Shown here in pieces: positions 1 through 64,000 of a stretch of 64,000 bases of DNA. How positions within the stretch are numbered: position 1 is the stretch's first letter; each line of letters begins with the position of its first letter. The position numbers were made by a program, and so were the translations under genes. Where the stretch lies: the NCBI GenBank assembly GCA_014218215.1, contig CP043652.1:1612001-1676000 (forward strand), given 5' to 3'. The DNA is from Geodermatophilaceae bacterium NBWT11 (GTDB lineage Bacteria > Actinomycetota > Actinomycetes > Mycobacteriales > Geodermatophilaceae). Under the pieces are notes generated by a model, which was not told the origin of the DNA, searched no databases, and saw only the letters and a program-made list of their open reading frames with translations.

Positions 1-120
1 CATCCGGTCGGCGTCGGGCTCGACCACCGTCGTCCGGGCCCCGGTGACGGCGAAGACGTAGGCGATGCCCACCCCCATCGTCCCGGCGCCGACGACGCCC
101 ACCCCCTGCTGCGCTGCCAC
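1..120 (-). CDS. 3-hydroxyacyl-CoA dehydrogenase, N-terminal fragment
   Basis: Only the first 40 codons lie in the window; the gene runs off the left edge. The start is GTG at 120, with a GAGGAGG ribosome binding site just upstream. Residues 6-20 carry the dinucleotide-binding turn G-A-G-T-M-G (Gly11, Gly13, Gly16), and an acidic strand end follows (VVEPDAD). The GAGTMG version is typical of the 3-hydroxybutyryl-CoA dehydrogenase family, which oxidises (S)-3-hydroxyacyl-CoA with NAD(P). The neighbouring divergent enoyl-CoA hydratase fits fatty-acid or butyrate metabolism. Another NAD-binding dehydrogenase cannot be excluded from this short piece. Confidence 0.72.
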   Translation of the reverse strand, partial: MAAQQGVGVVGAGTMGVGIAYVFAVTGARTTVVEPDADRM

Positions 121-209
121 CTGGTCCTCCTCGTCGAGCCCTGGCTGTACCGTCGCGTCAACGTACACGTTGACGCCGCCCCCGGGCAGCGTCCTCGAGG
201 AGGTCTGCG

Positions 210-974
210 ATGAGCGAGACGGTCCGCGTCGACCGGCACGGCCCGGTGCTGGTGATCACACTGGACCGGCCTGCCAAGCGCAACGCGGTGGACGGCGCGA
301 TGGCCCGCTCGCTGGCCGCCGCCGTCGACTCCCTCGACGCCGACCCCACGCTCACCGTCGGCGTGCTCACCGGCGCCGGGGGCACCTTCTGCGCCGGGAT
401 GGACCTGGGGGCGTTCCTCACCGGCGACCTCCCCGAGCTGCCCGGTCGGGGCTTCGGCGGCATCACCCGCACCCCGCCGGCCACCCCGCTCATCGCCGCC
501 GTCGAGGGCTACGCGCTGGCCGGGGGCTGCGAGCTGGTGCTGGCCTGCGACCTGGTGGTCGCCGCCGAGGACGCGGTGTTCGGCATCCCCGAGGTCACCC
601 GCGGGCTGTTCGCCGGCGCCGGGGGCCTGATCCGGCTCCCGAAGCGCATCCCGCCGGCCATCGCGCTGGAGCACGCGCTCACCGGCGACCCGCTGCCGGC
701 CACCGAGGCCGCCCGCTGGGGGCTGGTCAACCGGCTCACCGCCCCGGGCGGCGCACTCGAGGGCGCGCTGGACCTGGCCGGCCGGATCGCCCGCAACGGA
801 CCGCTGGCCGTCCGGGTCACCAAGCAGGTCGTGCAGACCTCGCCGGACTGGCCGGTCGAGGAGCTGTGGGACCGCCAGCAGGTGCTGCTGGACCAGGTGC
901 TGGCCTCCGCCGACGCCCGCGAGGGCGCCCGGGCCTTCGCCGAGAAGCGCCCGCCGGAGTGGACCGGGAACTGA
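210..974 (+). CDS. enoyl-CoA hydratase/isomerase (crotonase) family protein
   Basis: A 254-residue crotonase-fold enzyme of normal single-domain length; the family hydrates enoyl-CoA thioesters in beta-oxidation or amino-acid breakdown. The CoA/oxyanion-hole segment GTFCAGMDL lies at about 59-67. Both glutamates used by true hydratases are present: Glu108 in GGCELVLACD and Glu128 in FGIPEVTRG. The ATG at 210 follows an AGGAGG site. It is divergent from the 3-hydroxyacyl-CoA dehydrogenase fragment and converges on the TetR gene five bases downstream. Acyl-chain specificity cannot be read from the sequence. Confidence 0.9.
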   Translation: MSETVRVDRHGPVLVITLDRPAKRNAVDGAMARSLAAAVDSLDADPTLTVGVLTGAGGTFCAGMDLGAFLTGDLPELPGRGFGGITRTPPATPLIAAVEGYALAGGCELVLACDLVVAAEDAVFGIPEVTRGLFAGAGGLIRLPKRIPPAIALEHALTGDPLPATEAARWGLVNRLTAPGGALEGALDLAGRIARNGPLAVRVTKQVVQTSPDWPVEELWDRQQVLLDQVLASADAREGARAFAEKRPPEWTGN

Positions 975-978
975 GCCC

Positions 979-1635
979 TCAGCGGGCGCGGAGCCCGTCC
1001 AGCACCACGTCGGCGTAGGCCCGGCCGATGGTCGCGGCGTCCACGTCGGACTTCGTCGGGTTGAACCAGCGGTTGGTCCAGCCGACCATGCCGATCAGCC
1101 CGTAGGCCAGCACCCACGGCTCGGCCACCGGGCGGACGGTGCCCTCGGCGATGCCCGCGGTGATGATGTCGACCACGCACTCCTGGTAGGCCCGGTTGAG
1201 TTCACGCATCTCGTGCGACCACTCGCTGCGCTTCTCCCCGACGTGGCTCAGGTTCTCCTGGATGAACACGTAGAGGAAGGGATAGGACGCCGCGTAGGAG
1301 TCCATCAGCTCGGTGACCAGGCGGGCCAGCTTGTCCGGAGCCTCGCCCGCGCCGTCCCGGATGGCCTGCGCCCGGGCGACGTTGGCCCGCACCGCGTCGC
1401 TGACCACCTCGTCGAACAGCTCTTCCTTGCTGCCCACGTAGTAGTAGAGCGTCGCGCGGTCGGTGTTCATCGCCTCGGCGATCTGGCCGATGCTGGTGCC
1501 CCGGAAGCCGTGCGTCTTGAACAGCCCCGCGGCCGCGGCGATGATCTCGTCGCGCCGCTCCTTGTAGGCGGTCCGCGCCTCACCCTGCGCGGCGGCGCGC
1601 CGCCGGCCGATGGCGCTGGGCTGGTCCTCGGTCAT
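979..1635 (-). CDS. TetR/AcrR family transcriptional regulator
   Basis: A 218-residue regulator with an N-terminal TetR DNA-binding domain at about 27-75. The recognition helix region reads NTDRATLYYYVGSKEELF, a textbook TetR HTH ending. The C-terminal part is helical and would bind an unknown, probably acyl-CoA-like, ligand. The first 20 residues are basic and alanine-rich. It converges on the enoyl-CoA hydratase and shares no operon with it, so regulation of the fatty-acid genes here is only a guess from proximity. Confidence 0.88.
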   Translation of the reverse strand: MTEDQPSAIGRRRAAAQGEARTAYKERRDEIIAAAAGLFKTHGFRGTSIGQIAEAMNTDRATLYYYVGSKEELFDEVVSDAVRANVARAQAIRDGAGEAPDKLARLVTELMDSYAASYPFLYVFIQENLSHVGEKRSEWSHEMRELNRAYQECVVDIITAGIAEGTVRPVAEPWVLAYGLIGMVGWTNRWFNPTKSDVDAATIGRAYADVVLDGLRAR

Positions 1636-1644
1636 CCCCGGACC

Positions 1645-2331
1645 CTATGTGCTCGTCGCCCGGTCACCAGGCTCCACCAGGTGCACACGCACCGCGCGCA
1701 GCTGGGCCGCGGCCTCGAGCAGCACGACCTTGGTGGGCTCCCCGACGTCCAGCGGGTCGGTGCGGGGCAGGGCCGCGACCGGGGCCAGCCGGGGGTCGGC
1801 GAGCACCTCGGCGACCAGCCCGCGGTCGCCCCCGGTGGCCAGGGCCGCACAGCCGGCGGCGTGCGGCAGCAGGACCCGGACGGCGGTCTCCACCGCGTGG
1901 TCGACGACGGCGTCGGTCTGGTTGCCGCGCCGGCGGGCGAACCGCTGCTGGGACCACCCACCGGCCGCGGTGCGCCCCTGCACCTGGCGGGCGTCGACCT
2001 TGGAGACCACGAGCGTGGTCCCGTCGAAGACCCCCACCGCCCACCGGCCCCGGCGCACCAGGAGGACGGCGGCCCGGTGGGGGCGCTGGGCCTGGGTGGT
2101 CAGCGCGGTCAGCGGTGCCGGCCCGGGCTCCCAGGGGAAGGGCGGCCGCAGGGTCAGCGTGGTGCTGTCCGCGCAGGTCACCCGCACGTGCTGGCCGGCC
2201 ACCAGCACCTCGGTGAACGCGCCGTGCCGGTCGGCGACCCCGTCGAGCCACCGGCCCAGCCGCTCCGGGGCGATGCCCAGGTCCCGGCCCCCGCCGGCGG
2301 CCGGGCGGGGGCGGGTCACCTGCTCATGCAA
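1645..2331 (-). CDS. acVLRF1-like (Vms1/eRF1-type) peptidyl-tRNA hydrolase
   Basis: A 228-residue protein recognised as an actinobacterial Vms1-like release factor. This family cleaves peptidyl-tRNA on stalled ribosomes or free 50S subunits. The diagnostic catalytic loop GGWSQQRFARRRGNQ is at 124-138; its glutamines correspond to the GxxQ-type motif of Vms1/ANKZF1. Before it lies a beta-rich VLRF1 core with the segment WAVGVFDGTTLVVSKVD. No zinc finger or ankyrin repeats are present, as expected for bacterial members. The start is taken as ATG at 2331; an in-frame GTG four codons in is possible. A strong hairpin separates it from the rhodanese gene, so it is probably transcribed alone. Confidence 0.8.
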   Translation of the reverse strand: MHEQVTRPRPAAGGGRDLGIAPERLGRWLDGVADRHGAFTEVLVAGQHVRVTCADSTTLTLRPPFPWEPGPAPLTALTTQAQRPHRAAVLLVRRGRWAVGVFDGTTLVVSKVDARQVQGRTAAGGWSQQRFARRRGNQTDAVVDHAVETAVRVLLPHAAGCAALATGGDRGLVAEVLADPRLAPVAALPRTDPLDVGEPTKVVLLEAAAQLRAVRVHLVEPGDRATST

Positions 2332-2335
2332 GCAC

Positions 2336-2384
2336 GACCGGCCCGCGGGGACGCCCCTCCGTCGAGCGTCCCCACGAGCCGGTC
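2336..2384 (-). terminator. stem-loop terminator after the rhodanese gene
   Basis: Nested inverted repeats: outer arms GACCGGC and GCCGGTC (2336-2342 and 2378-2384) enclose GGGGACGC and GCGTCCCC (2347-2354 and 2366-2373), with an 11-base loop. It lies directly after the rhodanese stop codon on the minus strand. There is no U-tract, which is common in GC-rich actinobacteria. Confidence 0.65.
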
Positions 2385-2389
2385 GCGGG

Positions 2390-2836
2390 TCAGTGGGTCG
2401 GGCCGCCGAGCGGGGCGCCGGCGTCGGTGCCCAGCACGTGCGGCAGCCCGGCGGCCACCCAGTCGTGGAACCCGCCGATGACGTCGGTGGCGCTGGTCAG
2501 GCCGATCGACCGCAGGGCGTCGGCGGCCAGGCTGGAGGTGTAGCCCTCCGAGCACAGCACCAGGACGTCGACGTCGTACCCGGTGGCCTCGGGCAGCCGG
2601 GCGTCGCTCGTCGGGTCGAAGCGCCACTCGAGGACGTTGCGCTCCACGACGGTCGCGCCGGGCACCCAGCCCTCCCGGGCGCGCTGGGCGGCCGGGCGGA
2701 TGTCGACCAGGTGGCCGCCGGCGGCCCAGCGGGCGGCGGCCTCGGCGGGGGTGACCCGGGTGATCCGGGAGCGGGCGTCGGCGAGCAGGTCGTCGATGGA
2801 GCGGGCGCCGGCCGGGCGCTGGAGGAGGCTGGTCAC
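2390..2836 (-). CDS. rhodanese-like domain sulfurtransferase
   Basis: A 148-residue single-domain rhodanese. The active-site loop is C-S-E-G-Y-T-S with the persulfide cysteine at Cys95, and the VDIRPAAQR strand typical of the fold is at about 44-52. It starts with GTG inside the stop of the cysteine dioxygenase gene (GTGA overlap), so the two are translationally coupled. Dioxygenase plus sulfurtransferase suggests cysteine breakdown and sulfane-sulfur handling in the cytoplasm. The true sulfur acceptor is unknown. Confidence 0.88.
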   Translation of the reverse strand: MTSLLQRPAGARSIDDLLADARSRITRVTPAEAAARWAAGGHLVDIRPAAQRAREGWVPGATVVERNVLEWRFDPTSDARLPEATGYDVDVLVLCSEGYTSSLAADALRSIGLTSATDVIGGFHDWVAAGLPHVLGTDAGAPLGGPTH

Positions 2837-3423
2837 CAGTCCACCCCGGCACGCTCGGTGCTGACCCGGACCAGGCCCGCGGGGTCGACCCGGTAGGTGT
2901 TCATCAGGGTCAGCCGCGGGCTGTAGACGTGCACGCTCACCGCGGGCTCGTGCAGCGTGTTGACCACCTGGTGCACGTAGTGCGGCCCGAAGAACCGGAC
3001 CCGTCCGGCGGCGAGGTCCGCCGTGCTCTGGTGCGGGGCCCGGCCGTCACGCCCGGCGACCACCCGCTCGGTCAGCGTGCCGCGGGCGACGGCGAAGGCC
3101 CCCGAGGAGGCGCCGTGGTCGTGCAGCGGGGTGCCCTGTCCGGGCAGCCAGGACAGCAGCCAGACCTGGGACTCGGCGAGCTCGGGGTGCAGGGAGGGGT
3201 CCAGCGCGGGCGCGAGGTCGGCGGTGGGGAGCAGGTGGGTCCACCGGCTCTCCTCGCGGTACTCGACGAGGTGCGACCACAGGTCGGTGCGCACGGCCAG
3301 GGCGACGGCGAGCGCGGCCTGACCGGCCGGGCGGGTGGCCTCGGTGGCCTGGCCGGCGCGGCCGACGGGGCCGGTGGAGCGGGAGGTGGACAGGGCGGAG
3401 CTGGACAGCACGGTGCTGGTCAC
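2833..3423 (-). CDS. cysteine dioxygenase family protein (cupin)
   Basis: A 196-residue cupin of the type I cysteine dioxygenase family, which oxidises cysteine to cysteine sulfinate with non-haem iron. The metal ligands are visible: His101 and His103 in PLHDHGASSG, and His151 in GPHYVHQVVN, matching the three-histidine site of the family. The first 35 residues are serine/threonine-rich and probably disordered. The ATG at 3423 follows TGAGGA. It overlaps the rhodanese gene and is preceded by a leader peptide and hairpin that probably control it. A related 3-mercaptopropionate dioxygenase specificity is possible. Confidence 0.88.
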   Translation of the reverse strand: MTSTVLSSSALSTSRSTGPVGRAGQATEATRPAGQAALAVALAVRTDLWSHLVEYREESRWTHLLPTADLAPALDPSLHPELAESQVWLLSWLPGQGTPLHDHGASSGAFAVARGTLTERVVAGRDGRAPHQSTADLAAGRVRFFGPHYVHQVVNTLHEPAVSVHVYSPRLTLMNTYRVDPAGLVRVSTERAGVDW

Positions 3424-3447
3424 GGGTTCCTCACGGGACGTGGGCGC

Positions 3448-3467
3448 GGCGGCTCTCAGAGGCCGCC
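3448..3467 (-). promoter_or_regulatory. hairpin between leader peptide and cysteine dioxygenase
   Basis: A perfect 6-bp inverted repeat (GGCGGC and GCCGCC) with an 8-base loop sits 29-48 bases downstream of the leader stop codon and 25-44 bases upstream of the dioxygenase start. Position and shape fit an attenuator or start-site-masking hairpin that reacts to ribosome stalling in the leader. No alternative pairing partner was proven. Confidence 0.45.
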
Positions 3468-3495
3468 GACGGGGGCTGGTGCGGGCGCGGGGGGA

Positions 3496-3576
3496 TCAGC
3501 GACCCGGACACAGCGCGCTGGCCGTACGCAGCAGGTCCACGGTGGACCTGCGGTGCAGCAGCAGCGAGTACGTCAC
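3496..3576 (-). CDS. short leader peptide of the cysteine/sulfur attenuation type
   Basis: An open frame of 26 codons reads M-T-Y-S-L-L-L-H-R-R-S-T-V-D-L-L-R, then T-A-S-A-L-C-P-G-R and stop. The basic patch HRRSTVDLLR followed by one or more cysteines just before the stop is the pattern of the putative leader peptides found before sulfur and cysteine genes in actinobacteria. Slow translation of the cysteine codon when cysteine is scarce would change folding downstream. The start is inferred as GTG at 3576; TGATGAGG lies just upstream but close. The gene lies 72 bases before the dioxygenase start. Confidence 0.72.
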   Translation of the reverse strand: MTYSLLLHRRSTVDLLRTASALCPGR

Positions 3577-3642
3577 GGCCTCATCACACCAGGCGACCCC
3601 GACACCCGTCAATCCCGATCAGATTGGTGGGGTTCGGCCCGG

Positions 3643-4857
3643 TCAGCGCGCGAGAGCCGGCTCGGCCACGTGCTCGGCCGGCACCACGAGCAGCTTCTGG
3701 CACACCCCGACAGCGGCGGCGGCCAGCACCGCGGCGCCCAGCGCCACCCCGAACGCGGCGTTCGCCCCGGCGTCGTCGGCCACCTTGCCCGCGGCCGAGG
3801 CGCCGATCGCGACCCCCAGGGCGAGCGCGGTGCCGATCCAGGTGAAGGCCTCGGTGACGCAGACCCGCGGCACCAGCACCTCGGCCAGCGTGAAGGCGCT
3901 GATCAGCGCCGGGGACACCGCGAAGCCGGACACCACGACGAACGGGAGGATCACCCAGAGGTCGTCGACCACCAGCAGCGGCAGGCTCAGCACGGGGAAG
4001 GCGACCAGCACCAGGAGCAGCCGGCGGCGGACCGGGGACCGGAAGTGCAGCAGCCCCCAGCCGATGCCCGAGGCCATCGAGCCCACGGCCAGGGCCGCGA
4101 TGAGCAGGCCGGAGTACGACTTGGCCCCGACCTGGTCGGCGAAGGCGACGAGCGCGATCTCCAGGGTGCCCAGGATCGTGCCGACGGCCAGCCCGACGAC
4201 GAACAGCACCCGCAGGCCCGCCGTCCGCATCGCCGAGGGGCCCTGCCGGCTGGCGTGCCCGTGCGCGGGCGGCTGCGTCCTGCCCTGCGCGGCGAACAGC
4301 AGGCTGCCCACGACCGCCAGGGAGAAGGCGGTGACCACGCCGGAGGTGGTGTGCCCGGTGGTGGACAGGAAGGTCACCAGCACCGGCCCGACGATGAAGA
4401 CGAACTCGTCGACCACCGACTCCATGGCCAGCGCGGTGGGCAGTCGCGGCGTCCCGCGCAGCAGGTGGGTCCAGCGCACCCGGATCATCGACCCGACCGG
4501 CGGGATGGCGGCCCCGGCGACGGCCACGGACGCGAACGTCGTCCACAGCGGCCAGCCCTCGCGGACCGAGAACAGGAAGAGGAAGCCGGCCACGATGAAG
4601 GCCAGCAGCACCGGCAGCAGCACCCGGCGCTGGCCCAGGGTGTCGGCCAGCCGCCCGAGCACCGGGCCGCTGATCGCGGTGGCCACCGCACCGACCGCGG
4701 CCACCCCGCCACCCAGGGCGTAGGAGCCGGTGTAGTCCTGCACCAGCAGCACGCTGCCCAGCCCGATCATCGACAGCGGGAGCCGTCCGATGAACGCCGC
4801 AGCCACCATCGGGAGGGCGTGCGGGGTGCGCAGCACGTGCAGGTACGGGTTCGGCAC
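3643..4857 (-). CDS. MFS transporter
   Basis: A 404-residue protein with about twelve hydrophobic segments and the major facilitator layout. The loop after helix 2 carries GRLADTLGQRRVLLP, a version of the conserved MFS loop 2-3 motif. The second half begins near MRTAGLRVLFVVGLAVG. The general shape is that of a drug or metabolite exporter. No substrate can be named. Its stop lies 66 bases before the cysteine leader peptide, on the same strand, so read-through into the sulfur genes is possible. Confidence 0.85.
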   Translation of the reverse strand: MPNPYLHVLRTPHALPMVAAAFIGRLPLSMIGLGSVLLVQDYTGSYALGGGVAAVGAVATAISGPVLGRLADTLGQRRVLLPVLLAFIVAGFLFLFSVREGWPLWTTFASVAVAGAAIPPVGSMIRVRWTHLLRGTPRLPTALAMESVVDEFVFIVGPVLVTFLSTTGHTTSGVVTAFSLAVVGSLLFAAQGRTQPPAHGHASRQGPSAMRTAGLRVLFVVGLAVGTILGTLEIALVAFADQVGAKSYSGLLIAALAVGSMASGIGWGLLHFRSPVRRRLLLVLVAFPVLSLPLLVVDDLWVILPFVVVSGFAVSPALISAFTLAEVLVPRVCVTEAFTWIGTALALGVAIGASAAGKVADDAGANAAFGVALGAAVLAAAAVGVCQKLLVVPAEHVAEPALAR

Positions 4858-4901
4858 GGGGAGAGGGCCTCCGAGGGGCGGGGTGGGGAGGGACGGGCGG
4901 G

Positions 4902-5378
4902 TCAGCCCTGCGGCGGGCTCCAGGCCTGCGGCGAGCTCTGCGGGACGGCGGTGAACCCGTCGTCCTCCCGGCCGTCGTCGCCCTTGGCCCGGCGCACCCG
5001 GCGCCCCTGGGGGACCAGCGCCAGCACGACCAGCAGCGCACCGATGACGGCCGCCGTCCCGGTGTAGACCAGCTGGTCCAGGCCGCGGCTCAGGTCGCCG
5101 TCGCCCACGTCGGGCAGCACCCGGGCGACGTCCTGCACCGTGAGGACGACGCCGGCGATCAGCAGCGCACCGCCGAGGAACGGGCTGACCGGGGAGACCC
5201 GGCGGGACGCGGCGAGCAGCCCGAACAGCACACCGCCGACCAGCACCCAGGCCAGCCCGGTGCTGCTGGGGTCCCGGGTCGTGGCGGCCAGGCCCAGCTG
5301 GCCCACCCCGACGGCGGTGACGGCCAGTGCCGCAGCAGTGAGCACGAGCCCGACGACGATCCCCAGCAGGTGCCTCAT
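4902..5378 (-). CDS. hypothetical membrane protein with four TM segments
   Basis: A 158-residue protein not matched to a named family. Four hydrophobic segments are visible: about 5-28, 42-58, 70-85 and 107-125. The C-terminal tail is polar, first basic (QGRRVRRAKGDDG), then proline/serine/glutamine-rich. It precedes the MFS gene on the same strand by 44 bases and may share its transcript. Function unknown. Confidence 0.7.
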   Translation of the reverse strand: MRHLLGIVVGLVLTAAALAVTAVGVGQLGLAATTRDPSSTGLAWVLVGGVLFGLLAASRRVSPVSPFLGGALLIAGVVLTVQDVARVLPDVGDGDLSRGLDQLVYTGTAAVIGALLVVLALVPQGRRVRRAKGDDGREDDGFTAVPQSSPQAWSPPQG

Positions 5379-5403
5379 GCCCCCGACGCTAACCGCTGGA
5401 GCT

Positions 5404-5434
5404 GGGGGACCCGGTCAGCCGCTCCGGATCCCCC
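5404..5434 (-). terminator. stem-loop terminator after pckG
   Basis: GGGGGA (5404-5409) pairs with TCCCCC (5429-5434), and an inner CCGG/CCGG stem closes an 8-base loop after one mismatch. It lies immediately beyond the PEP carboxykinase stop codon. Confidence 0.6.
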
Positions 5435-5440
5435 CTCCCG

Positions 5441-7267
5441 TCAGGCCAGCCGGCTCTTGAGGATCTCCAGCTCGTCCCACATGGTCGTCGGCAGCTTGTC
5501 GCCGAACTTCTCGAACCACTCGGTGATCTGCGGGACCTCGGCCTGCCACTCCTCGGACTTCACCGCCAGCGCAGCCTCGACCTGCTCGTCGGTCATCCCG
5601 AGGCCCTCGACGTCCAGCGAGCGGGCGGTCGGCACGTGGCCCACGGCGGTCTCGACGGCCGACGCGGTGCCCTCCAGGCGCTCGACGACCCACTTGAGCA
5701 CCCGGGAGTTCTCCCCGAAGCCCGGCCACAGGAAGCCGCCCTCGTCGTCCCGGCGGAACCAGTTGACGTAGAAGATCTTCGGCAGCTTGGTGGCGTCGGC
5801 GCCCTTGCCGGTCTCCACCCAGTGGTTGACGTAGTCACCGGCGTTGTAGCCGATGAACGGCAGCATGGCGAAGGGGTCGCGGCGGACGACGCCGACGGCC
5901 CCGGTGGCCGCAGCGGTGGTCTCCGAGGACAGCGTGGCCCCCATGAAGACGCCGTGGTTCCAGTCCCGCGCCTCGCTGACCAGCGGGATCGTGGTCTTGC
6001 GGCGTCCGCCGAAGAGGATCGCCGAGATCGGCACGCCCTTCGGGTCGTCGTACTCCGGCGCGAGGATCGGGCACTGGGTGATCGGGGTGCAGAACCGGCT
6101 GTTCGGGTGGCTGCTGGGCTCGCCTGCGTCCGGCGTCCAGTCCCGGCCCTTCCAGTCGGTGAGGTGCGCCGGGGGCTCCTCGGTCATCCCCTCCCACCAG
6201 ATGTCGCCGTCGTCGGTGAGCGCGACGTTGGTGAACACCGAGTTGCCCTGGTCGATGGTGCGCATCGCGTTGGGGTTGGTGTCCCAGCCGGTGCCCGGCG
6301 CGACGCCGAACAGGCCGAACTCGGGGTTGAGGGCGTAGAGCCGGCCGTCCTCACCGAACCGCATCCAGGCGATGTCGTCGCCGAGGGTCTCGACCTTCCA
6401 GCCCGGGATGGTGGGCTCGAGCATCGCCAGGTTGGTCTTGCCGCACGCCGAGGGGAACGCCGCGGCGATGTAGTGCACGACGCCCTCGGGGTTGGTCAGC
6501 TTGAGGATGAGCATGTGCTCGGCCAGCCAGCCCTCGTCGCGGGCCATGACCGAGGCGATCCGCAGCGAGTAGCACTTCTTGCCCAGCAGGGCGTTGCCGC
6601 CGTAGCCCGAGCCGTAGGACCAGATCATCCGCTCCTCGGGGAACTGGACGATGTACTTGGTCTCGCTGCACGGCCACGCGACGTCGGCCTGGCCCTCGGC
6701 CAGCGGGGCGCCCAGGGAGTGCATGGCGGGCACGAACGGGCGGTCGGTGCCCATGGCCTGCAGGGCGGCGGTGCCGATCCGGGCCATCACGCGCATGGAG
6801 ACCACGACGTACTCGGAGTCGGTGAGCTCGACGCCGAACATCGGCGCCTCGGCCTCGATCGGGCCCATGCAGAACGGGATGACGTACATCGTCCGACCGC
6901 GCATGCACCCCCGGTACAGCTCGGTCATGACGGCCTTCATCTCGGCCGGTTCCATCCAGTTGTTGGTGGGACCGGCGTCGGCCTCGTCGACCGAGCAGAT
7001 GTAGGTGCGGTCCTCGACCCGGGCGACGTCACTGGGGTCGGACTGGGCCAGGAAGGAGTTCGGCTTCGCGGTGAGGCGGGTGAAGGTGCCGGCGGCCACG
7101 AGGGACTCGGTGAGCCGGGTCCACTCCTCGTCGCTGCCGTCGACCCAGACCACCTGGTCGGGCGTGGTCAGCTCAGCCATCTCCGCCACCCAGGCCAGCA
7201 GCTGCGCGTGCTCGGTGGGGGCGTTCTCGATGCCGGGTGTGGCCACGGACGTCACAGGCGTCTCCAT
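5441..7267 (-). CDS. pckG: phosphoenolpyruvate carboxykinase (GTP)
   Basis: A 608-residue enzyme, the usual length for the GTP-dependent family. It converts oxaloacetate and GTP to phosphoenolpyruvate, GDP and CO2 in gluconeogenesis. The kinase loop with the active-site cysteine, [13 protein letters not shown], is at 271-283. Other landmarks are [12 protein letters not shown] at about 125-136, [20 protein letters not shown] at about 219-238, and the closing [13 protein letters not shown]. It is divergent from an old-yellow-enzyme gene, with a 233-bp intergenic region holding regular GACGT repeats. No operon partner is seen. Confidence 0.97.
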
Positions 7268-7398
7268 CCTGGTGAACGCCTGGTGCGGGTCTCACACCGG
7301 CGCTGGTGCAATCGACTTGGCTCCCCCGGCGACCTCGTCGTCCCCAGGGGATCTGGGAAGGCTAGCGCCGCCGGAGGGGGTCCAACACCCTGAGATCT

Positions 7399-7444
7399 AT
7401 GACGTACATGACGTCTACCCGCCGGTAGGACGTCTCGGACGTCT
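7399..7444. promoter_or_regulatory. two spaced pairs of GACGT repeats in the pckG promoter region
   Basis: GACGT occurs at 7401, 7410, 7429 and 7438, giving spacings of 9, 19 and 9 bases. The units read ATGACGTAC, ATGACGTCT, AGGACGTCT and CGGACGTCT. The spacing suggests a regulator binding as two dimers. The site lies about 130 bases upstream of pckG and about 60 bases upstream of the divergent oxidoreductase. The regulator is unknown. Confidence 0.4.
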
Positions 7445-7500
7445 CCCGCTGTGACGAGGTCGTCGGAAGAGCCCCCGTCCGGGGTCCGTTCGGCCCTGGT

Positions 7501-8667
7501 GTGAGCGCACCCACCCTGTCCACGCCCCTCGTCCTGCGCGGGGTGACGCTGCCCAACCGGCTCGTCGTCGCCCCCATGTGCCAGTACTCCGTGGTCGAGG
7601 GCGTGGTCGGGGACCACCACCTGGTCCACCTCGGCCGGTTCGCCCTGGGCGGCTTCGGCACCGTCGTCGTGGAGGCCACCGCGGTCACCCGGGACGGCCG
7701 GATCAGCCACGGCGACGTGGGGCTCTGGGACGACGGACAGGTCGCCGGGCTCGCCCGGGTCGCCGCCTTCCTGCGCGAGCACGGCGCCGTCCCGGCCGTG
7801 CAGCTCGCGCACGCCGGCGGCAAGGCCTCCAGCCACCGCCCCTGGGACGGCGAGGGCCCGGTCACCGCCGCCGACGCGCTGCCCGGCGAGGAGCCGTGGC
7901 AGACGGTCGGGCCCAGCGAGGTGCCCCTGGGCGAGGGCTGGCCGACCCCGCACGCGCTGACCACCGACGAGCTCGCCGCCCTGGTGCAGGACTGGGTCGC
8001 GGCCACCCACCGCGCCGAGCAGGCCGGGTTCGACGTGGTCGAGGTGCACGCCGCACACGGCTACCTGCTCAACGAGTTCCTGTCGCCGCTGACCAACACC
8101 CGCACCGACGGCTACGGGGGCTCGCTGGAGGCCCGGATGCGCTTCCCGCTGGAGGTCGTGGCCGCCGTCCGTGCCGCCTGGCCTGCGGACAAGCCGCTGC
8201 TGGTGCGGGTGTCCTCGGTGGACGGGGCGGCCGACGGCACGACGATCGAGGACACGGTGGCCTTCGCCCGCGAGCTGGCCGCCCTCGGCGTCGACGCGGT
8301 GGACGCCTCGGGCGGTGGCATCGGCGGCGGGTGGCAGCACCCGATCGGCTACGGCTACCAGGTGCCGTTCGCGGCGGCGATCAAGGAGGGCTCCGGGCTG
8401 CCCACCATGGCGGTCGGGATCATCACCGAGCCGGCCCAGGCCGAGGCCGTGCTGGCCACCGGGCAGGCCGACCTCGTCGCGCTCGCCCGCGCCGCGCAGG
8501 ACGACCCGAACTGGCCGCTGCACGCCGCCCGCGAGCTGTCCGGCGGCTCCTACGACGCGTGGCCGGTGCAGTCCGGCCCGCGGCTGGCCTCCCGGGACCG
8601 GCTGCTCGGCTCGATCGGCCCGTGGACCGGCCCGGACCCGGTGCAGCTGGCCCCGCCGCGCAGCTGA
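7501..8667 (+). CDS. NADH:flavin oxidoreductase / old yellow enzyme, YqjM-like
   Basis: A 388-residue FMN-dependent TIM barrel that reduces activated alkenes such as enones. It carries the YqjM-type signatures: the APMCQYS segment with Cys27 and Tyr29, HAGGKASS at 104-111, and the active-site stretch HAAHGYLLNEFLSP with two histidines and a tyrosine at about 184-190. The phosphate-binding end is near TGQADLVALARA. The GTG at 7501 has no clear ribosome binding site; the conserved N-terminus (PLVLRGVTLPNR) begins directly after it, so the start is probably right and may be leaderless. Confidence 0.92.
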   Translation: MSAPTLSTPLVLRGVTLPNRLVVAPMCQYSVVEGVVGDHHLVHLGRFALGGFGTVVVEATAVTRDGRISHGDVGLWDDGQVAGLARVAAFLREHGAVPAVQLAHAGGKASSHRPWDGEGPVTAADALPGEEPWQTVGPSEVPLGEGWPTPHALTTDELAALVQDWVAATHRAEQAGFDVVEVHAAHGYLLNEFLSPLTNTRTDGYGGSLEARMRFPLEVVAAVRAAWPADKPLLVRVSSVDGAADGTTIEDTVAFARELAALGVDAVDASGGGIGGGWQHPIGYGYQVPFAAAIKEGSGLPTMAVGIITEPAQAEAVLATGQADLVALARAAQDDPNWPLHAARELSGGSYDAWPVQSGPRLASRDRLLGSIGPWTGPDPVQLAPPRS

Positions 8668-8668
8668 C

Positions 8669-9151
8669 TCAGGCGCCGTACCGCGGCGCCGTGCCGGCGA
8701 GGAACTCCTCCCAGGCCGGCGGCGCGGCGGTGCCGCGCACCTCGGCGTCGAGCCGGTCGAGGTACCAGTGCCACCCGAGGGCGACGTCGTCCGGCACGTC
8801 CGCGGCCCCCCGGAAGACCTGGCTGAACACCAGCGTCGTGGCACCGCCGACCTCGGCCAGGTCCAGGTCGACCGCCCAGTGGTCGGGTGCCCCCCAGGCC
8901 ACCGACAGCCGTCGTCCCTCAGCACACTCCACGACGGTCAGCGGCTCGCCGGTGGCGCCGTCCTCGGCGGTCATGGTCAGCAGTCCGGTGCCGCCGGGTT
9001 CCCGGGGCCCGTCGTAGGTGCCGAACCAGCGGGCCAGCCGGTCGGGCGCGGTGAGCGCCGCCCACACCTCGGCGGCGGGCACGTCCCAGTGCCGGGTGAA
9101 CTGCAGGCGTGCGCCCGCGGGGGTGCTGTCCGTGGTCCCTGGCTCGGTCAT
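8669..9151 (-). CDS. SRPBCC / AHSA1-like domain protein
   Basis: A 160-residue single-domain protein of the START/AHSA1 type. The opening reads LQFTRHWDVPAAEVWAALTAPDRLARWFGTYDG, the usual first strand and helix of this fold; the C-terminal helix follows GWHWYLDRLDAEVRG. Members bind hydrophobic ligands or act as Hsp90 co-factors. The start is ATG at 9151 with a GGAGG site; the frame stays open upstream, but that part is low-complexity. It converges on the oxidoreductase gene, one base apart. Confidence 0.8.
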   Translation of the reverse strand: MTEPGTTDSTPAGARLQFTRHWDVPAAEVWAALTAPDRLARWFGTYDGPREPGGTGLLTMTAEDGATGEPLTVVECAEGRRLSVAWGAPDHWAVDLDLAEVGGATTLVFSQVFRGAADVPDDVALGWHWYLDRLDAEVRGTAAPPAWEEFLAGTAPRYGA

Positions 9152-9212
9152 CGGTGGCCTCCTCGGGCGCCAGTGTGGTTCGTCCCGGCGCCCGCGGGGA
9201 AGACCCGCGCCC

Positions 9213-9404
9213 ATGACCGTCACCGATCCCGACGTCCCGGACCCGTTGAACGACCCCCGCACCACCCAGGCCGACCCCGGCGCACTCGGCGAGGGCGCCG
9301 ACCTCGCCTCCACCGAGGACGACGCCGTCACCGCCGGTGAGGACGAGCTCGTCGAGGACCCCGCCGGAGAGCCCGCCGAGCAGCTGACCGAGCAGGCCCC
9401 CTAG
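9213..9404 (+). CDS. small acidic protein, unknown function
   Basis: A 63-residue frame with ATG at 9213 after a GGGGAAGA site. It is rich in aspartate, glutamate, threonine and proline and has no hydrophobic segment, so it should be soluble and disordered. It is divergent from the SRPBCC gene and overlaps the end of the alpha/beta hydrolase gene by four bases. No family recognised. Confidence 0.5.
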   Translation: MTVTDPDVPDPLNDPRTTQADPGALGEGADLASTEDDAVTAGEDELVEDPAGEPAEQLTEQAP

Positions 9405-10168
9405 GAGGCCCGGCCGGCCAGCGCGGCCAGCGCGTCGGCCACGGCGGCCGGCTGCTCGAGCGCGGTGAGGTGCCCCGAGCCGGGGACGACGACGCTGGTC
9501 GCGTCCGGCCGCACCGCCTGCAGCTCGGGCAGCCGCTGCTCCGGCGGCGTCGGGGTGTCGTGCTCGCCGAACAGCAGCAGGACCGGGCCGGGGTGGGCGC
9601 GCAGCGCCTCGGTGGTGTCGGGCCGGACGGCCAGCGCGCGACAGACCCAGGCGACGTCGCCCGGCACCTGCCCCTCGATCATCTGCGCCACCCGGCCGGC
9701 GAGCTCGGGTCCGGCGTGCGGCCCGAGACCGTCGGTGACGGAGTCCATCACCGCGGCGATGCCGAGCGCGCCCTCCAGCTGGCGGGCGGTCTCCTGCCGG
9801 GCGTCGGGCTCGTCGGGCGGCCCGACCACGGTGGTGGTGTCGCACAGCGCGAGCGCGGCGACCCGCTCGGGCGCGCGACCAGCGAGCATCGCGGCCACGT
9901 AGCCGCCGGTGGACAGCCCGGCGACCACCGCGCGGTCCAGGCCGAGGTCGTCGAGCAGGGCGAGCACCCCGTCGACGGCGCGCTCCAGCGAGGGCTCCCC
10001 CACGGTCGGCGAGCCCAGCCCGGGCAGGTCGACGGCGATCGGGCGCAGGTCGGCCGGGAGCAGGGCGACCACGTCGTCCCACACCCGGTGGTCCAGCGGG
10101 AAGGCGTGCAGCAGGACGACGGGGAGCCCGTCGCCTCCTCGGTCCAGGGCGTGCAGGGGTGCGGTCAC
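9401..10168 (-). CDS. alpha/beta hydrolase
   Basis: A 255-residue hydrolase. The oxyanion segment LLHAFPLDHRVWDD is at 19-32, the nucleophile elbow GLSTGG is at 84-89 with Ser86, and the acid and histidine appear near GEHDTP and GSGHLTALEQ close to the C-terminus. The layout resembles 3-oxoadipate enol-lactone hydrolases and non-haem haloperoxidases, but the substrate is unknown. It lies 27 bases downstream of the DUF1707 gene on the same strand and may be co-transcribed. Confidence 0.88.
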   Translation of the reverse strand: MTAPLHALDRGGDGLPVVLLHAFPLDHRVWDDVVALLPADLRPIAVDLPGLGSPTVGEPSLERAVDGVLALLDDLGLDRAVVAGLSTGGYVAAMLAGRAPERVAALALCDTTTVVGPPDEPDARQETARQLEGALGIAAVMDSVTDGLGPHAGPELAGRVAQMIEGQVPGDVAWVCRALAVRPDTTEALRAHPGPVLLLFGEHDTPTPPEQRLPELQAVRPDATSVVVPGSGHLTALEQPAAVADALAALAGRAS

Positions 10169-10195
10169 CGACCCCGCCTACCCATGGACGGGCGA

Positions 10196-10825
10196 TCAGA
10201 AGCGGAAGCGGCCGACCTCGTAGGGGTAGCGGACGACGACGTCGCCCATCGACACCTTGCCCCGCACCACCAGGTGCAGCCGGCCGGGCTGCGGGCCGCC
10301 GGGCACCTTGAGCTTGACCCCGCCCAGCCCGGCCGCGACGCCGTCCACGTCGGCGGTCGCGCCGTCCGGGAGGATGAACTTCGCCGTCCCGGCGCCGAGC
10401 TTGAGCCGCACCTCGACCACCTGCTGGGTGACCACGGCGCTGGTGAAGTCCAGCGTCACGTCGCCCATGGTGCTCTGCACCTCCATCACCGGCGGCACGT
10501 GCCAGCCGCCGTTGCGCTTGACGTCGCCGACGGTGGACCGGAGCACCACCGGGGCGGGGGCCGGCGGCGGTGCGGGCTGCCAGGCGACGGGGGTCGGCAC
10601 CGGTGGAGCCACGGCGAGGCCGGTGGGCGGGTGCTCGGGCGGCAGGTCGGCCAGCGGGGGCACCAGGTCGTCGGCGTACCGGGCGGCGTAGACCTGGGCC
10701 AGCCGGTCGTCGAGCTCGAGGAAGCTGATCCGGCCCTCGCTCATGGCCGTCTGCAGCCGCGCAGCCGCGCGCTCCCGGTCGGCGTCGGAGATCCGTACGC
10801 CGCGAGACCCGTCCGTTCCGTCCAC
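10196..10825 (-). CDS. DUF1707 (SHOCT-like) protein with LiaF-like C-terminus
   Basis: A 209-residue protein. Residues 9-60 are a DUF1707 domain (RISDADRERAAARLQTAMSE and ELDDRLAQVYAARY). A proline-rich linker follows at about 70-95. The C-terminal half is a beta-rich domain with repeated GDVKRNGGW and MGDVTLDFT strands, like the cell-wall-active antibiotic response domain. No TM helix is visible, unlike many relatives. Such proteins are often linked to envelope stress, but the role here is inferred only from the domains. Confidence 0.82.
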   Translation of the reverse strand: MDGTDGSRGVRISDADRERAAARLQTAMSEGRISFLELDDRLAQVYAARYADDLVPPLADLPPEHPPTGLAVAPPVPTPVAWQPAPPPAPAPVVLRSTVGDVKRNGGWHVPPVMEVQSTMGDVTLDFTSAVVTQQVVEVRLKLGAGTAKFILPDGATADVDGVAAGLGGVKLKVPGGPQPGRLHLVVRGKVSMGDVVVRYPYEVGRFRF

Positions 10826-10849
10826 CCCGGGGACCCTAGCGGGATCGGG

Positions 10850-11548
10850 TCAGACGGTGCAGGAGTCGTCGGTGCAGCCGTCGGCGGCGGGGACGGCGGT
10901 GGTGAGCACCGGGTGGGTGTCGGCCCAGGCGCGGTCCAGGACGGCGAGCAGCTGCTCGGCGGGCTGGGCGCCGGCGGCACCGTAGGTGCGGTCGACGACG
11001 AAGAACGGCACGCCGGTGGCACCCAGGGCCCGGGCGGTGGCGATGTCGTCGTGCACGGCGGGCAGGAAGCGCCGGTCGACGAGCGCCGCACGGGCCTCGT
11101 CGGCGTCCAGGCCCACCTCGACCCCGAGCGCGACCAGGGCGTCGAGGTCGAACACCGAGGTGCGCTCCTCGAAGTGCGCGTGGAGCAGCCGCTCCTTCAT
11201 CGCGTCCTGCATCCCGCGCTCGGCGGCCAGGTGGATGAGCTGGTGGGCGAGCAGCGTGTTGCCGCTGACGCCGTTCGCCAGGTCGTAGTCCAGGCCCTCC
11301 GCTGCGGCGAGTTCGTCGATGGAGGTCATCTGCGCGCGCATCTCGTCCTCGCTGCGGCCGTACTTCGCGGCCAACGCGGGGAGGGTGGGGTGCACGTCGC
11401 CCTCGGCGACCGAGGGGTCGAGCTGGAAGGACCGCCAGACCACCTCGACGTCGTCGGCGTGCTCGAACCGCGACAGGGCGGTCTCGAAGCGGCGCTTGCC
11501 GATGTAGCACCAGGGACAGACGACGTCGGACCAGATCTCGACCTTCAC
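10850..11548 (-). CDS. DsbA family oxidoreductase, FrnE-like
   Basis: A 232-residue thioredoxin-fold protein with a helical insert. The active site C-P-W-C is at 11-14 in SDVVCPWCYIGKRRF, the signature of the FrnE branch, which is cytoplasmic and lacks a signal peptide as here. The cis-proline region is ATGVPFFVVD. The C-terminus carries two further cysteines (DGCTDDSCTV). The start is GTG at 11548, because homology begins there; no clear ribosome binding site is seen. The frame stays open upstream, but that stretch looks non-coding. Confidence 0.87.
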   Translation of the reverse strand: MKVEIWSDVVCPWCYIGKRRFETALSRFEHADDVEVVWRSFQLDPSVAEGDVHPTLPALAAKYGRSEDEMRAQMTSIDELAAAEGLDYDLANGVSGNTLLAHQLIHLAAERGMQDAMKERLLHAHFEERTSVFDLDALVALGVEVGLDADEARAALVDRRFLPAVHDDIATARALGATGVPFFVVDRTYGAAGAQPAEQLLAVLDRAWADTHPVLTTAVPAADGCTDDSCTV

Positions 11549-11672
11549 GCGCGCAGGAACAGGGGTTCCGTCCGCCGTGTTCCCGGGCCACGATCGGGGT
11601 GTGCTGGACCACCCGGGCCCCTGGGCCGACCGCGGCGCCACGCCGGCCTCCTCCGCGACGACGACCACGACG

Positions 11673-12125
11673 ATGGCCGGGCTGCCGGCCCTGCAGGGGC
11701 GGGTGCTGGGCACCAGCGACTGGTTCGCCATCACCCAGGCGGGGGTGGACGCCTTCGCGGACGCCACCCACGACCACGAGTGGATCCACGTCGACGTCGC
11801 GCGGGCGACGGCCGAGAGCCCCTTCGGTGGCCCGATCGCGCACGGTCACCTGACGCTGTCCCACCTCGCCCCGATGGTCGGCCAGGTGCTGCAGGTGACC
11901 GACGCGGCGATGACGGTGAACTACGGGCTGGACCGGGTGCGCTTCCCCGCCCCGGTGCCGGTCGGGTCGCGGATCCGGATGACCGCGACCCTGGCCGACG
12001 TCCACGAGGTCGAGGGCGGTCTGCAGCTGCGGCTGGCGGCGGTGATCGAGGCCGAGGGGACGGCCAAGCCGGTCTGCGTCGCCGAGCCGGTCTTCCGCAG
12101 CTACCGCGAGCTGTCGACCAGGTAG
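11673..12125 (+). CDS. MaoC family (hot-dog) dehydratase
   Basis: A 150-residue single hot-dog domain of the R-specific enoyl-CoA hydratase type. The hydratase motif is visible: ATHDHEWIHVD at about 31-41 with catalytic Asp/His, followed by PFGGPIAHGHLTLS at 50-63. The ATG at 11673 starts directly before the conserved N-terminus; an upstream in-frame ATG at 11577 is less likely. The end overlaps the convergent acyl-CoA ligase by 25 bases. Together with the ligase and acyl-CoA dehydrogenase it suggests fatty-acid or side-chain degradation. Confidence 0.85.
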   Translation: MAGLPALQGRVLGTSDWFAITQAGVDAFADATHDHEWIHVDVARATAESPFGGPIAHGHLTLSHLAPMVGQVLQVTDAAMTVNYGLDRVRFPAPVPVGSRIRMTATLADVHEVEGGLQLRLAAVIEAEGTAKPVCVAEPVFRSYRELSTR

Positions 12126-13609
12126 GGACGGCGCAACGCCACCTTCCGCACCTTGCCCGCGGCGTTGCGCGGCAGCGCGGGGACGACGTCCACCGAGGTC
12201 GGGCACTTGTAGTGGGCCAGGTGCTGGCGGGTGAAGGCGATCAGCTCGGCCGCGGTGACCTCGACGTCCGGGCGCAGGGCCACGACCGCCTTCACCGTCT
12301 CGCCCCAGCGCTCGTCGGGCACCCCGATGACGGCGACCTCGGCGACCGCGGGGTGGCGGGCGAGCACGGCGTCCACCTCGGCCGGGAAGACGTTCTCCCC
12401 GCCGCTGATGATCATGTCCTTCAGCCGGTCGCGGACGACGACCCGGCCGGCGGCGTCCAGGTGGCCGACGTCCCCGGTGCGCAGCCAGCCGTCGGCGGTG
12501 AGCGTCCGCGCGGTCTCCTCGGGCTTGCCCCAGTAGCGGGTCATGACCGCGTCCGAACGCACCCACAGCTCCCCGGTCTCGCCGGTGCCGACCGATCGGC
12601 CGGTCTCCGGGTCGACCGCCCGGATCTCCGCCCACGGCACCGCAGCGCCGACCGACCCGTCCAGCAGTGCCTGCAGCCCGGCGGCGTCCCCGGCCGGGGC
12701 CCGCAGCGCGGTGACCGTGCCGCCGGCCTCGGTGAGCCCGTAGGCGTGCAGCAGCCCGCAGCCCAGCACCGCCGTGGTGGCCGCCACGAGCCCGGCGGTG
12801 ATCGGTGCCGCCCCGTAGGCCAGGGTGCGGAAGGCCGAGAGGTCCAGCTCGGCGATGCCCGGCACCTCCAGCAACGTGGCGATCACCGAGGGCACGAAGA
12901 AGGCGTGGGTGACCCGGTGCCGGGCCAGCAGCTCGACGGTCTCGGCCGGCCGGGCCGCCCGGGTCAGCACCACGTGGCCGCCCTGCAGCAGGGGACCGAG
13001 CAGGTGGGCCAGCCCGCCGACGTGGAACAGCGGCAGGGCGACCAGCATGGTGTCGTCGGGCCCGCAGTCGTAGACCTCGGCCATGAGCCGTCCGGCGTGG
13101 GCGACCGAGGCGTGCGAGAGCACCACGCCCTTGGGCAGTCCCGTCGTCCCCGAGGTGTAGATCAGCACCGCCGGGTCCTCGGGTCCCGCACCGGGCAGCT
13201 CCTCGGTCCCGGACGCCGCCGCCAGCCAGTCCTCCCAGCCCCGGTCCAGGTCGACCACCGGGAGCGTGTCGTCGACCAGGTGCGCGGTGGCGGCGTCCAC
13301 GACCACCAGCGAGGGCCCGGCGTCGGCGAGGATCGGGGCCACCTCGGCGGCCGCCAGCCGCCAGTTGACCGTCACCAGGGCGACCCCGGCGCGACCGGCG
13401 CCCAGCAGCAGGTCCACGTAGGCGGCGCTGTTGTGCGCCAGCAGCGCCACCCGGTCGCCGGGCCGCAGGCCGTGGGCGACCAGCGCCCGGCCCACGGCCG
13501 TGCTGCGCCGGGAGAGCTCGGAGAGGTCGGCGGTCACGCCGTCCGACGTCAGACCCGGGTGGTCGGGTCGAGCGGCGGCCCGTCGGTCGAAGAGCCTCCC
13601 GACGTCCAT
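12101..13609 (-). CDS. acyl-CoA synthetase (AMP-forming)
   Basis: A 502-residue ANL-superfamily ligase that activates a carboxylic acid to its CoA thioester. The AMP-binding loop YTSGTTGLPKGVVLSH is at about 153-168. The A5 region HAYGLTEAGGTVT, the hinge GDVGHLDAAGRVVVRDRLKD and the C-terminal GGENVFPAEVD with PRNAAGKVRK are all present. Length fits medium/long-chain FadD-type enzymes. The ATG at 13609 overlaps the stop of the acyl-CoA dehydrogenase (ATGA), so activation and first oxidation are coupled. Substrate unknown. Confidence 0.93.
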   Translation of the reverse strand: MDVGRLFDRRAAARPDHPGLTSDGVTADLSELSRRSTAVGRALVAHGLRPGDRVALLAHNSAAYVDLLLGAGRAGVALVTVNWRLAAAEVAPILADAGPSLVVVDAATAHLVDDTLPVVDLDRGWEDWLAAASGTEELPGAGPEDPAVLIYTSGTTGLPKGVVLSHASVAHAGRLMAEVYDCGPDDTMLVALPLFHVGGLAHLLGPLLQGGHVVLTRAARPAETVELLARHRVTHAFFVPSVIATLLEVPGIAELDLSAFRTLAYGAAPITAGLVAATTAVLGCGLLHAYGLTEAGGTVTALRAPAGDAAGLQALLDGSVGAAVPWAEIRAVDPETGRSVGTGETGELWVRSDAVMTRYWGKPEETARTLTADGWLRTGDVGHLDAAGRVVVRDRLKDMIISGGENVFPAEVDAVLARHPAVAEVAVIGVPDERWGETVKAVVALRPDVEVTAAELIAFTRQHLAHYKCPTSVDVVPALPRNAAGKVRKVALRRPYLVDSSR

Positions 13610-14790
13610 CAGTAGCTCTTCGGCAGCCCGAGGCTGTGCGTGGAGACGTAGTTGAGGATCATCTCCCGGCTGACCGGGGCGGTCTTGTGCAGCCGGGCGG
13701 TGAACCAGAGGTCGGCCAGGCCGTACTCGTAGGACAGCCCGTTGCCGCCGTGCACCTGGATCGCCCGGTCCAGCGCGAGCAGCGAGGCGTCCGCGGCGGC
13801 GTACTTGGCGATGTTGGCGGCCTCGGCGGCGTCCAGGCCCTGGTCGAACATCTGCGCGGCCCGGCTGTTCATCAGCCGGGCCTGCTGGACGGCGATGTAG
13901 GCCTCGGCCAGCGGGTGGGCCACGCCCTGGTGCGCACCGATCGGGGTCTTCCACACCGTGCGCTCGACGGCGTAGCGGGAGGCCTTCTGCAGCGCGTACC
14001 GGGAGATGCCGTTGTTGATCGCGGCGGCCGACACCCGCTCGGGGTTCAGCCCGACGAACACCTGGCGCAGGCCGTTGCCGGCCTCGCCCACCAGCGCCTC
14101 GGGGCCCAGCCGGACGTCCTCGAAGAACACGGTGAACTGCTTCTCCGGCACCATCAGCGCCGAGGGGATCCGCTGGGCGACCAGGCCCGGGGCGTCGGCC
14201 GGGACGATGAACAGCGACAGCTGGTACCGCCCGTCGGGGCCCGGCTCGTGGCCGCGGGCCACCACCAGGACGGCGTCGGCCTCGTCGATGGCCGAGGTCC
14301 AGTACTTGGTGCCCGAGAGCACCCAGCCGCCGTCGCCGTCGGGGCGCGCCGTCGTCGTCACCTGGTGGGTGTTGGAGCCGGCGTCGGGCTCGGTGATCGC
14401 GAAGGACATCTTCTTGGTGCCCGAGGCCAGCGCGGGCAGCCACTCCTCGCGCATCGCGGTGGAGCCGTGCCGCTCGATGATCGGCGCGCAGATCGAGTTG
14501 ATCACCATCGAGAGCAACGGGCAGCCCTGGGCGGCGACCTCCTCGATGACCACGTTGTAGTCGGCCAGGCCGCCGCCACCGCCGCCGAACTCCTCGGCGA
14601 TGTGCACGCCGAGGAACCCGGCCTTGCCCAGCTCGGCCCACAGCTCGGTGGGCTTGGTGTCCTCGGCGACGCACGTCTGGAAGTACTCGCGGCCGTAGGA
14701 CCCGACGAGCTCGCCGACGCTGGCGCGCAGGTCACGGTGGTGCTCTGCGGTGTCGATCAGCAGGGCATCGGTTCTGGGGTCGATCGACAC
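13609..14790 (-). CDS. acyl-CoA dehydrogenase (APVS-type C-terminus)
   Basis: A 393-residue flavoprotein of the acyl-CoA dehydrogenase family, for the first step of beta-oxidation. The middle domain has FAITEPDAGSN and GTKYWTSAIDEAD; the C-terminal domain has IQVHGGNGLSYEYGLADLWF. Instead of the EGTSEIQ tail that carries the catalytic glutamate in many relatives, it ends with HKTAPVSREMILNYVSTHSL, a branch seen often in actinobacteria. The start is GTG at 14790, after GAGGGAG; an in-frame ATG at 14826 is an alternative. It overlaps the ligase gene. Confidence 0.9.
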   Translation of the reverse strand: MSIDPRTDALLIDTAEHHRDLRASVGELVGSYGREYFQTCVAEDTKPTELWAELGKAGFLGVHIAEEFGGGGGGLADYNVVIEEVAAQGCPLLSMVINSICAPIIERHGSTAMREEWLPALASGTKKMSFAITEPDAGSNTHQVTTTARPDGDGGWVLSGTKYWTSAIDEADAVLVVARGHEPGPDGRYQLSLFIVPADAPGLVAQRIPSALMVPEKQFTVFFEDVRLGPEALVGEAGNGLRQVFVGLNPERVSAAAINNGISRYALQKASRYAVERTVWKTPIGAHQGVAHPLAEAYIAVQQARLMNSRAAQMFDQGLDAAEAANIAKYAAADASLLALDRAIQVHGGNGLSYEYGLADLWFTARLHKTAPVSREMILNYVSTHSLGLPKSY

Positions 14791-14912
14791 GCGCGTGCTC
14801 CCTCGGACGACAGGTGTGGCCTGCACCTCAACCTAGGAGCCGCACCGATCACCGTCAACTGTCCTGTTGACGCGCCGGGGGTCAGCCCGGAGCCCGGACC
14901 CCACCAGCACCC

Positions 14913-15434
14913 CTAGACGAGGTCGCGGACCGCCAGGACGACGACGAGCAGCAGCAGGACGGCCACCGCGCCGACGACCCAGCCGATGCCGGCCCGCATG
15001 CCCGGGGGCAGCCGCTCGGTCCACCCCAGGTCGCGTCCGGCCCGCCGGACCAGCTCGCGGTTCTCGGCCAGGCGCAGGTCCCAGCCGCCCTCGGGCACGA
15101 GGGCACCACCGCGGGTCTCGGGGAACCGGTGCGGACGCAGCGGGGGGACGTCCCGACGGGTGAGCCGGCGATCCGACGGCCTGCTGGTCAACCGGCCGGC
15201 GGAGTCGGCCGTGACGTCGACGGTCCGCACGTCCACGGTGTACCGCCGACCCTCCTCGTCGAGGTGCACGCACAGGTCGTGCACCCAGGCCGGGGTCCCG
15301 CCCGCCGGCGCCGCTGCGCCCTGCCGGAGCGCCAGGTCGAAGCCGGCGTCGCAGGCCCGGACCTCGTAGGGGCTGGCCGCGGCCAGCTCCCGCACCCGCT
15401 CGACGAACTGGGTGCCGCCCGGACCCGGGGTCAC
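14913..15434 (-). CDS. membrane-anchored protein of unknown family, paralogue 1
   Basis: A 173-residue protein with a soluble N-terminal part and one C-terminal TM helix (about 147-169, IGWVVGAVAVLLLLVVVLAV). It resembles the next gene upstream. Both share an opening of the form F-x-x-R-V-x-x-L-A-x-x-S-P-Y, then W-D-x-R, then R-E-L-V-R and a proline-containing turn before the TM helix. GTG at 15434 overlaps the stop of the paralogue (GTGA). No catalytic motif is visible and no known domain was recognised. Confidence 0.72.
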   Translation of the reverse strand: MTPGPGGTQFVERVRELAAASPYEVRACDAGFDLALRQGAAAPAGGTPAWVHDLCVHLDEEGRRYTVDVRTVDVTADSAGRLTSRPSDRRLTRRDVPPLRPHRFPETRGGALVPEGGWDLRLAENRELVRRAGRDLGWTERLPPGMRAGIGWVVGAVAVLLLLVVVLAVRDLV

Positions 15435-16000
15435 AGCCGGCCCACCAGGGCCAGGATCCCCAGGACGATGCCCGCGACCAGCAGCAGCGCGACCGTGACC
15501 CCCGCGACGGCGATCCCGGTCTTCATGTCCCGGGGCATCGTCTCCCGCCAGCCCTGCTCTCGGGCGGCCCAGCGGACCAGCTCGCGGCCCTCGCCCATCC
15601 GGAAGTCCCACCCGGCGGCGACACCGAGGGTGCCGTCGTCCCGGAGGCCGTACTCCCGGCCCCTGCTGAACCCGATCTGCCGACCGGAGGCGAACGACGC
15701 GGACCCGGCCAGCCGCAGCACCGGCGGCCCGGTGGGGTCGACGCCGACCGACCACTGGGCGCTCCGGGTGAGGTCGTTGACCGAGAAGGACCGGGCCTGC
15801 TCGTCCACCCGCACCTGGTGGGTGACCGTCTTCCTCAGCCCCCGGCGGTACGCCAGCGTCGTCCACCGAGCGTCCACGGCGTCCAGGACGACGTCGAAAC
15901 CACCCTCGGCGGGGACGACGACGTAGGGGCTGGACCCGGCCAGCTGGTGCACGCGCTGGGCGAACTCCCAGCCGGCCGAGCCCGGGGTGGGACCGGTCAG
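15431..16000 (-). CDS. membrane-anchored protein of unknown family, paralogue 2
   Basis: A 189-residue protein similar in layout to the next gene: FAQRVHQLAGSSPYVV near the N-terminus, WDFRMGEGRELVRWAAREQGW near 140-160, and a C-terminal TM helix (about 166-186). No ATG or GTG lies near the expected start. CTG at 16000 overlaps the FKBP stop (CTGA) and aligns with the start of the paralogue, so a CTG start is proposed; GTG at 15952 would give a shorter 173-residue form. Co-translation with the FKBP gene suggests a link to protein folding, but that is inference. Confidence 0.65.
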   Translation of the reverse strand: MTGPTPGSAGWEFAQRVHQLAGSSPYVVVPAEGGFDVVLDAVDARWTTLAYRRGLRKTVTHQVRVDEQARSFSVNDLTRSAQWSVGVDPTGPPVLRLAGSASFASGRQIGFSRGREYGLRDDGTLGVAAGWDFRMGEGRELVRWAAREQGWRETMPRDMKTGIAVAGVTVALLLVAGIVLGILALVGRL

Positions 16001-16374
16001 CGCACGCCGACCAGGTCGACGACGAAGACCAGCGTCGCGCCGGGCTTGATGACCCCGCCCGCGCCGCGCTCGCCGTAGGCCTTGTGCGCGGGGATGGTGA
16101 GCCGGCGACGTCCGCCGACCTTCATGCCGGCGATGCCCTCGTCCCAGCCGGCGATGACCATGCCGACGCCGAGCTGGAACTCCAGCGGGTCGCCGCGGTC
16201 CCACGAGGCGTCGAACTGCTCGCCGCCGTCGTGGGTGACGCCGACGTAGTGCGCGGAGACCAGGCTGCCGGAGGTGGCCTCGGCGCCGTCGCCGACGGTG
16301 ATGTCCTCGATGACGAGGTCGTCGGGGGCCGGGCCGGTCGGCGGCTCGACGTCGGGGCGGGTCAGCTCTGCCAC
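15997..16374 (-). CDS. FKBP-type peptidyl-prolyl isomerase
   Basis: A 125-residue single FKBP domain, cytoplasmic, with no signal peptide. Characteristic segments are SLVSAHYVGVTHDGGEQFDASWDRG, then FQLGVGMVIAGWDEGIAGMKVGGRRRLTIPAHKAYG, and the closing GATLVFVVDLVGV. These include the tryptophan and aromatic residues that line the proline pocket. The start is GTG at 16374, eight bases after AGGAG. It heads a three-gene run with the two tandem membrane-anchored proteins. Confidence 0.93.
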   Translation of the reverse strand: MAELTRPDVEPPTGPAPDDLVIEDITVGDGAEATSGSLVSAHYVGVTHDGGEQFDASWDRGDPLEFQLGVGMVIAGWDEGIAGMKVGGRRRLTIPAHKAYGERGAGGVIKPGATLVFVVDLVGVR

Positions 16375-16571
16375 GGGGTGTGCTCCTGGAGGTCGTGCGC
16401 CGGGCTGGTCCCGGCACCGCCGACCATCCAAACAGCGTGCGGGCGTCCGCTCCACGTGAAACCCGTGTTACGTCTGGTCCCCGGGTCTTGCCGCCGGCGC
16501 CGGGCGCCCGCTTGCATGGTGCGCAGAGCCGCGGCGTCTGCTGTGCGGCCTCCCCTCGGGGGAACACCACC

Positions 16572-17564
16572 GTGAGCACACTGACCGAGCTGACCCGCGA
16601 GTCCCGGATGGGCGCCGTCGGCACCCTGACCAGCGACCGCGAGATCCGCCGCATCTCCCTCGCCGGGTTCGCGGACCGGCGAGCCGAGATCACCGCCGAG
16701 CTGTGGGAGGCGGCCACCGACATCGGCTTCTTCCAGGTCGTCGACCACGGCATCGCCCCCGCCGAGGTGGACGCCGCCTTCGCCGCCTCGCAGGCCTTCT
16801 TCGCCCTCACGGCCGAGGTCAAGGCCCGGTTCCCGCTGAAGAAGGGGCTCAACGCCGGCTACGAGTTCAAGAGCCAGGTGCGGCCCTCGGTGGGCACGGC
16901 CGACCAGAAGGAGTCCTGGCAGCTCACCCGGCCGCACATGGCCGGGCTCTGGCCCACCGACGACGAGGTGGCCGGCTTCCGGGACACCCTGCTCGCCTTC
17001 GAGGCGCGCTGCTGGTCGGTGGCGATGCAGGTGCTGTCCTGCTTCGCCGACCGGCTCGGCCTGCCCCGCGACTTCTTCGCGTCCGTGCACGACCCGGCGT
17101 CCGCGCAGTACCAGTCCTGCCTGCGGCTGATCCACTACATGGCCTTTCCGGAAGACCTGCTCGACACGCCCGGCACGTGGCGGGCCGGGGCGCACACCGA
17201 CTTCGACTGCCTGACCCTGCTCTTCCAGCGCGAGGGCCAGGGCGGGCTGCAGGTGCTGCCCGGCGCGGAGGCCGCCCGGCCCTCGGACGACGGCTACGCG
17301 TGGACCCCCGTGCCGGCCACCGACGAGGCCATCACCTGCAACGTCGGTGACATGCTCATGCGGTGGAGCGACGACCGGCTGCCGTCGAACTTCCACCGGG
17401 TGGCGGCGCCGAGCCGGGGCGAGTCGACGGCCCCCCGGTACTCGATGGCGTTCTTCGCCCAGGCCGACAAGGACGCGGTGATCGAGAGCCCGGCCGGCCT
17501 GCACGAGCCGATGACGGCCGGGGACTTCCTGCTGCAGCGGATCCAGGCCAACTTCCGGGCCTGA
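16572..17564 (+). CDS. 2-oxoglutarate/Fe(II) oxygenase, isopenicillin N synthase family
   Basis: A 330-residue dioxygenase. The N-terminal block GFFQVVDHGI is typical of the family. The iron site is visible as HTDFD (H-x-D) at about 206-210 and a distal histidine in SNFHRVAAP; the co-substrate contact R-x-S occurs as PRYSMAFF. The start is GTG at 16572, ten bases after GGGGGA. It is divergent from the FKBP gene and is followed by a membrane protein overlapping its stop. Substrate unknown; relatives oxidise small acids, peptides or hormones. Confidence 0.88.
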   Translation: MSTLTELTRESRMGAVGTLTSDREIRRISLAGFADRRAEITAELWEAATDIGFFQVVDHGIAPAEVDAAFAASQAFFALTAEVKARFPLKKGLNAGYEFKSQVRPSVGTADQKESWQLTRPHMAGLWPTDDEVAGFRDTLLAFEARCWSVAMQVLSCFADRLGLPRDFFASVHDPASAQYQSCLRLIHYMAFPEDLLDTPGTWRAGAHTDFDCLTLLFQREGQGGLQVLPGAEAARPSDDGYAWTPVPATDEAITCNVGDMLMRWSDDRLPSNFHRVAAPSRGESTAPRYSMAFFAQADKDAVIESPAGLHEPMTAGDFLLQRIQANFRA

Positions 17565-18184
17565 CCCGCCGACTCCTCCTCGCGGCGGCCCTGGGTGCAC
17601 TGACCGGGGTCGCTGCGAAGGCCGCCGACGCCTCCGGGGTCTCCTGGCTGGCCGACCTGGGGTCCTACCCGGCTGCCTGGGTGCTGGCCGTCGCCCTGCT
17701 GGCCCGGGCCGCTCCGACGGTGCGGGTGGCCGCCGCGACCAGTGCCGTCTTCTTCACCGTGATGAGCGTGGCCTACTACGGCTGGGCGGTCGGCGTCCTG
17801 GGGTTCGGGCTCCGGGCGAACCTGGTGCTGCTGGCTGCGTGGACCGTGCTGTCGCTCACCGCGGTGCCGCTGTTCGCCGTCGTCGTGCACCTGGCCACCC
17901 GGCGGCGCGGCGTGCTGCCCGGCACGGTGCTGGCCGGGGCCGCCGCGGTGGCACTGGCCGACCGGACGCTCTGGCAGCTCTGGCTCGCCGCCTCCGGAGG
18001 GCTCCCTCCGGGCACCCCGCTGCACCCGGTCCAGGCCGTGGCCGGCGTCGTCGTCGCGCTGGTGGTGGCCGGGGTGCTCCCCCGCCACGGTCGCACCCGG
18101 GCCGTCGCGCTGGTCCTGCTCGTGCCCGCCGCCGTCCTGGCCACGCTGGGCGTCGACCTGCTCTACGGGCTGCTGCCGGGCTGA
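17561..18184 (+). CDS. DUF6518-like integral membrane protein
   Basis: A 207-residue protein with about six hydrophobic segments. The opening RRLLLAAALGALTGVAAKAAD and the segment VAYYGWAVGVLGFG resemble the small DUF6518 membrane family, an identification made from memory. No ATG or GTG precedes the hydrophobic start; CTG at 17561 forms a CTGA overlap with the oxygenase stop and is the proposed start. Co-translation with the oxygenase is likely. Function unknown. Confidence 0.62.
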   Translation: MTRRLLLAAALGALTGVAAKAADASGVSWLADLGSYPAAWVLAVALLARAAPTVRVAAATSAVFFTVMSVAYYGWAVGVLGFGLRANLVLLAAWTVLSLTAVPLFAVVVHLATRRRGVLPGTVLAGAAAVALADRTLWQLWLAASGGLPPGTPLHPVQAVAGVVVALVVAGVLPRHGRTRAVALVLLVPAAVLATLGVDLLYGLLPG

Positions 18185-18258
18185 CCCCTCGACTCGGAGA
18201 GTGGTCCGTGTCACAGTTCGGGGCGGCCCGGTGTCGGGCCCCGGCGTCGAGGAGCCCC

Positions 18259-19356
18259 ATGACCGAGACCACGTCCGCACGCGCCGTTCAAGTGGGGCGG
18301 CTCGCCGACCCCGACGCCAGCCTGGCGACCGACCCCCGGACGCACACCGCGCTGCTCGCCGGGCTCGCCGCCTTCGGCCTGGACGCCCCGGCCGCGCCCG
18401 CCCCGTTCGGCCGGGATGCCGCCCCGGAGGCCGTCGCCGAGTTCGTCGGCGCCTCGCACGCGGCGTTCGAGGGGCTGTACGCCGCGCTGCAGCCCGCTCC
18501 CTCGCCGACCCCGGTCGAGGTCGAGCACCGGACCCAGACGATCCGCGGGGTCGACGACAGCGAGATCGTGCTGCGCGTCTACCGCCCCACGGGGGCGGTC
18601 GGGACGCTCCCCGGCGTCGTCTACGTCCACGGCGGCGGCATGACGATCCTCGACGCGCACAACGCGGTGCACGAGCAGTGGAGCCGGGACCTGGCCGCGA
18701 CCGGCCTCGTCGTCGTCACCCCGGCGTTCCGCAACGCCTGGACGCCGGAGGGGCCGAACCCCTTCCCGGCCGGCCTGGACGACGTCAGCTCGGCGCTGGA
18801 CTGGGTGCACGAGCACCGCACCGACCTCGGGCTCTCCGCGGTGGTGGTACAGGGCGAGTCCGGCGGGGCCAACCTCGCGCTCGCGGCCACCATCAAGGCC
18901 AAGCGGGAGGGCCGGCTGGACCGCATCGACGGGGTCTACGCGATGGTCCCCTACATCAGCGGCGGCTACGGCTGGTCGACCGACCGCAAGCTGGCCGAAC
19001 TGCCCTCGATGGTGGAGAACGAGGGCTACTACCTGAACACCTCGATGATGGACATGCTGGTCGCCGTCTACGACCCGACCGGTGAGAACGCGGAGAACCC
19101 CCTCGCCTGGCCCTACTTCGCCACCGCCGAGGACCTGGAGGGCCTGCCCCCGCACGTGGTCTCGGCCAACGAGCTCGACCCCCTGCGCGACGAGGGCGTC
19201 GCCTACGCCCGCAGGCTCCAGCGGGCCGGGGTCTCCGTCGTCGGCCGGGTCAACCTGGGGCTCACGCACGCCGCGGAGATGTCGTGGCGGGAGGCCGCCG
19301 GTGACGCCTACCGGGCGACCGTCCGGGACGTCCGGGGGTTCGCCGCCGACCTCTGA
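18259..19356 (+). CDS. alpha/beta hydrolase, HSL/esterase type
   Basis: A 365-residue carboxylesterase of the hormone-sensitive lipase group. The oxyanion-hole motif HGGGM is at about 118-122 (VYVHGGGMTILDAHN), the nucleophile is in VQGESGGANLALA (Ser in G-E-S-G-G, about 200), and the acid and histidine fall in NELDPLRDEG and LTHAAEMSW. The family's usual GDSAGG is GESGG here. The ATG at 18259 follows GAGG. It stands alone, with a hairpin downstream, converging on argP. Confidence 0.88.
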   Translation: MTETTSARAVQVGRLADPDASLATDPRTHTALLAGLAAFGLDAPAAPAPFGRDAAPEAVAEFVGASHAAFEGLYAALQPAPSPTPVEVEHRTQTIRGVDDSEIVLRVYRPTGAVGTLPGVVYVHGGGMTILDAHNAVHEQWSRDLAATGLVVVTPAFRNAWTPEGPNPFPAGLDDVSSALDWVHEHRTDLGLSAVVVQGESGGANLALAATIKAKREGRLDRIDGVYAMVPYISGGYGWSTDRKLAELPSMVENEGYYLNTSMMDMLVAVYDPTGENAENPLAWPYFATAEDLEGLPPHVVSANELDPLRDEGVAYARRLQRAGVSVVGRVNLGLTHAAEMSWREAAGDAYRATVRDVRGFAADL

Positions 19357-19369
19357 GGACCCCCCTCAG

Positions 19370-19397
19370 GGCCGGAAGTGCTCGATCTCGTCCGGCC
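19370..19397. terminator. bidirectional hairpin between esterase and argP genes
   Basis: GGCCGGA (19370-19376) and TCCGGCC (19391-19397) form a perfect 7-bp stem with a 14-base loop, 14 bases after the esterase stop in a convergent intergenic region. The rest of this 114-base region shows nothing else. Confidence 0.5.
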
Positions 19398-19470
19398 GGT
19401 GGTGGTCCTGCGCCTTGACCCTGCGGACGACGGTGCCGGCCCGACGCGGAGGACGTCCCGGTGAGGGAGA

Positions 19471-20340
19471 TCAGGTGAGCGCCGCGCGGGCCGCCGTCCG
19501 CACGGCGTCGGCGACCAGGTCCAGGCTGGGCGAGCGCAGCTTCCACTGCTGCCACCACAGGACGACGTCGACGGCACCGCCCGGGTCGAGCTCGACCAGC
19601 CGGTCGTCGGGTCCGGTCTGCAGATCGGGCACCATCCCCCAGCCGAAGCCGAGCCGGACCGCCGCCAGGTAGTCCGCCGACGAGGGCACGTGGTGCGTCG
19701 GCGGCCGGACGACGGCGTGCGTGCGCCGGCGCAGGTAGGCCGCCTGCAGGTCGTCGGTGCGGTCGAAGACCACCACCGGGGCCCGGCGCAGCGCGGCCGA
19801 CGTCGCCCCCTCGGGGAACCACCGTTCGACCACGGACCGCGCGGCCATCGGGCGGTAGCGCATCGCCCCCAGCCGGGACGCCGAACAGCCGGGCACCGGG
19901 TCGGCGTCGGCGGTGACCGCGGCCATCACGGTGCCCCCGCGCAGCAAGGAGGCGGTGTGCTCCTGGTCGGCGACCCGGGCGTCCAGGCCCACCCGGTCGG
20001 CGACCGGGGCGAGCGCGGGCAGGAACCAGGTGGCCAGCGAGTCGGCGTTGACCGCGACCGGCACGGTGGGCGGGGACCCGTCGGCCGGGACCCCCGCCAG
20101 CGCCGCGGTGGTGTCGGCGACCAGCAGCTCCACCTGCCGGGCCAGCCGGAGCACCGCGGCGCCGGCCTCGGTGGGCTCGACCGGGCGGCTGCGGACCAGC
20201 AGCACCTGGCCGGTGTCCACCTCCAGCGCTCGGATCCGCTGGCTCACCGCGGACGGCGTCACGTGCAGCACCCGGGCGGCAGCGTCCAGCGTGCCGGTCT
20301 CGACGGCGGCGGCCAGGGCGCGCAGCTGGGGCAGGTCCAT
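19471..20340 (-). CDS. argP: LysR family regulator, ArgP-type
   Basis: A 289-residue LysR regulator. The N-terminal winged HTH spans about 1-60 with TGTLDAAARVLHVTPSAVSQRIRALE, the ArgP/LysG version; the effector domain follows at about 88-285. It is divergent from a lysE-type exporter gene, the classical arrangement in which ArgP/LysG senses basic amino acids and switches on the exporter. A TACGG-N11-CCGTA inverted repeat with the LysR T-N11-A geometry lies between the two genes. Confidence 0.93.
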   Translation of the reverse strand: MDLPQLRALAAAVETGTLDAAARVLHVTPSAVSQRIRALEVDTGQVLLVRSRPVEPTEAGAAVLRLARQVELLVADTTAALAGVPADGSPPTVPVAVNADSLATWFLPALAPVADRVGLDARVADQEHTASLLRGGTVMAAVTADADPVPGCSASRLGAMRYRPMAARSVVERWFPEGATSAALRRAPVVVFDRTDDLQAAYLRRRTHAVVRPPTHHVPSSADYLAAVRLGFGWGMVPDLQTGPDDRLVELDPGGAVDVVLWWQQWKLRSPSLDLVADAVRTAARAALT

Positions 20341-20353
20341 CGACAGCAGAGCT

Positions 20354-20374
20354 TACGGTGCATCAAAGTCCGTA
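20354..20374. promoter_or_regulatory. candidate LysR (ArgP) binding site
   Basis: TACGG (20354-20358) and CCGTA (20370-20374) are perfect inverted arms separated by 11 bases, fitting the LysR T-N11-A rule. The site lies 14 bases upstream of argP and 37 bases upstream of lysE, in position to autoregulate one and activate the other. Confidence 0.55.
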
Positions 20375-20410
20375 GCGGTGCTGTCGTCGGTGCCGGCCCA
20401 GGATGGGCGG

Positions 20411-21034
20411 GTGGTCATCTCCGCCGTCCTCGCCGGCCTCGGTCTCGGGCTCTCCCTCATCGTCGCCATCGGCGCGCAGAACGCCTTCGTGCTCCGCCAG
20501 GGCCTGCGCCGGGAGCACGTGCTGGCCGTGGTCGCGGTGTGTGCGCTGTCCGACGTCGTGCTGATCCTGGCCGGGGTCGCCGGGACCGGGGCGGTGCTGG
20601 AGCGGGTGCCCTGGCTGGTCACCGTCGTCCGCGTCGCCGGTGGGCTCTTCCTGCTCGGTTACGCGGTGCTGGCCGCCCGCCGCGCCCTGCGGCCCACCGC
20701 ACTGGACACCTCGGCGGGCGGGGCGCGGGTGTCGCTGGGCGCCGTCGTCGGCACCGCCCTGGCGCTGACCTGGCTCAACCCGCACGTGTACCTGGACACC
20801 GTGCTGCTGCTGGGCTCGGTGGCCGGCACGCACGGCGACCAGCGCTGGTGGTTCGCTGCCGGGGCCTGCGCGGCCAGCGTGCTGTGGTTCACCGGGCTGG
20901 GCGTGGGGGCCCGCGCACTGCGCCCGGTGTTCGCCCGACCGGCCGCCTGGCGGGTGCTCGACGGGGTGATCGCCGTCGTCATGGCTGCCCTGGCCGTGTC
21001 GCTGTTGGCCGGTGCTGGTGGGATCGACCCATGA
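20411..21034 (+). CDS. lysE: LysE/ArgO family amino-acid exporter
   Basis: A 207-residue membrane protein with six hydrophobic segments. The signature at the first helix, LSLIVAIGAQNAFVLRQGL, is diagnostic for LysE/ArgO, as is ALALTWLNPHVYLDTV in the middle. These carriers export lysine, arginine or analogues such as canavanine by proton exchange. The start is GTG at 20411. It is divergent from argP, and its stop overlaps the following acetyltransferase gene (ATGA). Confidence 0.94.
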   Translation: MVISAVLAGLGLGLSLIVAIGAQNAFVLRQGLRREHVLAVVAVCALSDVVLILAGVAGTGAVLERVPWLVTVVRVAGGLFLLGYAVLAARRALRPTALDTSAGGARVSLGAVVGTALALTWLNPHVYLDTVLLLGSVAGTHGDQRWWFAAGACAASVLWFTGLGVGARALRPVFARPAAWRVLDGVIAVVMAALAVSLLAGAGGIDP

Positions 21035-21561
21035 GCTCCGACCTGTCGCTGCGCTGGCTGACCTCCCCCGCCGACGTCACCGCCGCCATGGCCACCGAGC
21101 TCGCCACCTGCTGGCGCGCGGTCAGCAACGCCGGCGGCGCGGTCGGGTTCCCGGAGCTGCCGGTCGACGAGCCCACCGTGCGGGCGGCGGCCGATGCCGT
21201 GATCGCCGCCCTCAGCCCCGACGAGCGGCTCCTCTGGGTGACCGCGCCCGACGGCTCGCTGGCCGGCTGGCTGGTGCTGGCCCGCAACCCGCAGCCGATC
21301 TTCCGGCACTGGGCCACCCTGCGGCGGGTGCAGACCTCGCTGGGCTCCCGCGGCACCGGCGTCGGCTCGGTGCTGCTCACCGAGGCCGCCCGCTGCGCCC
21401 GCGAGCTCGGCCTGGCCCACCTGCACCTCTACGTCCGTGCCGAGCAGGGCCTGGAGCCGTTCTACCTGCGGCACGGCTACCGCGAGATCGGCCGCTGGCC
21501 CTCCGCGCTGAGGATCGCCGACGGCTACCGCGACGAGGTCCTCATGTTCCTGGAGCTCTGA
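21031..21561 (+). CDS. GNAT family N-acetyltransferase
   Basis: A 176-residue GNAT protein. The acetyl-CoA-binding motif appears as LGSRGTGVGSVLLTEAARCAREL (an R/Q-x-x-G-x-G/A relative), followed by LHLYVRAEQGLEPFYLRHGYREIGR, the usual closing strands. It is translated in overlap with lysE, which suggests a role near basic amino acids or toxic analogues, although the substrate is not known. The palindromic repeat starts ten bases after its stop. Confidence 0.88.
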   Translation: MSSDLSLRWLTSPADVTAAMATELATCWRAVSNAGGAVGFPELPVDEPTVRAAADAVIAALSPDERLLWVTAPDGSLAGWLVLARNPQPIFRHWATLRRVQTSLGSRGTGVGSVLLTEAARCARELGLAHLHLYVRAEQGLEPFYLRHGYREIGRWPSALRIADGYRDEVLMFLEL

Positions 21562-21570
21562 CCCGACCCC

Positions 21571-21662
21571 AGCGTGGATCAGGTCTCCTGATCAACGTCT
21601 CTCCTCCCTCACCAACGCTGGTGAGGGTGGAGAGACGTGGATCAGGTCACCTGATCCACGCT
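21571..21662. repeat. palindromic intergenic repeat, copy A (complete)
   Basis: A 92-base element whose ends, AGCGTGGATCAGGT and ACCTGATCCACGCT, are perfect inverted repeats; the centre is a second stem closed by CACC-AACGCT-GGTG. Each end also contains its own ATCAGG..CCTGAT palindrome. A second, shorter copy lies at 27034-27098. The element overlaps the 3' end of the MprF-like gene. It resembles REP/BIME-type elements in structure. Confidence 0.75.
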
Positions 21663-23904
21663 GACCCCGGCGCAGGCGGCGGGCCAGGGTCAGGACGGCG
21701 ACGACGCCCAGCGCCGAGGCGGCGTGCTGGACGTCGGCGATGCCGTGGTCGAGCACCAGGGCGACGGCGAGGACGGCGGCCAGGGCGGCAGCCGCCCGGG
21801 TGCGCCGGCGGCCGGCCGGCAGCAGGACGACGACAGCGGCCAGCAGCGCCCAGCTCCCCGCCAAGCTGCCGCCGTCGACCTGGTGCAGCTCGGCCAGCGC
21901 GCTGTCCGAGCCGGTCGCCGCGGCCAGCCGCACGCCCAGCAGCACCGGCACCGAGCCGAGCAGGTCACCGGCGAAGAATCCCAGCGCGGTCCACCGGCTG
22001 CCCAGCCGCGACTCGGCCAGCGGGAACGCCACCGCCCCCAGCGCGATGTTCACCCACACCCAGCCCGGGCTGGCCTGCACCACCGGGGAGGTGAGCAGCC
22101 GCCACAGCTGGCCGTGCGCGAGCAGCTCCCAGGACGAGCCGGCCGCGGCGATCAGCTGCCGGTGCACCTGCGGGTCGTAGGCCCCGGCGAGCATGAGCCA
22201 CAGCTGGACGGCGGCGAACGTCGTCGTCACCGGGAACCGGCCGACCAGGCCGACCAGCCGGGTCAGCGGGCGCCGTGGGTCGGGCAGCTCCCCGAGGCGG
22301 GCGACGGCGAGAGCGACCCGGGGCAGGGCGGTGTCCCCGGTGGTGACCAGGTACCGGGACTCCCACCGCGGCGCCCACTTGTCCTTGAACGAGCGCAGCC
22401 CGGCGTAGTCCAGCAGCACCCCGCCGCGCTCGTAGAGCAGCCGCATCACCCGGGCGGGCACGCCGGGCTGGTCGGCCAGACCGGTGAACGGGGCGAGCCC
22501 GAGGTTCATCCCGGTGCCGCCCCCGGCGGCGAACCGGTCGCCCATCGCCACGAACAGCTGGTCCATCACCCCGTTCACCGCGCCGGGACGACGCCGCATC
22601 AGGTCGAAGCTGCGCTCGGTCGAGCGGTAGGCCGGCAGCGTGTTGGCGAAGGCCTGGACCCGGTCCTCGGCGTCGACGACCGCGAGCACCGGGGTCCGTC
22701 GCAGCTGGTCGGCGTCGAACTGGCCGAGGGTGAAGGTGCGCTCGCGGTGCTCGCCGTCGGCGGCCCAGGCCTCGGACACCTCGCGCAACCGAGCCAGGTC
22801 GACGTCGGTGAGCGGGTGCTCCAGCGCGACCACCCGGTAGCCGGCCCGCTCGCAGCGCCGGACGGCCGAGCGGATCGACTTCCCGGCCCGACCCTCCGGC
22901 GCGGTACCGCCGGCCAGCTCGATCACCGCCTCCTCACCGATCTTGTAGGCGCGCAGGCCCAGGGCCGTCAGGTCGGGCAGCTCGGCAGGCGTGACCTGGT
23001 GGAAGCCGGGCGTCCAGCCGTTGCGGCGGCACAGGGCCAGGAACTCCGCGGCCGCGGCACGACGGCTCCCCGGCGCGCCGATCGGGCCGCCCAGCGCCAC
23101 CGCCGTCCGTCCGCGCAGGCCGTAGCCGACGAAGGCCTGCCCGTCGGCGGCCACCAGCCAGTGCTTGTCGGGCAGCAGCTGGAAGTGGGCCAGCGACGTG
23201 GTGGCGTGCTCGTCGAGCAACCGCGTGACGACGGCGCGGTCGGCGGCCCGCTGGCGGCCGCCGGACACCGCCGCGATCAGCATCCCGGCCCCCACCAGGA
23301 CGACGGCCAGGGCCGCGCCACGGGTGGCCGAGACCAGCCAGTCGGCGTGCCGGGTCAGCGGTTCGGCGTCCACCGGCAGCATCAGCAGCAGCCGGGCGGC
23401 CTGCCCGGCCGACCCCCAGGCCGTGGTCCCCCCGCGGAACTGGCCGTCCAGCTCGTAGAGCCCGGCCGTCGCGACCGCGACCAGGAGGGCGGCACCGCCG
23501 ACGAGCACCGCGATGCCCCGGCGGACCAGCATCGGGTCACCGCGCGCGGTGAACGCCCGCCCGCCGGCCCCGACCAGCGTGGTGAGCACTGCCAGCGTCG
23601 CCGAGACCCGCAGGTGCGGGTGCACGACCAGCGACCCGACGGTGGCCGCGGCCAGCCCGGCGACGGCGGCCAGCCAGGCCGCGCGTCGTCCGCGCAGCAG
23701 CGCCCGGACGACGAGCAGCAGCACCAGTCCGGCACCGAGCAGCAGGTACCGGCCGCCGTCGATCGCCGCGACCGCGCCCTCCAGCGGGCGCAGCCCCGGG
23801 ACCGGCCGGTGCTCCGGGTGCGGCACGACGCGCACCACCGCGGACAGCGCCCCGACCCCCACGAGCAGCGCCACCAGGGCGCTGGCCCGCCGGACGGCGG
23901 TCAC
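21592..23904 (-). CDS. MprF-like aminoacyl-lipid synthase domain (DUF2156) with C-terminal rhomboid-like domain
   Basis: A 770-residue membrane protein. Several TM helices occupy about 1-230; a DUF2156/GNAT-like phosphatidylglycerol lysyltransferase domain follows at about 230-530 (HWLVAADGQAFVGYGLRGRT, MDQLFVAMGDRF, FKDKWAPRWESRYLV). The last 200 residues look like a rhomboid fold: HGQLWRLLTSPVV, a conserved Asn, DGGSLAGSWALL and a late histidine in VQHAASALG. GTG at 23904 overlaps the flippase-like gene (GTGA). The final 21 residues (GSGDLIHV onward) are encoded by the palindromic repeat. Predicted role: attaching amino acids to phosphatidylglycerol. Whether the rhomboid part is active is unclear. 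Confidence 0.82.
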   Translation of the reverse strand: MTAVRRASALVALLVGVGALSAVVRVVPHPEHRPVPGLRPLEGAVAAIDGGRYLLLGAGLVLLLVVRALLRGRRAAWLAAVAGLAAATVGSLVVHPHLRVSATLAVLTTLVGAGGRAFTARGDPMLVRRGIAVLVGGAALLVAVATAGLYELDGQFRGGTTAWGSAGQAARLLLMLPVDAEPLTRHADWLVSATRGAALAVVLVGAGMLIAAVSGGRQRAADRAVVTRLLDEHATTSLAHFQLLPDKHWLVAADGQAFVGYGLRGRTAVALGGPIGAPGSRRAAAAEFLALCRRNGWTPGFHQVTPAELPDLTALGLRAYKIGEEAVIELAGGTAPEGRAGKSIRSAVRRCERAGYRVVALEHPLTDVDLARLREVSEAWAADGEHRERTFTLGQFDADQLRRTPVLAVVDAEDRVQAFANTLPAYRSTERSFDLMRRRPGAVNGVMDQLFVAMGDRFAAGGGTGMNLGLAPFTGLADQPGVPARVMRLLYERGGVLLDYAGLRSFKDKWAPRWESRYLVTTGDTALPRVALAVARLGELPDPRRPLTRLVGLVGRFPVTTTFAAVQLWLMLAGAYDPQVHRQLIAAAGSSWELLAHGQLWRLLTSPVVQASPGWVWVNIALGAVAFPLAESRLGSRWTALGFFAGDLLGSVPVLLGVRLAAATGSDSALAELHQVDGGSLAGSWALLAAVVVLLPAGRRRTRAAAALAAVLAVALVLDHGIADVQHAASALGVVAVLTLARRLRRGQRGSGDLIHVSPPSPALVREERR

Positions 23905-24920
23905 CGGGCCACCGGCTCGCGGCGCCCGGACGCCCAGGCCAGCCCGCCGACGGCCAGCGGCACCCAGAACTCGGCCACCCGGAACAGCAGGGTCGCCGCC
24001 GCGGCGACGGCCAGCGGCACACCCCCCACCGTGAGCGCGGCCGCGGCACCCACCTCGGCGGCCCCGATCCCCCCGGGCAGCGGCCCCAGCACCGCGGCCA
24101 CCGAGGCCAGCACGTACGCCGAGAGCGCCAGCCCCAGGTCGTGCCCGCCGCCCACCGCGGCCAGCGAGGCCGCCAGCATCAGCACCCCGATCACGTCCAC
24201 GGCGGTGGCCGCCAGCAGCGGTGGCACCGCCCGGCCCGGACGGCGGGTGACCGACGCCGCGGCCGCGACCAGCTCCTCGGTGCGGGCCGGGTCCCAGGCA
24301 CGCGCCGGCCGGCGGAGCACCGTCGCCTCCAGCCGGAGCACCCACCCGGTCAGCCGGGCCAGCGTGGCCGGTCGCCGGACCGCGAGCACCGTCACCACCA
24401 CCCGGGCGGTGGTCAGCGCGAGGAAGACCGCTCCGGCGAGCAGGTCCAGCCCGGTCAGCCGTCCGTCGGCACCCAGCACGACGAAACCGGCCACGAGCAC
24501 CAGCAGGAAGCCGAGGTCGGTGACGGTCGCGGCGAGCAGGTAGCCACCGGCGACCTCGGCGCGCGGCAGGCCCCGCCGGCGTCCGGCCCGGTCCATCGCC
24601 GCCAGCCCGGCGAGCCCGGCCGAGGTGACCACGGAGTTCAGCGCCACCGCCGACACCGCGCCGCGGGCGAGCTCGGGCAGGTCCGCGGCGCGCACCCGGG
24701 TGACGCCGGCCAGCGCGGTGGCGTGCACCGCCGTCCACGCCGCCCACCAGGCCAGCAGCAGCACGCCGAGCACCGCCAGCCAGCGGGGGTCGGCCCGGTG
24801 CAGGTCCCGGCCGACCCCGGCGAGGTCGCCCCGCTGGGTCCACCCGACGGCGGCGAGCACGGCGCTGACCAGCAGCGCGAGGCCCACCCGCCGTGCCGTC
24901 GTCGTCCGCCCGGTGCCCAC
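23901..24920 (-). CDS. YbhN/UPF0104-type membrane protein, MprF flippase-like half
   Basis: A 339-residue integral membrane protein of the lysylphosphatidylglycerol synthase TM family. Typical landmarks are LARGAVSAVALNSVVTSAGLAGLAAMDRA early and VLGPLPGGIGAAEVGAAAALTVGG late, the latter being the conserved PGGxGxxE motif. In single-chain MprF this region flips the aminoacylated lipid; here it is a separate gene overlapping the synthase gene. The start GTG at 24920 lacks a clear ribosome binding site. It is divergent from the polysaccharide deacetylase. Confidence 0.88.
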   Translation of the reverse strand: MGTGRTTTARRVGLALLVSAVLAAVGWTQRGDLAGVGRDLHRADPRWLAVLGVLLLAWWAAWTAVHATALAGVTRVRAADLPELARGAVSAVALNSVVTSAGLAGLAAMDRAGRRRGLPRAEVAGGYLLAATVTDLGFLLVLVAGFVVLGADGRLTGLDLLAGAVFLALTTARVVVTVLAVRRPATLARLTGWVLRLEATVLRRPARAWDPARTEELVAAAASVTRRPGRAVPPLLAATAVDVIGVLMLAASLAAVGGGHDLGLALSAYVLASVAAVLGPLPGGIGAAEVGAAAALTVGGVPLAVAAAATLLFRVAEFWVPLAVGGLAWASGRREPVAR

Positions 24921-24964
24921 GTCGGGGGACCGTAGGTCGCGGCGGGGCCGGCGAACCCGGCTCC

Positions 24965-24978
24965 CAGCCGACCCACAG
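24965..24978. repeat. 14-base motif shared by two upstream regions, copy 1
   Basis: CAGCCGACCCACAG occurs here, in the region between the YbhN-like gene and the deacetylase, and identically at 26995-27008 upstream of the acyltransferase-like gene. It may be a promoter-proximal regulatory motif. Low certainty. Confidence 0.35.
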
Positions 24979-25034
24979 CGCACGATGCCGAACTGGCAGC
25001 CTCCTCCCAGCCGGGGGGCGGTAGAACGGATCGC

Positions 25035-25931
25035 ATGAGCAGCAGGCGGCAGTTCCTGGCCCGCGCCGGCCTCGGTGTCGGCGGGCTGGCGGTGGGCGGT
25101 GCGCTGGGCGGCACGATCGGCGCGGTCACCGCCCGCAGCGACGACGAGATCCGCGACGAGGCCCGCACCCGCGCCCAGCAGCAGTTCGCCGAAGCCGGCG
25201 GTGCTGCGGACGAGGGCGAGGCCGTCGCCCGGCTGGGGACCCACCGGGTCGTCTGGAACACCACGGTGAGCACGCCCATCGCCTGCATCAGCTTCGACGA
25301 CGGCCCGACGCCGGACTTCACCCCGCGGATCCTCGAGGCACTGGCCGACGCGGGGGTGACCGCGACGTTCAACGTGATGGGCTGGAACGCCGTCCGGCAC
25401 CCGGACCTGCTGCGCGAGGTGGTCGCCGCCGGGCACGAGATCGGCAACCACACCTGGACCCACCGCGACCTGACCACGCTGACCGCCGCACAGACCCGGG
25501 ACGAGCTGGTGCGCTGCCGCGACGAGGTGGCCGGGCTGATCGACGCCCCGTTCACCAGCTTCCGGCCCCCGCGCGGGGAGATCACCGGGTACGCCCTGCG
25601 GGTGGCCGCCGAGCTGGGCTACGACACCTACATCTGGTCGGTCACCCGCGGCCCGGGCGACTCGACGTCCCAGCGGCACGTCGAGGACTACATGGGGCAG
25701 ACCGTGATCGCCGGTGACGTCCTCGGCCTGCACGACGGGATCGGCCAGGGCACCTTCGACCCGGGAGCCTCCTTCGCGCAGGAGCTGGCGGCCCGGCGCG
25801 AGCTCGAGGTGCGCGCGCTGCCGGCGGCGCTGGCCCAGATCGCCGACCGGGGGATCACGCTGATGAGCGCGAACCGGCTGCTGGCCGCCAGCGAGCCCGA
25901 ACCGGTCGGCGGGCAGCCCGCGGTCGGCTAG
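25035..25931 (+). CDS. Tat-exported polysaccharide deacetylase (NodB domain)
   Basis: A 298-residue protein. The N-terminus has a Tat signal (SSRRQFLARAG then a hydrophobic glycine-rich stretch to about residue 34). The NodB domain starts near 81. The metal ligands are visible: Asp88 and Asp89 in SFDDGPTPDF, and His139 and His143 in GNHTWTHRDL. FRPPRGEITGYALR follows, then the histidine in LGLHDGIGQ. It should remove acetyl groups from an extracellular polysaccharide or peptidoglycan. It is divergent from the YbhN/MprF-like pair and converges, with a four-base overlap, on an acyltransferase-like gene. Confidence 0.93.
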   Translation: MSSRRQFLARAGLGVGGLAVGGALGGTIGAVTARSDDEIRDEARTRAQQQFAEAGGAADEGEAVARLGTHRVVWNTTVSTPIACISFDDGPTPDFTPRILEALADAGVTATFNVMGWNAVRHPDLLREVVAAGHEIGNHTWTHRDLTTLTAAQTRDELVRCRDEVAGLIDAPFTSFRPPRGEITGYALRVAAELGYDTYIWSVTRGPGDSTSQRHVEDYMGQTVIAGDVLGLHDGIGQGTFDPGASFAQELAARRELEVRALPAALAQIADRGITLMSANRLLAASEPEPVGGQPAVG

Positions 25932-26962
25932 ACCCGGACCACGACCCCCCGCCGGGCCAGCACCTGGCACACGCCCCACACCACGACCACCGACGCCGCG
26001 GCGTAGAGGTACGCCGACGTCGTCGCCGACGTCAGGTCGGTGAGCCAGCGGTCCACCACCGGCTGGACCCCGTGCGAGAGCACCGCGCGGAACACCAGCT
26101 CGGAGACGGCGAACGCCACGATCGCGTTCAGCCCCATCACCTCCGCCGGCCGGAAGGGCCGCCGCACCCCGCGGACGTCGACCAGCCACAGTGCCGCGGC
26201 CAGGACCAGCAGCCCGATCCCCCCGGTGACCAGCACGAACGACGGCGTCCACAACCGCTTGTTCACCGGCAGCAGCGGGGCCAGCGCCAGCCCGGTCACC
26301 AGCAGCACGGCGGCGCCGGTGACCATCCGCGGCAGGGCCCCGCGCACGCCGTGCTCCAGCAGCGCCCGGCCGGCCAGCACGCCGAGGAAGACGGTGACCG
26401 CGCTCGGCAGGTAGGAGTGCGGCGCCTCGGCGGAGAAGGTCAGGCCCATCGTCTGGTCGAGCCAGTGCGCCCAGGAGAGGTCCGGCTCGACCGCCGTCCG
26501 GCCGCTGCCGGGCACCGGCACCAGCACCGCCACCAGCGTGAGGACGGCGAGCACGCCGCCCGCCGTCGGCAGCTGGGCCCGGCGCGGCAGCCGGAGCAGC
26601 AGCCAGCACAGCAGGTAGGCCCCGGCGACGTGCCCCAGCACCCCGGCGCCCACCACGTCGAAGCCGTACTTCGCGGTGACGATCAGCCAGCCGAGTGCCG
26701 CCAGCTTGAGCACCCGCAGCAGCACCGCCCGCGGCCGGTCGGCCCGGCGGGAGAACGGCATGGACACCCCGACGACCAGCAGGAACACCGGGAAGACGAC
26801 GTCGGCGACCCGCAACCCGTGCCAGGGCGCGTGCACGAACTGGGTGCCGATCGCGGCGTTGCCCCGGTTGTCCACGAACAGCATCCCGACCACGGCCAGC
26901 CCGCGGGCGACGTCCACGCCGTGCAGCCGCTGCCCCTCCACGGACCCACTCTGACCGCCCAC
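25928..26962 (-). CDS. heparan-alpha-glucosaminide N-acetyltransferase-like membrane protein
   Basis: A 344-residue protein with about ten TM segments. The N-terminal HGVDVARGLAVVGMLFVDNRGN and the following VVFPVFLLVVGVSMPFSRR match the DUF1624/HGSNAT-like family, whose eukaryotic member transfers acetyl groups across the membrane to glucosamine. Here it sits beside an extracellular deacetylase, so acylation or de-acylation of a surface sugar is an attractive but unproven idea. The start is GTG or ATG near 26962. Confidence 0.8.
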   Translation of the reverse strand: MGGQSGSVEGQRLHGVDVARGLAVVGMLFVDNRGNAAIGTQFVHAPWHGLRVADVVFPVFLLVVGVSMPFSRRADRPRAVLLRVLKLAALGWLIVTAKYGFDVVGAGVLGHVAGAYLLCWLLLRLPRRAQLPTAGGVLAVLTLVAVLVPVPGSGRTAVEPDLSWAHWLDQTMGLTFSAEAPHSYLPSAVTVFLGVLAGRALLEHGVRGALPRMVTGAAVLLVTGLALAPLLPVNKRLWTPSFVLVTGGIGLLVLAAALWLVDVRGVRRPFRPAEVMGLNAIVAFAVSELVFRAVLSHGVQPVVDRWLTDLTSATTSAYLYAAASVVVVWGVCQVLARRGVVVRV

Positions 26963-26994
26963 GGCCCCGGCGCACCCGGTCGGCAGCCACCCCG

Positions 26995-27008
26995 CAGCCG
27001 ACCCACAG
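26995..27008. repeat. 14-base motif shared by two upstream regions, copy 2
   Basis: Identical to 24965-24978 (CAGCCGACCCACAG). It lies 33-46 bases upstream of the acyltransferase-like gene, which is transcribed away to the left. Confidence 0.35.
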
Positions 27009-27033
27009 GCGACTCCCCGGCTCGGCCCCGGTC

Positions 27034-27098
27034 AGCGTGGATCAGGTGACCTGATCCACGTCTCCCCACCCTCACCGACGCTGGTGAGGACGGAGAGC
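27034..27098. repeat. palindromic intergenic repeat, copy B (partial)
   Basis: It contains the left palindrome of the 21571 element in near-perfect form (GTGGATCAGGTGACCTGATCCAC has 11-bp arms) and the central CCCTCACC..GGTGAGG stem. It then diverges, lacking the right-hand palindrome. It lies 20 bases downstream of an acyl-CoA dehydrogenase start region and 72 bases upstream of the acyltransferase-like start. Confidence 0.7.
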
Positions 27099-27117
27099 CG
27101 TTGCTGAGGGCGGGGCG

Positions 27118-28383
27118 TCAGGTCAGCGGCGAGCGGGGCAGCATCCGGTCGCTGATGATCCGCTTCTGGATCTCGCTGGTGCCCTCGAAGATGGTGGTCA
27201 GCCGGGCGTCGCGCCAGTGCCGCTCGACCTGGCGCTCGGTGGTGTAGCCGTTGCCGCCGTGCAGCTGCATCGCCTGGTTGGTCACCCGCACCGCCATCTC
27301 GGTGGCCTGCAGCTTGACCATCGCCGCCTCCCGCTCGCAGGGGACGCCGACGTCGAGCAGGTGCGCGACCTGCCGGTAGAACGCCCGGGACTCCTCCACC
27401 TGCGCGGCCATCTCGGCCAGGGCGAAGCGCAGCGCCTGGAAGTCGCCGATCGGGTGGCCGAACTGCTCGCGCTCCTGCAGGTAGGTGGTGGTGTCCTCCA
27501 CCGCGGCGCGGGCCAGGCCGACGGCGCGGGCCGCGGTGTGCACCCGGGCGGTGTTGAGGAAGGCCTGCGCCTCGGCGAACCCGGCCTTGGAGCCGCCGTC
27601 GCCGTCGGCGTCACCGGGGGCGACGATCAGGTCGTCGGCCGGGATGCGGACGCCGTCGAACTCGAGGTCCCAGGTCAGGAAGCCGTGGTAGCCGACCTTG
27701 TCGATCGGGTAGCCCGACAGCCCCGCCGGGAACGAGCCGCGCTCCTTGGCCAGCAGCACGTTGCGCAGCCCGCGGGAGCGGGACTCCCCCGGCTGTGGGT
27801 CGGCGGTGCGCACCAGCACCTGGATGAAGTCGGCGGCCTTGGCGTTGCCGCACCAGCGCTTGTGCCCGGTGATCACCCACTCGTCGCCGTCGCGGACGGC
27901 GCGGGTCTGCACGTTGGCCAAGTCCGAGCCGGCGTCGGGCTCGCTCAGCGCGACCGCCCCGATCCAGGAACCCGCGGCCGACTTCCGCAGCAACGAGTCC
28001 CGGCGCGAGGCGTCCGCGACCGACGTCCCCATGCCCTGGGACCGGGCCAGGATCGAGGCCACGCTCATCCAGGCCCGGGCCAGCTCCTCGCTGACCATGC
28101 AGTACTCGAAGACGCCGAGACCCAGCCCGCCGTGCTCGCGGTCGATCGTGATGCCGAACCACCCGAGCTCGCCCATGCGCTCCAGCAGGTGCTGCGGGAT
28201 CTCGCCCTTCTGCGGGTCGAGCTCGTTGGCGACCGGCAGCACCTCGTCCGTCGCGAAGGCCCGCGCCTGCAGCTGCAGGGCCTCCCGCTCGGGGGTGTGC
28301 CACGGCGGCAGCAGGTCGGGACGGCGGGGCTCCATCTCGACGGTGCCGGTGGTGGTCTCGTCGGTGCTGGCGGTCGACGTCAT
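27118..28383 (-). CDS. acyl-CoA dehydrogenase
   Basis: A 421-residue flavoprotein of normal length. VALSEPDAGSDLANVQTRA and GHKRWCGNAKAADFIQVLVR form the FAD/substrate middle domain. The C-terminal signature LHGGNGYTTERQVERHWRDA is followed by IFEGTSEIQ, with the glutamate acting as catalytic base in most family members. The first 25 residues are a polar extension. It is probably monocistronic. The acyl substrate is unknown. Confidence 0.94.
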   Translation of the reverse strand: MTSTASTDETTTGTVEMEPRRPDLLPPWHTPEREALQLQARAFATDEVLPVANELDPQKGEIPQHLLERMGELGWFGITIDREHGGLGLGVFEYCMVSEELARAWMSVASILARSQGMGTSVADASRRDSLLRKSAAGSWIGAVALSEPDAGSDLANVQTRAVRDGDEWVITGHKRWCGNAKAADFIQVLVRTADPQPGESRSRGLRNVLLAKERGSFPAGLSGYPIDKVGYHGFLTWDLEFDGVRIPADDLIVAPGDADGDGGSKAGFAEAQAFLNTARVHTAARAVGLARAAVEDTTTYLQEREQFGHPIGDFQALRFALAEMAAQVEESRAFYRQVAHLLDVGVPCEREAAMVKLQATEMAVRVTNQAMQLHGGNGYTTERQVERHWRDARLTTIFEGTSEIQKRIISDRMLPRSPLT

Positions 28384-28419
28384 CGTCGGGTGCTCCTCGG
28401 GTCGGCGACCCCGCTGAAG

Positions 28420-29496
28420 TTACCCGCGGGTAACCAACCCGGCACGCTCGACCGTCGTCCGCACCGCCCGGCGGCGCCGGAACACCGCACCCCGCTGGAC
28501 GGCGAACGACACCGACACCAGCAACAGCTCGGTGACCAGCTTGGCGGTCAGCAGACCCAGCCCGAGCGCGGTGAACCCGCTGATCAGCGCCAGGTTGGCC
28601 ACCAGCAGCGAACCGGCGAGCGCGACGTAGCCCAACAGCGACCGGCGGCTGCGGCCGGCGCGGAACACCACCCGCCGGTTGACCGAGTAGTTGACCGTCC
28701 CGCTCACCAGCCGGGCGCCGACGACGGACAGCCACAGCGACCCGGTCAGCGCCGACAGCACCACCAGCGCGACCAGGTCGACCGCGGCGGCGGTCAGCGA
28801 GGAGAGCAGGAACAGCGCCAGCGGCCGGTAGACCCGCAGCGAGTCGCGGACGGCGCGGAAGTGCGAGGAGGAGTTGCCGGCCAGGTAGACCGTCGCGATC
28901 GGCACCTGCTCGACCCGCACGCCCCGGCGGGCGGCCTCCAGCAGCACCCGCAGCTCGTACTCGAACCGGTCCCCGCGCACGGTCAGCAGCCAGGGCACCA
29001 GGTCGGCGGCGAACCCGCGGAGCCCGGTCTGGGTGTCGGCCAGCGCCCGGCCGGTGGCCGCCCGCACCAGCAGCGCCGAGGCCCGGTTGCCCACCCGCGA
29101 CCGCAGCGGCACGTCGTCCCCGTTGAACGACCGCACCCCCAGCACGATCCGCCCGCCGGCGGCTGACGAGAAGGGCGCTTGTTGCAGACCGGCCGCGACG
29201 GCGACGACGTCGGAGGGCAGGTGCTGGCCGTCGGCGTCGGCGGTGACCACGGCGGCGTCGGGGTGCAGCAGCGCGACGTGCGCCAGCCCGGTGCGCAGGG
29301 CCGCCCCCTTGCCGCGGTTGACCCCGTGGTGCAGCACGGTGGCACCCAGCGCCCGGCAGGCGTCGAACACCGGCGTGGGGTCGGAGCCGTCGTCGACGAC
29401 CAGCAGCTCGAGGGCGGGGTCCAGCCGGCGGACGGCGGCCAGCAGCGCGGGCAGCCGCCCGTCGGGCTGGAAGGCCGGGACCAGGAGGACGGTCAC
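28420..29496 (-). CDS. glycosyltransferase family 2 fused to GtrA-like membrane domain
   Basis: A 358-residue fusion. Residues 1-210 are a GT2 catalytic domain: LLVPAFQPDGRL, ELLVVDDGSD (first Asp motif), NRGKGAALRTGL and VVTADADGQH. Residues about 235-345 are a GtrA domain with four TM helices (GTVNYSVNRRVVFR). Such fusions load a sugar onto polyprenyl phosphate and may flip it. GTG at 29496 overlaps the stop of the phosphodiester glycosidase. Codons around 29162-29180, encoding A-P-F-S-S-A after GLQQ, are identical to an intergenic hairpin arm at 50218, so a repeat fragment is embedded in the gene. Confidence 0.88.
   Translation of the reverse strand: MTVLLVPAFQPDGRLPALLAAVRRLDPALELLVVDDGSDPTPVFDACRALGATVLHHGVNRGKGAALRTGLAHVALLHPDAAVVTADADGQHLPSDVVAVAAGLQQAPFSSAAGGRIVLGVRSFNGDDVPLRSRVGNRASALLVRAATGRALADTQTGLRGFAADLVPWLLTVRGDRFEYELRVLLEAARRGVRVEQVPIATVYLAGNSSSHFRAVRDSLRVYRPLALFLLSSLTAAAVDLVALVVLSALTGSLWLSVVGARLVSGTVNYSVNRRVVFRAGRSRRSLLGYVALAGSLLVANLALISGFTALGLGLLTAKLVTELLLVSVSFAVQRGAVFRRRRAVRTTVERAGLVTRG
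29162..29180. repeat. 19-base repeat fragment inside the GT2 gene
   Basis: GCTGACGAGAAGGGCGCTT is identical at 29162-29180 and 50218-50236. Here it is read in frame on the minus strand and inserts A-P-F-S-S-A between two GT2 core elements. The codons around it (CAA CAA, TCA) are rare for this GC-rich genome. Confidence 0.55.
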
Positions 29497-30446
29497 GCGA
29501 TGTACAGGACGTCGGAGGTGCCGCGCTCGGAGCCCTTGCCCAGCGGGTCGTTCACCAGCGCGCCGTCGAAGACCATCGTCGAGGAGCCGCCGCCGTCGAT
29601 GTTGTAGGCGGTGACCGCACCGAGCCCCACGAAGATCTCGGCCAGCTCGGGCAGCGTGACGCCCTCGCTGTAGCCCTCGCTGCGCCCGTCGACGACCACG
29701 AAGACCAGGTGGTTGGTCCCGATGACGCCGACGGCGGTGCGCGGTTGGTCGCCCTGGATGGAGTGGTTGCCGACGTTGGTGTCGACCTCGACGTCGTCGA
29801 TGCCGGCGACCACCGCACCGTTGAGCACGATCGCCGGGCCGAAGGAGAGCGTGTTCCACACCCCGTCGGCGACGAGCTTGTCCGCCGTGGTCGCCGTCTC
29901 GTCGTAGACCCGCACCGTGCCGTCGCGGTAGAACGCCATGCCCTCGCGGGCGCCGGCGTCGCGGTAGGCGACGCCGTTGCGGATGACGATGCCGGTCTCG
30001 CGGAAGCCGTAGTAGTCGCCGTTGACCGCGAAGACCGCGCCCACCGACGCGGCGATGTCGGAGGGCTCGTCGACGATGTTGAGCCCGAACTCGTCGTCGG
30101 CGAACGCCGAGCGCAGCGCGGTGGCGTCGGTGAGCACGACGTCGGCGACGAAGTAGGTGACCGTGGAGTCGCCGCTGCCGGTGACGACGGTGGAGATGGT
30201 GATCGTGGCCTGGTCGGAGGTGTACGTGTCGCCGGTGACGGTGCCGTTGGTGGTCGCGGTGGTGCCGGCGTCCACGCCCGAGGCGGCCTCGTAGGCCGAG
30301 GCGTCGGCCACCTCCACGTGGTCGACGACGAAGCGGTCCAGCGCCCACCCCGCCGTCCCCGCGCCGGCGGCGAACAGGACGCCGGCGGCGCCCCCCAGGA
30401 AGGCCCGTCGGCTGTGTCGCCGGGGCGGTGTCTGCGTCTCGGTCAT
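29493..30446 (-). CDS. Tat-exported phosphodiester glycosidase (NAGPA domain) family protein
   Basis: A 317-residue protein with a Tat-type signal (RRHSRRAFLGGAAGVLFAAG, about residues 9-28). The NAGPA/phosphodiester glycosidase domain includes FAVNGDYYGFRETGIVIRNG, FGPAIVLNGAVV, RTAVGVIGTNHLVFVVVDGR and the hallmark YNIDGGGSSTMVFDG near the C-terminus. Relatives uncover GlcNAc phosphodiesters or act on cell-wall glycans. It is translated in overlap with the GT2-GtrA gene and divergent from the DUF4956/VTC operon across a palindrome-rich promoter region. The extracellular substrate is unknown. Confidence 0.9.
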   Translation of the reverse strand: MTETQTPPRRHSRRAFLGGAAGVLFAAGAGTAGWALDRFVVDHVEVADASAYEAASGVDAGTTATTNGTVTGDTYTSDQATITISTVVTGSGDSTVTYFVADVVLTDATALRSAFADDEFGLNIVDEPSDIAASVGAVFAVNGDYYGFRETGIVIRNGVAYRDAGAREGMAFYRDGTVRVYDETATTADKLVADGVWNTLSFGPAIVLNGAVVAGIDDVEVDTNVGNHSIQGDQPRTAVGVIGTNHLVFVVVDGRSEGYSEGVTLPELAEIFVGLGAVTAYNIDGGGSSTMVFDGALVNDPLGKGSERGTSDVLYIA

Positions 30447-30476
30447 GCGTTCGACGGTCGGGGGCCTCCCCGTGCC

Positions 30477-30516
30477 GCAGCTGTGCGTCCGGTGAGCGGA
30501 TCCGGTGCACAGCTGC
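30477..30516. promoter_or_regulatory. palindrome in the divergent glycosidase / DUF4956 promoter region
   Basis: GCAGCTGTGC (30477-30486) and GCACAGCTGC (30507-30516) are perfect 10-bp inverted arms around a 20-base centre, which itself repeats TCCGGTG. An overlapping TGAGCGG..CCGCTCA pair is also present. It could be a shared operator for both operons. Confidence 0.5.
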
Positions 30517-30596
30517 CGCTCAGCGAGCAGCGGGTGCCCGCACACCGGGGCTCCGCAGAGTCCCCGTCGAACCCCACCCCCGACGGACGGATCCCG

Positions 30597-31202
30597 ATGT
30601 CCTCGCTCGTGCTCTACCTCGCCGACCTGGTCGCCATCGGCGTCCTGGCCTTCGGCGTCTACTTCCCCCGGCACCGCCGCCGCGACCTGCTCGCGGCCTT
30701 CCTCGGCGTCAACGTCGGCGTGCTGGCGGTCGCTGCCGCGCTGTCCACCAGCAGCGTCGGCGCGGGGCTCGGGCTGGGCCTGTTCGGCGTGCTGTCGATC
30801 ATCCGGCTGCGCTCCACCGAGCTGGCCCAGCACGAGGTGGCGTTCTACTTCGCGGCCCTGGCACTCGGGCTGCTCGGCGGGCTGGGCTCGGGCACGGCGC
30901 AGTCGGAGTGGCTGGTGCCCCTGCTGATGGCGCTGATCGTCGTGGTCATGTGGGCCTCGGGGCACCCCCGGCTGTTCCGCCGGCACCGGCACACCACCCT
31001 GGTGCTGGACCGGGCGTTCACCGACGAGTCCGCGCTCACCGCGCACCTGGAGGGCCTGCTGGGCGCCCGGGTGCACCAGGTGACGGTGCAGCGGGTCGAC
31101 CTGGTCGACGACACCACGCTGGTCGACGTCCGGTACGAGCTGTCCGCACACCCCGCGCTGACGGGTGCGCACGAGCAGCTGACCGCGGAGGCCCGCCGGT
31201 GA
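30597..31202 (+). CDS. DUF4956 membrane protein
   Basis: A 201-residue protein of the DUF4956 family. TM segments occupy about 5-21, 31-47, 50-65, 80-95 and 102-120, with FGVLSIIRLRSTELAQHEVAFYF as the family core. The C-terminal 70 residues form a soluble domain rather like a small ACT/ferredoxin fold (TLVLDRAFTDES). The ATG at 30597 leads the operon and its stop overlaps the VTC gene. Members occur next to VTC polyphosphate polymerase domains in many bacteria; the biochemical role is unknown. Confidence 0.85.
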   Translation: MSSLVLYLADLVAIGVLAFGVYFPRHRRRDLLAAFLGVNVGVLAVAAALSTSSVGAGLGLGLFGVLSIIRLRSTELAQHEVAFYFAALALGLLGGLGSGTAQSEWLVPLLMALIVVVMWASGHPRLFRRHRHTTLVLDRAFTDESALTAHLEGLLGARVHQVTVQRVDLVDDTTLVDVRYELSAHPALTGAHEQLTAEARR

Positions 31203-31939
31203 GCGTCGTCGCCGACCTGCCCACCGTCGAGCTCGCCGAACTGGTCGAGCGGGCCGCGCTGCAGACCCGGGTCGACCGCAAGTACCTGCTCACCCCGGCG
31301 CACGCCGAGCAGGTGCTCGCCCGGCTGGCCGCGACCGAGGCGCCCCGGGTGCTCTGCATCCAGGGACGGCGGGACTCCGGCTACGACTCGCTGTACCTCG
31401 ACACCCCCGACCTCGCCGGCTACCACCTGGCCGCGCACGGCCGGCGCCGCCGCTTCAAGGTCCGCCGCCGCACCTACCTGGAGACCGGCGAGACCTGGCT
31501 GGAGCTCAAGACCCGCGGGCCGCGGGGCGCCACGGTCAAGCAGCGCTCCCTCGGCGGCGACCGGGCCTTCCTCGACGACGCGTTCTGCGCCGCCGGCCTG
31601 CCCGACCTGCGCGGCGTCGCGCTGGTGCCGGTGCTGACCACCACCTACCGCCGGACGACGCTGCTGCTCCCCCGTTCCGACAGCCGGCTGACCCTCGACG
31701 CCGGACTCCGCTGGACCACCCCCGACGGCCGCCGGCTCGACCTGCCGCACCGGGTGGTCGTGGAGACGAAGTCCGGCGCGCAGCCCTCGGCCGCCGACCG
31801 GCTGCTCTGGCGCTGCGGGGTCCGCCCGGCCCGCATCTCCAAGTTCGGCACCGGCCTCGCCGCACTGCACCCCACCCTGCCGGCCAACCGCTGGCACCCC
31901 GTCCTCACCCGCCACCTCACCGCTCTGGAGTCCTCGTGA
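31199..31939 (+). CDS. polyphosphate polymerase (VTC) domain protein
   Basis: A 246-residue tunnel-fold protein of the VTC4-like group, which polymerises phosphate from ATP. Nucleotide/phosphate-binding basics are visible: QTRVDRKYLL at about 25-34, YLDTPDLAGYHLAAHGRRRRFKVRRR at about 66-91, WLELKTRGPRGATVKQRS near 100-117 and VVVETKSG near 180. The acidic metal ligands (E in LELK and VETK) are present. It starts with GTG overlapping DUF4956 and ends overlapping the lipoprotein gene, so three proteins are made together. It has no membrane segment of its own. Confidence 0.88.
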   Translation: MSVVADLPTVELAELVERAALQTRVDRKYLLTPAHAEQVLARLAATEAPRVLCIQGRRDSGYDSLYLDTPDLAGYHLAAHGRRRRFKVRRRTYLETGETWLELKTRGPRGATVKQRSLGGDRAFLDDAFCAAGLPDLRGVALVPVLTTTYRRTTLLLPRSDSRLTLDAGLRWTTPDGRRLDLPHRVVVETKSGAQPSAADRLLWRCGVRPARISKFGTGLAALHPTLPANRWHPVLTRHLTALESS

Positions 31940-33666
31940 CCGTCCGCCGTCTGCGCGCCGCCCTCGTGGCCGGCGCCGCCGCCACCCTCATCGCCGCCTG
32001 CGGCACCACCTCCACCACCACGGCGTCGTCGGACACCGCGGTCTCCGCCGAGGTCGCGGGTGCGGTCACCGCCGCCACCGGGACGACGGTCGAGGCGGCG
32101 CTGGCCGCGAACGACGGCTGGGTGACGTCGTCCGACGTGGGCTCGGGGACCGCGATCTCGCTGGAGGGCGACACCGCGTCGGCGGACTCGGGTGCGGTGT
32201 CCGTCGACGGGGACACGGTCACCATCACCGCAGCCGGCACCTACGTGCTGTCCGGTGAGCTCGAGGGGCAGGTCGTCGTCGACACCGTCGACACCGAGGA
32301 CGTCGTCCTGGTGCTGGACGGCGCCACGATCACCTCACCGACCAGCGCGGGCATCGCGGTGACGAACGCCGAGACGGTGGTGCTGTCGCTGGCCGACGGC
32401 TCGACCAACGAGGTCGCCGACACCGCCGACCACGCCGACGACGGCACCAGCGCGGCGATCGACTCGTCGGCGGACCTGGTGGTCACCGGCACCGGCTCGC
32501 TGCAGGTCACCGGGGCGTCCAACGACGGGATCAACAGCTCCGACGGCGTCACGGTCGAGTCCGGGACGGTCGTCGTCGACGCAGCCGACGACGGCATCCG
32601 CGGGCAGGACTCCGTCGTCGTGCTCGACGGCGACGTGACGGTGACCGCGGGCGGCGACGGGCTGAAGAGCGACGACACCGAGGACGTCACCCGCGGGTAC
32701 GTCTACGTCGCCGACGGCTCGGTCACCGTGACCGCCGGTGTCGACGGGGTCGACGCCGCGACCGACGTGGTCGTGGGCGGCGGCACGCTGGACGTCACCG
32801 CCGCCGCCAAGGGGCTCGAGGGCGATGTCAGCGTCGTGGTCGGCGACGGTGCCACGACCGTGGACGCCACCGACGACGCCGTGCACTCCAACGGCGCGGT
32901 CTCCGTGACGGGCGGGTCCCTCACGCTGGACTCCGGGGACGACGGGGTGCACGCCGACGTCGACCTCACCGTCTCCGGCGGCAGGCTCACCGTCGCGTCG
33001 TCCGTGGAGGGGCTGGAGAGCGCGGCCATCACGCTGAGCGGCGGCGACGTCGCGGTGACGTCGTCCGACGACGGGGTGAACGCCTCGACCGGGACGACGT
33101 CGGACACCGGCGGCGGCACGGGCGGTGGCATGGGCGGTGGCATGGCGGACGACGGCAGCACCCTGACCATCAGCGGCGGCACCCTCGTCGTGGACGCCGA
33201 GGGCGACGGGCTGGACTCCAACGGCTCGCTGGCGGTCACCGGCGGCGACACCACCGTGTACGGCCCGACCGGGCAGGGCAACGGCGCGCTGGACAGCAAC
33301 GGCGGGATCACCGTCAGCGGCGGCACCCTGGTCGCCGGCGGCAGCGCCGGCATGGTCGAGACGCCCGGCACCGACTCGTCGCAGGGCTGGCTGGTCTGGT
33401 CGGGGTCGGCCTCGGCCGGCGACACGATCCAGGTGACCGCCGGGGACGGCACCGTGGTCGCGACCTACACGGCCGAGAAGGACGCCGCCTCCCTGGTCGT
33501 CTCGGCCGCCGGCATCACCAGCGGCGAGACGTACACGGTGACCGTGGACGGCAGCTCGACGACGGTGACCGCCGGCGAGGGCGCGAGCACCGGCATGGGC
33601 GGCGGCGGGATGCCCGGCGGGGGCATGGGCGGCGGGGGCATGGGCGGCGGCCGCCCGAACGGCTGA
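31936..33666 (+). CDS. lipoprotein with Cthe_2159-like carbohydrate-binding beta-helix
   Basis: A 576-residue predicted lipoprotein. The signal RRLRAALVAGAAATLIAAC ends in a lipobox with the cysteine at about residue 21. The rest is many short repeats of the form S-D-D-G-V-x, A-T-D-V-V-V-x-G-G and T-V-T-A-G-x-D-G, as in the right-handed beta-helix of the Cthe_2159 (PF14262) acidic-polysaccharide-binding family. The C-terminal end is glycine/methionine-rich (GMGGGGMPGG). It is almost free of lysine and aromatics in the repeats, and very acidic, so calcium binding is plausible. Third gene of the DUF4956/VTC operon. Confidence 0.85.
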   Translation: MTVRRLRAALVAGAAATLIAACGTTSTTTASSDTAVSAEVAGAVTAATGTTVEAALAANDGWVTSSDVGSGTAISLEGDTASADSGAVSVDGDTVTITAAGTYVLSGELEGQVVVDTVDTEDVVLVLDGATITSPTSAGIAVTNAETVVLSLADGSTNEVADTADHADDGTSAAIDSSADLVVTGTGSLQVTGASNDGINSSDGVTVESGTVVVDAADDGIRGQDSVVVLDGDVTVTAGGDGLKSDDTEDVTRGYVYVADGSVTVTAGVDGVDAATDVVVGGGTLDVTAAAKGLEGDVSVVVGDGATTVDATDDAVHSNGAVSVTGGSLTLDSGDDGVHADVDLTVSGGRLTVASSVEGLESAAITLSGGDVAVTSSDDGVNASTGTTSDTGGGTGGGMGGGMADDGSTLTISGGTLVVDAEGDGLDSNGSLAVTGGDTTVYGPTGQGNGALDSNGGITVSGGTLVAGGSAGMVETPGTDSSQGWLVWSGSASAGDTIQVTAGDGTVVATYTAEKDAASLVVSAAGITSGETYTVTVDGSSTTVTAGEGASTGMGGGGMPGGGMGGGGMGGGRPNG

Positions 33667-33679
33667 CGGCTCCCCTGGT

Positions 33680-35662
33680 TCAGCGCACCCCGCGCTCGGC
33701 GGCCAGCTGCACGTAGTGGTCGACCAACGAGGCGTCGTCGACGGCGCCCACGTTCAGCGCCTTCTCCGGGACGACGCCCTGGAAGAGCCGCTTGAGCGGC
33801 ACCTCCAGCCGCTTGCCGGTGCGGGTGTGCGGCACCCCGGGGACGACGATCACCTCGTCGGGGACGTGCCGGGGGCTGGCGTCGCGGCGGACGGCGTCCC
33901 GGATCTCGGTGACCAGCGCGTCGGTGAGCTCGAACCCGGGCGCGAGCTGCACGAACAGCGGCATCCAGTAGCCGCCGTCGCGTTGCTCGACGCCCAGCAC
34001 CACGCAGTCGGCGATCGCCGGGATGGACTCCACCGCGGCGTACAGGTCGGCGGTGCCCATCCGGACGCCGCCACGGTTGAGCGTGGAGTCCGAGCGACCG
34101 GTGATGATGCAGCTGCCGGTCGGGGTGGTCTCCAGCCAGTCACCGTGCCGCCACACCCCCGGCCAGGGCTCGAAGTAGGCCTCCCGGTAGCGGGTGCCGT
34201 CGGGGTCGGCCCAGAAGAACAGCGGCATCGAGGGCATCGGCTCGGTGACGACCAGCTCGCCCAGCTCACCGACGACGGGGTGCCCGGCCTCGTCCCAGGA
34301 CGCCGCGGCCACGCCGAGCATCGGCCGCTGCAGCTCCCCGGCGACCACCGGCAGCAGCAGTGAGGAGCCGATGAACCCGGTGGCGACGTCGGTGCCCCCG
34401 GACAGCGACCCGAGGAAGACGTCGGGCTTCACGGCGGAGTAGACCCACTCGTAGGCCGCCGCCGGCAGCGGTGACCCGGTCGAGCCGATGCTGCGCAGCG
34501 CGGACAGGTCGCGGTTGTCCACCGGACGCAGCCCGGCCCGCTCGCACGCGGTCAGGTAGCCCGCACTGGTGCCCAGGTAGGTCAGCCTGGTCGCCTCGGC
34601 GACGGCGAACTGGGTGTCCAGCGTCGGGAACCCGGGCGCCCCGTCGTGCACCACGACCGTCGCCCCGGTCAGCGGCGAACAGGTCGCGATGTTCCACATG
34701 ATCCAGGCAGTGGAGGCGTACCAGTAGAAGCGGTCGCCGGGCCCGACGTCGATGTGCAGCCCGCCCTGCTTGAGCTGCTCGAGGGCCACCCCGCCGTGCC
34801 CGTGCACGATCCCCTTGGGCAGGCCGGTGGTGCCCGAGCTGAACACGATCCACAGCGGGTGGTCGAAGGGCAGCGCCTCGAACACCGGCGCCTGCTCGTC
34901 GGCCACGGCGTCGGCCCAGGCCAGCGCGCCGTCCGGGACCTCGACGTGCAGCCGCGGCAGCGCGATCGTCGTCCGCACCGTGGGCAGGGCGGCCCGCAGC
35001 TCGGCCACGACGTCCCGGCGGTCGTGCTCCTTGCCGTTGAACCGGTAGCCGTCGACGGCGACGAGCACCACCGGCTCGATCTGGGCGAACCGGTCGAGCA
35101 CGCTGCGGGTGCCGAAGTCCGGCGCGCAGGTCGACCAGACGGCGCCGATCGAGGCGCACCCCAGGAACGCGACCACCGCCTCGGGCACGTTGGGCAGGTA
35201 GCCGGCGACGCGGTCACCCCGCTGGACGCCGAGCCCGCGCAGGGTGGTCGCGAACGCCCCCACCTGCCCGCGCAACGACGCCCAGGAGAGCTCCTCGGGG
35301 TCGCTCAGCCCGGTCTCGGTCTCGTGCACCGCGATGATCGCCGGGCGGTCGTCGGAGGCGTGCCGCAGCGCCAGCTGCGCCAGGTTCAGGGTCCGCTCGG
35401 GGAACCACTGCGCGCCCGGCATCGCCCGTGAGCCCAGCACCTCGTCGTCCCGCACCGGGGCCTCGCCGGGGAAGACGTCGAACCAGGTGGCGACATCGGC
35501 CCAGAACTGGTCCAGGTGCTCGGTCGACCACGTCCAGATCGCGTCGTAGTCCTGCCCGAGGGACAGCCCGCGCCGCTCGTCGACCCAGGCGGCGAACCGG
35601 CCCAGCCGGCTGGCCGCGATCGAGGCGGGGGTGGGTGACCAGAGCGGGGTGTCGGCCGTCAC
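33680..35662 (-). CDS. acetoacetate-CoA ligase
   Basis: A 660-residue ANL-superfamily ligase; this length and the N-terminal WSPTPASIAASRLGRFAAWV are typical of acetoacetyl-CoA synthetase, which activates acetoacetate with ATP. The AMP loop IVFSSGTTGLPKGIVHGHGG is at about 271-290, GSTGSPLPAAAYEWVYSAVK follows, and the C-terminal RGGVRMGTADLYAAVE with HTRTGKRLEVPLKRLFQG closes the domain. It converges on the lipoprotein gene and is divergent from the GH15 operon. It may support use of ketone bodies or polyhydroxybutyrate. Confidence 0.94.
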   Translation of the reverse strand: MTADTPLWSPTPASIAASRLGRFAAWVDERRGLSLGQDYDAIWTWSTEHLDQFWADVATWFDVFPGEAPVRDDEVLGSRAMPGAQWFPERTLNLAQLALRHASDDRPAIIAVHETETGLSDPEELSWASLRGQVGAFATTLRGLGVQRGDRVAGYLPNVPEAVVAFLGCASIGAVWSTCAPDFGTRSVLDRFAQIEPVVLVAVDGYRFNGKEHDRRDVVAELRAALPTVRTTIALPRLHVEVPDGALAWADAVADEQAPVFEALPFDHPLWIVFSSGTTGLPKGIVHGHGGVALEQLKQGGLHIDVGPGDRFYWYASTAWIMWNIATCSPLTGATVVVHDGAPGFPTLDTQFAVAEATRLTYLGTSAGYLTACERAGLRPVDNRDLSALRSIGSTGSPLPAAAYEWVYSAVKPDVFLGSLSGGTDVATGFIGSSLLLPVVAGELQRPMLGVAAASWDEAGHPVVGELGELVVTEPMPSMPLFFWADPDGTRYREAYFEPWPGVWRHGDWLETTPTGSCIITGRSDSTLNRGGVRMGTADLYAAVESIPAIADCVVLGVEQRDGGYWMPLFVQLAPGFELTDALVTEIRDAVRRDASPRHVPDEVIVVPGVPHTRTGKRLEVPLKRLFQGVVPEKALNVGAVDDASLVDHYVQLAAERGVR

Positions 35663-35757
35663 AGACCCACCCTGTCAGAACGCACACCCGGGGGGTTCGA
35701 CGGTGCGAGAACGGGCAGGTCAGGGGCCATCGACGAGCCGACACCCTGGAGAGCACC

Positions 35758-37611
35758 GTGCCGACCCGCCCCCTGACCCGCGACCGCGGGCACCTGCCGA
35801 TCGAGGACCACGGCCTGATCGGGGACGGCGCCACCTGCGCGCTCGTCGCCCGCGACGGCTCGATCCCCTGGCTGTGCCTGCCCGACTTCGACTCCCCGCC
35901 GTTCCTGGCCGGGCTGCTCGACCACGAGCGCGGCGGGGAGTTCTCGATCTCGATGGCCGGGTTGGAGACCGCCGACCAGCGCTACCTGGACGACACCGGG
36001 GTGCTGCTCACCGAGCTGCACGGCCCCGACGGCGTCGTCGAGATCACCGACTGCCTCACCCTGCGCGCCGGCGCCGACCTCACCGAGCTGGTGCCCGCCG
36101 GCCGCTCGGAGCTGCTCCGGCTGGCCCGGGTGGTCAGCGGCTCGGCCGAGCTGACCGTGCGGCTGCGCCCCCGCGACGACGTCCAGGTGCGCCCGGAGGG
36201 CGGCGGCTGGGCGCTGTCCTGGCCCGCACAGCCCGACCTGCGGCTCACGCTGTGGTCCTCGCACCCGCTCGAGGTCGCCGAGGACGGGTCACTGGGCGGC
36301 ACCGTGACGCTGCGCGCCGGCGACCCCCTGACCGTGGCCCTGCACTGGTCGGGCAACACCCGGCTGCAGGACCGTCAGGACCCCGCCGCGCTGGTGCACC
36401 AGACCGCGACCGCGTGGCGCGCCTGGGCCGGCCGGATCCGCTACGAGGGCCCGCAGCGCCGGCTGGTCCGCCGCTCGGCGATCACCCTCAAGCTGCTCGA
36501 CCACGCCCCGACCGGCGCGATCATGGCCGCCGCGACGTCGTCCCTGCCCGAGGAGGTGGGCGGGGTCCGCAACTGGGACTACCGCTACACCTGGGTCCGC
36601 GACGCCTCGTTCTCGGTCTTCGCGCTGCGCCGCATCGGGCTCACCACCGAGGCCGACTCGTTCCTGGCCTGGACGCTCACCAACGCCGAGCGCGACGGCG
36701 GTCCGAAGATCATGTACGCCCTGGACGGCGGGCAGCCGCCGGAGGAGTGGGAGGACCCGGCCCTGCGCGGCTGGCGGGACTCCGGCCCCGTGCGCTGGGG
36801 CAACGGCGCCGCCGGGCAGACCCAGCACGACGTCTACGGCGAGCTGATGGACGTCGCCCACCAGTGGACCACCGACGGCGGTGTCGTCGACGCCCACCTG
36901 TGGGAGGCCCTGCACGCCCTCGCCGAGCAGGCCATCGAGATGTGGACGACGCCCGACCAGGGCATCTGGGAGATCCGCGGCGCCGGCCGACCGTTCACCT
37001 ACTCGGTGGCGATGTGCCAGGTCGCGGTCGACCGCGCGCTGCAGATCGCCGAGCGCTGCGGCCTGGACCACCCGCGCGAGCGCTGGACCGAGGCCGCCCG
37101 GGAGATGCGGGCCGCCGTCCTCGAGCGCTCGTGGGACGCCGAACGGGGCACGTTCACCGAGCACCTCGCGGAGGACGGCGAGGCCAACGACGGCGGGCTG
37201 GACGGCTCGCTGCTGGCCCTCCCGCTGCGTGGCGTCGTCCCCTTCGACGACCCGAAGATGGTCGCCACCGTGGAGGCGGTCCGCGAGCACCTCGACGCCG
37301 GCGACGGCCTGCTCTACCGCTACCTGCACTCGGAGTCCGACGACGGCCTGCCCGGCCAGGAGGGCGCGTTCCTGCTCTGCAGCTTCTGGCTGGTGGACAA
37401 CCTCACCGGGCAGGGCCGGCTCGACGAGGCCGAGGCCCTGTACGACTCGCTGTGCGCCCGGGCCACCCCGCTCGGCCTGCTCAGCGAGGAGATCGACCCG
37501 AGGGACGGATCGTTCCTCGGCAACTTCCCGCAGGCGTTCAGCCACCTCGGGGTCATAGCCTCCGGGTGGAAGATCGCCCAGGCACGTCGCGCAGAGGCAG
37601 GTCGCAGGTGA
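35758..37611 (+). CDS. glycoside hydrolase family 15 protein (glucoamylase/trehalase type)
   Basis: A 617-residue protein with the two-part GH15 layout: an N-terminal beta-sandwich (DHGLIGDGATCALVARDGSI) and an (alpha/alpha)6 barrel from about 230. NWDYRYTWVRDASFSVFALR is the family landmark. The general acid lies in QGIWEIRG and the base in LLSEEIDPRDGSFLGNFPQAFSH. There is no signal peptide, so it acts in the cytoplasm, as do actinobacterial trehalases of this family. The GTG at 35758 follows GGAGAG. It is the first of four overlapping genes leading to glucose-6-phosphate oxidation and peroxide removal. Confidence 0.92.
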   Translation: MPTRPLTRDRGHLPIEDHGLIGDGATCALVARDGSIPWLCLPDFDSPPFLAGLLDHERGGEFSISMAGLETADQRYLDDTGVLLTELHGPDGVVEITDCLTLRAGADLTELVPAGRSELLRLARVVSGSAELTVRLRPRDDVQVRPEGGGWALSWPAQPDLRLTLWSSHPLEVAEDGSLGGTVTLRAGDPLTVALHWSGNTRLQDRQDPAALVHQTATAWRAWAGRIRYEGPQRRLVRRSAITLKLLDHAPTGAIMAAATSSLPEEVGGVRNWDYRYTWVRDASFSVFALRRIGLTTEADSFLAWTLTNAERDGGPKIMYALDGGQPPEEWEDPALRGWRDSGPVRWGNGAAGQTQHDVYGELMDVAHQWTTDGGVVDAHLWEALHALAEQAIEMWTTPDQGIWEIRGAGRPFTYSVAMCQVAVDRALQIAERCGLDHPRERWTEAAREMRAAVLERSWDAERGTFTEHLAEDGEANDGGLDGSLLALPLRGVVPFDDPKMVATVEAVREHLDAGDGLLYRYLHSESDDGLPGQEGAFLLCSFWLVDNLTGQGRLDEAEALYDSLCARATPLGLLSEEIDPRDGSFLGNFPQAFSHLGVIASGWKIAQARRAEAGRR

Positions 37612-38951
37612 AGCGTTCGTTCGTCGTCCTCGGGGGTTCCGGCGACCTCACCGGCCGGTTGCTGCTGCCCAGCCTCGCGGAGCTCTACGAACGCGGGGTG
37701 CTGGACGGTGACGTGCAGGTGCTCGCGGTCAGCCAGCAGGACTGGGACGACGCGGCCTACCGCGACTGGGCCCGCGAGCGGCTGACCGCGCACGCCGAGG
37801 ACCTGGGCGAGGACGCCCGGGAGAAGGTGGTGGCCCAGCTCGGTCACGAGCACGGCGACGTCACCTCCCCCGCGGACCTGCGCCGGGCGCTGGACCGGGT
37901 GGACGGCGTGCCGGTGGTCTACCTGGCACTGCCCAACACCGTCTTCCTGCCCACGCTGACCGCGCTGCGCGAGGTCGGGCTGCCCGAGGGCTCCCGCGTC
38001 GTGGTGGAGAAGCCGTTCGGCACCGGCATCGAGGACGCCCGCGAGCTCAACGAGGTGCTGCACGGGCTGGTCCCGGAGGAGGGCGTCTTCCGGATCGACC
38101 ACTTCCTGGCCAAGCAGACCGTGCTCAACGTGCTGGGCCTGCGCTTCGCCAACCGGGTGTTCGAGCCGGTGTGGAACGCCCAGCACGTGGACAGCGTCGA
38201 CGTCGTCTTCGACGAGGACCTCGGGCTGGAGGGCCGGGCCGGTTACTACGACAAGGCCGGCGCGCTGCGGGACATGCTGCAGAACCACCTGCTGCAGCTG
38301 CTCGCGGTCGTCGCGATGGAGCCGCCGCAGTCCCTGGACGCAGCGACCCTGCAGGCCCGCAAGGGCGACGTGCTGAGTGCGGTCCGGGCCGACGTCGCCG
38401 GCAGCGTGCGGGGCCGGTACACCGCCGGCACGATCGACGGCCGCGAGCTGCCCGACTACGCCTCCGAGGACGGCGTGGACCCCGCGCGGCAGACCGAGAC
38501 GTACGCCGAGTTCACCGTGACCATCGAGAACTGGCGCTGGTCGGGGGTGCCGTTCCGGCTGCGCACGGGCAAGGCGCTGGGCACCCAGCGCAAGGAGATC
38601 GTCGTCCGGTTCAAGCCGGTGCCGCACCTGGCCTTCGCCGACGAGCAGCCCGAGCCCGACGTGCTGCGCCTGCAGCTGTCCCCCGACGGCATCGCACTGG
38701 AGATCAACCTCAACGGCGCCGGGGACCCCTTCGACCTGGAACGCGAGGTGCTGCGGGCGACGTCCCCGGAGCAGACGCTGCCGGCCTACGGGCTGCTGCT
38801 GCGCGAGATGCTGTCCGGCGACCCGACGCTGTCGATCTCCGACGTCGAGGCCGAGCAGGGCTGGCGGATCGTGCAGCCGGTGCTCGACGCCTGGGCCGCC
38901 GACGAGATCCCGCTGCGCGACTACGCCGCGGGCTCGGACGGACCGGCGTGA
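37608..38951 (+). CDS. glucose-6-phosphate dehydrogenase-like protein (divergent)
   Basis: A 447-residue NADP-dependent dehydrogenase, shorter than the usual ~510. The N-terminal nucleotide turn is GGSGDLTGRLLLPSL at about 9-23, and EKPFGT is present near 132. The substrate motif is RIDHFLAKQTVLN where the family normally has RIDHYLGKE, so the Glu after Lys is replaced by Gln and Tyr by Phe. The C-terminal half has the FRLRTGKAL and LLLREMLSGD segments. GTG overlaps the GH15 stop. It sits outside the usual tal-zwf-opcA setting, so it may be a second isoenzyme. Confidence 0.88.
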   Translation: MKRSFVVLGGSGDLTGRLLLPSLAELYERGVLDGDVQVLAVSQQDWDDAAYRDWARERLTAHAEDLGEDAREKVVAQLGHEHGDVTSPADLRRALDRVDGVPVVYLALPNTVFLPTLTALREVGLPEGSRVVVEKPFGTGIEDARELNEVLHGLVPEEGVFRIDHFLAKQTVLNVLGLRFANRVFEPVWNAQHVDSVDVVFDEDLGLEGRAGYYDKAGALRDMLQNHLLQLLAVVAMEPPQSLDAATLQARKGDVLSAVRADVAGSVRGRYTAGTIDGRELPDYASEDGVDPARQTETYAEFTVTIENWRWSGVPFRLRTGKALGTQRKEIVVRFKPVPHLAFADEQPEPDVLRLQLSPDGIALEINLNGAGDPFDLEREVLRATSPEQTLPAYGLLLREMLSGDPTLSISDVEAEQGWRIVQPVLDAWAADEIPLRDYAAGSDGPA

Positions 38952-39373
38952 CCGCCCCCGGGGAGCGCAACGTGCTGGGCGGGCCGCTCGAGGTCTGCGG
39001 CACCGACCCGGTCACCGGCTTCTACCGCGACGGGCACTGCTCCAGCGGTCCGGACGACGTCGGCAGCCACACCGTGTGCGCCGTGGTCAGCGCCGAGTTC
39101 CTGGCGATGCAGGCCGCGCTGGGCAACGACCTCACCACCCCGCGCCCGGAGTACGGCTTCGCCGGGCTGACGCCGGGCGACCGGTGGTGCGTGGTCGCCG
39201 TCCGGTGGCGGCAGGCGTTCGAGGCCGGGGCACCGGCCGGGGTGGTGCTGGCCGCGACCAACGTGAAGGCGCTGGAGGTCGTGCCGCTGGAGATGCTGCG
39301 GGCGCAGGCCGTCGACGTCCCCGACGACCTCTCCGGCTGGCCGGCACCCGGGTCTGATCAGGTGGACCCGTGA
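38948..39373 (+). CDS. DUF2237 family protein
   Basis: A 141-residue cytoplasmic protein. NVLGGPLEVCGTDPVTGFYR, then DDVGSHTVCAVVSAEFLAMQ, then GNDLTTPRPEYGFAGLTPGDRWC and VKALEVVPLEML match DUF2237 along the full length. Three conserved cysteines are present. The function of the family is unknown. It is embedded by overlap between a glucose-6-phosphate dehydrogenase and a glutathione peroxidase, suggesting a redox link. Confidence 0.88.
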   Translation: MTAPGERNVLGGPLEVCGTDPVTGFYRDGHCSSGPDDVGSHTVCAVVSAEFLAMQAALGNDLTTPRPEYGFAGLTPGDRWCVVAVRWRQAFEAGAPAGVVLAATNVKALEVVPLEMLRAQAVDVPDDLSGWPAPGSDQVDP

Positions 39374-39861
39374 CCGACCTGCTGCAGCTGCCCCTGTCCA
39401 CCCTCGCCGGCTCCCCCACCACGCTCGGCGAGCTCACCGGCGGCCGGACTTCGTTGGTGGTGAACGTGGCCAGCCGGTGCGGGCTGACCCCGCAGTACCG
39501 CGGGCTGGAGGCGCTGCAGCAGGAGTACGCCGACCGCGGGTTCACCGTGCTCGGCGTCCCCTGCAACCAGTTCGCCGGCCAGGAGCCCGGCACCGCCGAG
39601 GAGATCGAGACGTTCTGCTCGGCGACCTACGGCGTGACGTTCCCGATGACGGACAAGCTCGAGGTCAACGGCCCGGACGCCGATCCGCTCTACCGCGCGC
39701 TGACCGCCGTCCCCGACGCCACCGGACAGGCCGGCGACGTGCAGTGGAACTTCGAGAAGTTCCTGCTCTCGGGCAGCGGGGACGTCGTCGCCCGCTTCCG
39801 CCCGCGCACCGAGCCCGACTCCGCCGAGGTCCGCGCCGCCATCGAGGCCCAGCTCGGCTGA
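39370..39861 (+). CDS. glutathione peroxidase family thiol peroxidase
   Basis: A 163-residue thioredoxin-fold peroxidase. The peroxidatic cysteine is Cys37 in NVASRCGLTPQY (a cysteine, not selenocysteine). The rest of the tetrad is Gln in CNQFAGQEPG (about 71) and Trp-Asn in QWNFEKFL. Actinobacterial members generally use thioredoxin or mycoredoxin instead of glutathione. Last gene of the GH15-dehydrogenase-DUF2237 overlapping operon, which could supply NADPH for its reduction. Confidence 0.93.
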   Translation: MTDLLQLPLSTLAGSPTTLGELTGGRTSLVVNVASRCGLTPQYRGLEALQQEYADRGFTVLGVPCNQFAGQEPGTAEEIETFCSATYGVTFPMTDKLEVNGPDADPLYRALTAVPDATGQAGDVQWNFEKFLLSGSGDVVARFRPRTEPDSAEVRAAIEAQLG

Positions 39862-39903
39862 GCGGAGTGCCGGAGCGCAGGATCCCTGCGCCCCGGCCCT
39901 CCG

Positions 39904-40737
39904 CTACTTGACGAGGCAGCCGGCGTCCACGGGCAGCGGGACGCCGGTGATGTAGCGGGCGTCGTCGCTGGCCAGGAACACCAGGGCCTTCGAGATGTCG
40001 ATCGGCTCGACCCAGGGGATCGGCAGGGCGTTCATCGCCTGCGAGGAGACGGCGAACTCCTCTCGGGTCGGGTTCGGGTTGTCCGGCACGAAGAGCTTCA
40101 TCGTCTCGTCGTTCATGATCATGTCGGTGTCGACCTGGGTCGGGTGGATCGAGTTCACCCGGATCCGGTCCGGGGCGTACTCCACCGCGAGGGTCTTCAT
40201 CAGCCCGACGACGCCGTGCTTGGCCGACACGTAGTGGGCGATGTTGGCGTAGGCCTGCAGCCCGGCGGCGGAGCTCGTCAGCACCAGGGCGCCGCCCCGC
40301 CCACCCTCCAGCAGGTGCGGGATGGCGGCCTTGCAGGTCTGCCACACGCCGGTCAGGTTGACGTCGATCATCTGCTGCCAGGTGTCCCGGTCGATCTCGT
40401 GCGCCCGGTGCGGGCGGGACCCGATGCCGGCGTTCGCGGCCACGATGTCCAGCCGCCCCAGCTGTGCGACCCCGTCGTCCACGGCTGCCTGCAACGCGTC
40501 CATGTCCCGCACGTCGGCCTTCGCCGCGATGATCCGCCGGTCCAGCGCCTCGACCTGACGGACCGTCTCCTGCAGCTTCTCCCAGGTGCCCATCGGGTAC
40601 GGCATGCCGTCCAGCTGCTCGCAGACGTCGACTGCGATGACGTCGGCGCCCTCCCGCGCCAGCTCCAACGCGTGACTGCGGCCCTGTCCCTGTGCCGCGC
40701 CGGTGACCAGCGCGACCTTGCCCTCGACTCGTCCCAT
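39904..40737 (-). CDS. mycofactocin-coupled SDR family oxidoreductase
   Basis: A 277-residue short-chain dehydrogenase. The cofactor turn is TGAAQGQGRSHA at about 12-23, the catalytic serine is in LTSSAAG, and the tyrosine/lysine pair is YVSAKHG. An insertion of about 25 residues after the second strand (DVCEQLDGMPYPMGTWEKL) is the mark of the mycofactocin-dependent group, whose bound NAD is recycled by mycofactocin. No mycofactocin biosynthesis gene is in the window. It is divergent from a PRC-barrel protein. Substrates of relatives are terpene or steroid alcohols. Confidence 0.9.
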   Translation of the reverse strand: MGRVEGKVALVTGAAQGQGRSHALELAREGADVIAVDVCEQLDGMPYPMGTWEKLQETVRQVEALDRRIIAAKADVRDMDALQAAVDDGVAQLGRLDIVAANAGIGSRPHRAHEIDRDTWQQMIDVNLTGVWQTCKAAIPHLLEGGRGGALVLTSSAAGLQAYANIAHYVSAKHGVVGLMKTLAVEYAPDRIRVNSIHPTQVDTDMIMNDETMKLFVPDNPNPTREEFAVSSQAMNALPIPWVEPIDISKALVFLASDDARYITGVPLPVDAGCLVK

Positions 40738-40887
40738 GTCCCCTCCCTAGCGGAGAGTGGCCTGGATCACAACCAGGGACGGACACGGGTGAGTCCCCGC
40801 ACGTCGACGGTTGCGCACGACCGATCTGGGGCATTCTCGCGCCGACACGCTCCGAGATCCGGAGCCGAGCACCACGGGAGGACCCGC

Positions 40888-41247
40888 ATGATCCCCGCAG
40901 GCAACATCCGCGACTGGCGCGGCGAGAACGTCGTCGACAACGAGGGCCACAAGATCGGCAGCCTCGAGTCGGTCTACGTCGACGTCGTCAGCGACGAGCC
41001 GTCCTTCATCGGCGTCGAGATCGGCGGCCTGATCGGCGGCAAGAGCCTCGTCTTCATCCCGCTGAAGGACTCCACCGTCGGCCCCCGCGAGGTCCGGGTG
41101 TCCTACCCCCGCGACCTGGCCAAGGCCGCCCCGAACATCGACACCGACGGCGAGCTCACCGCCGAGGAGGAGCCGAAGGTGTTCGCGCACTACCAGCTGC
41201 CCTACGCCACCGGCCCGAACGGCGAACGCCAGCTCGCCCGCCGCTGA
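40888..41247 (+). CDS. PRC-barrel domain protein
   Basis: A 119-residue cytoplasmic protein. The PRC barrel spans about 8-75 (RGENVVDNEGHKIGSLESVY, then FIGVEIGGLIGGKSLVFIPL); the acidic/proline tail follows. The ATG at 40888 has a GGGAGGA site. PRC-barrel proteins in actinobacteria are linked to RNA processing or stress but rarely defined. It is followed by a strong hairpin. Confidence 0.88.
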   Translation: MIPAGNIRDWRGENVVDNEGHKIGSLESVYVDVVSDEPSFIGVEIGGLIGGKSLVFIPLKDSTVGPREVRVSYPRDLAKAAPNIDTDGELTAEEEPKVFAHYQLPYATGPNGERQLARR

Positions 41248-41262
41248 GGAAGGACCGCCTGC

Positions 41263-41302
41263 TGGTGGGGTGAGCCGCTGTCCGTCGCGGCTCACCCCAC
41301 CA
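41263..41302. terminator. strong bidirectional terminator
   Basis: A perfect 16-bp stem: TGGTGGGGTGAGCCGC (41263-41278) and GCGGCTCACCCCACCA (41287-41302), with an 8-base loop, between the convergent PRC-barrel and VOC genes. A further GCGGCTCACCCC copy of the right arm follows at about 41307-41318. Confidence 0.85.
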
Positions 41303-41325
41303 CGGTGCGGCTCACCCCCGGCGGG

Positions 41326-41733
41326 TCAGCCGGCGATCGCCGACGGGTCCATCCAGACCGCCTCCCAGACGTTGCCGTCCGGGTCGGCGAAGCTGGTGCC
41401 GTACATGAAGCCGTGGTCCTGCGGCGCGGTGAACTGCGTCCCGCCGTGCGCGAGCGCCCGGGCCAGCAGGTCGTCGCACTCGGCCCGGTCGGCTGCCGAC
41501 AACGCGTTCATCACCGACACGGCACGGGACGGGTCACCCGCAGTCGCCCCGTGCGGCAGGAACCCGGCGAACTTCTCCCGGGTCATCACCATCGCGGTGA
41601 TGTTCTCCTCGATGACGAAGCTCGCGGTGTCGACGTCGGAGAACTGCAGGTTCTGCTCGAAGCCGAGCCCGGCGTAGAAGGCCTTGGCGGCCTCCACGTC
41701 GGTGACCGGCAGGTTCACGAAGATCATGCGCAC
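41326..41733 (-). CDS. VOC (glyoxalase/bleomycin-resistance) family protein
   Basis: A 135-residue VOC-fold protein with two beta-alpha-beta-beta-beta halves: MIFVNLPVTDVEAAKAFYAG at the start and HGFMYGTSFADPDGNVWEAV at the end. The latter holds the usual C-terminal metal-ligand glutamate. The start is GTG at 41733, five bases after AGGAGGA. Such proteins range from glyoxalases to resistance proteins and uncharacterised lactoylglutathione-lyase relatives; no substrate is inferred. Confidence 0.88.
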   Translation of the reverse strand: MRMIFVNLPVTDVEAAKAFYAGLGFEQNLQFSDVDTASFVIEENITAMVMTREKFAGFLPHGATAGDPSRAVSVMNALSAADRAECDDLLARALAHGGTQFTAPQDHGFMYGTSFADPDGNVWEAVWMDPSAIAG

Positions 41734-41815
41734 GGGGGTCCTCCTGGGGTGTCGGGGCGACCATCCTCGCCCGCCTGCCCTTGAGACCGGCGTCCGCCCG
41801 CCGGGTCATCGGTGC

Positions 41816-42154
41816 TCAGGCGGTGGGTTCCTCCGCCGTCCCGTCGTCGGTGGTGTCGTCCTGCCCGGGCAGGGTGCCCATGGGCCCGCCACCGTCCGGG
41901 GGCGTGCCCAGCTGCCCACCCGGCCCGCCGCCGGGGAACTGCTGGTCGGTGGTCGAGGTCGAGGCGGTCTCCGGCGCGGTGGCCCGGCCGATGGCGAAAC
42001 CACCCCCACCGCCGACCGCGAGGACGGCGACGGCGAGCGCGGCGACCAGGGCCACCCGCTTCCGCCCGCGCCGTCGGGGGGCCTCCTCGACCTCGACGGT
42101 CGGCGGGGTCGCGGTCGGGAACTGCTCGGTCGGGTGGGGCTGCGGGTCGGTCAC
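41816..42154 (-). CDS. single-pass membrane protein, unknown
   Basis: A 112-residue protein with a basic patch (RRRGRKR), one TM helix at about 34-55 (VALVAALAVAVLAVGGGGGF) and an outer Gly/Pro/Thr/Asp-rich tail. The start is GTG at 42154, five bases after AGGAG; a GTG two codons earlier overlaps that site. It lies 95 bases downstream of the aldehyde dehydrogenase start region, on its own. Function unknown. Confidence 0.65.
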   Translation of the reverse strand: MTDPQPHPTEQFPTATPPTVEVEEAPRRRGRKRVALVAALAVAVLAVGGGGGFAIGRATAPETASTSTTDQQFPGGGPGGQLGTPPDGGGPMGTLPGQDDTTDDGTAEEPTA

Positions 42155-42249
42155 GATCACTCCTGCACGGTTCCGGTGGGTGTGTGACCACCGTCGGGTC
42201 CCGCGCTGTGCCGCCCCCAGCCCCTCGCTGAGCGGTCGCTGTGGCCCGC

Positions 42250-43620
42250 TCAGCCGATCCGGACGAGCTTCTTGTTCACGAACTCGTCGGCGGCGAGCAG
42301 CCCCATCTCGCGCGAGGTGCCGCTGCGCTTGATGCCGCCGAAGGGCAGCTCCGGGGAGTCGGCGAGCACGAGGTTGACGTAGACCATGCCGGCCTCGATC
42401 CGGTCAGCGACCCGCTCGCCCTGCTCCGCGTCGGTGGTGAACACGTAGGAGCCCAGGCCGAAGCCGGTGTCGTTGGCCAGCTCGACCGCGGCGTCCTCGT
42501 CGGGCACCGAGTAGACGACGGCGACGGGGCCGAAGAACTCCTCGCCGTAGGCCGGGTTGTCCGGGGTGACGTCGGTGAGCACGGTGGGCTCGAAGAACGC
42601 GTCGGTGCGGGTGCCGCCGGCGACCAGGGTGGCGCCGTGCGCGACGGCCCGCTGCACCTGCTCCTCCAGCGTCTGGGCCGCGCGCAGCGAGGACATCGGG
42701 CCCAGCTCGGTCTCGGCCTTCGTGGGGTCGGCCGGCACGATCGCGGTCATCTTCGCGGTGATGCCGGCGAGGAAGTCCTCGTACAGGTCGGCGTGGACGA
42801 CGAAGCGCTTGGCGGCGTTGCAGGACTGCCCGCTGTTGTCCATCCGGGCCTCGACCGCGGCGGAGACGGCGCCGTCCAGGTCGTCGGTGGACAGGAGCAC
42901 GAACGGGTCGGAGCCGCCGAGCTCGAGGGCGACCTTCTTCAGGTGCCGGCCGGCCACCTCGGCGACGGCGGTGCCGGCCCGCTCGGAGCCGGTGAGCGAG
43001 ACCCCGGCGACCCGGGGGTCGGCGATGATCGTCGCCGCCTGGTCGTTGCTGGCGTAGACGTTGACGTAGGCGCCCTCGGGGAAGCCGGCGTCGAGGAACA
43101 CCTGCTCGATCGCGGCGGCGGACTCCGGGCACTGCGGGGCGTGCTTGAGCACGATGGTGTTGCCGACCGCCAGGTTCGGGCCGGCGAACCGGGCCACCTG
43201 GTAGTAGGGGAAGTTCCACGGCATGACGCCCAGCAGCGGGCCCAGCGAGGCCCGGCGGATCACCGCGGTGCCCTCGGCGCCGTCGGCCAGCTCGATCGGC
43301 TGGTCGGCGGTCACCTTCTCGGCGTTGTCGGCGTTGTACTCGTAGATGTCGGCGGCGAAGTCGACCTCGCCCTCCGCCGCGGTGATCGTCTTGCCCATCT
43401 CCCGCACGATGAGTGCGGCGAGGACGTCCTTGCGCTCGCGGTGCAGTTCGGCGACCCGGCGCAGCAGGGCCCCGCGCTCGGCCGCGGTCGAGCTGCGCGA
43501 CCAGCCGCGGTGCGCCGCGGTGGCCGCGGCGATCGCCTGCTCGACCTGCTCGTCGGTGGCGGTCGGGTAGCTGGCGACGGTCTCGCCGGTGGCGGGGTCG
43601 ACGACGACGTACTCGCTCAT
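42250..43620 (-). CDS. NAD(P)-dependent succinate-semialdehyde / 4-aminobutanal-type aldehyde dehydrogenase
   Basis: A 456-residue aldehyde dehydrogenase. The general base lies in [12 protein letters not shown] and the nucleophile in [16 protein letters not shown] (S-G-Q-S-C); [15 protein letters not shown] and [13 protein letters not shown] are typical of the YneI/GabD-like group for succinate semialdehyde. The ATG is at 43620. It is divergent, across 96 bases, from the agmatinase and amine oxidase genes, so it likely handles the aldehyde they produce (4-aminobutanal or its product). Confidence 0.92.
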
Positions 43621-43682
43621 GAGCGCTCCGATCAGGGGCTGCCGGGCTGGACGACGGATCCGGTCGTCACGGTAGCGTGCAC

Positions 43683-43697
43683 CGACGGTTTCCGTCG
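43683..43697. promoter_or_regulatory. palindrome between aldehyde dehydrogenase and agmatinase genes
   Basis: CGACGG-TTT-CCGTCG is a perfect inverted repeat in the 96-base divergent region, 19 bases upstream of the agmatinase start; GACGAC and GTCGTC flank GGATCC a little further up. It may be a shared operator. Confidence 0.4.
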
Positions 43698-43716
43698 CCG
43701 GACAGAGGAGACGCTG

Positions 43717-44730
43717 ATGGCCCGCTACGGCCCGCAGTTCGGCCCCGACATCACGTTCCTGGGCGTGGACCGCTGCGACCACACCGACCCGGCGTCGATG
43801 GCCGGCGCCGACGTCGTCGTCCTCGGGGCCCCGTTCGACGGCGGGACCAGCCACCGGCCGGGCACCCGGTTCGGCCCGCAGGCGATCCGGATGACCGACT
43901 ACCTGCCGCACGACGGCTCGCGCCCCTCGCTCGCCCTGCGCACCGACGGGCTGCGCGACCTGCGGGTGCTCGACGCCGGGGACGTCGAGATGTACTCCGG
44001 CGACATCGAGGTGGCGCTGCCCGCGCTGCGTGCCGCGGTGGCCGACGTCGTGCGGGCCGGGGCGATCCCGGTGGTGCTCGGCGGGGACCACTCCATCGCG
44101 TTCGCCGACGCCGGCGGGGTGGCCGACGTGCTCGGCCACGGCCGCGTCTCGATGATCCACTTCGACGCGCACGCCGACACCGGCGACATCGAGTTCGGCT
44201 CCCTGTGGGGCCACGGCCAGCCGATGCGCCGGCTCATCGAGTCCGGCGCGCTGCGCGGGGACCGGTTCCTGCAGGTCGGGCTGCGCGGCTACTGGCCACC
44301 GCCGGAGACGCTGGACTGGATGGCGCAGCAGCGCATGCGCTCCTACGAGATGACCGAGATCGGCCACCGCGGCCTCGCGGCCTGCCTGACCGAGGCCTCC
44401 ACCATCGCCACCGACGACTGCGACGGCGTCTTCCTCTCCGTCGACATCGACGTCTGCGACCCCGGGCACGCGCCGGGCACCGGCACCCCCGAGCCCGGCG
44501 GGCTGACCGCCCGCGAGCTGCTGGACGCCGTCCGCCGCATCTGCCTGGAGCTGCCGGTGGTCGGCATCGACGTGGTCGAGGTGTCCCCGCCCTACGACCA
44601 CGCCGACATCACCGCCGCGCTGGCCAACCGGGTGGTGCTCGAGGCGCTGAGCGCGATCGCCCGGCGGCGCTCGACCCTGCCCCCCTACGACCCCTCGCTC
44701 CCGCTGCTCGCAGACAGGAACCAGCCGTGA
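43717..44730 (+). CDS. speB: agmatinase / ureohydrolase family protein
   Basis: A 337-residue manganese ureohydrolase. The metal ligands are visible: His125 in GGDHS, Asp149, His151 and Asp153 in FDAHAD, and the pair in [22 protein letters not shown] at about 232-253. The family removes urea from agmatine or related guanidino compounds. The ATG at 43717 follows GAGGAG. The stop overlaps the copper amine oxidase gene, which would oxidise the putrescine released. Other guanidino substrates (guanidinobutyrate) remain possible. Confidence 0.9.
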   Translation: MARYGPQFGPDITFLGVDRCDHTDPASMAGADVVVLGAPFDGGTSHRPGTRFGPQAIRMTDYLPHDGSRPSLALRTDGLRDLRVLDAGDVEMYSGDIEVALPALRAAVADVVRAGAIPVVLGGDHSIAFADAGGVADVLGHGRVSMIHFDAHADTGDIEFGSLWGHGQPMRRLIESGALRGDRFLQVGLRGYWPPPETLDWMAQQRMRSYEMTEIGHRGLAACLTEASTIATDDCDGVFLSVDIDVCDPGHAPGTGTPEPGGLTARELLDAVRRICLELPVVGIDVVEVSPPYDHADITAALANRVVLEALSAIARRRSTLPPYDPSLPLLADRNQP

Positions 44731-46610
44731 CCGCACACCCGCTCGACCCGTTGACCGCCGACGAGTTCCGCGCCGCCGCGGCTGTGCTGCGCCGGGAGAA
44801 GGGCGTCGCCGAGGGCTGGCGGTTCGCCTCGATCGAGCTGCGCGAACCGGCCAAGGACGTCGTCCGCACCTGGCAGGCCGGTGACCCGAACCCGCGCACG
44901 GCGCTGGTCACCTGCTTCGAGCAGGCCAGCAACACCGCCTACAAGGCGGTCGTCTCGCTCACCGACGACGCCGTCCTGGACTGGGCCGCGGTGCCCGGCG
45001 AGCAGCCGAACATGACCGTGGACGAGTGGCACGAGGCGCACGTCGCGCTGATCGCCGACGAGCGGGTGATCGCCTCGCTGGCCGCCCGCGGCATCACCGA
45101 CCTCGAGCTGGTGCTCATCGACACGTGGGCCTACGGGCACTCGCTCATCCCGCAGCAGTTCAGCGACCGCCGGGTGGGCTGGACCGACGTGTGGGTGCGC
45201 GAGACGCCGAACGGCAACCCCTACGCGCACCCGGTGAACGGCCTGCACCACGTGGTCGACCTGAACACCATGGAGCTGCTCGACATCGAGGACACGTTCA
45301 CCGTGGCCGCCCCGGAGAACGCGATGGGCGAGTACGTGCCCGCCCTCGTCCCGGGCCTCGTGCAGCGGGAGGACGTGAAGCCCTTCGAGGTCACCCAGCC
45401 CGAGGGCGTCTCGTTCACCCTGGACGGCAACGAGCTGAGCTGGCTGGGCTGGTCGATGCGGATCGGGTTCACCCACCGCGAGGGCCTGGTGCTGCACCGG
45501 GTGGGCATCGACGGGCGCTCGGTCGCGCACCGGATGAGCTTCGCCGAGATGGTCGTGCCCTACCGCGACCCCAGCGAGGACCACTACCGCCGCACCGCCT
45601 TCGACATCGGCGAGTGGGGCCTGGGCTTCATGACCACGTCGCTGGAGCTGGGCTGCGACTGCCTCGGCGAGATCACCTACGTCGACGCGGTGCTGCACGA
45701 CAGCCACGCCAAGCCGTACACGATCACGAACGCCATCTGCATCCACGAGGAGGACGACGGCGTCCTCTGGAAGCACGTCGACGAGCACGCCGGGGCCGAG
45801 GTGCGCCGCTCCCGCCGGCTCGTCGTCAGCTTCCACGCGACGGTGGCCAACTACGAGTACCTCGTCTACTGGCGCTTCTACCAGGACGGCCAGATCGAGT
45901 GCGAGGTCCGGGCGACCGGGATCATGGTGACCTCGGCGTTCGAGGACACCCCGCCGGAGCACGGCACCGTCGTCGACGACCACACCTACGCCCCGATCCA
46001 CCAGCACTTCATCGTCGCGCGGCTGGACATGGAGGTCGACACCCCGGACAACACCGTCGTGCAGGTGCACACCGAGGTGCCGCCGATCGGCCCGGGCAAC
46101 CCCTACGGCATGGCGCTGACCTCGCGGTCCACGCCGATCACCACCGAGGGCGGGCTCGACCTGGACTGGGCCTCCCAGCGCGGCTTCAAGGTCACCTCGG
46201 CGTCCAGGCGCAACGCCTGGGGCGCGCCGACGAGCTACAAGCTGGTGCCGACCGCGGCGATCCCCGCGCTGGCCGGGCCGGAGTCACCGCTCATCCAGCG
46301 GGCCGGGGTGGTGGCGCACCCGGTGTGGGTCACCCCGTTCGACGCCGCGGAGCGCTGGCCGTCGGGCGAGTTCTGCAACCAGAGCTCCGCCGACGCCGGG
46401 CTCCCGGAGTGGACGAAGGCCGGTCGCTCCACCGAGGCGACCGACGTCGTCCTGTGGCACGTGTTCGGCCTGCACCACGTGCCGCGGGTCGAGGACTGGC
46501 CGGTCATGCCGGTGGACATCGTCCGGTTCGAGCTCAAGCCCACCGGCTTCTTCGACCGCAACCCGACCCTGGACGTGCCCCCGTCGAAGGGCGCGCACTG
46601 CTCGATGTGA
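44727..46610 (+). CDS. primary-amine oxidase (copper/TPQ)
   Basis: A 627-residue copper amine oxidase of full bacterial length. The cofactor precursor is Tyr376 in VANYEYLVYW (N-Y-E-Y). The copper ligands are His425 and His427 in PIHQHFIVARLDM, plus a histidine in FGLHHVPRVEDWPVMP. It oxidises primary amines to aldehydes with O2, releasing ammonia and peroxide. There is no signal peptide, so it is cytoplasmic, like the Arthrobacter enzymes. It is co-translated with the ureohydrolase by a GTGA overlap. Confidence 0.95.
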   Translation: MTAHPLDPLTADEFRAAAAVLRREKGVAEGWRFASIELREPAKDVVRTWQAGDPNPRTALVTCFEQASNTAYKAVVSLTDDAVLDWAAVPGEQPNMTVDEWHEAHVALIADERVIASLAARGITDLELVLIDTWAYGHSLIPQQFSDRRVGWTDVWVRETPNGNPYAHPVNGLHHVVDLNTMELLDIEDTFTVAAPENAMGEYVPALVPGLVQREDVKPFEVTQPEGVSFTLDGNELSWLGWSMRIGFTHREGLVLHRVGIDGRSVAHRMSFAEMVVPYRDPSEDHYRRTAFDIGEWGLGFMTTSLELGCDCLGEITYVDAVLHDSHAKPYTITNAICIHEEDDGVLWKHVDEHAGAEVRRSRRLVVSFHATVANYEYLVYWRFYQDGQIECEVRATGIMVTSAFEDTPPEHGTVVDDHTYAPIHQHFIVARLDMEVDTPDNTVVQVHTEVPPIGPGNPYGMALTSRSTPITTEGGLDLDWASQRGFKVTSASRRNAWGAPTSYKLVPTAAIPALAGPESPLIQRAGVVAHPVWVTPFDAAERWPSGEFCNQSSADAGLPEWTKAGRSTEATDVVLWHVFGLHHVPRVEDWPVMPVDIVRFELKPTGFFDRNPTLDVPPSKGAHCSM

Positions 46611-46670
46611 GAGGACCCCGTCGCCCCCCACGACTCGCAAGCTCGCCGCGGGCCCCTGCGACGGGGCCTC
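46611..46670. terminator. bidirectional terminator after the amine oxidase
   Basis: GAGGACCCCGTCGC (46611-46624) and GCGACGGGGCCTC (46658-46670) form a 13-bp stem with one bulge and a 33-base loop, starting right after the amine oxidase stop and reaching the stop of the convergent gene. Confidence 0.65.
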
Positions 46671-47115
46671 ACCGGTAGCGGACGGCGTGGCCCTCCCCGC
46701 CGAGGCGGGCGATGGCCAGGCCGAGGCCGGCCAGCCGGAGCACCTCGGCGGCGGGTCGGCCGGGGGTGAGCGGGCTCAGGCCCGCCACCGCCGGCACCCC
46801 GGCGTGACCGAGCAGTCGGGCCGCGGCGTCGTCGAGGTCGGCGTCGGTGACGACGGCGAACTCCGCGGCGCCGCTGCGGGCCAGCCACTCCCCCGGTGCC
46901 AGCGCACCCTCGAGGGAGTCGGACACCGCCAGCAGCACGCCGGCGCCGATCGGCGAGCCGTACGGGACGAGGCCGACGAGCACCAGGCCGGCGGCGGGCG
47001 TGCGCAGGGTCAGGTGGTCGAGCAGGGCGGCCCGTCCGGGCAGCAGGGTGACGGCGTCGGTGTCGGGCTCGCGGTGCGGGGCGGACACGGGCGGACCGTC
47101 GAGCAACGTGGTCAC
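46669..47115 (-). CDS. degenerate GGDEF-like domain protein
   Basis: A 148-residue protein that follows the GGDEF domain order: LLPGRAALLDHL (normally GLPNRRALLDRL) near 24-35, GLVLVGLVPYG (normally LVLVDLDRFK) near 43-53, WLARSGAAEFAVV at 77-89 where the active loop GGDEF is replaced by S-G-A-A-E-F, then a late helix AAEVLRLAGLGLAIARLGGEG. The catalytic and metal aspartates are missing, so it cannot be a diguanylate cyclase. It may bind nucleotide or be a remnant. GTG at 47115 is the likely start. Confidence 0.68.
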   Translation of the reverse strand: MTTLLDGPPVSAPHREPDTDAVTLLPGRAALLDHLTLRTPAAGLVLVGLVPYGSPIGAGVLLAVSDSLEGALAPGEWLARSGAAEFAVVTDADLDDAAARLLGHAGVPAVAGLSPLTPGRPAAEVLRLAGLGLAIARLGGEGHAVRYR

Positions 47116-47230
47116 GGGCCCACTGTCGGACCGATCGGCCCCGACCTGCAGACGGCTCGCCGTGACCCGACCCGACGGGGTGACGCCGCGGTCGTTGCCG
47201 GGGGGAGCCCCGGGCTGGGAGGCTCGCGCG

Positions 47231-47797
47231 GTGCCGCTGACCGTCCGGCCCGTCGACGCCGCGCTCTTCGACGACGTCCAGACCGTCCTGGGCGACCGCG
47301 GGCAGGCCGCCCGCTGCCAGTGCCAGGGGTACCGGCTGGGGTGGCACGACCAGCACTCCCCCGACGTGGCCGGACGGCGGGAGCTGCTGCGCGACCAGGT
47401 CGCCGAGGGGCACGGGCTGCTCGCCCACCTCGACGGGGAACCGGTCGGCTGGTGCTCGCTGTCGCCCCGCCCGCACAGCACCCACCTGCGGAAGACGACG
47501 TGGGCCGGCCGGCACGAGGACCGCGACGACGCCGGCGTCTGGTCGGTCACCTGCTTCGTCACCCGGGCCGGGTACCGCCGACGCGGGGTGAGCACCGCGC
47601 TGGCCGCCGGCACGGTCGACCTCGCCCGCTCGCACGGCGCGCGCCTGGTCGAGGCCTACCCGATGCAGCCGGCCCCGGGCGCCGAGGTCACCTGGGGCGA
47701 GCTGCACGTCGGCGCGCTGAACGCGTTCCTGGCGGCGGGCTTCGAGATCGTGCACCGGCCCTCGCTGCGCCGGGTCGTCGTCCGGCACGACTGCTGA
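47231..47797 (+). CDS. GNAT family N-acetyltransferase
   Basis: A 188-residue GNAT protein with a cysteine-containing N-terminal part (ARCQCQGYRLGWH) often seen in uncharacterised actinobacterial members. The acetyl-CoA motif is VTCFVTRAGYRRRGVSTALA (R-R-R-G-V-S). The C-terminus has the usual FLAAGFEIVHRP. The start is GTG at 47231. It converges on the phosphatase gene. Substrate unknown. Confidence 0.85.
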   Translation: MPLTVRPVDAALFDDVQTVLGDRGQAARCQCQGYRLGWHDQHSPDVAGRRELLRDQVAEGHGLLAHLDGEPVGWCSLSPRPHSTHLRKTTWAGRHEDRDDAGVWSVTCFVTRAGYRRRGVSTALAAGTVDLARSHGARLVEAYPMQPAPGAEVTWGELHVGALNAFLAAGFEIVHRPSLRRVVVRHDC

Positions 47798-47806
47798 GGG
47801 CCCGGC

Positions 47807-48685
47807 TCAGCCGGCGGGCTGCTCCTCGACGGCGGCGACGGGGGTGAACGCCCCGGTGGAGGGCCCGGGCCACAGGGCCTCGAGCACCTCGACGGTCTCG
47901 TCGCGGCTGTTCGCCGCGGCACCCACGGTGCGGTGCCGGCCGACGACGGCGCCCTCGGTCTCCTGGACGTCGGCGACCACGACGGTCACGTTGTCCGAGG
48001 CCGGTGCGGCCAGCGCCGCCCCGAGCAGGGTGGCGGCGGCCTGGTCGGGGTTCTCGGCCAGCGCCAGGTGCTCGGCGATGGCCTCGGGGGGCAGCGCACC
48101 GGAGAGCCCGTCGGAGCAGACCAGCAACCGGTCGCCGGGGAGCACGTCGACGAAGGAGACCTCCAGGCCGTCGACGTCGTCGGTGCCACCGTGCAGCGCG
48201 GCGTAGACCGCGGAGCGCTGCGGGTGCACCAGCGCCTCGGCGGGGGTGATCGACCCGGCGTCGATGAGGGCCTGCACCAGGGTGTGGTCGCGGGTCAGCT
48301 GGACCAGCTCGGGGGACCGCCAGCGGTAGGCACGGGAGTCACCGATGTGGGCGAGCACCGCGCGGTCGCCCACGACGCCGATCGCCGACATCGTGGTGGC
48401 CATGCCCTCCAGCCGGGGGCGGTGCCCGACCGCCGTCCGGATGCGCTCGTTGGCCGCCGACACCACGCGCGCCAGGCCGCCGTCGACCTCGTCGGGCAGC
48501 AGGACGCGACCCAGGGGGGCCAGCCACGACACGATCAGGGACGACGCGACCGCACCGCCCACGTTGCCGCCGACCCCGTCGGCGACGGCGATCAGCGCGG
48601 GGGCGGCGAGCCCGGAGTCCTGGTTGTCCGGCCGGGGACCGGTGTGCGAGCGCGCAGCAGCCACCAACGACAGCGCCACGCCCAC
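47807..48685 (-). CDS. PP2C-type serine/threonine protein phosphatase
   Basis: A 292-residue Mn/Mg-dependent phosphatase. The motifs appear in order: RSHTGPRPDNQDS near the start, IAVADGVGGNVGGAVAS, AHIGDSRAYRWRS, LLVCSDGLSGALP and ASDNVTVVVADV; the aspartates of the metal centre are all present. There is no TM helix, and a 40-residue tail follows the catalytic core. GTG at 48685 is the proposed start. It likely opposes a Ser/Thr kinase, which is not in this window. Confidence 0.93.
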   Translation of the reverse strand: MGVALSLVAAARSHTGPRPDNQDSGLAAPALIAVADGVGGNVGGAVASSLIVSWLAPLGRVLLPDEVDGGLARVVSAANERIRTAVGHRPRLEGMATTMSAIGVVGDRAVLAHIGDSRAYRWRSPELVQLTRDHTLVQALIDAGSITPAEALVHPQRSAVYAALHGGTDDVDGLEVSFVDVLPGDRLLVCSDGLSGALPPEAIAEHLALAENPDQAAATLLGAALAAPASDNVTVVVADVQETEGAVVGRHRTVGAAANSRDETVEVLEALWPGPSTGAFTPVAAVEEQPAG

Positions 48686-48790
48686 CTGCTTCCACCTCGG
48701 ATGATCGTGGGTCAGTAGACCAGCCCGATCTGTGTCAGGCCTGATCGAACCCGCTGGTCGTGACCCGTGCGGGTGGTCCACGATGACCAG

Positions 48791-49561
48791 GTGGGCGGGG
48801 ACGGGACCGGGCGGGTGGCGCTGGTCACCGGGGCGTCGCGGCGGGCCGGCATCGGGCAGGCCGTCGTCGAGCGGTTGGTGGCCGACGGGTTCGCCGTCCT
48901 GGTGCACGGCTGGGAGCCGCACGACGCCGAGCAGCCGTGGGGCGAGGACCCGGGCTCGGCCCGTGCGCTGGTCCGGCGGCTCGGGGACTCGACGGCACTC
49001 GTCGAGGCCGACCTCGCCGACCCCGCAGCCCCGGCCGCCCTGGTGCAGGCCGCGGTCGAGCGGTTCGGCCGGCTCGACGTGCTGGTGGCCAACCACGCCC
49101 GCAGCAGCGAGCAGTCCCTGGAGGAGCTGACCGCCGAGGAGCTGGACCTCTCGCACGCGGTGAACACCCGCGGCTCGCTGCTGCTGTGCCAGGCCTTCAG
49201 CCGGGCGTTCACCGCCGCCGACGGGGGCCGGGTCGTGCTGTTCACCTCCGGCCAGCACCACGGCGCCATGCCCGGCGAGCTGCCCTACATCGCCACCAAG
49301 GGCGCGCTGCACCAGCTCACCGGCAGTCTCGCCGTCCACCTGATGCCGCGCGGGATCACCGTCAACTGCATCGACCCCGGCCCGACCGACACCGGCTACG
49401 CCTCCCCGGAGGCGGTCGCCGCCGTCGCGGCCCGCCACCCCGGCGGCCGGTGGGGCACCCCCGCCGACACCGCGAGGCTGGTGTCCTGGCTGGCATCGCC
49501 GGAGTCGGCCTGGGTGACCGGCCAGGTGATCGGCTCCGACGGCGGCTGGGCCGCCCGCTGA
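48791..49561 (+). CDS. SDR family oxidoreductase
   Basis: A 256-residue short-chain dehydrogenase. The cofactor turn is TGASRRAGIGQAV (an RRAGIG version), the NAG-equivalent is VANHARS (N-H-A in place of N-A-G), and the catalytic Tyr-Lys pair is LPYIATKGALHQL. It ends with IGSDGGW. The start is GTG at 48791. It is divergent from the phosphatase across about 105 bases. The unusual N-H-A and R-R-A-G turns are shared by an aminoglycoside-associated and 3-oxoacyl reductase-like subgroup; the substrate is unknown. Confidence 0.88.
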   Translation: MGGDGTGRVALVTGASRRAGIGQAVVERLVADGFAVLVHGWEPHDAEQPWGEDPGSARALVRRLGDSTALVEADLADPAAPAALVQAAVERFGRLDVLVANHARSSEQSLEELTAEELDLSHAVNTRGSLLLCQAFSRAFTAADGGRVVLFTSGQHHGAMPGELPYIATKGALHQLTGSLAVHLMPRGITVNCIDPGPTDTGYASPEAVAAVAARHPGGRWGTPADTARLVSWLASPESAWVTGQVIGSDGGWAAR

Positions 49562-49755
49562 CGCGCCCCCTCCCGAGCCGGCGAGCAGGCATCGCGACAG
49601 CCCGTCAGGTGCGCCCACCAACGACCTGGACTGCACAAAGACGACGTTGTTGAACTGTCACTCATCTGTGACCAGCCGCCCCCCGACCTGTCGTAGGTTG
49701 TCCAGGGCCATCCGAGACCGTGGATTGCCAGAATCCACGGGGGTGGCAGCAGGGC

Positions 49756-50124
49756 ATGGGCGCGCGTTTCGAGGGTGCGTACGACGTGGACTGCGTCGAG
49801 GCCGGTGGGCGGTGGGCCGCCACGGTCCGCGGAGCCGGCTTGCCGGCCAGTGCCGGGCACTCCACACCGGCCGAGCTGGTGTTCGCCGCTCTCGACCTGC
49901 TCGCCGCGCACACCGGGATGCGTCCGGCCCAGCTGCGGCTGCACCCCGCCGGCGGTCGGCCCATCGAGGCGCACTTCCCACCCGGCCGCAGCGAGCACCG
50001 CACCAGCACCGAGCACGGGACGGACTGGTCCGACACCTGGACGGCGAGCCCGGACGCCGACGTCCCCGGCGTCGTCTGCATCGCCGCCCGCCGCCAGTCG
50101 GCGCCGCGACGCACCACCCCCTGA
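49756..50124 (+). CDS. small soluble protein, unknown
   Basis: A 122-residue protein. It opens with GARFEGAYDVDCVEAGGRWA, has a helix AELVFAALDLLAAHTGM, and ends basic. No TM helix, signal or known motif is visible. The ATG at 49756 is likely; an in-frame GTG at 49720 is possible. Upstream bases 49630-49700 are unusually AT-rich for this genome (TTGTTGAACTG, TCACTCATCTGTGA), so a promoter may be there. Confidence 0.6.
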   Translation: MGARFEGAYDVDCVEAGGRWAATVRGAGLPASAGHSTPAELVFAALDLLAAHTGMRPAQLRLHPAGGRPIEAHFPPGRSEHRTSTEHGTDWSDTWTASPDADVPGVVCIAARRQSAPRRTTP

Positions 50125-50197
50125 GCCCCGGCGGGCGGGGGTCCGGCCGGTCACGGGGCCGGCCGGCCCCCCGCCCCCGGTCCGTCGCGGGCGTCGA

Positions 50198-50244
50198 GCG
50201 CCCTTCTCGCCAGGAGTGCTGACGAGAAGGGCGCTTCTCGTCAG
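50198..50244. terminator. overlapping alternative hairpins, probable bidirectional terminator
   Basis: GCGCCCTTCTCG (50198-50209) pairs with CGAGAAGGGCGC (50223-50234). The same right arm can instead pair within CTGACGAGAA (50219-50228) and TTCTCGTCAG (50235-50244). The two folds exclude each other. The region lies between convergent genes, and part of it (50218-50236) is identical to a stretch inside the GT2 gene. Confidence 0.6.
50218..50236. repeat. 19-base repeat shared with the GT2 gene
   Basis: GCTGACGAGAAGGGCGCTT, identical to 29162-29180; here it is part of the intergenic hairpin complex. Confidence 0.55.
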
Positions 50245-50792
50245 GGGGCGGGGCTGAGGGCCCAGAGGACCTCGGCGGCGTCGGTGGCCGAGCCGTTGGC
50301 CCAGGTGTGCGGGGTGCGGCCGGGGAAGGTGAGGGCGTCGCCGACCTCGAGCAGGTGCGTCTCCGACGCCAGCTGCACCGTCAGCGACCCGGCCAGCACG
50401 TAGACGAACTCGACCGCCGAGCGCAGCGTGTACAGGTCCACACCACCCGTGCCGCCGGGTTCGAGGCGGGAGTGGATGACCTGCAGCTCGCGCTGGGTCC
50501 CGGGGGTCAGCAGGCTCTCGTGCACGTGCTGGCCTCCGAACGCGATCGGCGGGCCGGTGCCGGCGCGCACGAGCTGGGTGGACGGGGGGTCGAACAGCTC
50601 GCCCATCCCGATGCCCAGCACCCCGGCGACGGCGACCAGCGAGGCCACCGACGGGGACACCTCGTCGCGCTCGAGCCGGCTGATGAACCCCTTGGTCAGC
50701 TCGCAGGCCGCGGCGACCTGGTCCAGGGTCATGCCGCGGGCCTGCCGGGCGGCCCGCAGGCGCGCCCCGATCCGGGCCTCGGGCGGGGTCAC
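50241..50792 (-). CDS. XRE family regulator with cupin sensor domain
   Basis: A 183-residue regulator. An N-terminal Cro/C1 HTH (about 8-62, GMTLDQVAAACELTKGFISRLERDEVSPS) is joined to a C-terminal cupin at about 110-180 (SAVEFVYVLAGSLTVQL, then EVGDALTFPGRTPHTW). The PuuR-like architecture is typical of regulators for polyamine, amino-acid or purine catabolism. GTG at 50792 overlaps the cyclase stop. It probably controls the divergent permease operon through the inverted repeat at 51497. Confidence 0.92.
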   Translation of the reverse strand: MTPPEARIGARLRAARQARGMTLDQVAAACELTKGFISRLERDEVSPSVASLVAVAGVLGIGMGELFDPPSTQLVRAGTGPPIAFGGQHVHESLLTPGTQRELQVIHSRLEPGGTGGVDLYTLRSAVEFVYVLAGSLTVQLASETHLLEVGDALTFPGRTPHTWANGSATDAAEVLWALSPAP

Positions 50793-51454
50793 GGGGCCAC
50801 CTGCATCGCGACGGCGCGCACCGGGGCGCCGTCGGCACCGGTGAGCTTGAGCGGCAGCAGCGACACCCAGGGGTCGGGGAACTCCACGCCGGCCAGGTTG
50901 GTCAGGTTCTCCCCGATCACCCCGCCGACGGCGGCGACCAGGTGGTGCACCGGGTAGCCCTCGCCGGGGTCGTCGTCTGTGGGGGTGACGTCGAGGTTCG
51001 GGGCGTCCAGGGCGATCAGCCGCACGCCGGCGGCGAGCAGCCGTCGGCAGGCGCCGGCGTCCAGGAACGGGTGGTCGAAGTAGGCCGGGGTGCCGTAGTG
51101 CGCCGACCAGCCGGTCTGCAGCAGCACGAGGACGCCGGGGCCGAACCGGTCGTGCGGGGCGAGGTCGTCCCAGGTCAGCCGGCTGCGCGGCGCCCGGCCG
51201 CGGACGTCGACGACGACGCCGGGCCCGGTCAGCAGGGACAGGTCGAGCTCGTCGACCCGCAGCCCGCCGTCGGCGAAGTGGAAGGGGGCGTCGACGTGCG
51301 TGCCGGTCTGCGAGCCCATGGACAGCGCCTGCACGTTGTAGCCGTCGGCGGCCACGGTGGCGTGCGGCCGGGAGGCGACGACCGGGTCGCCGGGGAAGAC
51401 CTGCGTGTCGGCGTCGACCGGCACCGACAGGTCGACGACCTGGATGACCTGCAC
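50789..51454 (-). CDS. cyclase family / kynurenine formamidase-like hydrolase
   Basis: A 221-residue metal hydrolase. The motif SQTGTHVDAPFHF at about 61-73 matches the H-x-G-T-H-x-D-x-P-x-H signature, except that the first metal histidine is glutamine. VLLQTGWSAHYGTPAYFDHPFLDAGA and ALDAPNLDVTPTDD follow as in KynB-like enzymes. The start is GTG at 51454, after GGGAGGA. It shares an operon with the XRE-cupin gene and a divergent promoter with the NCS1 permease. It may deformylate or open a ring in the same pathway. Confidence 0.88.
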   Translation of the reverse strand: MQVIQVVDLSVPVDADTQVFPGDPVVASRPHATVAADGYNVQALSMGSQTGTHVDAPFHFADGGLRVDELDLSLLTGPGVVVDVRGRAPRSRLTWDDLAPHDRFGPGVLVLLQTGWSAHYGTPAYFDHPFLDAGACRRLLAAGVRLIALDAPNLDVTPTDDDPGEGYPVHHLVAAVGGVIGENLTNLAGVEFPDPWVSLLPLKLTGADGAPVRAVAMQVAP

Positions 51455-51496
51455 GTGTCCTCCCGGGACGTCGTGTTTCACAGCGGTGAACATTCG

Positions 51497-51525
51497 TTGC
51501 CCTCTGAGCAACCTGTGGATACGGT
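51497..51525 (+). promoter_or_regulatory. promoter of the NCS1 operon with overlapping operator
   Basis: TTGCCC (51497-51502) and TACGGT (51520-51525) have a 17-base spacer and lie 44 bases before the permease start. The inverted repeat TTGC-N7-GCAA (51497-51511) covers the -35, so binding would block the promoter. A second small palindrome, TTCAC-N4-GTGAA, lies just upstream at 51477-51490. The XRE-cupin protein is the obvious candidate regulator. Confidence 0.5.
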
Positions 51526-51568
51526 ACCGGCCGGTGGCCTCCGTCACCCCCGAACGAGGAGACCCTCG

Positions 51569-53095
51569 ATGGCCCACACCGACGCACCGACCCGCCGCCC
51601 CCGCGCGCTGGAGGTCGAACAGCACGGCATCGACACGATCCCCGACGCCGAGCGCACCTCCCGCCCGCGTGACCTGCTGCGCATCCAGTTCGGCGGCGCG
51701 AACACCTTTGCCACCATCATCCTGGGCACCTTCCCGATCCTGCTCGGGTTGTCGCTGGTCGAGGCGGTCGCGGCCACGGTGCTCGGCGTCGTCCTCGGTG
51801 GGCTGGTGCTCTCCCCGATGGGGCTCTTCGGCCCCAAGACCGGCACGAACAACGCGGTCTCGTCCTCGGCGCACTTCGGCGTCCGCGGCCGGATCCTGGG
51901 CTCGTTCCTGTCGCTGCTGACCGCGATCGCGTTCTACTCGATCTCGGTGTGGGTCTCCGGCGACGCCCTGGTGGCCGCCGGCAACCGGCTCTTCGGCCTG
52001 CCGGACGGCGACCTGACCCGCGCGCTGGTCTACGCCGTCCTCGGTGCCCTGGTCATCGTCGTGGTGGTCTACGGCTACCAGTTCATGCTGCTGGTCAACA
52101 AGGTCGTCGTGGTCGGCAACACGGTGCTGATCCTGCTCGGCCTGGTCGCCTACGCCGGCGCGTTCGACGCCTCCTACGACCCGGGCCCGGACGCCTACGC
52201 GCTGGGCTCCTTCGCCCCCACGTTCGTGCTCAGCGTGCTCATCGTGATGGGCAACCCGGTCTCGTTCGGTGCGTTCCTGGGCGACTGGTCGCGCTACATC
52301 CCGGCCGACACGTCGCGCCGCTCGCTGCTGTCGGCGACGCTGCTGGCGCAGCTGGCCACGCTGGTCCCGTTCCTGTTCGGGGTGGGGACGGCGACGCTGG
52401 TCGCCGGCGAGGTCGACTACGTGTTCGCCCTCGTCCAGGCCTCGCCGCTCTGGTACGCGCTGCTGCTGATGGTGGTCGCCGTCCTCGGTGGGCTCTCCAC
52501 CGGCGTCACCTCGCTGTACGGCACCGGGCTGGACTTCTCCTCGGTGCTGCCGCGACTGGGCCGGGTGCGCGCCTCGCTGGTGATCGGCGCGCTGAGCTTC
52601 GTGTTCATCGTGGTCGGCCGGCTGGCGTTCGACCTGGTGGGCAGCGTGAACGCGTTCATCGGCGCGATCGTCATCTGCACGACGCCGTGGATGGTGATCA
52701 TGACGCTGGGCTACGTCACCCGCCGCGGCTTCTACGACCCGGCCGCGGTGCAGGTGTTCAACCAGGGCCGCGAGGGCGGCGCGTACTGGTTCTCCGGCGG
52801 GGTCAACTGGCGCGGGATGGTCGCCTGGATCCCCTCGGCCGTGCTCGGGCTGCTGTTCGCCAACTACCCGCCGCTGATCGTCGGCCCGTTCACCAACGCC
52901 TTCGGCGGGGTGGACGTGAGCCTGCCGGTGGCCCTGCTGCTAGCCGCGGTGCTCTACCTGGGCTCGCTGTACCTCTTCCCCGAGCCGCGCTACGTCTTCG
53001 GCCCGCAGGGCCCGCGCTGGGTGCCCAGCTCCCCCGGCGAGGCCCCGCCGATCACCGAGCCGGTCCGCCGGGCCGGCGCGGACGTGCCCGCGTGA
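51569..53095 (+). CDS. NCS1 family permease (purine-cytosine/hydantoin type)
   Basis: A 508-residue carrier with about twelve TM helices. It opens with the family's soluble segment ([20 protein letters not shown]), then [47 protein letters not shown] in the middle is an NCS1 hallmark, and [17 protein letters not shown] is near 370. NCS1 members import nucleobases, hydantoins, allantoin, thiamine precursors and other nitrogen-rich rings by sodium or proton symport. It is co-translated with an NTF2-like protein and a ureohydrolase, so a guanidino or cyclic ureido compound is a likely cargo. Confidence 0.92.
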
Positions 53096-53472
53096 CCCCG
53101 CTCGAGGGTCTCGACGCCCTGGTCGCGGCGTTCGCCTCCTCCGACGAGGACGCCTACTTCGCCTGCCTGCACCCCGACGCCACCTTCGTGCTCCCCGGCA
53201 GCCCCCGGTTCGGCTCCCGCGAGGAGTACCGCGCGGCCTGGCGGCAGTGGGTCGCCGGGGACGGCTTCCGGGTGCTGGCCTGCACCTCGACCGACCAGGA
53301 GCTGCAGTGGGTCGGGGAGACTGCACTGCTGACCCACCACGTGACGACGACGGTGGCCACCCACACGGGCGAGGCCACCACGCAGGAGCGGGAGACCGTC
53401 GTCCTCAGCCGGGACGGCGACCGCTGGCTCGTCGTGCACGAACACCTCTCACCGTCTGGAGACACCCCGTGA
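53092..53472 (+). CDS. NTF2/SnoaL-like small protein
   Basis: A 126-residue cone-shaped fold protein. [29 protein letters not shown] at the start and [11 protein letters not shown] at the end are typical of the NTF2-like/SnoaL group with DUF4440-like spacing. Such proteins are small enzymes or ligand binders. It overlaps both neighbours (permease stop, ureohydrolase start), which marks it as part of the same pathway. Catalysis is not inferable. Confidence 0.85.
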
Positions 53473-54416
53473 GCACCCCGATCGGCCCCGTCGACGCCAC
53501 GAAGGTCCCCCGCTACGGCGGACCGGCGACCTTCGCCCGGCTGCCCCGGCTGGACGAGGTGTCCCGCGCCGACGTCGCCGTGCTGGGCATCCCGTTCGAC
53601 TCCGGGGTCAGCTACCGGCCCGGCGCCCGCTTCGGCCCGGGGCACGTGCGCGCGGGCTCGAAGCTGCTGCGGCCCTACAACCCGGCGCTGGACGCGATGC
53701 CCTTCGGCACCCAGCAGGTGGCCGACGCCGGCGACCTCGGGGTGAACCCGTTCGACATCGAGGAGGCGATCGGGACCATCGACGCCGGGGTCAGCGCGCT
53801 GCGGGCCGACGGCGCCCAGGTGCTCACCCTGGGCGGGGACCACACGGTGGCGCTGCCGATCCTGCGCTCGGTGGCGCGGGACCACGGGCCGGTCGCCGTC
53901 CTGCACTTCGACGCGCACCTGGACACCTGGGACACCTACTTCGGCGCCCCGTACACCCACGGCACCCCGTTCCGGCGGGCCAGCGAGGAGGGCCTCATCG
54001 ACCTGGAGCGCTCGATGCACGTGGGCATCCGCGGTCCGCTGTACTCCAAGCAGGACCTCGAGGACGACGCCGTGCTGGGCTTCCAGGTCGTCCGCAGCGA
54101 CGACTACGAGACCGACGGCGTCGCCAGCGTCGTGGAGCGGATGCGCCGCCGGCTGGGCGACGGGCCGGTCTACGTGTCGGTCGACATCGACGTGCTGGAC
54201 CCCGCGCACGCACCGGGCACCGGCACCCCGGAGGCCGGCGGGCTGACCAGCCGCGAGCTGCTGAACACCCTGCGCGGCCTGGTCGGCCTGGACGTGGTGG
54301 GTGCCGACGTCGTCGAGGTGTCCCCTGCCTACGACCACGCCGAGCTGACGGCGGTCGCCGCCTCGCACGTGGCGTACGAGCTGCTCAGCGTGCTGGCGCT
54401 CAACCGGACGCGCTGA
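53469..54416 (+). CDS. speB: agmatinase-family ureohydrolase (second copy)
   Basis: A 315-residue manganese ureohydrolase. The ligands are His125 in GGDHT, Asp148, His150 and Asp152 in FDAHLDTWD, and the acidic pair in [38 protein letters not shown] is typical of agmatinase and guanidinobutyrase/guanidinopropionase relatives. It differs clearly from the copy at 43717 outside the motifs. With its own importer and regulator it probably hydrolyses an imported guanidino or ureido compound, releasing urea. Enzymes of this fold also include guanidine hydrolases, so agmatine is not certain. Confidence 0.88.
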
Positions 54417-55752
54417 CCCCCCGGGGGTCGACGACGGGGCCCAGGACCCGCTGCGGGGTGCAGGACAGACCCACGCCGCGGGCCGCGAGCACCGCAGCGC
54501 CGGTCGCGGAGGCGCTGCGCACCTGGACCAGCTGCACCGGCCGGCCCAGCGCGTCGGCCAGCAGCTGCTGGACGGCCGGCGTGCGGGCGCCTCCCCCGGT
54601 CAGCACCACGGGCTCGTCACCGGCGACGCCCAGCAGCCCGGCGGCGGCGGCGACCGCGGCCGCCACGCCCTCCAGGGCCGCCCGGCCGAGGTCGGCCCGG
54701 GTGGTCCCCGGGTGCAGACCGGTCCAGGCACCGCGGTCGGTCGGCCCGGCGACCCCGCCGCGCTCCCCGGTGAGCCAGGGCGCGAACCGCACGCCCCCGG
54801 CTCCGGGTGCCGACCCGTCCAGGGTGGCCAGCAGCTCCTCCCAGCCGAAGCCGAGCACCCGGCGGACCCAGTCCCAGGCCAGGCCGCCGTTCTGCAGCGC
54901 GGCCATGGCGTACCAGCCCTGCTCGGCATCGGCGTAGGTGTGCACCACCGGGTCCAGCGCCGGGGCGGGGGTGGCGCCGGGTCGCAGCAGCTGTGCGCCG
55001 GTGCCCAGGTTGACCTGCAGCCCGGTCGTGGTGCCGGTGGCCAGCAGCGCCAGCGGGGTGTCTGCGCCACCGACGACGACCGGCACCTCGCCGACACCCG
55101 GGAGTACGGCGGTCCCGGCGACGGCGTGCGAGGGCAGCACCCGGGGGCAGCGGACACCGGCGAGCCCGACGGCGGCGGCGGACCAGTCGTCGGCGGGGAC
55201 GTCCCAGAGCAGGGTCGCGGCGGCGTCGCTGCGGTCGGTCACGGCGGGGTCGACGCCGGGCAGGAGGGTGGCCCGCAGCGCGTCCTTGGGCAGCAGGACG
55301 CCGGCCGCACGCGCCACCAGCTCGGGCTCGTGCTCGGCCAGCCAGGCCACGAGCGGGCCGGTCATCCCCGGCACCAGCGGGTTGGCCAGCGCCGCGCGGT
55401 CGGCGTCGGGCAGTGCGCGCCACCGCTCGACCTGTGCGGCGGCCCGCTGGTCGGGCCACAGCAGGGCCGGGGCCAGGGCGGCCCCGGCGTCGTCGACGAG
55501 CACCGCGCCGTGCATCTGGCCCGACAGGCCCAGCCCGCGTACGGCGTGCCCGGCCAGGGCCGGGGTCAGCTGGGCGAGGGCGTCGTCGAAGGCGCTGCGC
55601 CAGACGGCCACCTCGGTCTGCGCCCAGCCCTGCCGGGGGGTGTCGACGGGGTAGGCGACCTCCGCCTCGGCGACGACCGCGCCGGCGGTGTCCAGGGCAG
55701 CGAGCTTGAGCCCGCTGGTGCCGAGGTCGGCGCCGAGGAGGAGGTCGGACAT
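54400..55752 (-). CDS. xylB: xylulokinase-type FGGY carbohydrate kinase
   Basis: A 450-residue FGGY kinase, slightly short. [17 protein letters not shown] at the start, [14 protein letters not shown] (the xylulokinase signature), [27 protein letters not shown], and the C-terminal [22 protein letters not shown] are all present. It phosphorylates a ketopentose or related polyol sugar with ATP. ATG at 55752 overlaps the stop of the isomerase gene. Its 3' end overlaps the convergent ureohydrolase gene by 17 bases. Confidence 0.92.
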
Positions 55753-56615
55753 CAGCGGGCCAGTCGCTCGGCCATGAACGCGTGCGCGTGGGCGGCCAGG
55801 TCCCGGCCGTCGTCCCACAGGTTGCGCCACACGCCGAGCTTGTTGGACAGCTCGGCGGCCACGACGGCGGAGGAGAAGCTCTCGAAGACGACCGGACCGG
55901 TGAACCCGGTCTGCCGCACGGCACCGAAGAACCCGTCGAAGTCGATGGTGCCGGTGCCCAGGTAGCCGCGGTGGCTCTCCCCGATGTGCACGTAGCCCAG
56001 CTGGTCGGCGGTCTCCAGGACGGGGGTCACGAAGCCGTCCTCCTCGATGTTCATGTGGTAGGTGTCCAGGTGGACGCCGATGTCGCCGCCGGTCTCGGCG
56101 ATGAAGGCCCGCATCTCCGCGGCGGTGTTGACCACGTTGGACTCGTAGCGGTTCACCACCTCGAGGTTCAGCGACAGGTCGGTGCCGGCGACCTGCTCGG
56201 CCAGCCAGGCCATCGCCTCGACGGCGTTGGCCCGGCCCTGGGGGGTCACCGGCGCCATGTACTTGCGCAGGTCGGAGTAGAGCACCCCGCACAGGTGGGT
56301 GGCGCCGGCGCCGACCGCGCACTCGAGGGCCTTCGCGACCAGGTCGCGGCCCCGGGCGACGACGGCGGGGTCGTCGCTGGAGACGTCGGCGTCCGGGGCG
56401 AGGCCCAGCGAGCAGGCCGCGGTGATGCCGTTGTCGGCGAGAAGCTGCTTCGTGTGCGCGGCGTCGAAGGTGGCCGGGTCGTGCAGCGAGATCTCGATCA
56501 TGTCGAAGCCGGTGGCGGCGGTGGACTCGATGGCGAACCGGCTGGACTCGCGGGTCCAGTCACCGGCCCAGACCAGGGCGTGCACACCGAGCGGGTTGGT
56601 CACGTTCTCGGTCAT
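55752..56615 (-). CDS. sugar 3-epimerase/isomerase, D-tagatose/D-allulose 3-epimerase-like
   Basis: A 287-residue TIM barrel. The metal site of ketose 3-epimerases is complete and at the expected positions: Glu152 in NLEVVNRYESN, Asp184 in VHLDTYHMNIEE, His210 in YVHIGESHRG and Glu245 in VVFESFSS. It would interconvert C-3 epimers of ketoses (psicose/fructose, tagatose/sorbose or pentuloses). ATGA overlap with xylB suggests that its product is the kinase's substrate. L-ribulose 3-epimerase is an alternative. Confidence 0.9.
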   Translation of the reverse strand: MTENVTNPLGVHALVWAGDWTRESSRFAIESTAATGFDMIEISLHDPATFDAAHTKQLLADNGITAACSLGLAPDADVSSDDPAVVARGRDLVAKALECAVGAGATHLCGVLYSDLRKYMAPVTPQGRANAVEAMAWLAEQVAGTDLSLNLEVVNRYESNVVNTAAEMRAFIAETGGDIGVHLDTYHMNIEEDGFVTPVLETADQLGYVHIGESHRGYLGTGTIDFDGFFGAVRQTGFTGPVVFESFSSAVVAAELSNKLGVWRNLWDDGRDLAAHAHAFMAERLAR

Positions 56616-56687
56616 CAGGGGGCTCCTCGGGGCAGCAGGGGTGCCGCGACGCCGTCCGGCGCGCGGTGGGTGGGTGGTGGGGGGTGG

Positions 56688-57455
56688 TCAGCCGGCGACG
56701 GCGCCGGTGACCAGACCGACGAGGTCCTCACCGGTGGTCCCGGCGGTGTGCCGGTGGGCCACGCTGCGGCCGGCGCGCATGACCCAGACCTCGTCGGCCA
56801 GGCGGAGCACCTGCTCGAAGTTGTGGCTGATCAGCAGCACGGTCAGACCGCGCTCGCGCAGGTCGCGGATCAGCTCCTCGACCCGGGCCGTCTCCTGGAC
56901 GCCGAGGGCAGCGGTCGGCTCGTCCATGATCACCATCGAGGTGCCCCAGTGGGCGGCCCGGACGATCGAGACGGCCTGGCGCTGGCCGCCGGAGAGCCGA
57001 CGGACCCGCTGGGTGACCCCGGGGACGTTGACCGCCAGCGAGCCGACCATCGCCGCGGCCTCGGTGCGCATCCGCCGGCGGTCCAGCAGCTTGACCGGCC
57101 CGATGCCCCGGGTGAGCTCGCGGGTCAGGTAGAGGTTCTGCCAGACGGTGAGGTCCTCGACGAGGGCGAGGTCCTGGTGCACGGTCTCGATCCCGGCCGC
57201 CTGGGCCTGCTCGGGCAGGGTGAAGCGGACGGGTTCACCACCGAGCAGCAGCTCGCCGCTGTCGGGGGCGTGCACCCCGGACAGGCAGCGCACCAGGGTG
57301 GACTTGCCGGCCCCGTTGTCGCCGATCAGGGCGGTCACGGTGCCGCGGCGGACGGTCACGCTGCCGTCCTTGAGCGCCTGGACGCTGCCGAAGCTCTTGG
57401 TCAGGTTGCGGGCGACGAGGAGGTCCTCGCCGGCGGCGGTGGGAGCGGCGGTCAC
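56688..57455 (-). CDS. sugar ABC transporter ATP-binding protein
   Basis: A 255-residue ATPase. Walker A is GDNGAGKSTL at 45-54, the signature is LSGGQRQAV, Walker B is MVIMDEP, and the H-loop is in ISHNFEQVLR. It has one ABC domain, as in the FrcA branch, rather than the tandem RbsA/XylG form. GTG at 57455 overlaps the permease stop (GTGA). It powers import of the sugar used by the epimerase and kinase. Confidence 0.94.
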   Translation of the reverse strand: MTAAPTAAGEDLLVARNLTKSFGSVQALKDGSVTVRRGTVTALIGDNGAGKSTLVRCLSGVHAPDSGELLLGGEPVRFTLPEQAQAAGIETVHQDLALVEDLTVWQNLYLTRELTRGIGPVKLLDRRRMRTEAAAMVGSLAVNVPGVTQRVRRLSGGQRQAVSIVRAAHWGTSMVIMDEPTAALGVQETARVEELIRDLRERGLTVLLISHNFEQVLRLADEVWVMRAGRSVAHRHTAGTTGEDLVGLVTGAVAG

Positions 57456-58486
57456 TTGGAGAACCTCGTGAGGAAGGCGGCACCGGCGACGACGACACCG
57501 ACGGCGAGCGGTTGGTAGAACTGCGAGACCCCGACGAGGGTCAGCCCGTTGACCAGGGCGGTGAGCAGGACGGCGCCCACGACGGGGCCGATGATCGTGG
57601 CCCGGCCACCGAACAGGCTCACCCCGCCCAGCACGACGGCGGCCACGGAGTTGAGCAGGAAGCTGGTGTTGCTGGCCGGTTCGGCAGCCCCGACCCGGGC
57701 GACGAGCAGCACCGCGGCGATCCCGGCGAGCACGCCGCTGATCACGTAGGCGGCGATCTTGATCCGCGAGGTGTGCACCCCGGTCTTGCGGGCCGCCTCC
57801 TCCGAGCCGCCGGTGGCCAGCAGGCGCAGGCCGAACCGGGAGTGGAAGAGCACCAGGTGCGCGAGGACGGCGACGACCACGGCGATCAGGACCGGCCAGG
57901 CGACCGGGCCGATGCCCCCGGCGGCGAGCTCGAGCAGGAAGCCGTCGATGACCGGCTGGGGCTTGCCGTCGGCGATCACCAGAGCCAGCCCGGAGGCCGC
58001 CGACAGCGTGGCGAGGGTGACGATGAAGTCGGTGATCTTGCCGCGGGCGACCAGCAGGCCGTTCACCACGCCGACCAGTGCGGCCGCGACGATCCCGGCG
58101 AGGCAGGCCAGGTAGATCGACGTGCCGGCGACGACGAACTGCCCGAGCACGACCGCGCCCAGGGTCATCGTGGAGGCCACGGACAGGTCGATGCCCGAGG
58201 TGGCGACGACGAAGGTCTGCCCGACGGCCAGCACCACGAGGATGGCGCTGGCGGCGAGGATCGCCTCGATGTTGCCCCCGGTCAGGAAGGTCGGGGTGAG
58301 GATGCCGAACACCACGACCAGGACGACGAGTCCGATCGGGGCGGCGAGCTCGGCCCAGGGGGCGGCGCCGAGCCGGTTGCCGACGCTGCGCCGCTGGGCG
58401 CCCTCGGGTGCCGGGCCCGGCGGGGGCTGGTCGGCCACCGGCGACGGGGCAGCCGTTCCGGTGGTGCTGCTGGGGGTGGAGCTCAC
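57452..58486 (-). CDS. sugar ABC transporter permease, RbsC-like
   Basis: A 344-residue permease with about eight to ten TM helices. The RbsC landmarks are FVVATSGIDLSVASTMTLGA, AALVGVVNGLLVARGKITDFIVTLATLSAASG and ISGVLAGIAAVLLVARVGAAEP. The first 40 residues are a Ser/Pro-rich cytoplasmic tail. It lies downstream of the binding-protein gene beyond a strong hairpin and overlaps the ATPase gene. Confidence 0.93.
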   Translation of the reverse strand: MSSTPSSTTGTAAPSPVADQPPPGPAPEGAQRRSVGNRLGAAPWAELAAPIGLVVLVVVFGILTPTFLTGGNIEAILAASAILVVLAVGQTFVVATSGIDLSVASTMTLGAVVLGQFVVAGTSIYLACLAGIVAAALVGVVNGLLVARGKITDFIVTLATLSAASGLALVIADGKPQPVIDGFLLELAAGGIGPVAWPVLIAVVVAVLAHLVLFHSRFGLRLLATGGSEEAARKTGVHTSRIKIAAYVISGVLAGIAAVLLVARVGAAEPASNTSFLLNSVAAVVLGGVSLFGGRATIIGPVVGAVLLTALVNGLTLVGVSQFYQPLAVGVVVAGAAFLTRFSK

Positions 58487-58548
58487 GGGGGTGTCCCTCT
58501 CCTGCGGTGGAGCGCGGGGTGGTCGGTGCGGGTGCTCGGTGCCGGTGT

Positions 58549-58586
58549 CCCGGACCGGGGCGCGTCGGGCGCAGCCCCGGTCCGGG
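58549..58586 (-). terminator. intra-operon hairpin between binding-protein and permease genes
   Basis: CCCGGACCGGGGC (58549-58561) and GCCCCGGTCCGGG (58574-58586) form a perfect 13-bp stem with a 12-base loop. On the minus strand it lies 22 bases after the binding-protein stop and 63 bases before the permease start. It probably terminates part of the transcripts or protects the 3' end, giving more binding protein than membrane parts. Confidence 0.7.
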
Positions 58587-58608
58587 GGTCAGCGGTGGTG
58601 CCGGGAGG

Positions 58609-59643
58609 TCACTGGATCAGGTCGGCCAGCGGGTCCTCGAACTCCTCGAACGGCGCCGGGAAGGCGGCGAGGGCGTCGGCGGCGTTCTCGGTGGTGACGA
58701 CGGCGACCGGGGCGGTCACCTCGGCGGGCAGGTCGGCGCCCTGGGTCGCGGCGACGCAGGCCTCCACGCCCATCTGGCCGATGGCGTAGGGGTACTGCGC
58801 GACGGTGGCGGTGAGCTCGCCGTCGGCCACGGCCTGCAGCGCCTCCTCGTTGCCGTCGACGCTGATCACCGCGACCTCACCGGTGCGGCCGGCGTTGGCG
58901 ACGGCGCGGGCGATGCCCAGCCCCATGTCGTCGTTGGCGGCGAAGAACCCGACGAGGTCGGGGTTGGCGGCCAGGATGTCGGTGGCGGCGGTGAGGGCCT
59001 TCTGGCGCTCCCAGTCCGCGGCGACGGTCTGCACCACGTCCAGCGTGCCGTCGACGGCGCCGGTGAACCCGTCCACCCGGGCGCCGCTGGTGACGTCGCC
59101 GGCGATGCCGCCGATGACCGCGACCTGGCCCGACCCGACGGCGTCGATCATCTGCTGGCCGGCCTGGGCGCCGGCGTCGGAGTTGTCGGTGCCGATGTAG
59201 GTGGTGATGTCGGCGCCGGCCTCCTCGGCCGCGTCGGCGTCGACCGGGGAGTCGATGTTGACGATCGGCACGTCCTGGCGGGCGATCTGCGCGAGACCCT
59301 GCACGAGGTTGCTGCCGGAGATGGGGTTGACGACGTAGCAGCCGAAGTCCTGCTGGGCGAGGGCGGTGAGCCGGTCGGCCTGGCCGGTGGTGTCGGTGAT
59401 GCTCTGCGCCGCCTGGACCGTGACGTCGACGCCCTGCTCGTCGGCAGCGGCGTTGATGCCGTCCTCCATGGCCTGGAAGAACGGGTTGTCCAGGCCCTTG
59501 ATGACGGCGGCGACGGTCGAGGCGCCCTCGGCGTCGGCCGCGCTGGTGTCGTCCCCACCACCGCAGGCGGCGAGGAGGGTGAGGGTGGCCGTGCCTGCGG
59601 CGACGGCGGTGAGGGTCCGACGGACCCGGGGGGAAGAGAGCAT
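58609..59643 (-). CDS. sugar ABC transporter substrate-binding lipoprotein
   Basis: A 344-residue RbsB-type periplasmic-binding protein. The signal ends in LTLLAAC with the lipid cysteine at residue 27. GLDNPFFQAMEDGINAAADEQ, NPISGSNLVQGLAQIARQDVPIVNIDSPVD, and FFAANDDMGLGIARAVANAG are typical. It starts the importer operon under a clear promoter (59674-59702). The ATG at 59643 has an AAAGGAGG site. Confidence 0.94.
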   Translation of the reverse strand: MLSSPRVRRTLTAVAAGTATLTLLAACGGGDDTSAADAEGASTVAAVIKGLDNPFFQAMEDGINAAADEQGVDVTVQAAQSITDTTGQADRLTALAQQDFGCYVVNPISGSNLVQGLAQIARQDVPIVNIDSPVDADAAEEAGADITTYIGTDNSDAGAQAGQQMIDAVGSGQVAVIGGIAGDVTSGARVDGFTGAVDGTLDVVQTVAADWERQKALTAATDILAANPDLVGFFAANDDMGLGIARAVANAGRTGEVAVISVDGNEEALQAVADGELTATVAQYPYAIGQMGVEACVAATQGADLPAEVTAPVAVVTTENAADALAAFPAPFEEFEDPLADLIQ

Positions 59644-59670
59644 CGTTGCGGCCTCCTTTATGGCTTGTGC

Positions 59671-59708
59671 CAGACATTAAGCAGCCACTAGAGTGATGTC
59701 AACAGACA
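59671..59708 (-). promoter_or_regulatory. sigma-70-type promoter and ROK operator of the sugar operon
   Basis: On the minus strand, TTGACA (59697-59702) and TAATGT (59674-59679) are separated by 17 bases, a near-consensus promoter. On the plus strand, CAGACA occurs at 59671-59676 and 59703-59708, 32 bases apart, one copy overlapping the -10 and one next to the -35. The stretch is clearly AT-richer than its surroundings. It is the likely binding site of the divergent ROK regulator. Confidence 0.72.
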
Positions 59709-59721
59709 AAAAGGGAGATTC

Positions 59722-60939
59722 GTGACGGACACCACGCACGCCGGACCGCCCCCGCTGGACCCGGCGACGGCCGCCGGCGCGGTCGCCCTGCTGCAGGTGT
59801 TCCGGTCCTCGGGCTCCCTCACCCGCGCCGAGGTCGGCGAGCGCACCGGCTGGGCCCGGGTCACGGTCAACTCCCGGATGGACGCCCTGGCCGACTGCGG
59901 GCTGCTGGTCGAGGACGGCACCGTGGTCGGTGGCCGGGGCCGGCCCGCCACCCGCTTCCGCCTCGACCCGACCCGGGCGGTGCTGCTGGTCGCCGACATC
60001 GGCGCATCGGGCATGCGCCTGGCGGTGTGCGACCTGGCCGGGGTGGTGCTCCGGCGGGCCGAGGTGCCCTGCGCCATCGCCGACGGGCCCGCCACCGTCC
60101 TGGGCCTGGCCCTGGAGGGCCTGGCGCGGCTGCGCGACGCCGTCCCCGGACCGCCGGTGTGGGGCGTCGGCCTCAGCGTGCCCGGCCCGGTCGAGGCCGC
60201 GACCGGCCGGGTGGTCTCCCCGCCGATCATGACCGGCTGGGACGGCGTCGCCCCCGCCGACACGGTCCGGCAGTGGTTCGACGTCCCGGTGCTGGTGGAG
60301 AACGACGTCAACGCCATGGCCGCCGGCGAGCGCGCCCAGTGCCACCCCGACGTCGACGACCTGCTGTTCCTCAAGGTGGGCACCGGCGTCGGGTCCGGGG
60401 TGGTCAGCAACGGGCGGGTGGTCCGGGGCGCCCAGGGATCGGCCGGGGACATCGGGCACACCTGGGCCGACACCCCCGACGGCACCCCCGCCGAGCCCCG
60501 CCCGCTGTGCCGGTGCGGCAAGACCGGCTGCCTGGAGGCCTACGCCTCCGGGTGGGCCCTGGTCGACCAGCTGGCGGCCGCGGGCCACCCGGTGGGGTCG
60601 GTGGACGGCCTGCTCACCGCCGTCCGCGCCGGGGAGCGGTACGCCGTGGCCGCCGTCCGGGAGGCCGGCCGGGTGCTCGGCGCCGGGGTGGCGCAGGCGG
60701 TGAGCATGCTCAACCCGTCGGTCGTCGTCGTCGGCGGCCAGCTGGCCGAGGCCGACGAGCACCTGCTGGCCGGCATCCGGGAGCGGGTCGCCGCCCGCTC
60801 GCTGCCGCTGGCCACCCGCGACCTGCAGATCGTGCGCAGCAAGCTCGACGGGGACGCCGGGGTGCTGGGCCTGGCCGCGGGCATCGCCGAGCGGGTGATG
60901 AGCGACCCCGACGTCCTCCTGGCCGCCGTCGCCCGCTGA
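59722..60939 (+). CDS. ROK family transcriptional regulator
   Basis: A 405-residue repressor/sugar-sensor. The N-terminal winged helix (about 15-75, SLTRAEVGERTGWARVTVNSRMD) is followed by a ROK sugar-kinase-like domain with DIGASGMRLAVCD, GLSVPGPVE, ENDVNAMAAGER and the zinc motif CRCGKTGCLE. GTG at 59722 follows AAGGGAG. It is divergent from the sugar importer and probably represses it, being released by the imported sugar or its phosphate. Confidence 0.93.
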   Translation: MTDTTHAGPPPLDPATAAGAVALLQVFRSSGSLTRAEVGERTGWARVTVNSRMDALADCGLLVEDGTVVGGRGRPATRFRLDPTRAVLLVADIGASGMRLAVCDLAGVVLRRAEVPCAIADGPATVLGLALEGLARLRDAVPGPPVWGVGLSVPGPVEAATGRVVSPPIMTGWDGVAPADTVRQWFDVPVLVENDVNAMAAGERAQCHPDVDDLLFLKVGTGVGSGVVSNGRVVRGAQGSAGDIGHTWADTPDGTPAEPRPLCRCGKTGCLEAYASGWALVDQLAAAGHPVGSVDGLLTAVRAGERYAVAAVREAGRVLGAGVAQAVSMLNPSVVVVGGQLAEADEHLLAGIRERVAARSLPLATRDLQIVRSKLDGDAGVLGLAAGIAERVMSDPDVLLAAVAR

Positions 60940-60970
60940 CCGGCCCGGAGGGGTGGCCGGTCGACGTGTG

Positions 60971-61002
60971 CGGTGGCGGGCCGTTGCACCGACCCGCCAC
61001 CG
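60971..61002. terminator. bidirectional terminator between ROK and VIT genes
   Basis: CGGTGGCGGG (60971-60980) and CCCGCCACCG (60993-61002) form a perfect 10-bp stem with a 12-base loop between convergent genes. A second GGCCCGCCACC copy of the right arm lies at about 61010-61021 and could compete. Confidence 0.7.
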
Positions 61003-61054
61003 TCACGACCGGCCCGCCACCCCCGCGAGCCGCCGGCGACCTCGGCCGCGCCCG

Positions 61055-61789
61055 CTACAGCCCGATGCCGCCGACGAGGGCGCCGATGCCGTAGGTGACG
61101 GCCATGGCGATCGCGCCGCCGACGACCAGCCGGAGGACGGCGGTCCGCTTGCCCGAGCCGCCGAGCCGGGCGCTGACCGCACCGGTGAGTGCCAGGGCGA
61201 GGAGCACGACCAGGAAGGTCACCGGCACCCGGACGGCGGTGGGGGCGAGCAGGATCGCGGCCAGCGGGAGCAGCGAGCCGACCGTGAAGGCGAGCGCGGA
61301 GGCGCCGGCGGCGTGCCAGGGGTTCGTCAGCTCGTCGGGGTCGATGCCCAGCTCGGCCTCGACGTGCGCGGCGAACGCGTCGTGCTCGGTGAGCTCCCGG
61401 GCCACGGTCAGCGCGGTCTCCGGCGACAGCCCCTTGGACTGGTAGATCGCGGCCAGCTCGGCGAGCTCCTGCTCGGGCATCTCGACGAGCTCGATGCGCT
61501 CCTTCTCCAGCAGCGCCCGCTCGCTGTCGCGCTGGCTGCTCACCGACACGTACTCACCCAGCGCCATCGACACCGCGCCGGCGACGAGCCCGGCCACCCC
61601 GGCGGTGGCCACCGGGGCGACCGAGGTGGTCGCCCCGGCGACGCCGACCACCAGGCCGGCGGTGGAGACGATCCCGTCGTTGGCGCCGAGCACCCCGGCG
61701 CGCAGCCAGTTCAGCCGGGCCGAGAGCGCGCCGGCGTGCGGCTCACCGCTGTGCGTGCCGATCGGGGCGGCGGGCTCGTCGAGTGTCAC
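61055..61789 (-). CDS. VIT1/CCC1 family iron/manganese transporter
   Basis: A 244-residue membrane protein with five predicted TM helices. LRAGVLGANDGIVSTAGLVVGVAG is the family signature at the first helix. MALGEYVSVSSQRDSERALLEKER leads into the acidic cytoplasmic metal-binding arm (EMPEQELAELAAIYQSKGLS and ELTEHDAFAAHVEAELG), and WHAAGASALAFTVGSLLPLAA follows. It likely exports or sequesters iron or manganese. The start is GTG at 61789. Confidence 0.93.
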   Translation of the reverse strand: MTLDEPAAPIGTHSGEPHAGALSARLNWLRAGVLGANDGIVSTAGLVVGVAGATTSVAPVATAGVAGLVAGAVSMALGEYVSVSSQRDSERALLEKERIELVEMPEQELAELAAIYQSKGLSPETALTVARELTEHDAFAAHVEAELGIDPDELTNPWHAAGASALAFTVGSLLPLAAILLAPTAVRVPVTFLVVLLALALTGAVSARLGGSGKRTAVLRLVVGGAIAMAVTYGIGALVGGIGL

Positions 61790-61850
61790 GGCGCGACGGT
61801 AGGACGGCGCACAGCCCACTGCCAGCAAGGCGAGGCTGCGCTGGGCGGGG

Positions 61851-62339
61851 TCAGTCGTCGTCCCCGTCCGGCCGGTCCGGGGAGGCGGACGCGGTGTCCG
61901 ACCACGTGGCGGCGGCACCGGAGTGCCCGATCCGCACGACCTGCTGGGTCACCCCGACCACCGCGACGACGGCCAGGACGGCGGCCGCGACGCTGAGCGC
62001 CCGGCGCACCCCGGTGGGTCGCCGGCCGAGCAGGTAGACGACCACGGCCATCACGAACAGCCCGATCATCCAGGGCAGCAGGCCGTCGGCGAGCTCGGAG
62101 TGCTTCTCCACCAGGTCGCTCTCCCCGACCATCCGCTCCAGGTTCTCCCCGCTGGCGGTGGACAGCGGGGTGAGCACCAGCCCGACGAGCGCCACGAGCG
62201 GGGTGACGATGCCCAGCCGGCGGCGGGCGGCGGGCCAGAACGCGTGCAGCAGCACCAGGAGCGCGCCCAGCGGGACGAGGACGACGGTCGCGTGGACGAT
62301 CAGCGGGTGGGCGGGCAGACCGAAGAGGGTCTCGGGCAC
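61851..62339 (-). CDS. DUF2231 membrane protein
   Basis: A 162-residue protein with four TM helices. LFGLPAHPLIVHATVVLVPLGALL is the DUF2231 signature, with two histidines that may bind haem or metal. The C-terminal tail is outside and acidic (SPDRPDGDDD). Function unknown; relatives sit near redox genes. It lies 61 bases upstream of the VIT1-like gene on the same strand. Confidence 0.88.
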   Translation of the reverse strand: MPETLFGLPAHPLIVHATVVLVPLGALLVLLHAFWPAARRRLGIVTPLVALVGLVLTPLSTASGENLERMVGESDLVEKHSELADGLLPWMIGLFVMAVVVYLLGRRPTGVRRALSVAAAVLAVVAVVGVTQQVVRIGHSGAAATWSDTASASPDRPDGDDD

Positions 62340-62418
62340 GGTGGGAGCTCCTGCAGGTGTGGCGTGGCGGTGCTGACGCCGTCAGTGAGCCATGGGGGCG
62401 TGTGCAGGAGCTGTGACT

Positions 62419-62916
62419 TCAGAGCTGTGGAGCTGTGCCGTCCTCGGGGCGGCGGGTGCCCCACGCGTAGGTCTGCTTGCGCAGGCCCAGGTAGAGGAAC
62501 GTCTCGGTGGACTCGACGCCCTCGACGGCCCGGATCCGGCTCACGGTGTCCAGCAGCTGGGTGTCGTCGGCACAGACCACCTCGACGAGCAGGTCCAGCG
62601 AGCCGGCGGAGATGACGACGTAGTCGACCTCGTCGAACTCGGCGAGCGCGTCCGCGACCGCGCGGCTGTCGCCCCGCACCCGGATGCCGACCATGGCCTG
62701 GCGGGGGAAGCCGACCTGGCGCGGGTCGGTCACCGCGACGATCTGCATGACCCCGGCGTCCAGGAGCCGTTGCACCCGCTGCCGGACGGCGGCCTCGCTG
62801 AGCCCGACGGCCTCGGCGATCCGGGCGTAGGGACGACGACCGTCCTGCTGGAGCTGCTCGATGATCGCCCGCGACGTGTCGTCGAGGACCAGCGCCGGGC
62901 GTTCTCGGCTCGTCAT
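62419..62916 (-). CDS. Lrp/AsnC family transcriptional regulator
   Basis: A 165-residue regulator. The HTH is at about 13-62 (DDTSRAIIEQLQQDGRRPYA, EAVGLSEAAVRQRVQRL) and the RAM effector domain at about 75-150 (VAVTDPRQVGFPRQAMVGIR). The start is ATG at 62916, nine bases after GGGGGA; an upstream start is less likely. It is divergent from an alpha/beta hydrolase. Ligand is probably an amino acid. Confidence 0.92.
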   Translation of the reverse strand: MTSRERPALVLDDTSRAIIEQLQQDGRRPYARIAEAVGLSEAAVRQRVQRLLDAGVMQIVAVTDPRQVGFPRQAMVGIRVRGDSRAVADALAEFDEVDYVVISAGSLDLLVEVVCADDTQLLDTVSRIRAVEGVESTETFLYLGLRKQTYAWGTRRPEDGTAPQL

Positions 62917-62988
62917 GCCACGTCCCCCCACGGATCCCGTCGTCAGCCGGGTGCTCGACCACGGGAAACAGTAGTGCGCCCAGCACTG

Positions 62989-63017
62989 GCTAACTGTGTT
63001 AGCTTGTACCTAACAGC
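62989..63017. promoter_or_regulatory. palindromic operator upstream of the hydrolase-TetR operon
   Basis: GCTAAC-TGT-GTTAGC (62989-63003) is a perfect 6-bp inverted repeat, followed by a further TAACAGC half-site at 63011-63017. It lies 27-55 bases upstream of the hydrolase start and 73 bases upstream of the Lrp gene. The TetR protein encoded downstream is the likely binder. Confidence 0.55.
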
Positions 63018-63043
63018 GAGAGCCACTCCCCCGGAGGTACGAC

Positions 63044-63874
63044 ATGACCGAGTTCCTGACCGTCGACGGCGGCACGCTCGCCTACGAGGTGACCGGCGCC
63101 GGACCGCTGGTCGTGCTGGCGCACGGCATGGGCGACACCCGCCGCGCCTACGACGCCCTCACCCCCGCCCTGGTCGCGGCCGGCCACCGGGTCGCCGCGC
63201 TCGACCTGCGCGGCTGCGGGGAGTCCAGCGTGGAGTGGGGCTCCTACACCCGCACCGACATCGCCGGAGACCTGCTGGCCCTGGTCCGCCACCTGGGCGG
63301 ACCCGCCGTCCTGGTCGGGCACTCCATCTCCGGCGGTGCCGCCACGATCGCCGCGGCCACGGCACCGGAGCTGGTCACCGCGCTCGTCGAGCTGACGCCG
63401 TTCACCCGGGCGCAGAAGATCGGCCTGGGCGACCTGCGGGTGGCCCGGTTCCGCCGCGGCATGACCCAGCTGGTGCTCGCGACGACGCTGGGCAGCACGG
63501 AGCGGTGGGCGCGCTACCTCGACGTCGCCCACCCCGGCACCAAGCCCGCCGGCTACGAGGCCCGGATCGCCGGCATCCAGGCCTCGCTCGCCGAGCCCGG
63601 CCGGATGGCCGTACTGAAGGAGATGGGCGCCACGAAGCCCACCGACGCCGGCCTCGCCCTGCCCCGGGTGACCTGCCCGGTCCTCGTCGTCCAGGGCTCG
63701 GAGGACCCCGACTGGGCCGACCCCCGCGCCGAGGGCGAGGCGATCCTCGCCGACCTCCCCACCGGGCTGGGCCGGCTCGCGGTGGTCGAGGGCTCCGGCC
63801 ACTATCCCCACGTGCAGCACCCCACCGAGGTCGCCGAGCTCGTGACGCCGTTCCTGGCCGGTGCGCGTGCCTAG
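63044..63874 (+). CDS. alpha/beta hydrolase
   Basis: A 276-residue hydrolase. VVLAHGMGDTRRAYDAL provides the oxyanion region, and the nucleophile elbow is GHSISG at 92-97 with Ser94 (the fifth position is Ser instead of Gly). The acid is in VVQGSEDPDWADP and the histidine in GSGHYPHVQHPTEV. The ATG at 63044 follows CCGGAGG. It overlaps the start of the TetR gene, so regulator and hydrolase form one operon behind a palindromic operator. Confidence 0.9.
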   Translation: MTEFLTVDGGTLAYEVTGAGPLVVLAHGMGDTRRAYDALTPALVAAGHRVAALDLRGCGESSVEWGSYTRTDIAGDLLALVRHLGGPAVLVGHSISGGAATIAAATAPELVTALVELTPFTRAQKIGLGDLRVARFRRGMTQLVLATTLGSTERWARYLDVAHPGTKPAGYEARIAGIQASLAEPGRMAVLKEMGATKPTDAGLALPRVTCPVLVVQGSEDPDWADPRAEGEAILADLPTGLGRLAVVEGSGHYPHVQHPTEVAELVTPFLAGARA

Positions 63875-64000
63875 GGCGGGGCTGCACCCGGCCGCCGTGG
63901 TGGCCGCCGGCGCCGACCTCGCCGACGAGATCGGCTTCGGCGGGCTCACGATGGGCGCGCTCGCCGAACGCGTCGGGGTGCGCACGCCCTCGCTGTACAA
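63867..64000 (+). CDS. TetR family regulator, N-terminal fragment
   Basis: Only the first 44 full codons are in the window; the gene continues to the right. V-P-R-A-G-L-H-P-A-A-V, then DEIGFGGLTMGALAERVGVR and T-P-S-L-Y match a TetR HTH with the recognition helix at the window edge. The start is GTG at 63867, overlapping the hydrolase stop by eight bases; GTG at 63861 is an alternative. Confidence 0.85.
   Translation, partial: MPRAGLHPAAVVAAGADLADEIGFGGLTMGALAERVGVRTPSLY

Follow-up and report, generated by a model that had tools for sequence, protein, structure and literature searches.

A gbuA-like gene set with an additional metal hydrolase in Geodermatophilaceae bacterium NBWT11, putatively for uptake and degradation of guanidinobutyrate

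Background

A described relative of the locus considered here is that of Pseudomonas aeruginosa, in which gbuA is followed by genes for an NTF2-like protein, an NCS1 permease, an SSS symporter, and 5-guanidino-2-oxopentanoate decarboxylase. The arginine oxygenase route consists of arginine monooxygenase, 4-guanidinobutyramide amidase, and guanidinobutyrase; it and the ketoarginine decarboxylase route both converge on 4-guanidinobutyrate. A further point of comparison is MetT, an NCS1 carrier that takes up metformin and is clustered with the metformin hydrolase MetCaCb (as given in the available part of PMC13390362). Because MetT imports metformin, NCS1 carriers are able to take up a guanidine derivative; according to the same partial source, most characterized members of the family have ring compounds as substrates. 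The likeness to the present locus lies in family and setting, an NCS1 carrier clustered with a ureohydrolase, but MetCaCb is a Ni-dependent two-subunit enzyme accompanied by nickel-insertion genes.

Gene layout and comparison with gbuA

The window (the whole 64-kb stretch of DNA analyzed) includes the following features:

50241–50792, minus strand: XRE-cupin regulator, 183 aa (Pfam HTH_3 and Cupin_2)
50789–51493, minus strand: PF04199 "cyclase" metal hydrolase of the KynB/isatin-hydrolase fold (3.4e-31)
51494–51568, no strand: divergent intergenic region between the cyclase and NCS1 genes
51569–53095, plus strand: NCS1-family permease, 508 aa (PF02133, 1.4e-51)
53092–53472, plus strand: NTF2/SnoaL-like small protein, 126 aa (SnoaL_3, PF13474, 2.5e-16)
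53469–54416, plus strand: ureohydrolase, guanidinobutyrase/guanidinopropionase type (PF00491, 5.4e-94)

The regulator and cyclase genes diverge from those for the permease, NTF2-like protein, and ureohydrolase, and by their ORF coordinates the XRE/cyclase, NCS1/NTF2, and NTF2/ureohydrolase pairs each overlap by 4 bp. All five have a third-position GC content of 0.94–0.98 and no internal stop. The sequence-only reading of this DNA had described five genes in two divergent operons, with overlaps inside each, which the coordinates, overlaps, and Pfam matches bear out, and had rightly called the ureohydrolase a second one: PF00491 has two matches in the whole genome at E up to 0.001, both inside the window.

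Ureohydrolase, NTF2-like, and NCS1 genes are adjacent here, the arrangement that characterizes a gbuA-type operon, and are 44, 42, and 56% identical, respectively, to their P. aeruginosa counterparts. The earlier statement that the cluster matches no described pathway thus does not hold for this part of it, which matches a locus for guanidinobutyrate catabolism. There are also differences. P. aeruginosa has a LysR regulator rather than an XRE-cupin one; it has a ketoarginine decarboxylase branch, whereas no 5-guanidino-2-oxopentanoate decarboxylase in the window genome is over cut-off (best 319 bits, cut-off 500); and the stretch of its locus shown has no cyclase, in contrast to the PF04199 hydrolase of the window. 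Judged from sequence comparison, the cluster is most likely an actinobacterial version of the known Pseudomonas operon plus an extra metal hydrolase.

Ureohydrolase

The top PDB match to the ureohydrolase is guanidinobutyrase (3nio, 283 bits), with guanidinopropionase GpuA (3nip) at nearly the same level (276 bits), followed by proclavaminate amidinohydrolase (251 bits); the best agmatinase reaches 206 bits, so that agmatinase structures fall at least 77 bits under guanidinobutyrase. Two entries deposited as "Probable agmatinase 2" (7esr) and agmatinase 2 (9fek), both of which we take to be guanidine hydrolase, score just 160 and 146 bits, and a guanidine hydrolase identity was dropped on that account.

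The ligands of the binuclear metal site (H125, D148, H150, D152, D239, and D241) are invariant in all 107 relatives examined. Arg72 of GbuA caps the neighboring active site, where it is a possible binding residue for the carboxylate of the substrate (available part of PMC9772407). Counted on the alignment, it corresponds to Arg68 of the window enzyme, again kept in 107 of 107 relatives, while the two agmatinases aligned have Ala (4dz4) and Trp (7lol) there. An agmatinase identity was rejected on the PDB bit scores and Arg68, and the sequence comparisons support an enzyme of the guanidino-acid type that looks unlike agmatinase.

Neighborhoods of related loci

Neighboring gene families were scored at 107 loci of ureohydrolase relatives. 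The five-gene set, which the sequence-only reading had expected to be kept in relatives, is complete at 14 of them, and cyclase, NTF2-like, and NCS1 genes occur together at 17. Because other Actinomycetes also have it, with its genes in several orders, the set is taken to be more than a chance association. It is not a constant one: NCS1 is missing from 72 of the 107 loci, and the NTF2-like gene from 14 of the 35 with NCS1. On the ureohydrolase tree the combination of NCS1 and cyclase changes state 11 times, at least six of these changes being forced by well-supported branches, and the neighborhood changes repeatedly from one to another of three types, with 2-ketoarginine-decarboxylase-like, arginine-oxidase-like, or NCS1 genes.

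Some of these relatives adjoin genes for a flavin amine oxidase, a CN-hydrolase, and an amino acid permease, clusters that can be read as the arginine oxygenase route. They include close relatives of the window enzyme (89% in Geodermatophilus siccatus) and likewise have an XRE regulator, but in the window an importer and a cyclase stand where these clusters have their oxidase, CN-hydrolase, and permease. Others adjoin a ThDP enzyme resembling 5-guanidino-2-oxopentanoate decarboxylase (481 bits, cut-off 500). The cyclase accompanies NCS1 in all 20 cyclase-bearing loci among the 107 and is never found there with a CN-hydrolase, a pattern suggesting an upstream step in which it opens an amide or lactam.

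PF04199 hydrolase

KynB and isatin hydrolase belong to the same PF04199 fold family as the cyclase and have most of their metal motif in common with it. The motif given for isatin hydrolases is HxG[T/A]HxDxPxH (PMC6117287); the window protein has QTGTHVDAPFH, keeping GTHxDxPxH but with Gln for the first His. Over the 65 cyclases listed this position is Q in 43 and H in 15, with the motif unmatched in seven. The protein scores 84 bits against the NCBIfam arylformamidase model, under the cut-off of 223, and a KynB identity was rejected on this basis. Isatin hydrolase was also rejected: at the place aligned to its GLQC/GLAS motif the cyclase has instead E195, a KynB-type Glu. In the structure model, residues 35–63, just ahead of the metal motif, have pLDDT below 50.

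The tie between the cyclase and the pathway is limited to a subset of loci, since the P. aeruginosa locus lacks the gene and, of the 54 loci anchored on a cyclase, 40 have neither an NCS1 nor a PucR/amidase setting (two of these 40 have no called cyclase and one is cut off at a contig end). Two loci (L185 and L214) combine NCS1 and cyclase with no ureohydrolase in the stretch fetched. In four others (L178, L179, L180, and L182) cyclase and CN-hydrolase are side by side with no ureohydrolase nearby, which weakens the idea of a pure exchange between the two.

Proposed pathway

The cassette probably serves the uptake and degradation of guanidinobutyrate. Comparison establishes which genes are present, their families, the gbuA synteny, the residues of the active site, and the co-occurrence; the substrate, which way it is transported, what the cyclase catalyzes, the target of the regulator, and the role of the NTF2-like protein are inferred. 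The NCS1 permease would import 4-guanidinobutyrate, either free or masked as an amide or lactam, and in the masked case the PF04199 hydrolase would free the carboxylate. The ureohydrolase (53469–54416) would then cleave 4-guanidinobutyrate to GABA and urea, GABA passing to central metabolism by a GABA transaminase encoded elsewhere in the genome and urea entering by the encoded urease; the genome does encode a GABA transaminase over cut-off and urease alpha. The NTF2-like protein is small and often accompanies the import branch, and the XRE-cupin protein would be a local regulator. Since the genome has neither a decarboxylase scoring over cut-off nor a clear arginine oxidase relative (best E 7e-4, one query), the guanidino acid plausibly comes from outside.

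The permease belongs to PF02133 but scores 85 bits against the TIGR00800 subfamily model, under its cut-off of 353. It has no PDB match either alone (E up to 0.001) or as a 12-row profile (E up to 0.1), and no transport substrate for a gbuA-linked NCS1 carrier appeared among the papers listed.

Uptake of a masked acid is a more tentative proposal and less likely than not: NCS1 might import an amide or lactam (such as 4-guanidinobutyramide or 1-amidino-2-pyrrolidinone), to be opened by this PF04199 protein of an uncharacterized clade, with the NTF2-like protein as a dedicated catalytic or binding partner. If so, PF04199, CN-hydrolase, and creatininase, which are C-N hydrolases of three unrelated families, would fill one slot beside NCS1 and ureohydrolase. 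More broadly, many genes labeled "agmatinase" or "cytosine permease" in Actinomycetes may encode guanidino-acid enzymes and carriers, and relabeling them would alter how polyamine and GABA metabolism is predicted. The gene set is a clear test case for whether transport of guanidino compounds by NCS1 carriers extends beyond MetT, and it offers a physiological context for assays of the PF04199 hydrolase and NTF2-like protein.

Alternative readings

A true agmatinase producing putrescine, with NCS1 importing agmatine, is very improbable. The family models do say agmatinase (PRK02190, 306 bits, cut-off 302; TIGR01230, 229 bits, cut-off 174), but the label does not discriminate, because the P. aeruginosa record gives the gbuA product, too, as "speB: agmatinase"; the synteny with gbuA, the bit-score gap to solved agmatinases, and the lack of Arg68 in the two aligned also stand against it. 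The Met of GbuA M161, in the substrate loop, is replaced by Tyr157, as in GpuA, and therefore 3-guanidinopropionate is a possible substrate. The enzyme could then be a 3-guanidinopropionase, or a broad guanidino-acid hydrolase (acting for example on taurocyamine as well), in a cassette serving that acid and yielding β-alanine or taurine plus urea. A 15-residue stretch is likewise closer to 3nip than to guanidinobutyrase, yeast guanidinobutyrase accepts both acids, and human AGMAT accepts several (available parts of PMC9772407 and PMC10833137). Since the Aspergillus niger guanidinobutyrase also has Tyr at this position (PMC10833137, in the part available), Met does not define all guanidinobutyrases. 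Moreover, Tyr157 is kept in 107 of 107 relatives, among them those in arginine oxygenase- and ketoarginine decarboxylase-type clusters, whose product is the four-carbon acid; these neighbors point to 4-guanidinobutyrate and make the alternative unlikely overall.

The remaining alternatives turn on the cyclase, the one component suggestive of an amide or ring bond. The sequence-only reading proposed a catabolic pathway for an imported compound; this stands for a guanidino compound and a ureohydrolase unlike agmatinase, but the ring substrate it suggested (a hydantoin or creatinine-like compound) is neither shown nor needed. Import of such a ring, its opening by the cyclase, and release of urea from the resulting guanidino acid would suit the usual NCS1 substrates, the presence of isatin hydrolase, a cyclic amidohydrolase, among the cyclase relatives, and a Rhodococcus plasmid on which a creatininase-family protein lies beside an NCS1 carrier (48% identical) and an arginase-family protein. 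P. aeruginosa, however, has the NCS1-NTF2-ureohydrolase trio with no cyclase, and the KynB-type Glu in place of GLQC/GLAS also argues against it, so this seems quite unlikely. There is a somewhat better, though still low, chance that the cyclase and the regulator belong to a unit of their own, such as a formamidase for another metabolite, lying next to a gbuA-type operon by accident. The opposite strand of the cyclase in the window and the 40 anchored loci in other settings would fit this, but cyclase, ureohydrolase, and NCS1 share one strand in six Microbacteriaceae-type and two Streptomyces loci, and the 20-of-20 association with NCS1 also runs counter to it.

NTF2-like protein, regulator, and intergenic region

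The structure model of the NTF2-like protein has a mean pLDDT of 96. Its nearest solved relatives are CaMKII hub domains by sequence profile (2.5e-6) and, first by fold, SgcJ. The CaMKII-alpha hub binds γ-hydroxybutyrate ligands by way of His395, Arg433, Arg453, and Arg469 (available part of PMC12148480). The NTF2 family alignment has Ile/Val at the Arg453 position and Leu at that of Arg469, so this ligand site is not kept, and butyrate binding was dropped as a role. For the XRE-cupin regulator the nearest NCBIfam model is PuuR, an identity set aside at 58 bits against a cut-off of 211. The divergent intergenic region contains an inverted repeat, GTTGC-N7-GCAAC, at 51496–51512, a candidate operator whose arms are kept in two loci of the same genus (L039 and L040).

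Gene layout and genome setting

All five genes marked by the sequence-only reading were found where it had placed them, and its description of a second ureohydrolase is borne out by the two PF00491 matches in the genome (a single 4.59 Mb contig), both inside the window. Pfam families are given in parentheses.

42250–43620, aldehyde dehydrogenase (ALDH), divergent from the first ureohydrolase
43717–44730, first ureohydrolase, overlapping the copper amine oxidase gene by 4 bp
44727–46610, copper amine oxidase (PF01179)
50241–50792, minus, XRE-cupin regulator (HTH_3/Cupin_2)
50789–51493, minus, cyclase (PF04199)
51496–51512, inverted repeat GTTGC-N7-GCAAC in the divergent region between cyclase and NCS1
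51569–53095, plus, NCS1 permease (PF02133)
53092–53472, plus, NTF2-like protein (SnoaL_3)
53469–54416, plus, second ureohydrolase (PF00491)

Every adjacent same-strand pair of the five-gene set overlaps by 4 bp, and third-position GC is 0.94–0.98 across all five. The inverted repeat, whose arms are kept in two same-genus loci (L039 and L040), is a candidate operator. The genes beside the second ureohydrolase (54400–60939) are a sugar uptake operon: an FGGY kinase gene convergent with that ureohydrolase (17-bp overlap), then a xylose-isomerase-like TIM barrel, ABC ATPase, permease, sugar-type binding protein, and divergent ROK protein.

Ureohydrolase class and predicted substrate

The second ureohydrolase is named agmatinase by NCBIfam models. 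Against solved proteins it scores 283 bits with guanidinobutyrase (GbuA, 3nio), 276 with guanidinopropionase (GpuA, 3nip), and 251 with proclavaminate amidinohydrolase; no solved agmatinase exceeds 206, and the guanidine hydrolase 7esr, whose deposited name is “Probable agmatinase 2”, scores 160. Its Arg68, counted by hand on the alignment, is at the position of GbuA Arg72, which according to PMC9772407 caps the active site from the neighboring subunit and could touch the substrate carboxylate. At this position the two agmatinases in the alignment carry Ala (4dz4) and Trp (7lol). All 107 relatives keep Arg68, Tyr157, and the six metal ligands. Tyr157 aligns with GpuA Tyr157 and GbuA Met161, reported as substrate-recognizing residues; the Aspergillus niger guanidinobutyrase likewise has Tyr (PMC10833137). 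A guanidino acid is thus well supported as the predicted substrate, and the choice between a four- and a three-carbon acid less well. The closest named relatives among the matches listed in the GTDB scan, from which records very near the window genome were perhaps excluded, are from Geodermatophilus and Blastococcus (88–90% identity).

Comparison with the gbuA locus

A Pseudomonas aeruginosa plasmid record has, in a row, LysR, “agmatinase”, NTF2, “cytosine permease”, a sodium:solute symporter, and 5-guanidino-2-oxopentanoate decarboxylase. By eye its “agmatinase” matches the sequence of 3nio, which identifies the row as the gbuA locus. Identities to the window are 44% over 306 residues for the ureohydrolase, 42% over 120 for NTF2, and 56% over 498 for NCS1. 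Given this match, the plus-strand operon is, judged by sequence, of an already known kind; the earlier statement that no described pathway matches is not supported for these three genes, and what the window adds to a gbuA-type operon is the cyclase and the XRE-cupin gene. We read the cluster as a putative guanidinobutyrate import and degradation cassette, a variant of that operon: the NCS1 permease would import guanidinobutyrate and the ureohydrolase would then break it down, with the cyclase and NTF2-like protein as putative partners. Sequence comparison gives good support to both the class of the ureohydrolase and the linkage of the genes. MetT, a metformin transporter, is an NCS1 carrier able to import a guanidine derivative (PMC13390362). 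Among the literature matches listed, with few subscription papers covered, no title or abstract beginning reported an NCS1 guanidinobutyrate carrier.

The genome encodes urease alpha and a GABA transaminase (593 bits, cut-off 507). No ketoarginine decarboxylase in it exceeds the cut-off (best 319 of 500 bits), and a single arginine oxidase query gave nothing better than E 7e-4. These two results favor supply of the acid from outside, or from agmatine via the copper amine oxidase and ALDH beside the first ureohydrolase, a route inferred from the gene families. In the PDB the first ureohydrolase is most similar to proclavaminate amidinohydrolase, at 198 bits, and to “Putative agmatinase 2” (9fek), at 186. 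L039, L040, L060, and L106 also have the ureohydrolase–copper amine oxidase pair no more than 10 kb from the second ureohydrolase; in L035 the two ureohydrolases adjoin, with no such pair.

On a Klebsiella pneumoniae plasmid typed as conjugative (NZ_CP132652.1, L231), NTF2, NCS1, and ALDH are followed five listed genes further on by an “agmatinase” that shares 39% identity with the second ureohydrolase of the window. An amino-acid-type ABC transporter is also present; this is possibly a mobile guanidino-compound cluster.

Conservation of the gene set

The ureohydrolase has a match at E ≤1e-40 in 48 of the 91 order-level genomes, and 25 have 26 intact matches at least 57% identical. Another genome, G019, has one broken copy (L028, G019:C1:5295130-5298756), a close homologue split in two pieces, with TGA within one. 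Of the intact matches, 25 lie outside the window; wider stretches were fetched for 24 of them, G090 being left out, and two other stretches were added. Genes were called by a home-made codon score, and clusters labelled in 26 order-level, 80 GTDB (the best 80 of 594 confirmed), 6 plasmid, and 54 cyclase-anchored stretches and the window. Filters of ≥350 bits and ≥260 aa passed 107 loci (24 order, 73 GTDB, two plasmid, seven cyclase-anchored, and the window) and removed 7/80 GTDB and 4/6 plasmid loci. Neighbor labels were scored within four genes either side of the ureohydrolase.

The survey proposed with the five-gene set found the genes kept together in relatives: all five in 14/107 loci (three in the window's family, six in Microbacteriaceae, five in four other families, some of which may also be Microbacteriaceae), and cyclase, NTF2, and NCS1 in 17/107. 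Sampling source matters for the latter (order 3/24, GTDB 8/73, cyclase-anchored 5/7). The four non-regulator genes occur in five arrangements, or seven counting the regulator, one of these only because L039 yielded no XRE gene; in two Streptomyces loci a regulator of the PucR type takes the place of XRE-cupin. NCS1, present in 35 loci, accompanies 20/20 cyclases and 21/21 NTF2 genes (Fisher 1e-12 and 2e-13, not true probabilities because the rows are related). The reverse dependence fails, as 14 NCS1 loci have no NTF2 and 15 no cyclase.

The ureohydrolases of Streptomyces samsunensis (L099) and S. endocoffeicus (L119) are sisters, yet only in L119 does NCS1-cyclase-NTF2 sit between ureohydrolase and ALDH; in this pair these three genes behave as a block. 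On a quick-method ureohydrolase tree (109 rows, several long branches) the NCS1-plus-cyclase state changes 11 times, at least six forced by well-supported branches. The ureohydrolase thus appears to keep its job while the genes feeding it change.

Neighbors of related ureohydrolases

Across the 107 loci the neighbors are a ThDP decarboxylase alone (38), NCS1+NTF2+cyclase (17), none of the labels (17), CN-hydrolase+oxidase (8), NCS1 alone (4), CN-hydrolase alone (4), NCS1+CN-hydrolase (4), NCS1+decarboxylase (3), oxidase alone (3), NCS1+cyclase (3), NCS1+NTF2 (2), and four mixtures, one each. One representative ThDP enzyme (L041) is nearest 5-guanidino-2-oxopentanoate decarboxylase (481 bits, cut-off 500), an ALDH neighbor in L051 passes the aminobutyraldehyde dehydrogenase model, and one representative oxidase (L047) is a flavin amine oxidoreductase adjoining a CN-hydrolase. 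A Tsukamurella plasmid has XRE regulator, “agmatinase”, amino acid permease, CN-hydrolase, and FAD oxidoreductase in a row. Read as the 2-ketoarginine route (decarboxylase settings) and the arginine oxygenase route (oxidase/CN-hydrolase settings), these hint at the substrate; both routes yield 4-guanidinobutyrate.

Locus L036 (G068:C25) has an NTF2-NCS1 pair, PucR-type regulator, and two ALDH-cluster genes, with no ureohydrolase in its 14.9-kb stretch; the genome has one on another contig (L047). In L048 a same-clade ureohydrolase is near an NCS2-type permease, a molybdo-hydroxylase FAD-subunit-like protein, and a PucR regulator, and L049 has the same gene clusters (families read in L048).

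The cyclase

Compared with the PF04199 motif given in PMC6117287, the cyclase keeps GTHxDxPxH and the Glu typical of KynB (bacterial kynurenine formamidase), with Gln at the first motif position. Cyclase and CN-hydrolase never occur together in the 107 loci; the 35 with NCS1 have cyclase in 20, CN-hydrolase in five, and neither in 10 (Fisher 0.009). A Rhodococcus qingshengii plasmid (L232) has a creatininase-family protein beside NCS1 (48% identical) and an arginase-family protein (31%). This mutual exclusion and the creatininase-family protein suggest a slot for a C-N hydrolase beside NCS1 and ureohydrolase. The idea is weakened by a class survey in which 81 of 394 genomes match the cyclase at E ≤1e-35. 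Of 54 loci fetched (all E ≤1.1e-50, own genome excluded), nine have NCS1 nearby (seven with ureohydrolase), five are in a PucR/CN-hydrolase/ALDH setting, and 40 are elsewhere. Among these 40, L198 and L222 have no called cyclase, and L208, which shows an XRE gene alongside, stops at a contig end. In L178, L179, L180, and L182 cyclase and CN-hydrolase adjoin. A Peribacillus plasmid has permease-cyclase-ALDH and no listed ureohydrolase (cyclase 40%, permease 21% identical to the window's). The R. qingshengii plasmid NZ_CP054209.1 (L232) has arginase-family, MFS, creatininase-family, and NCS1 genes, with a urea carboxylase-associated protein further on, possibly a related guanidino pathway.
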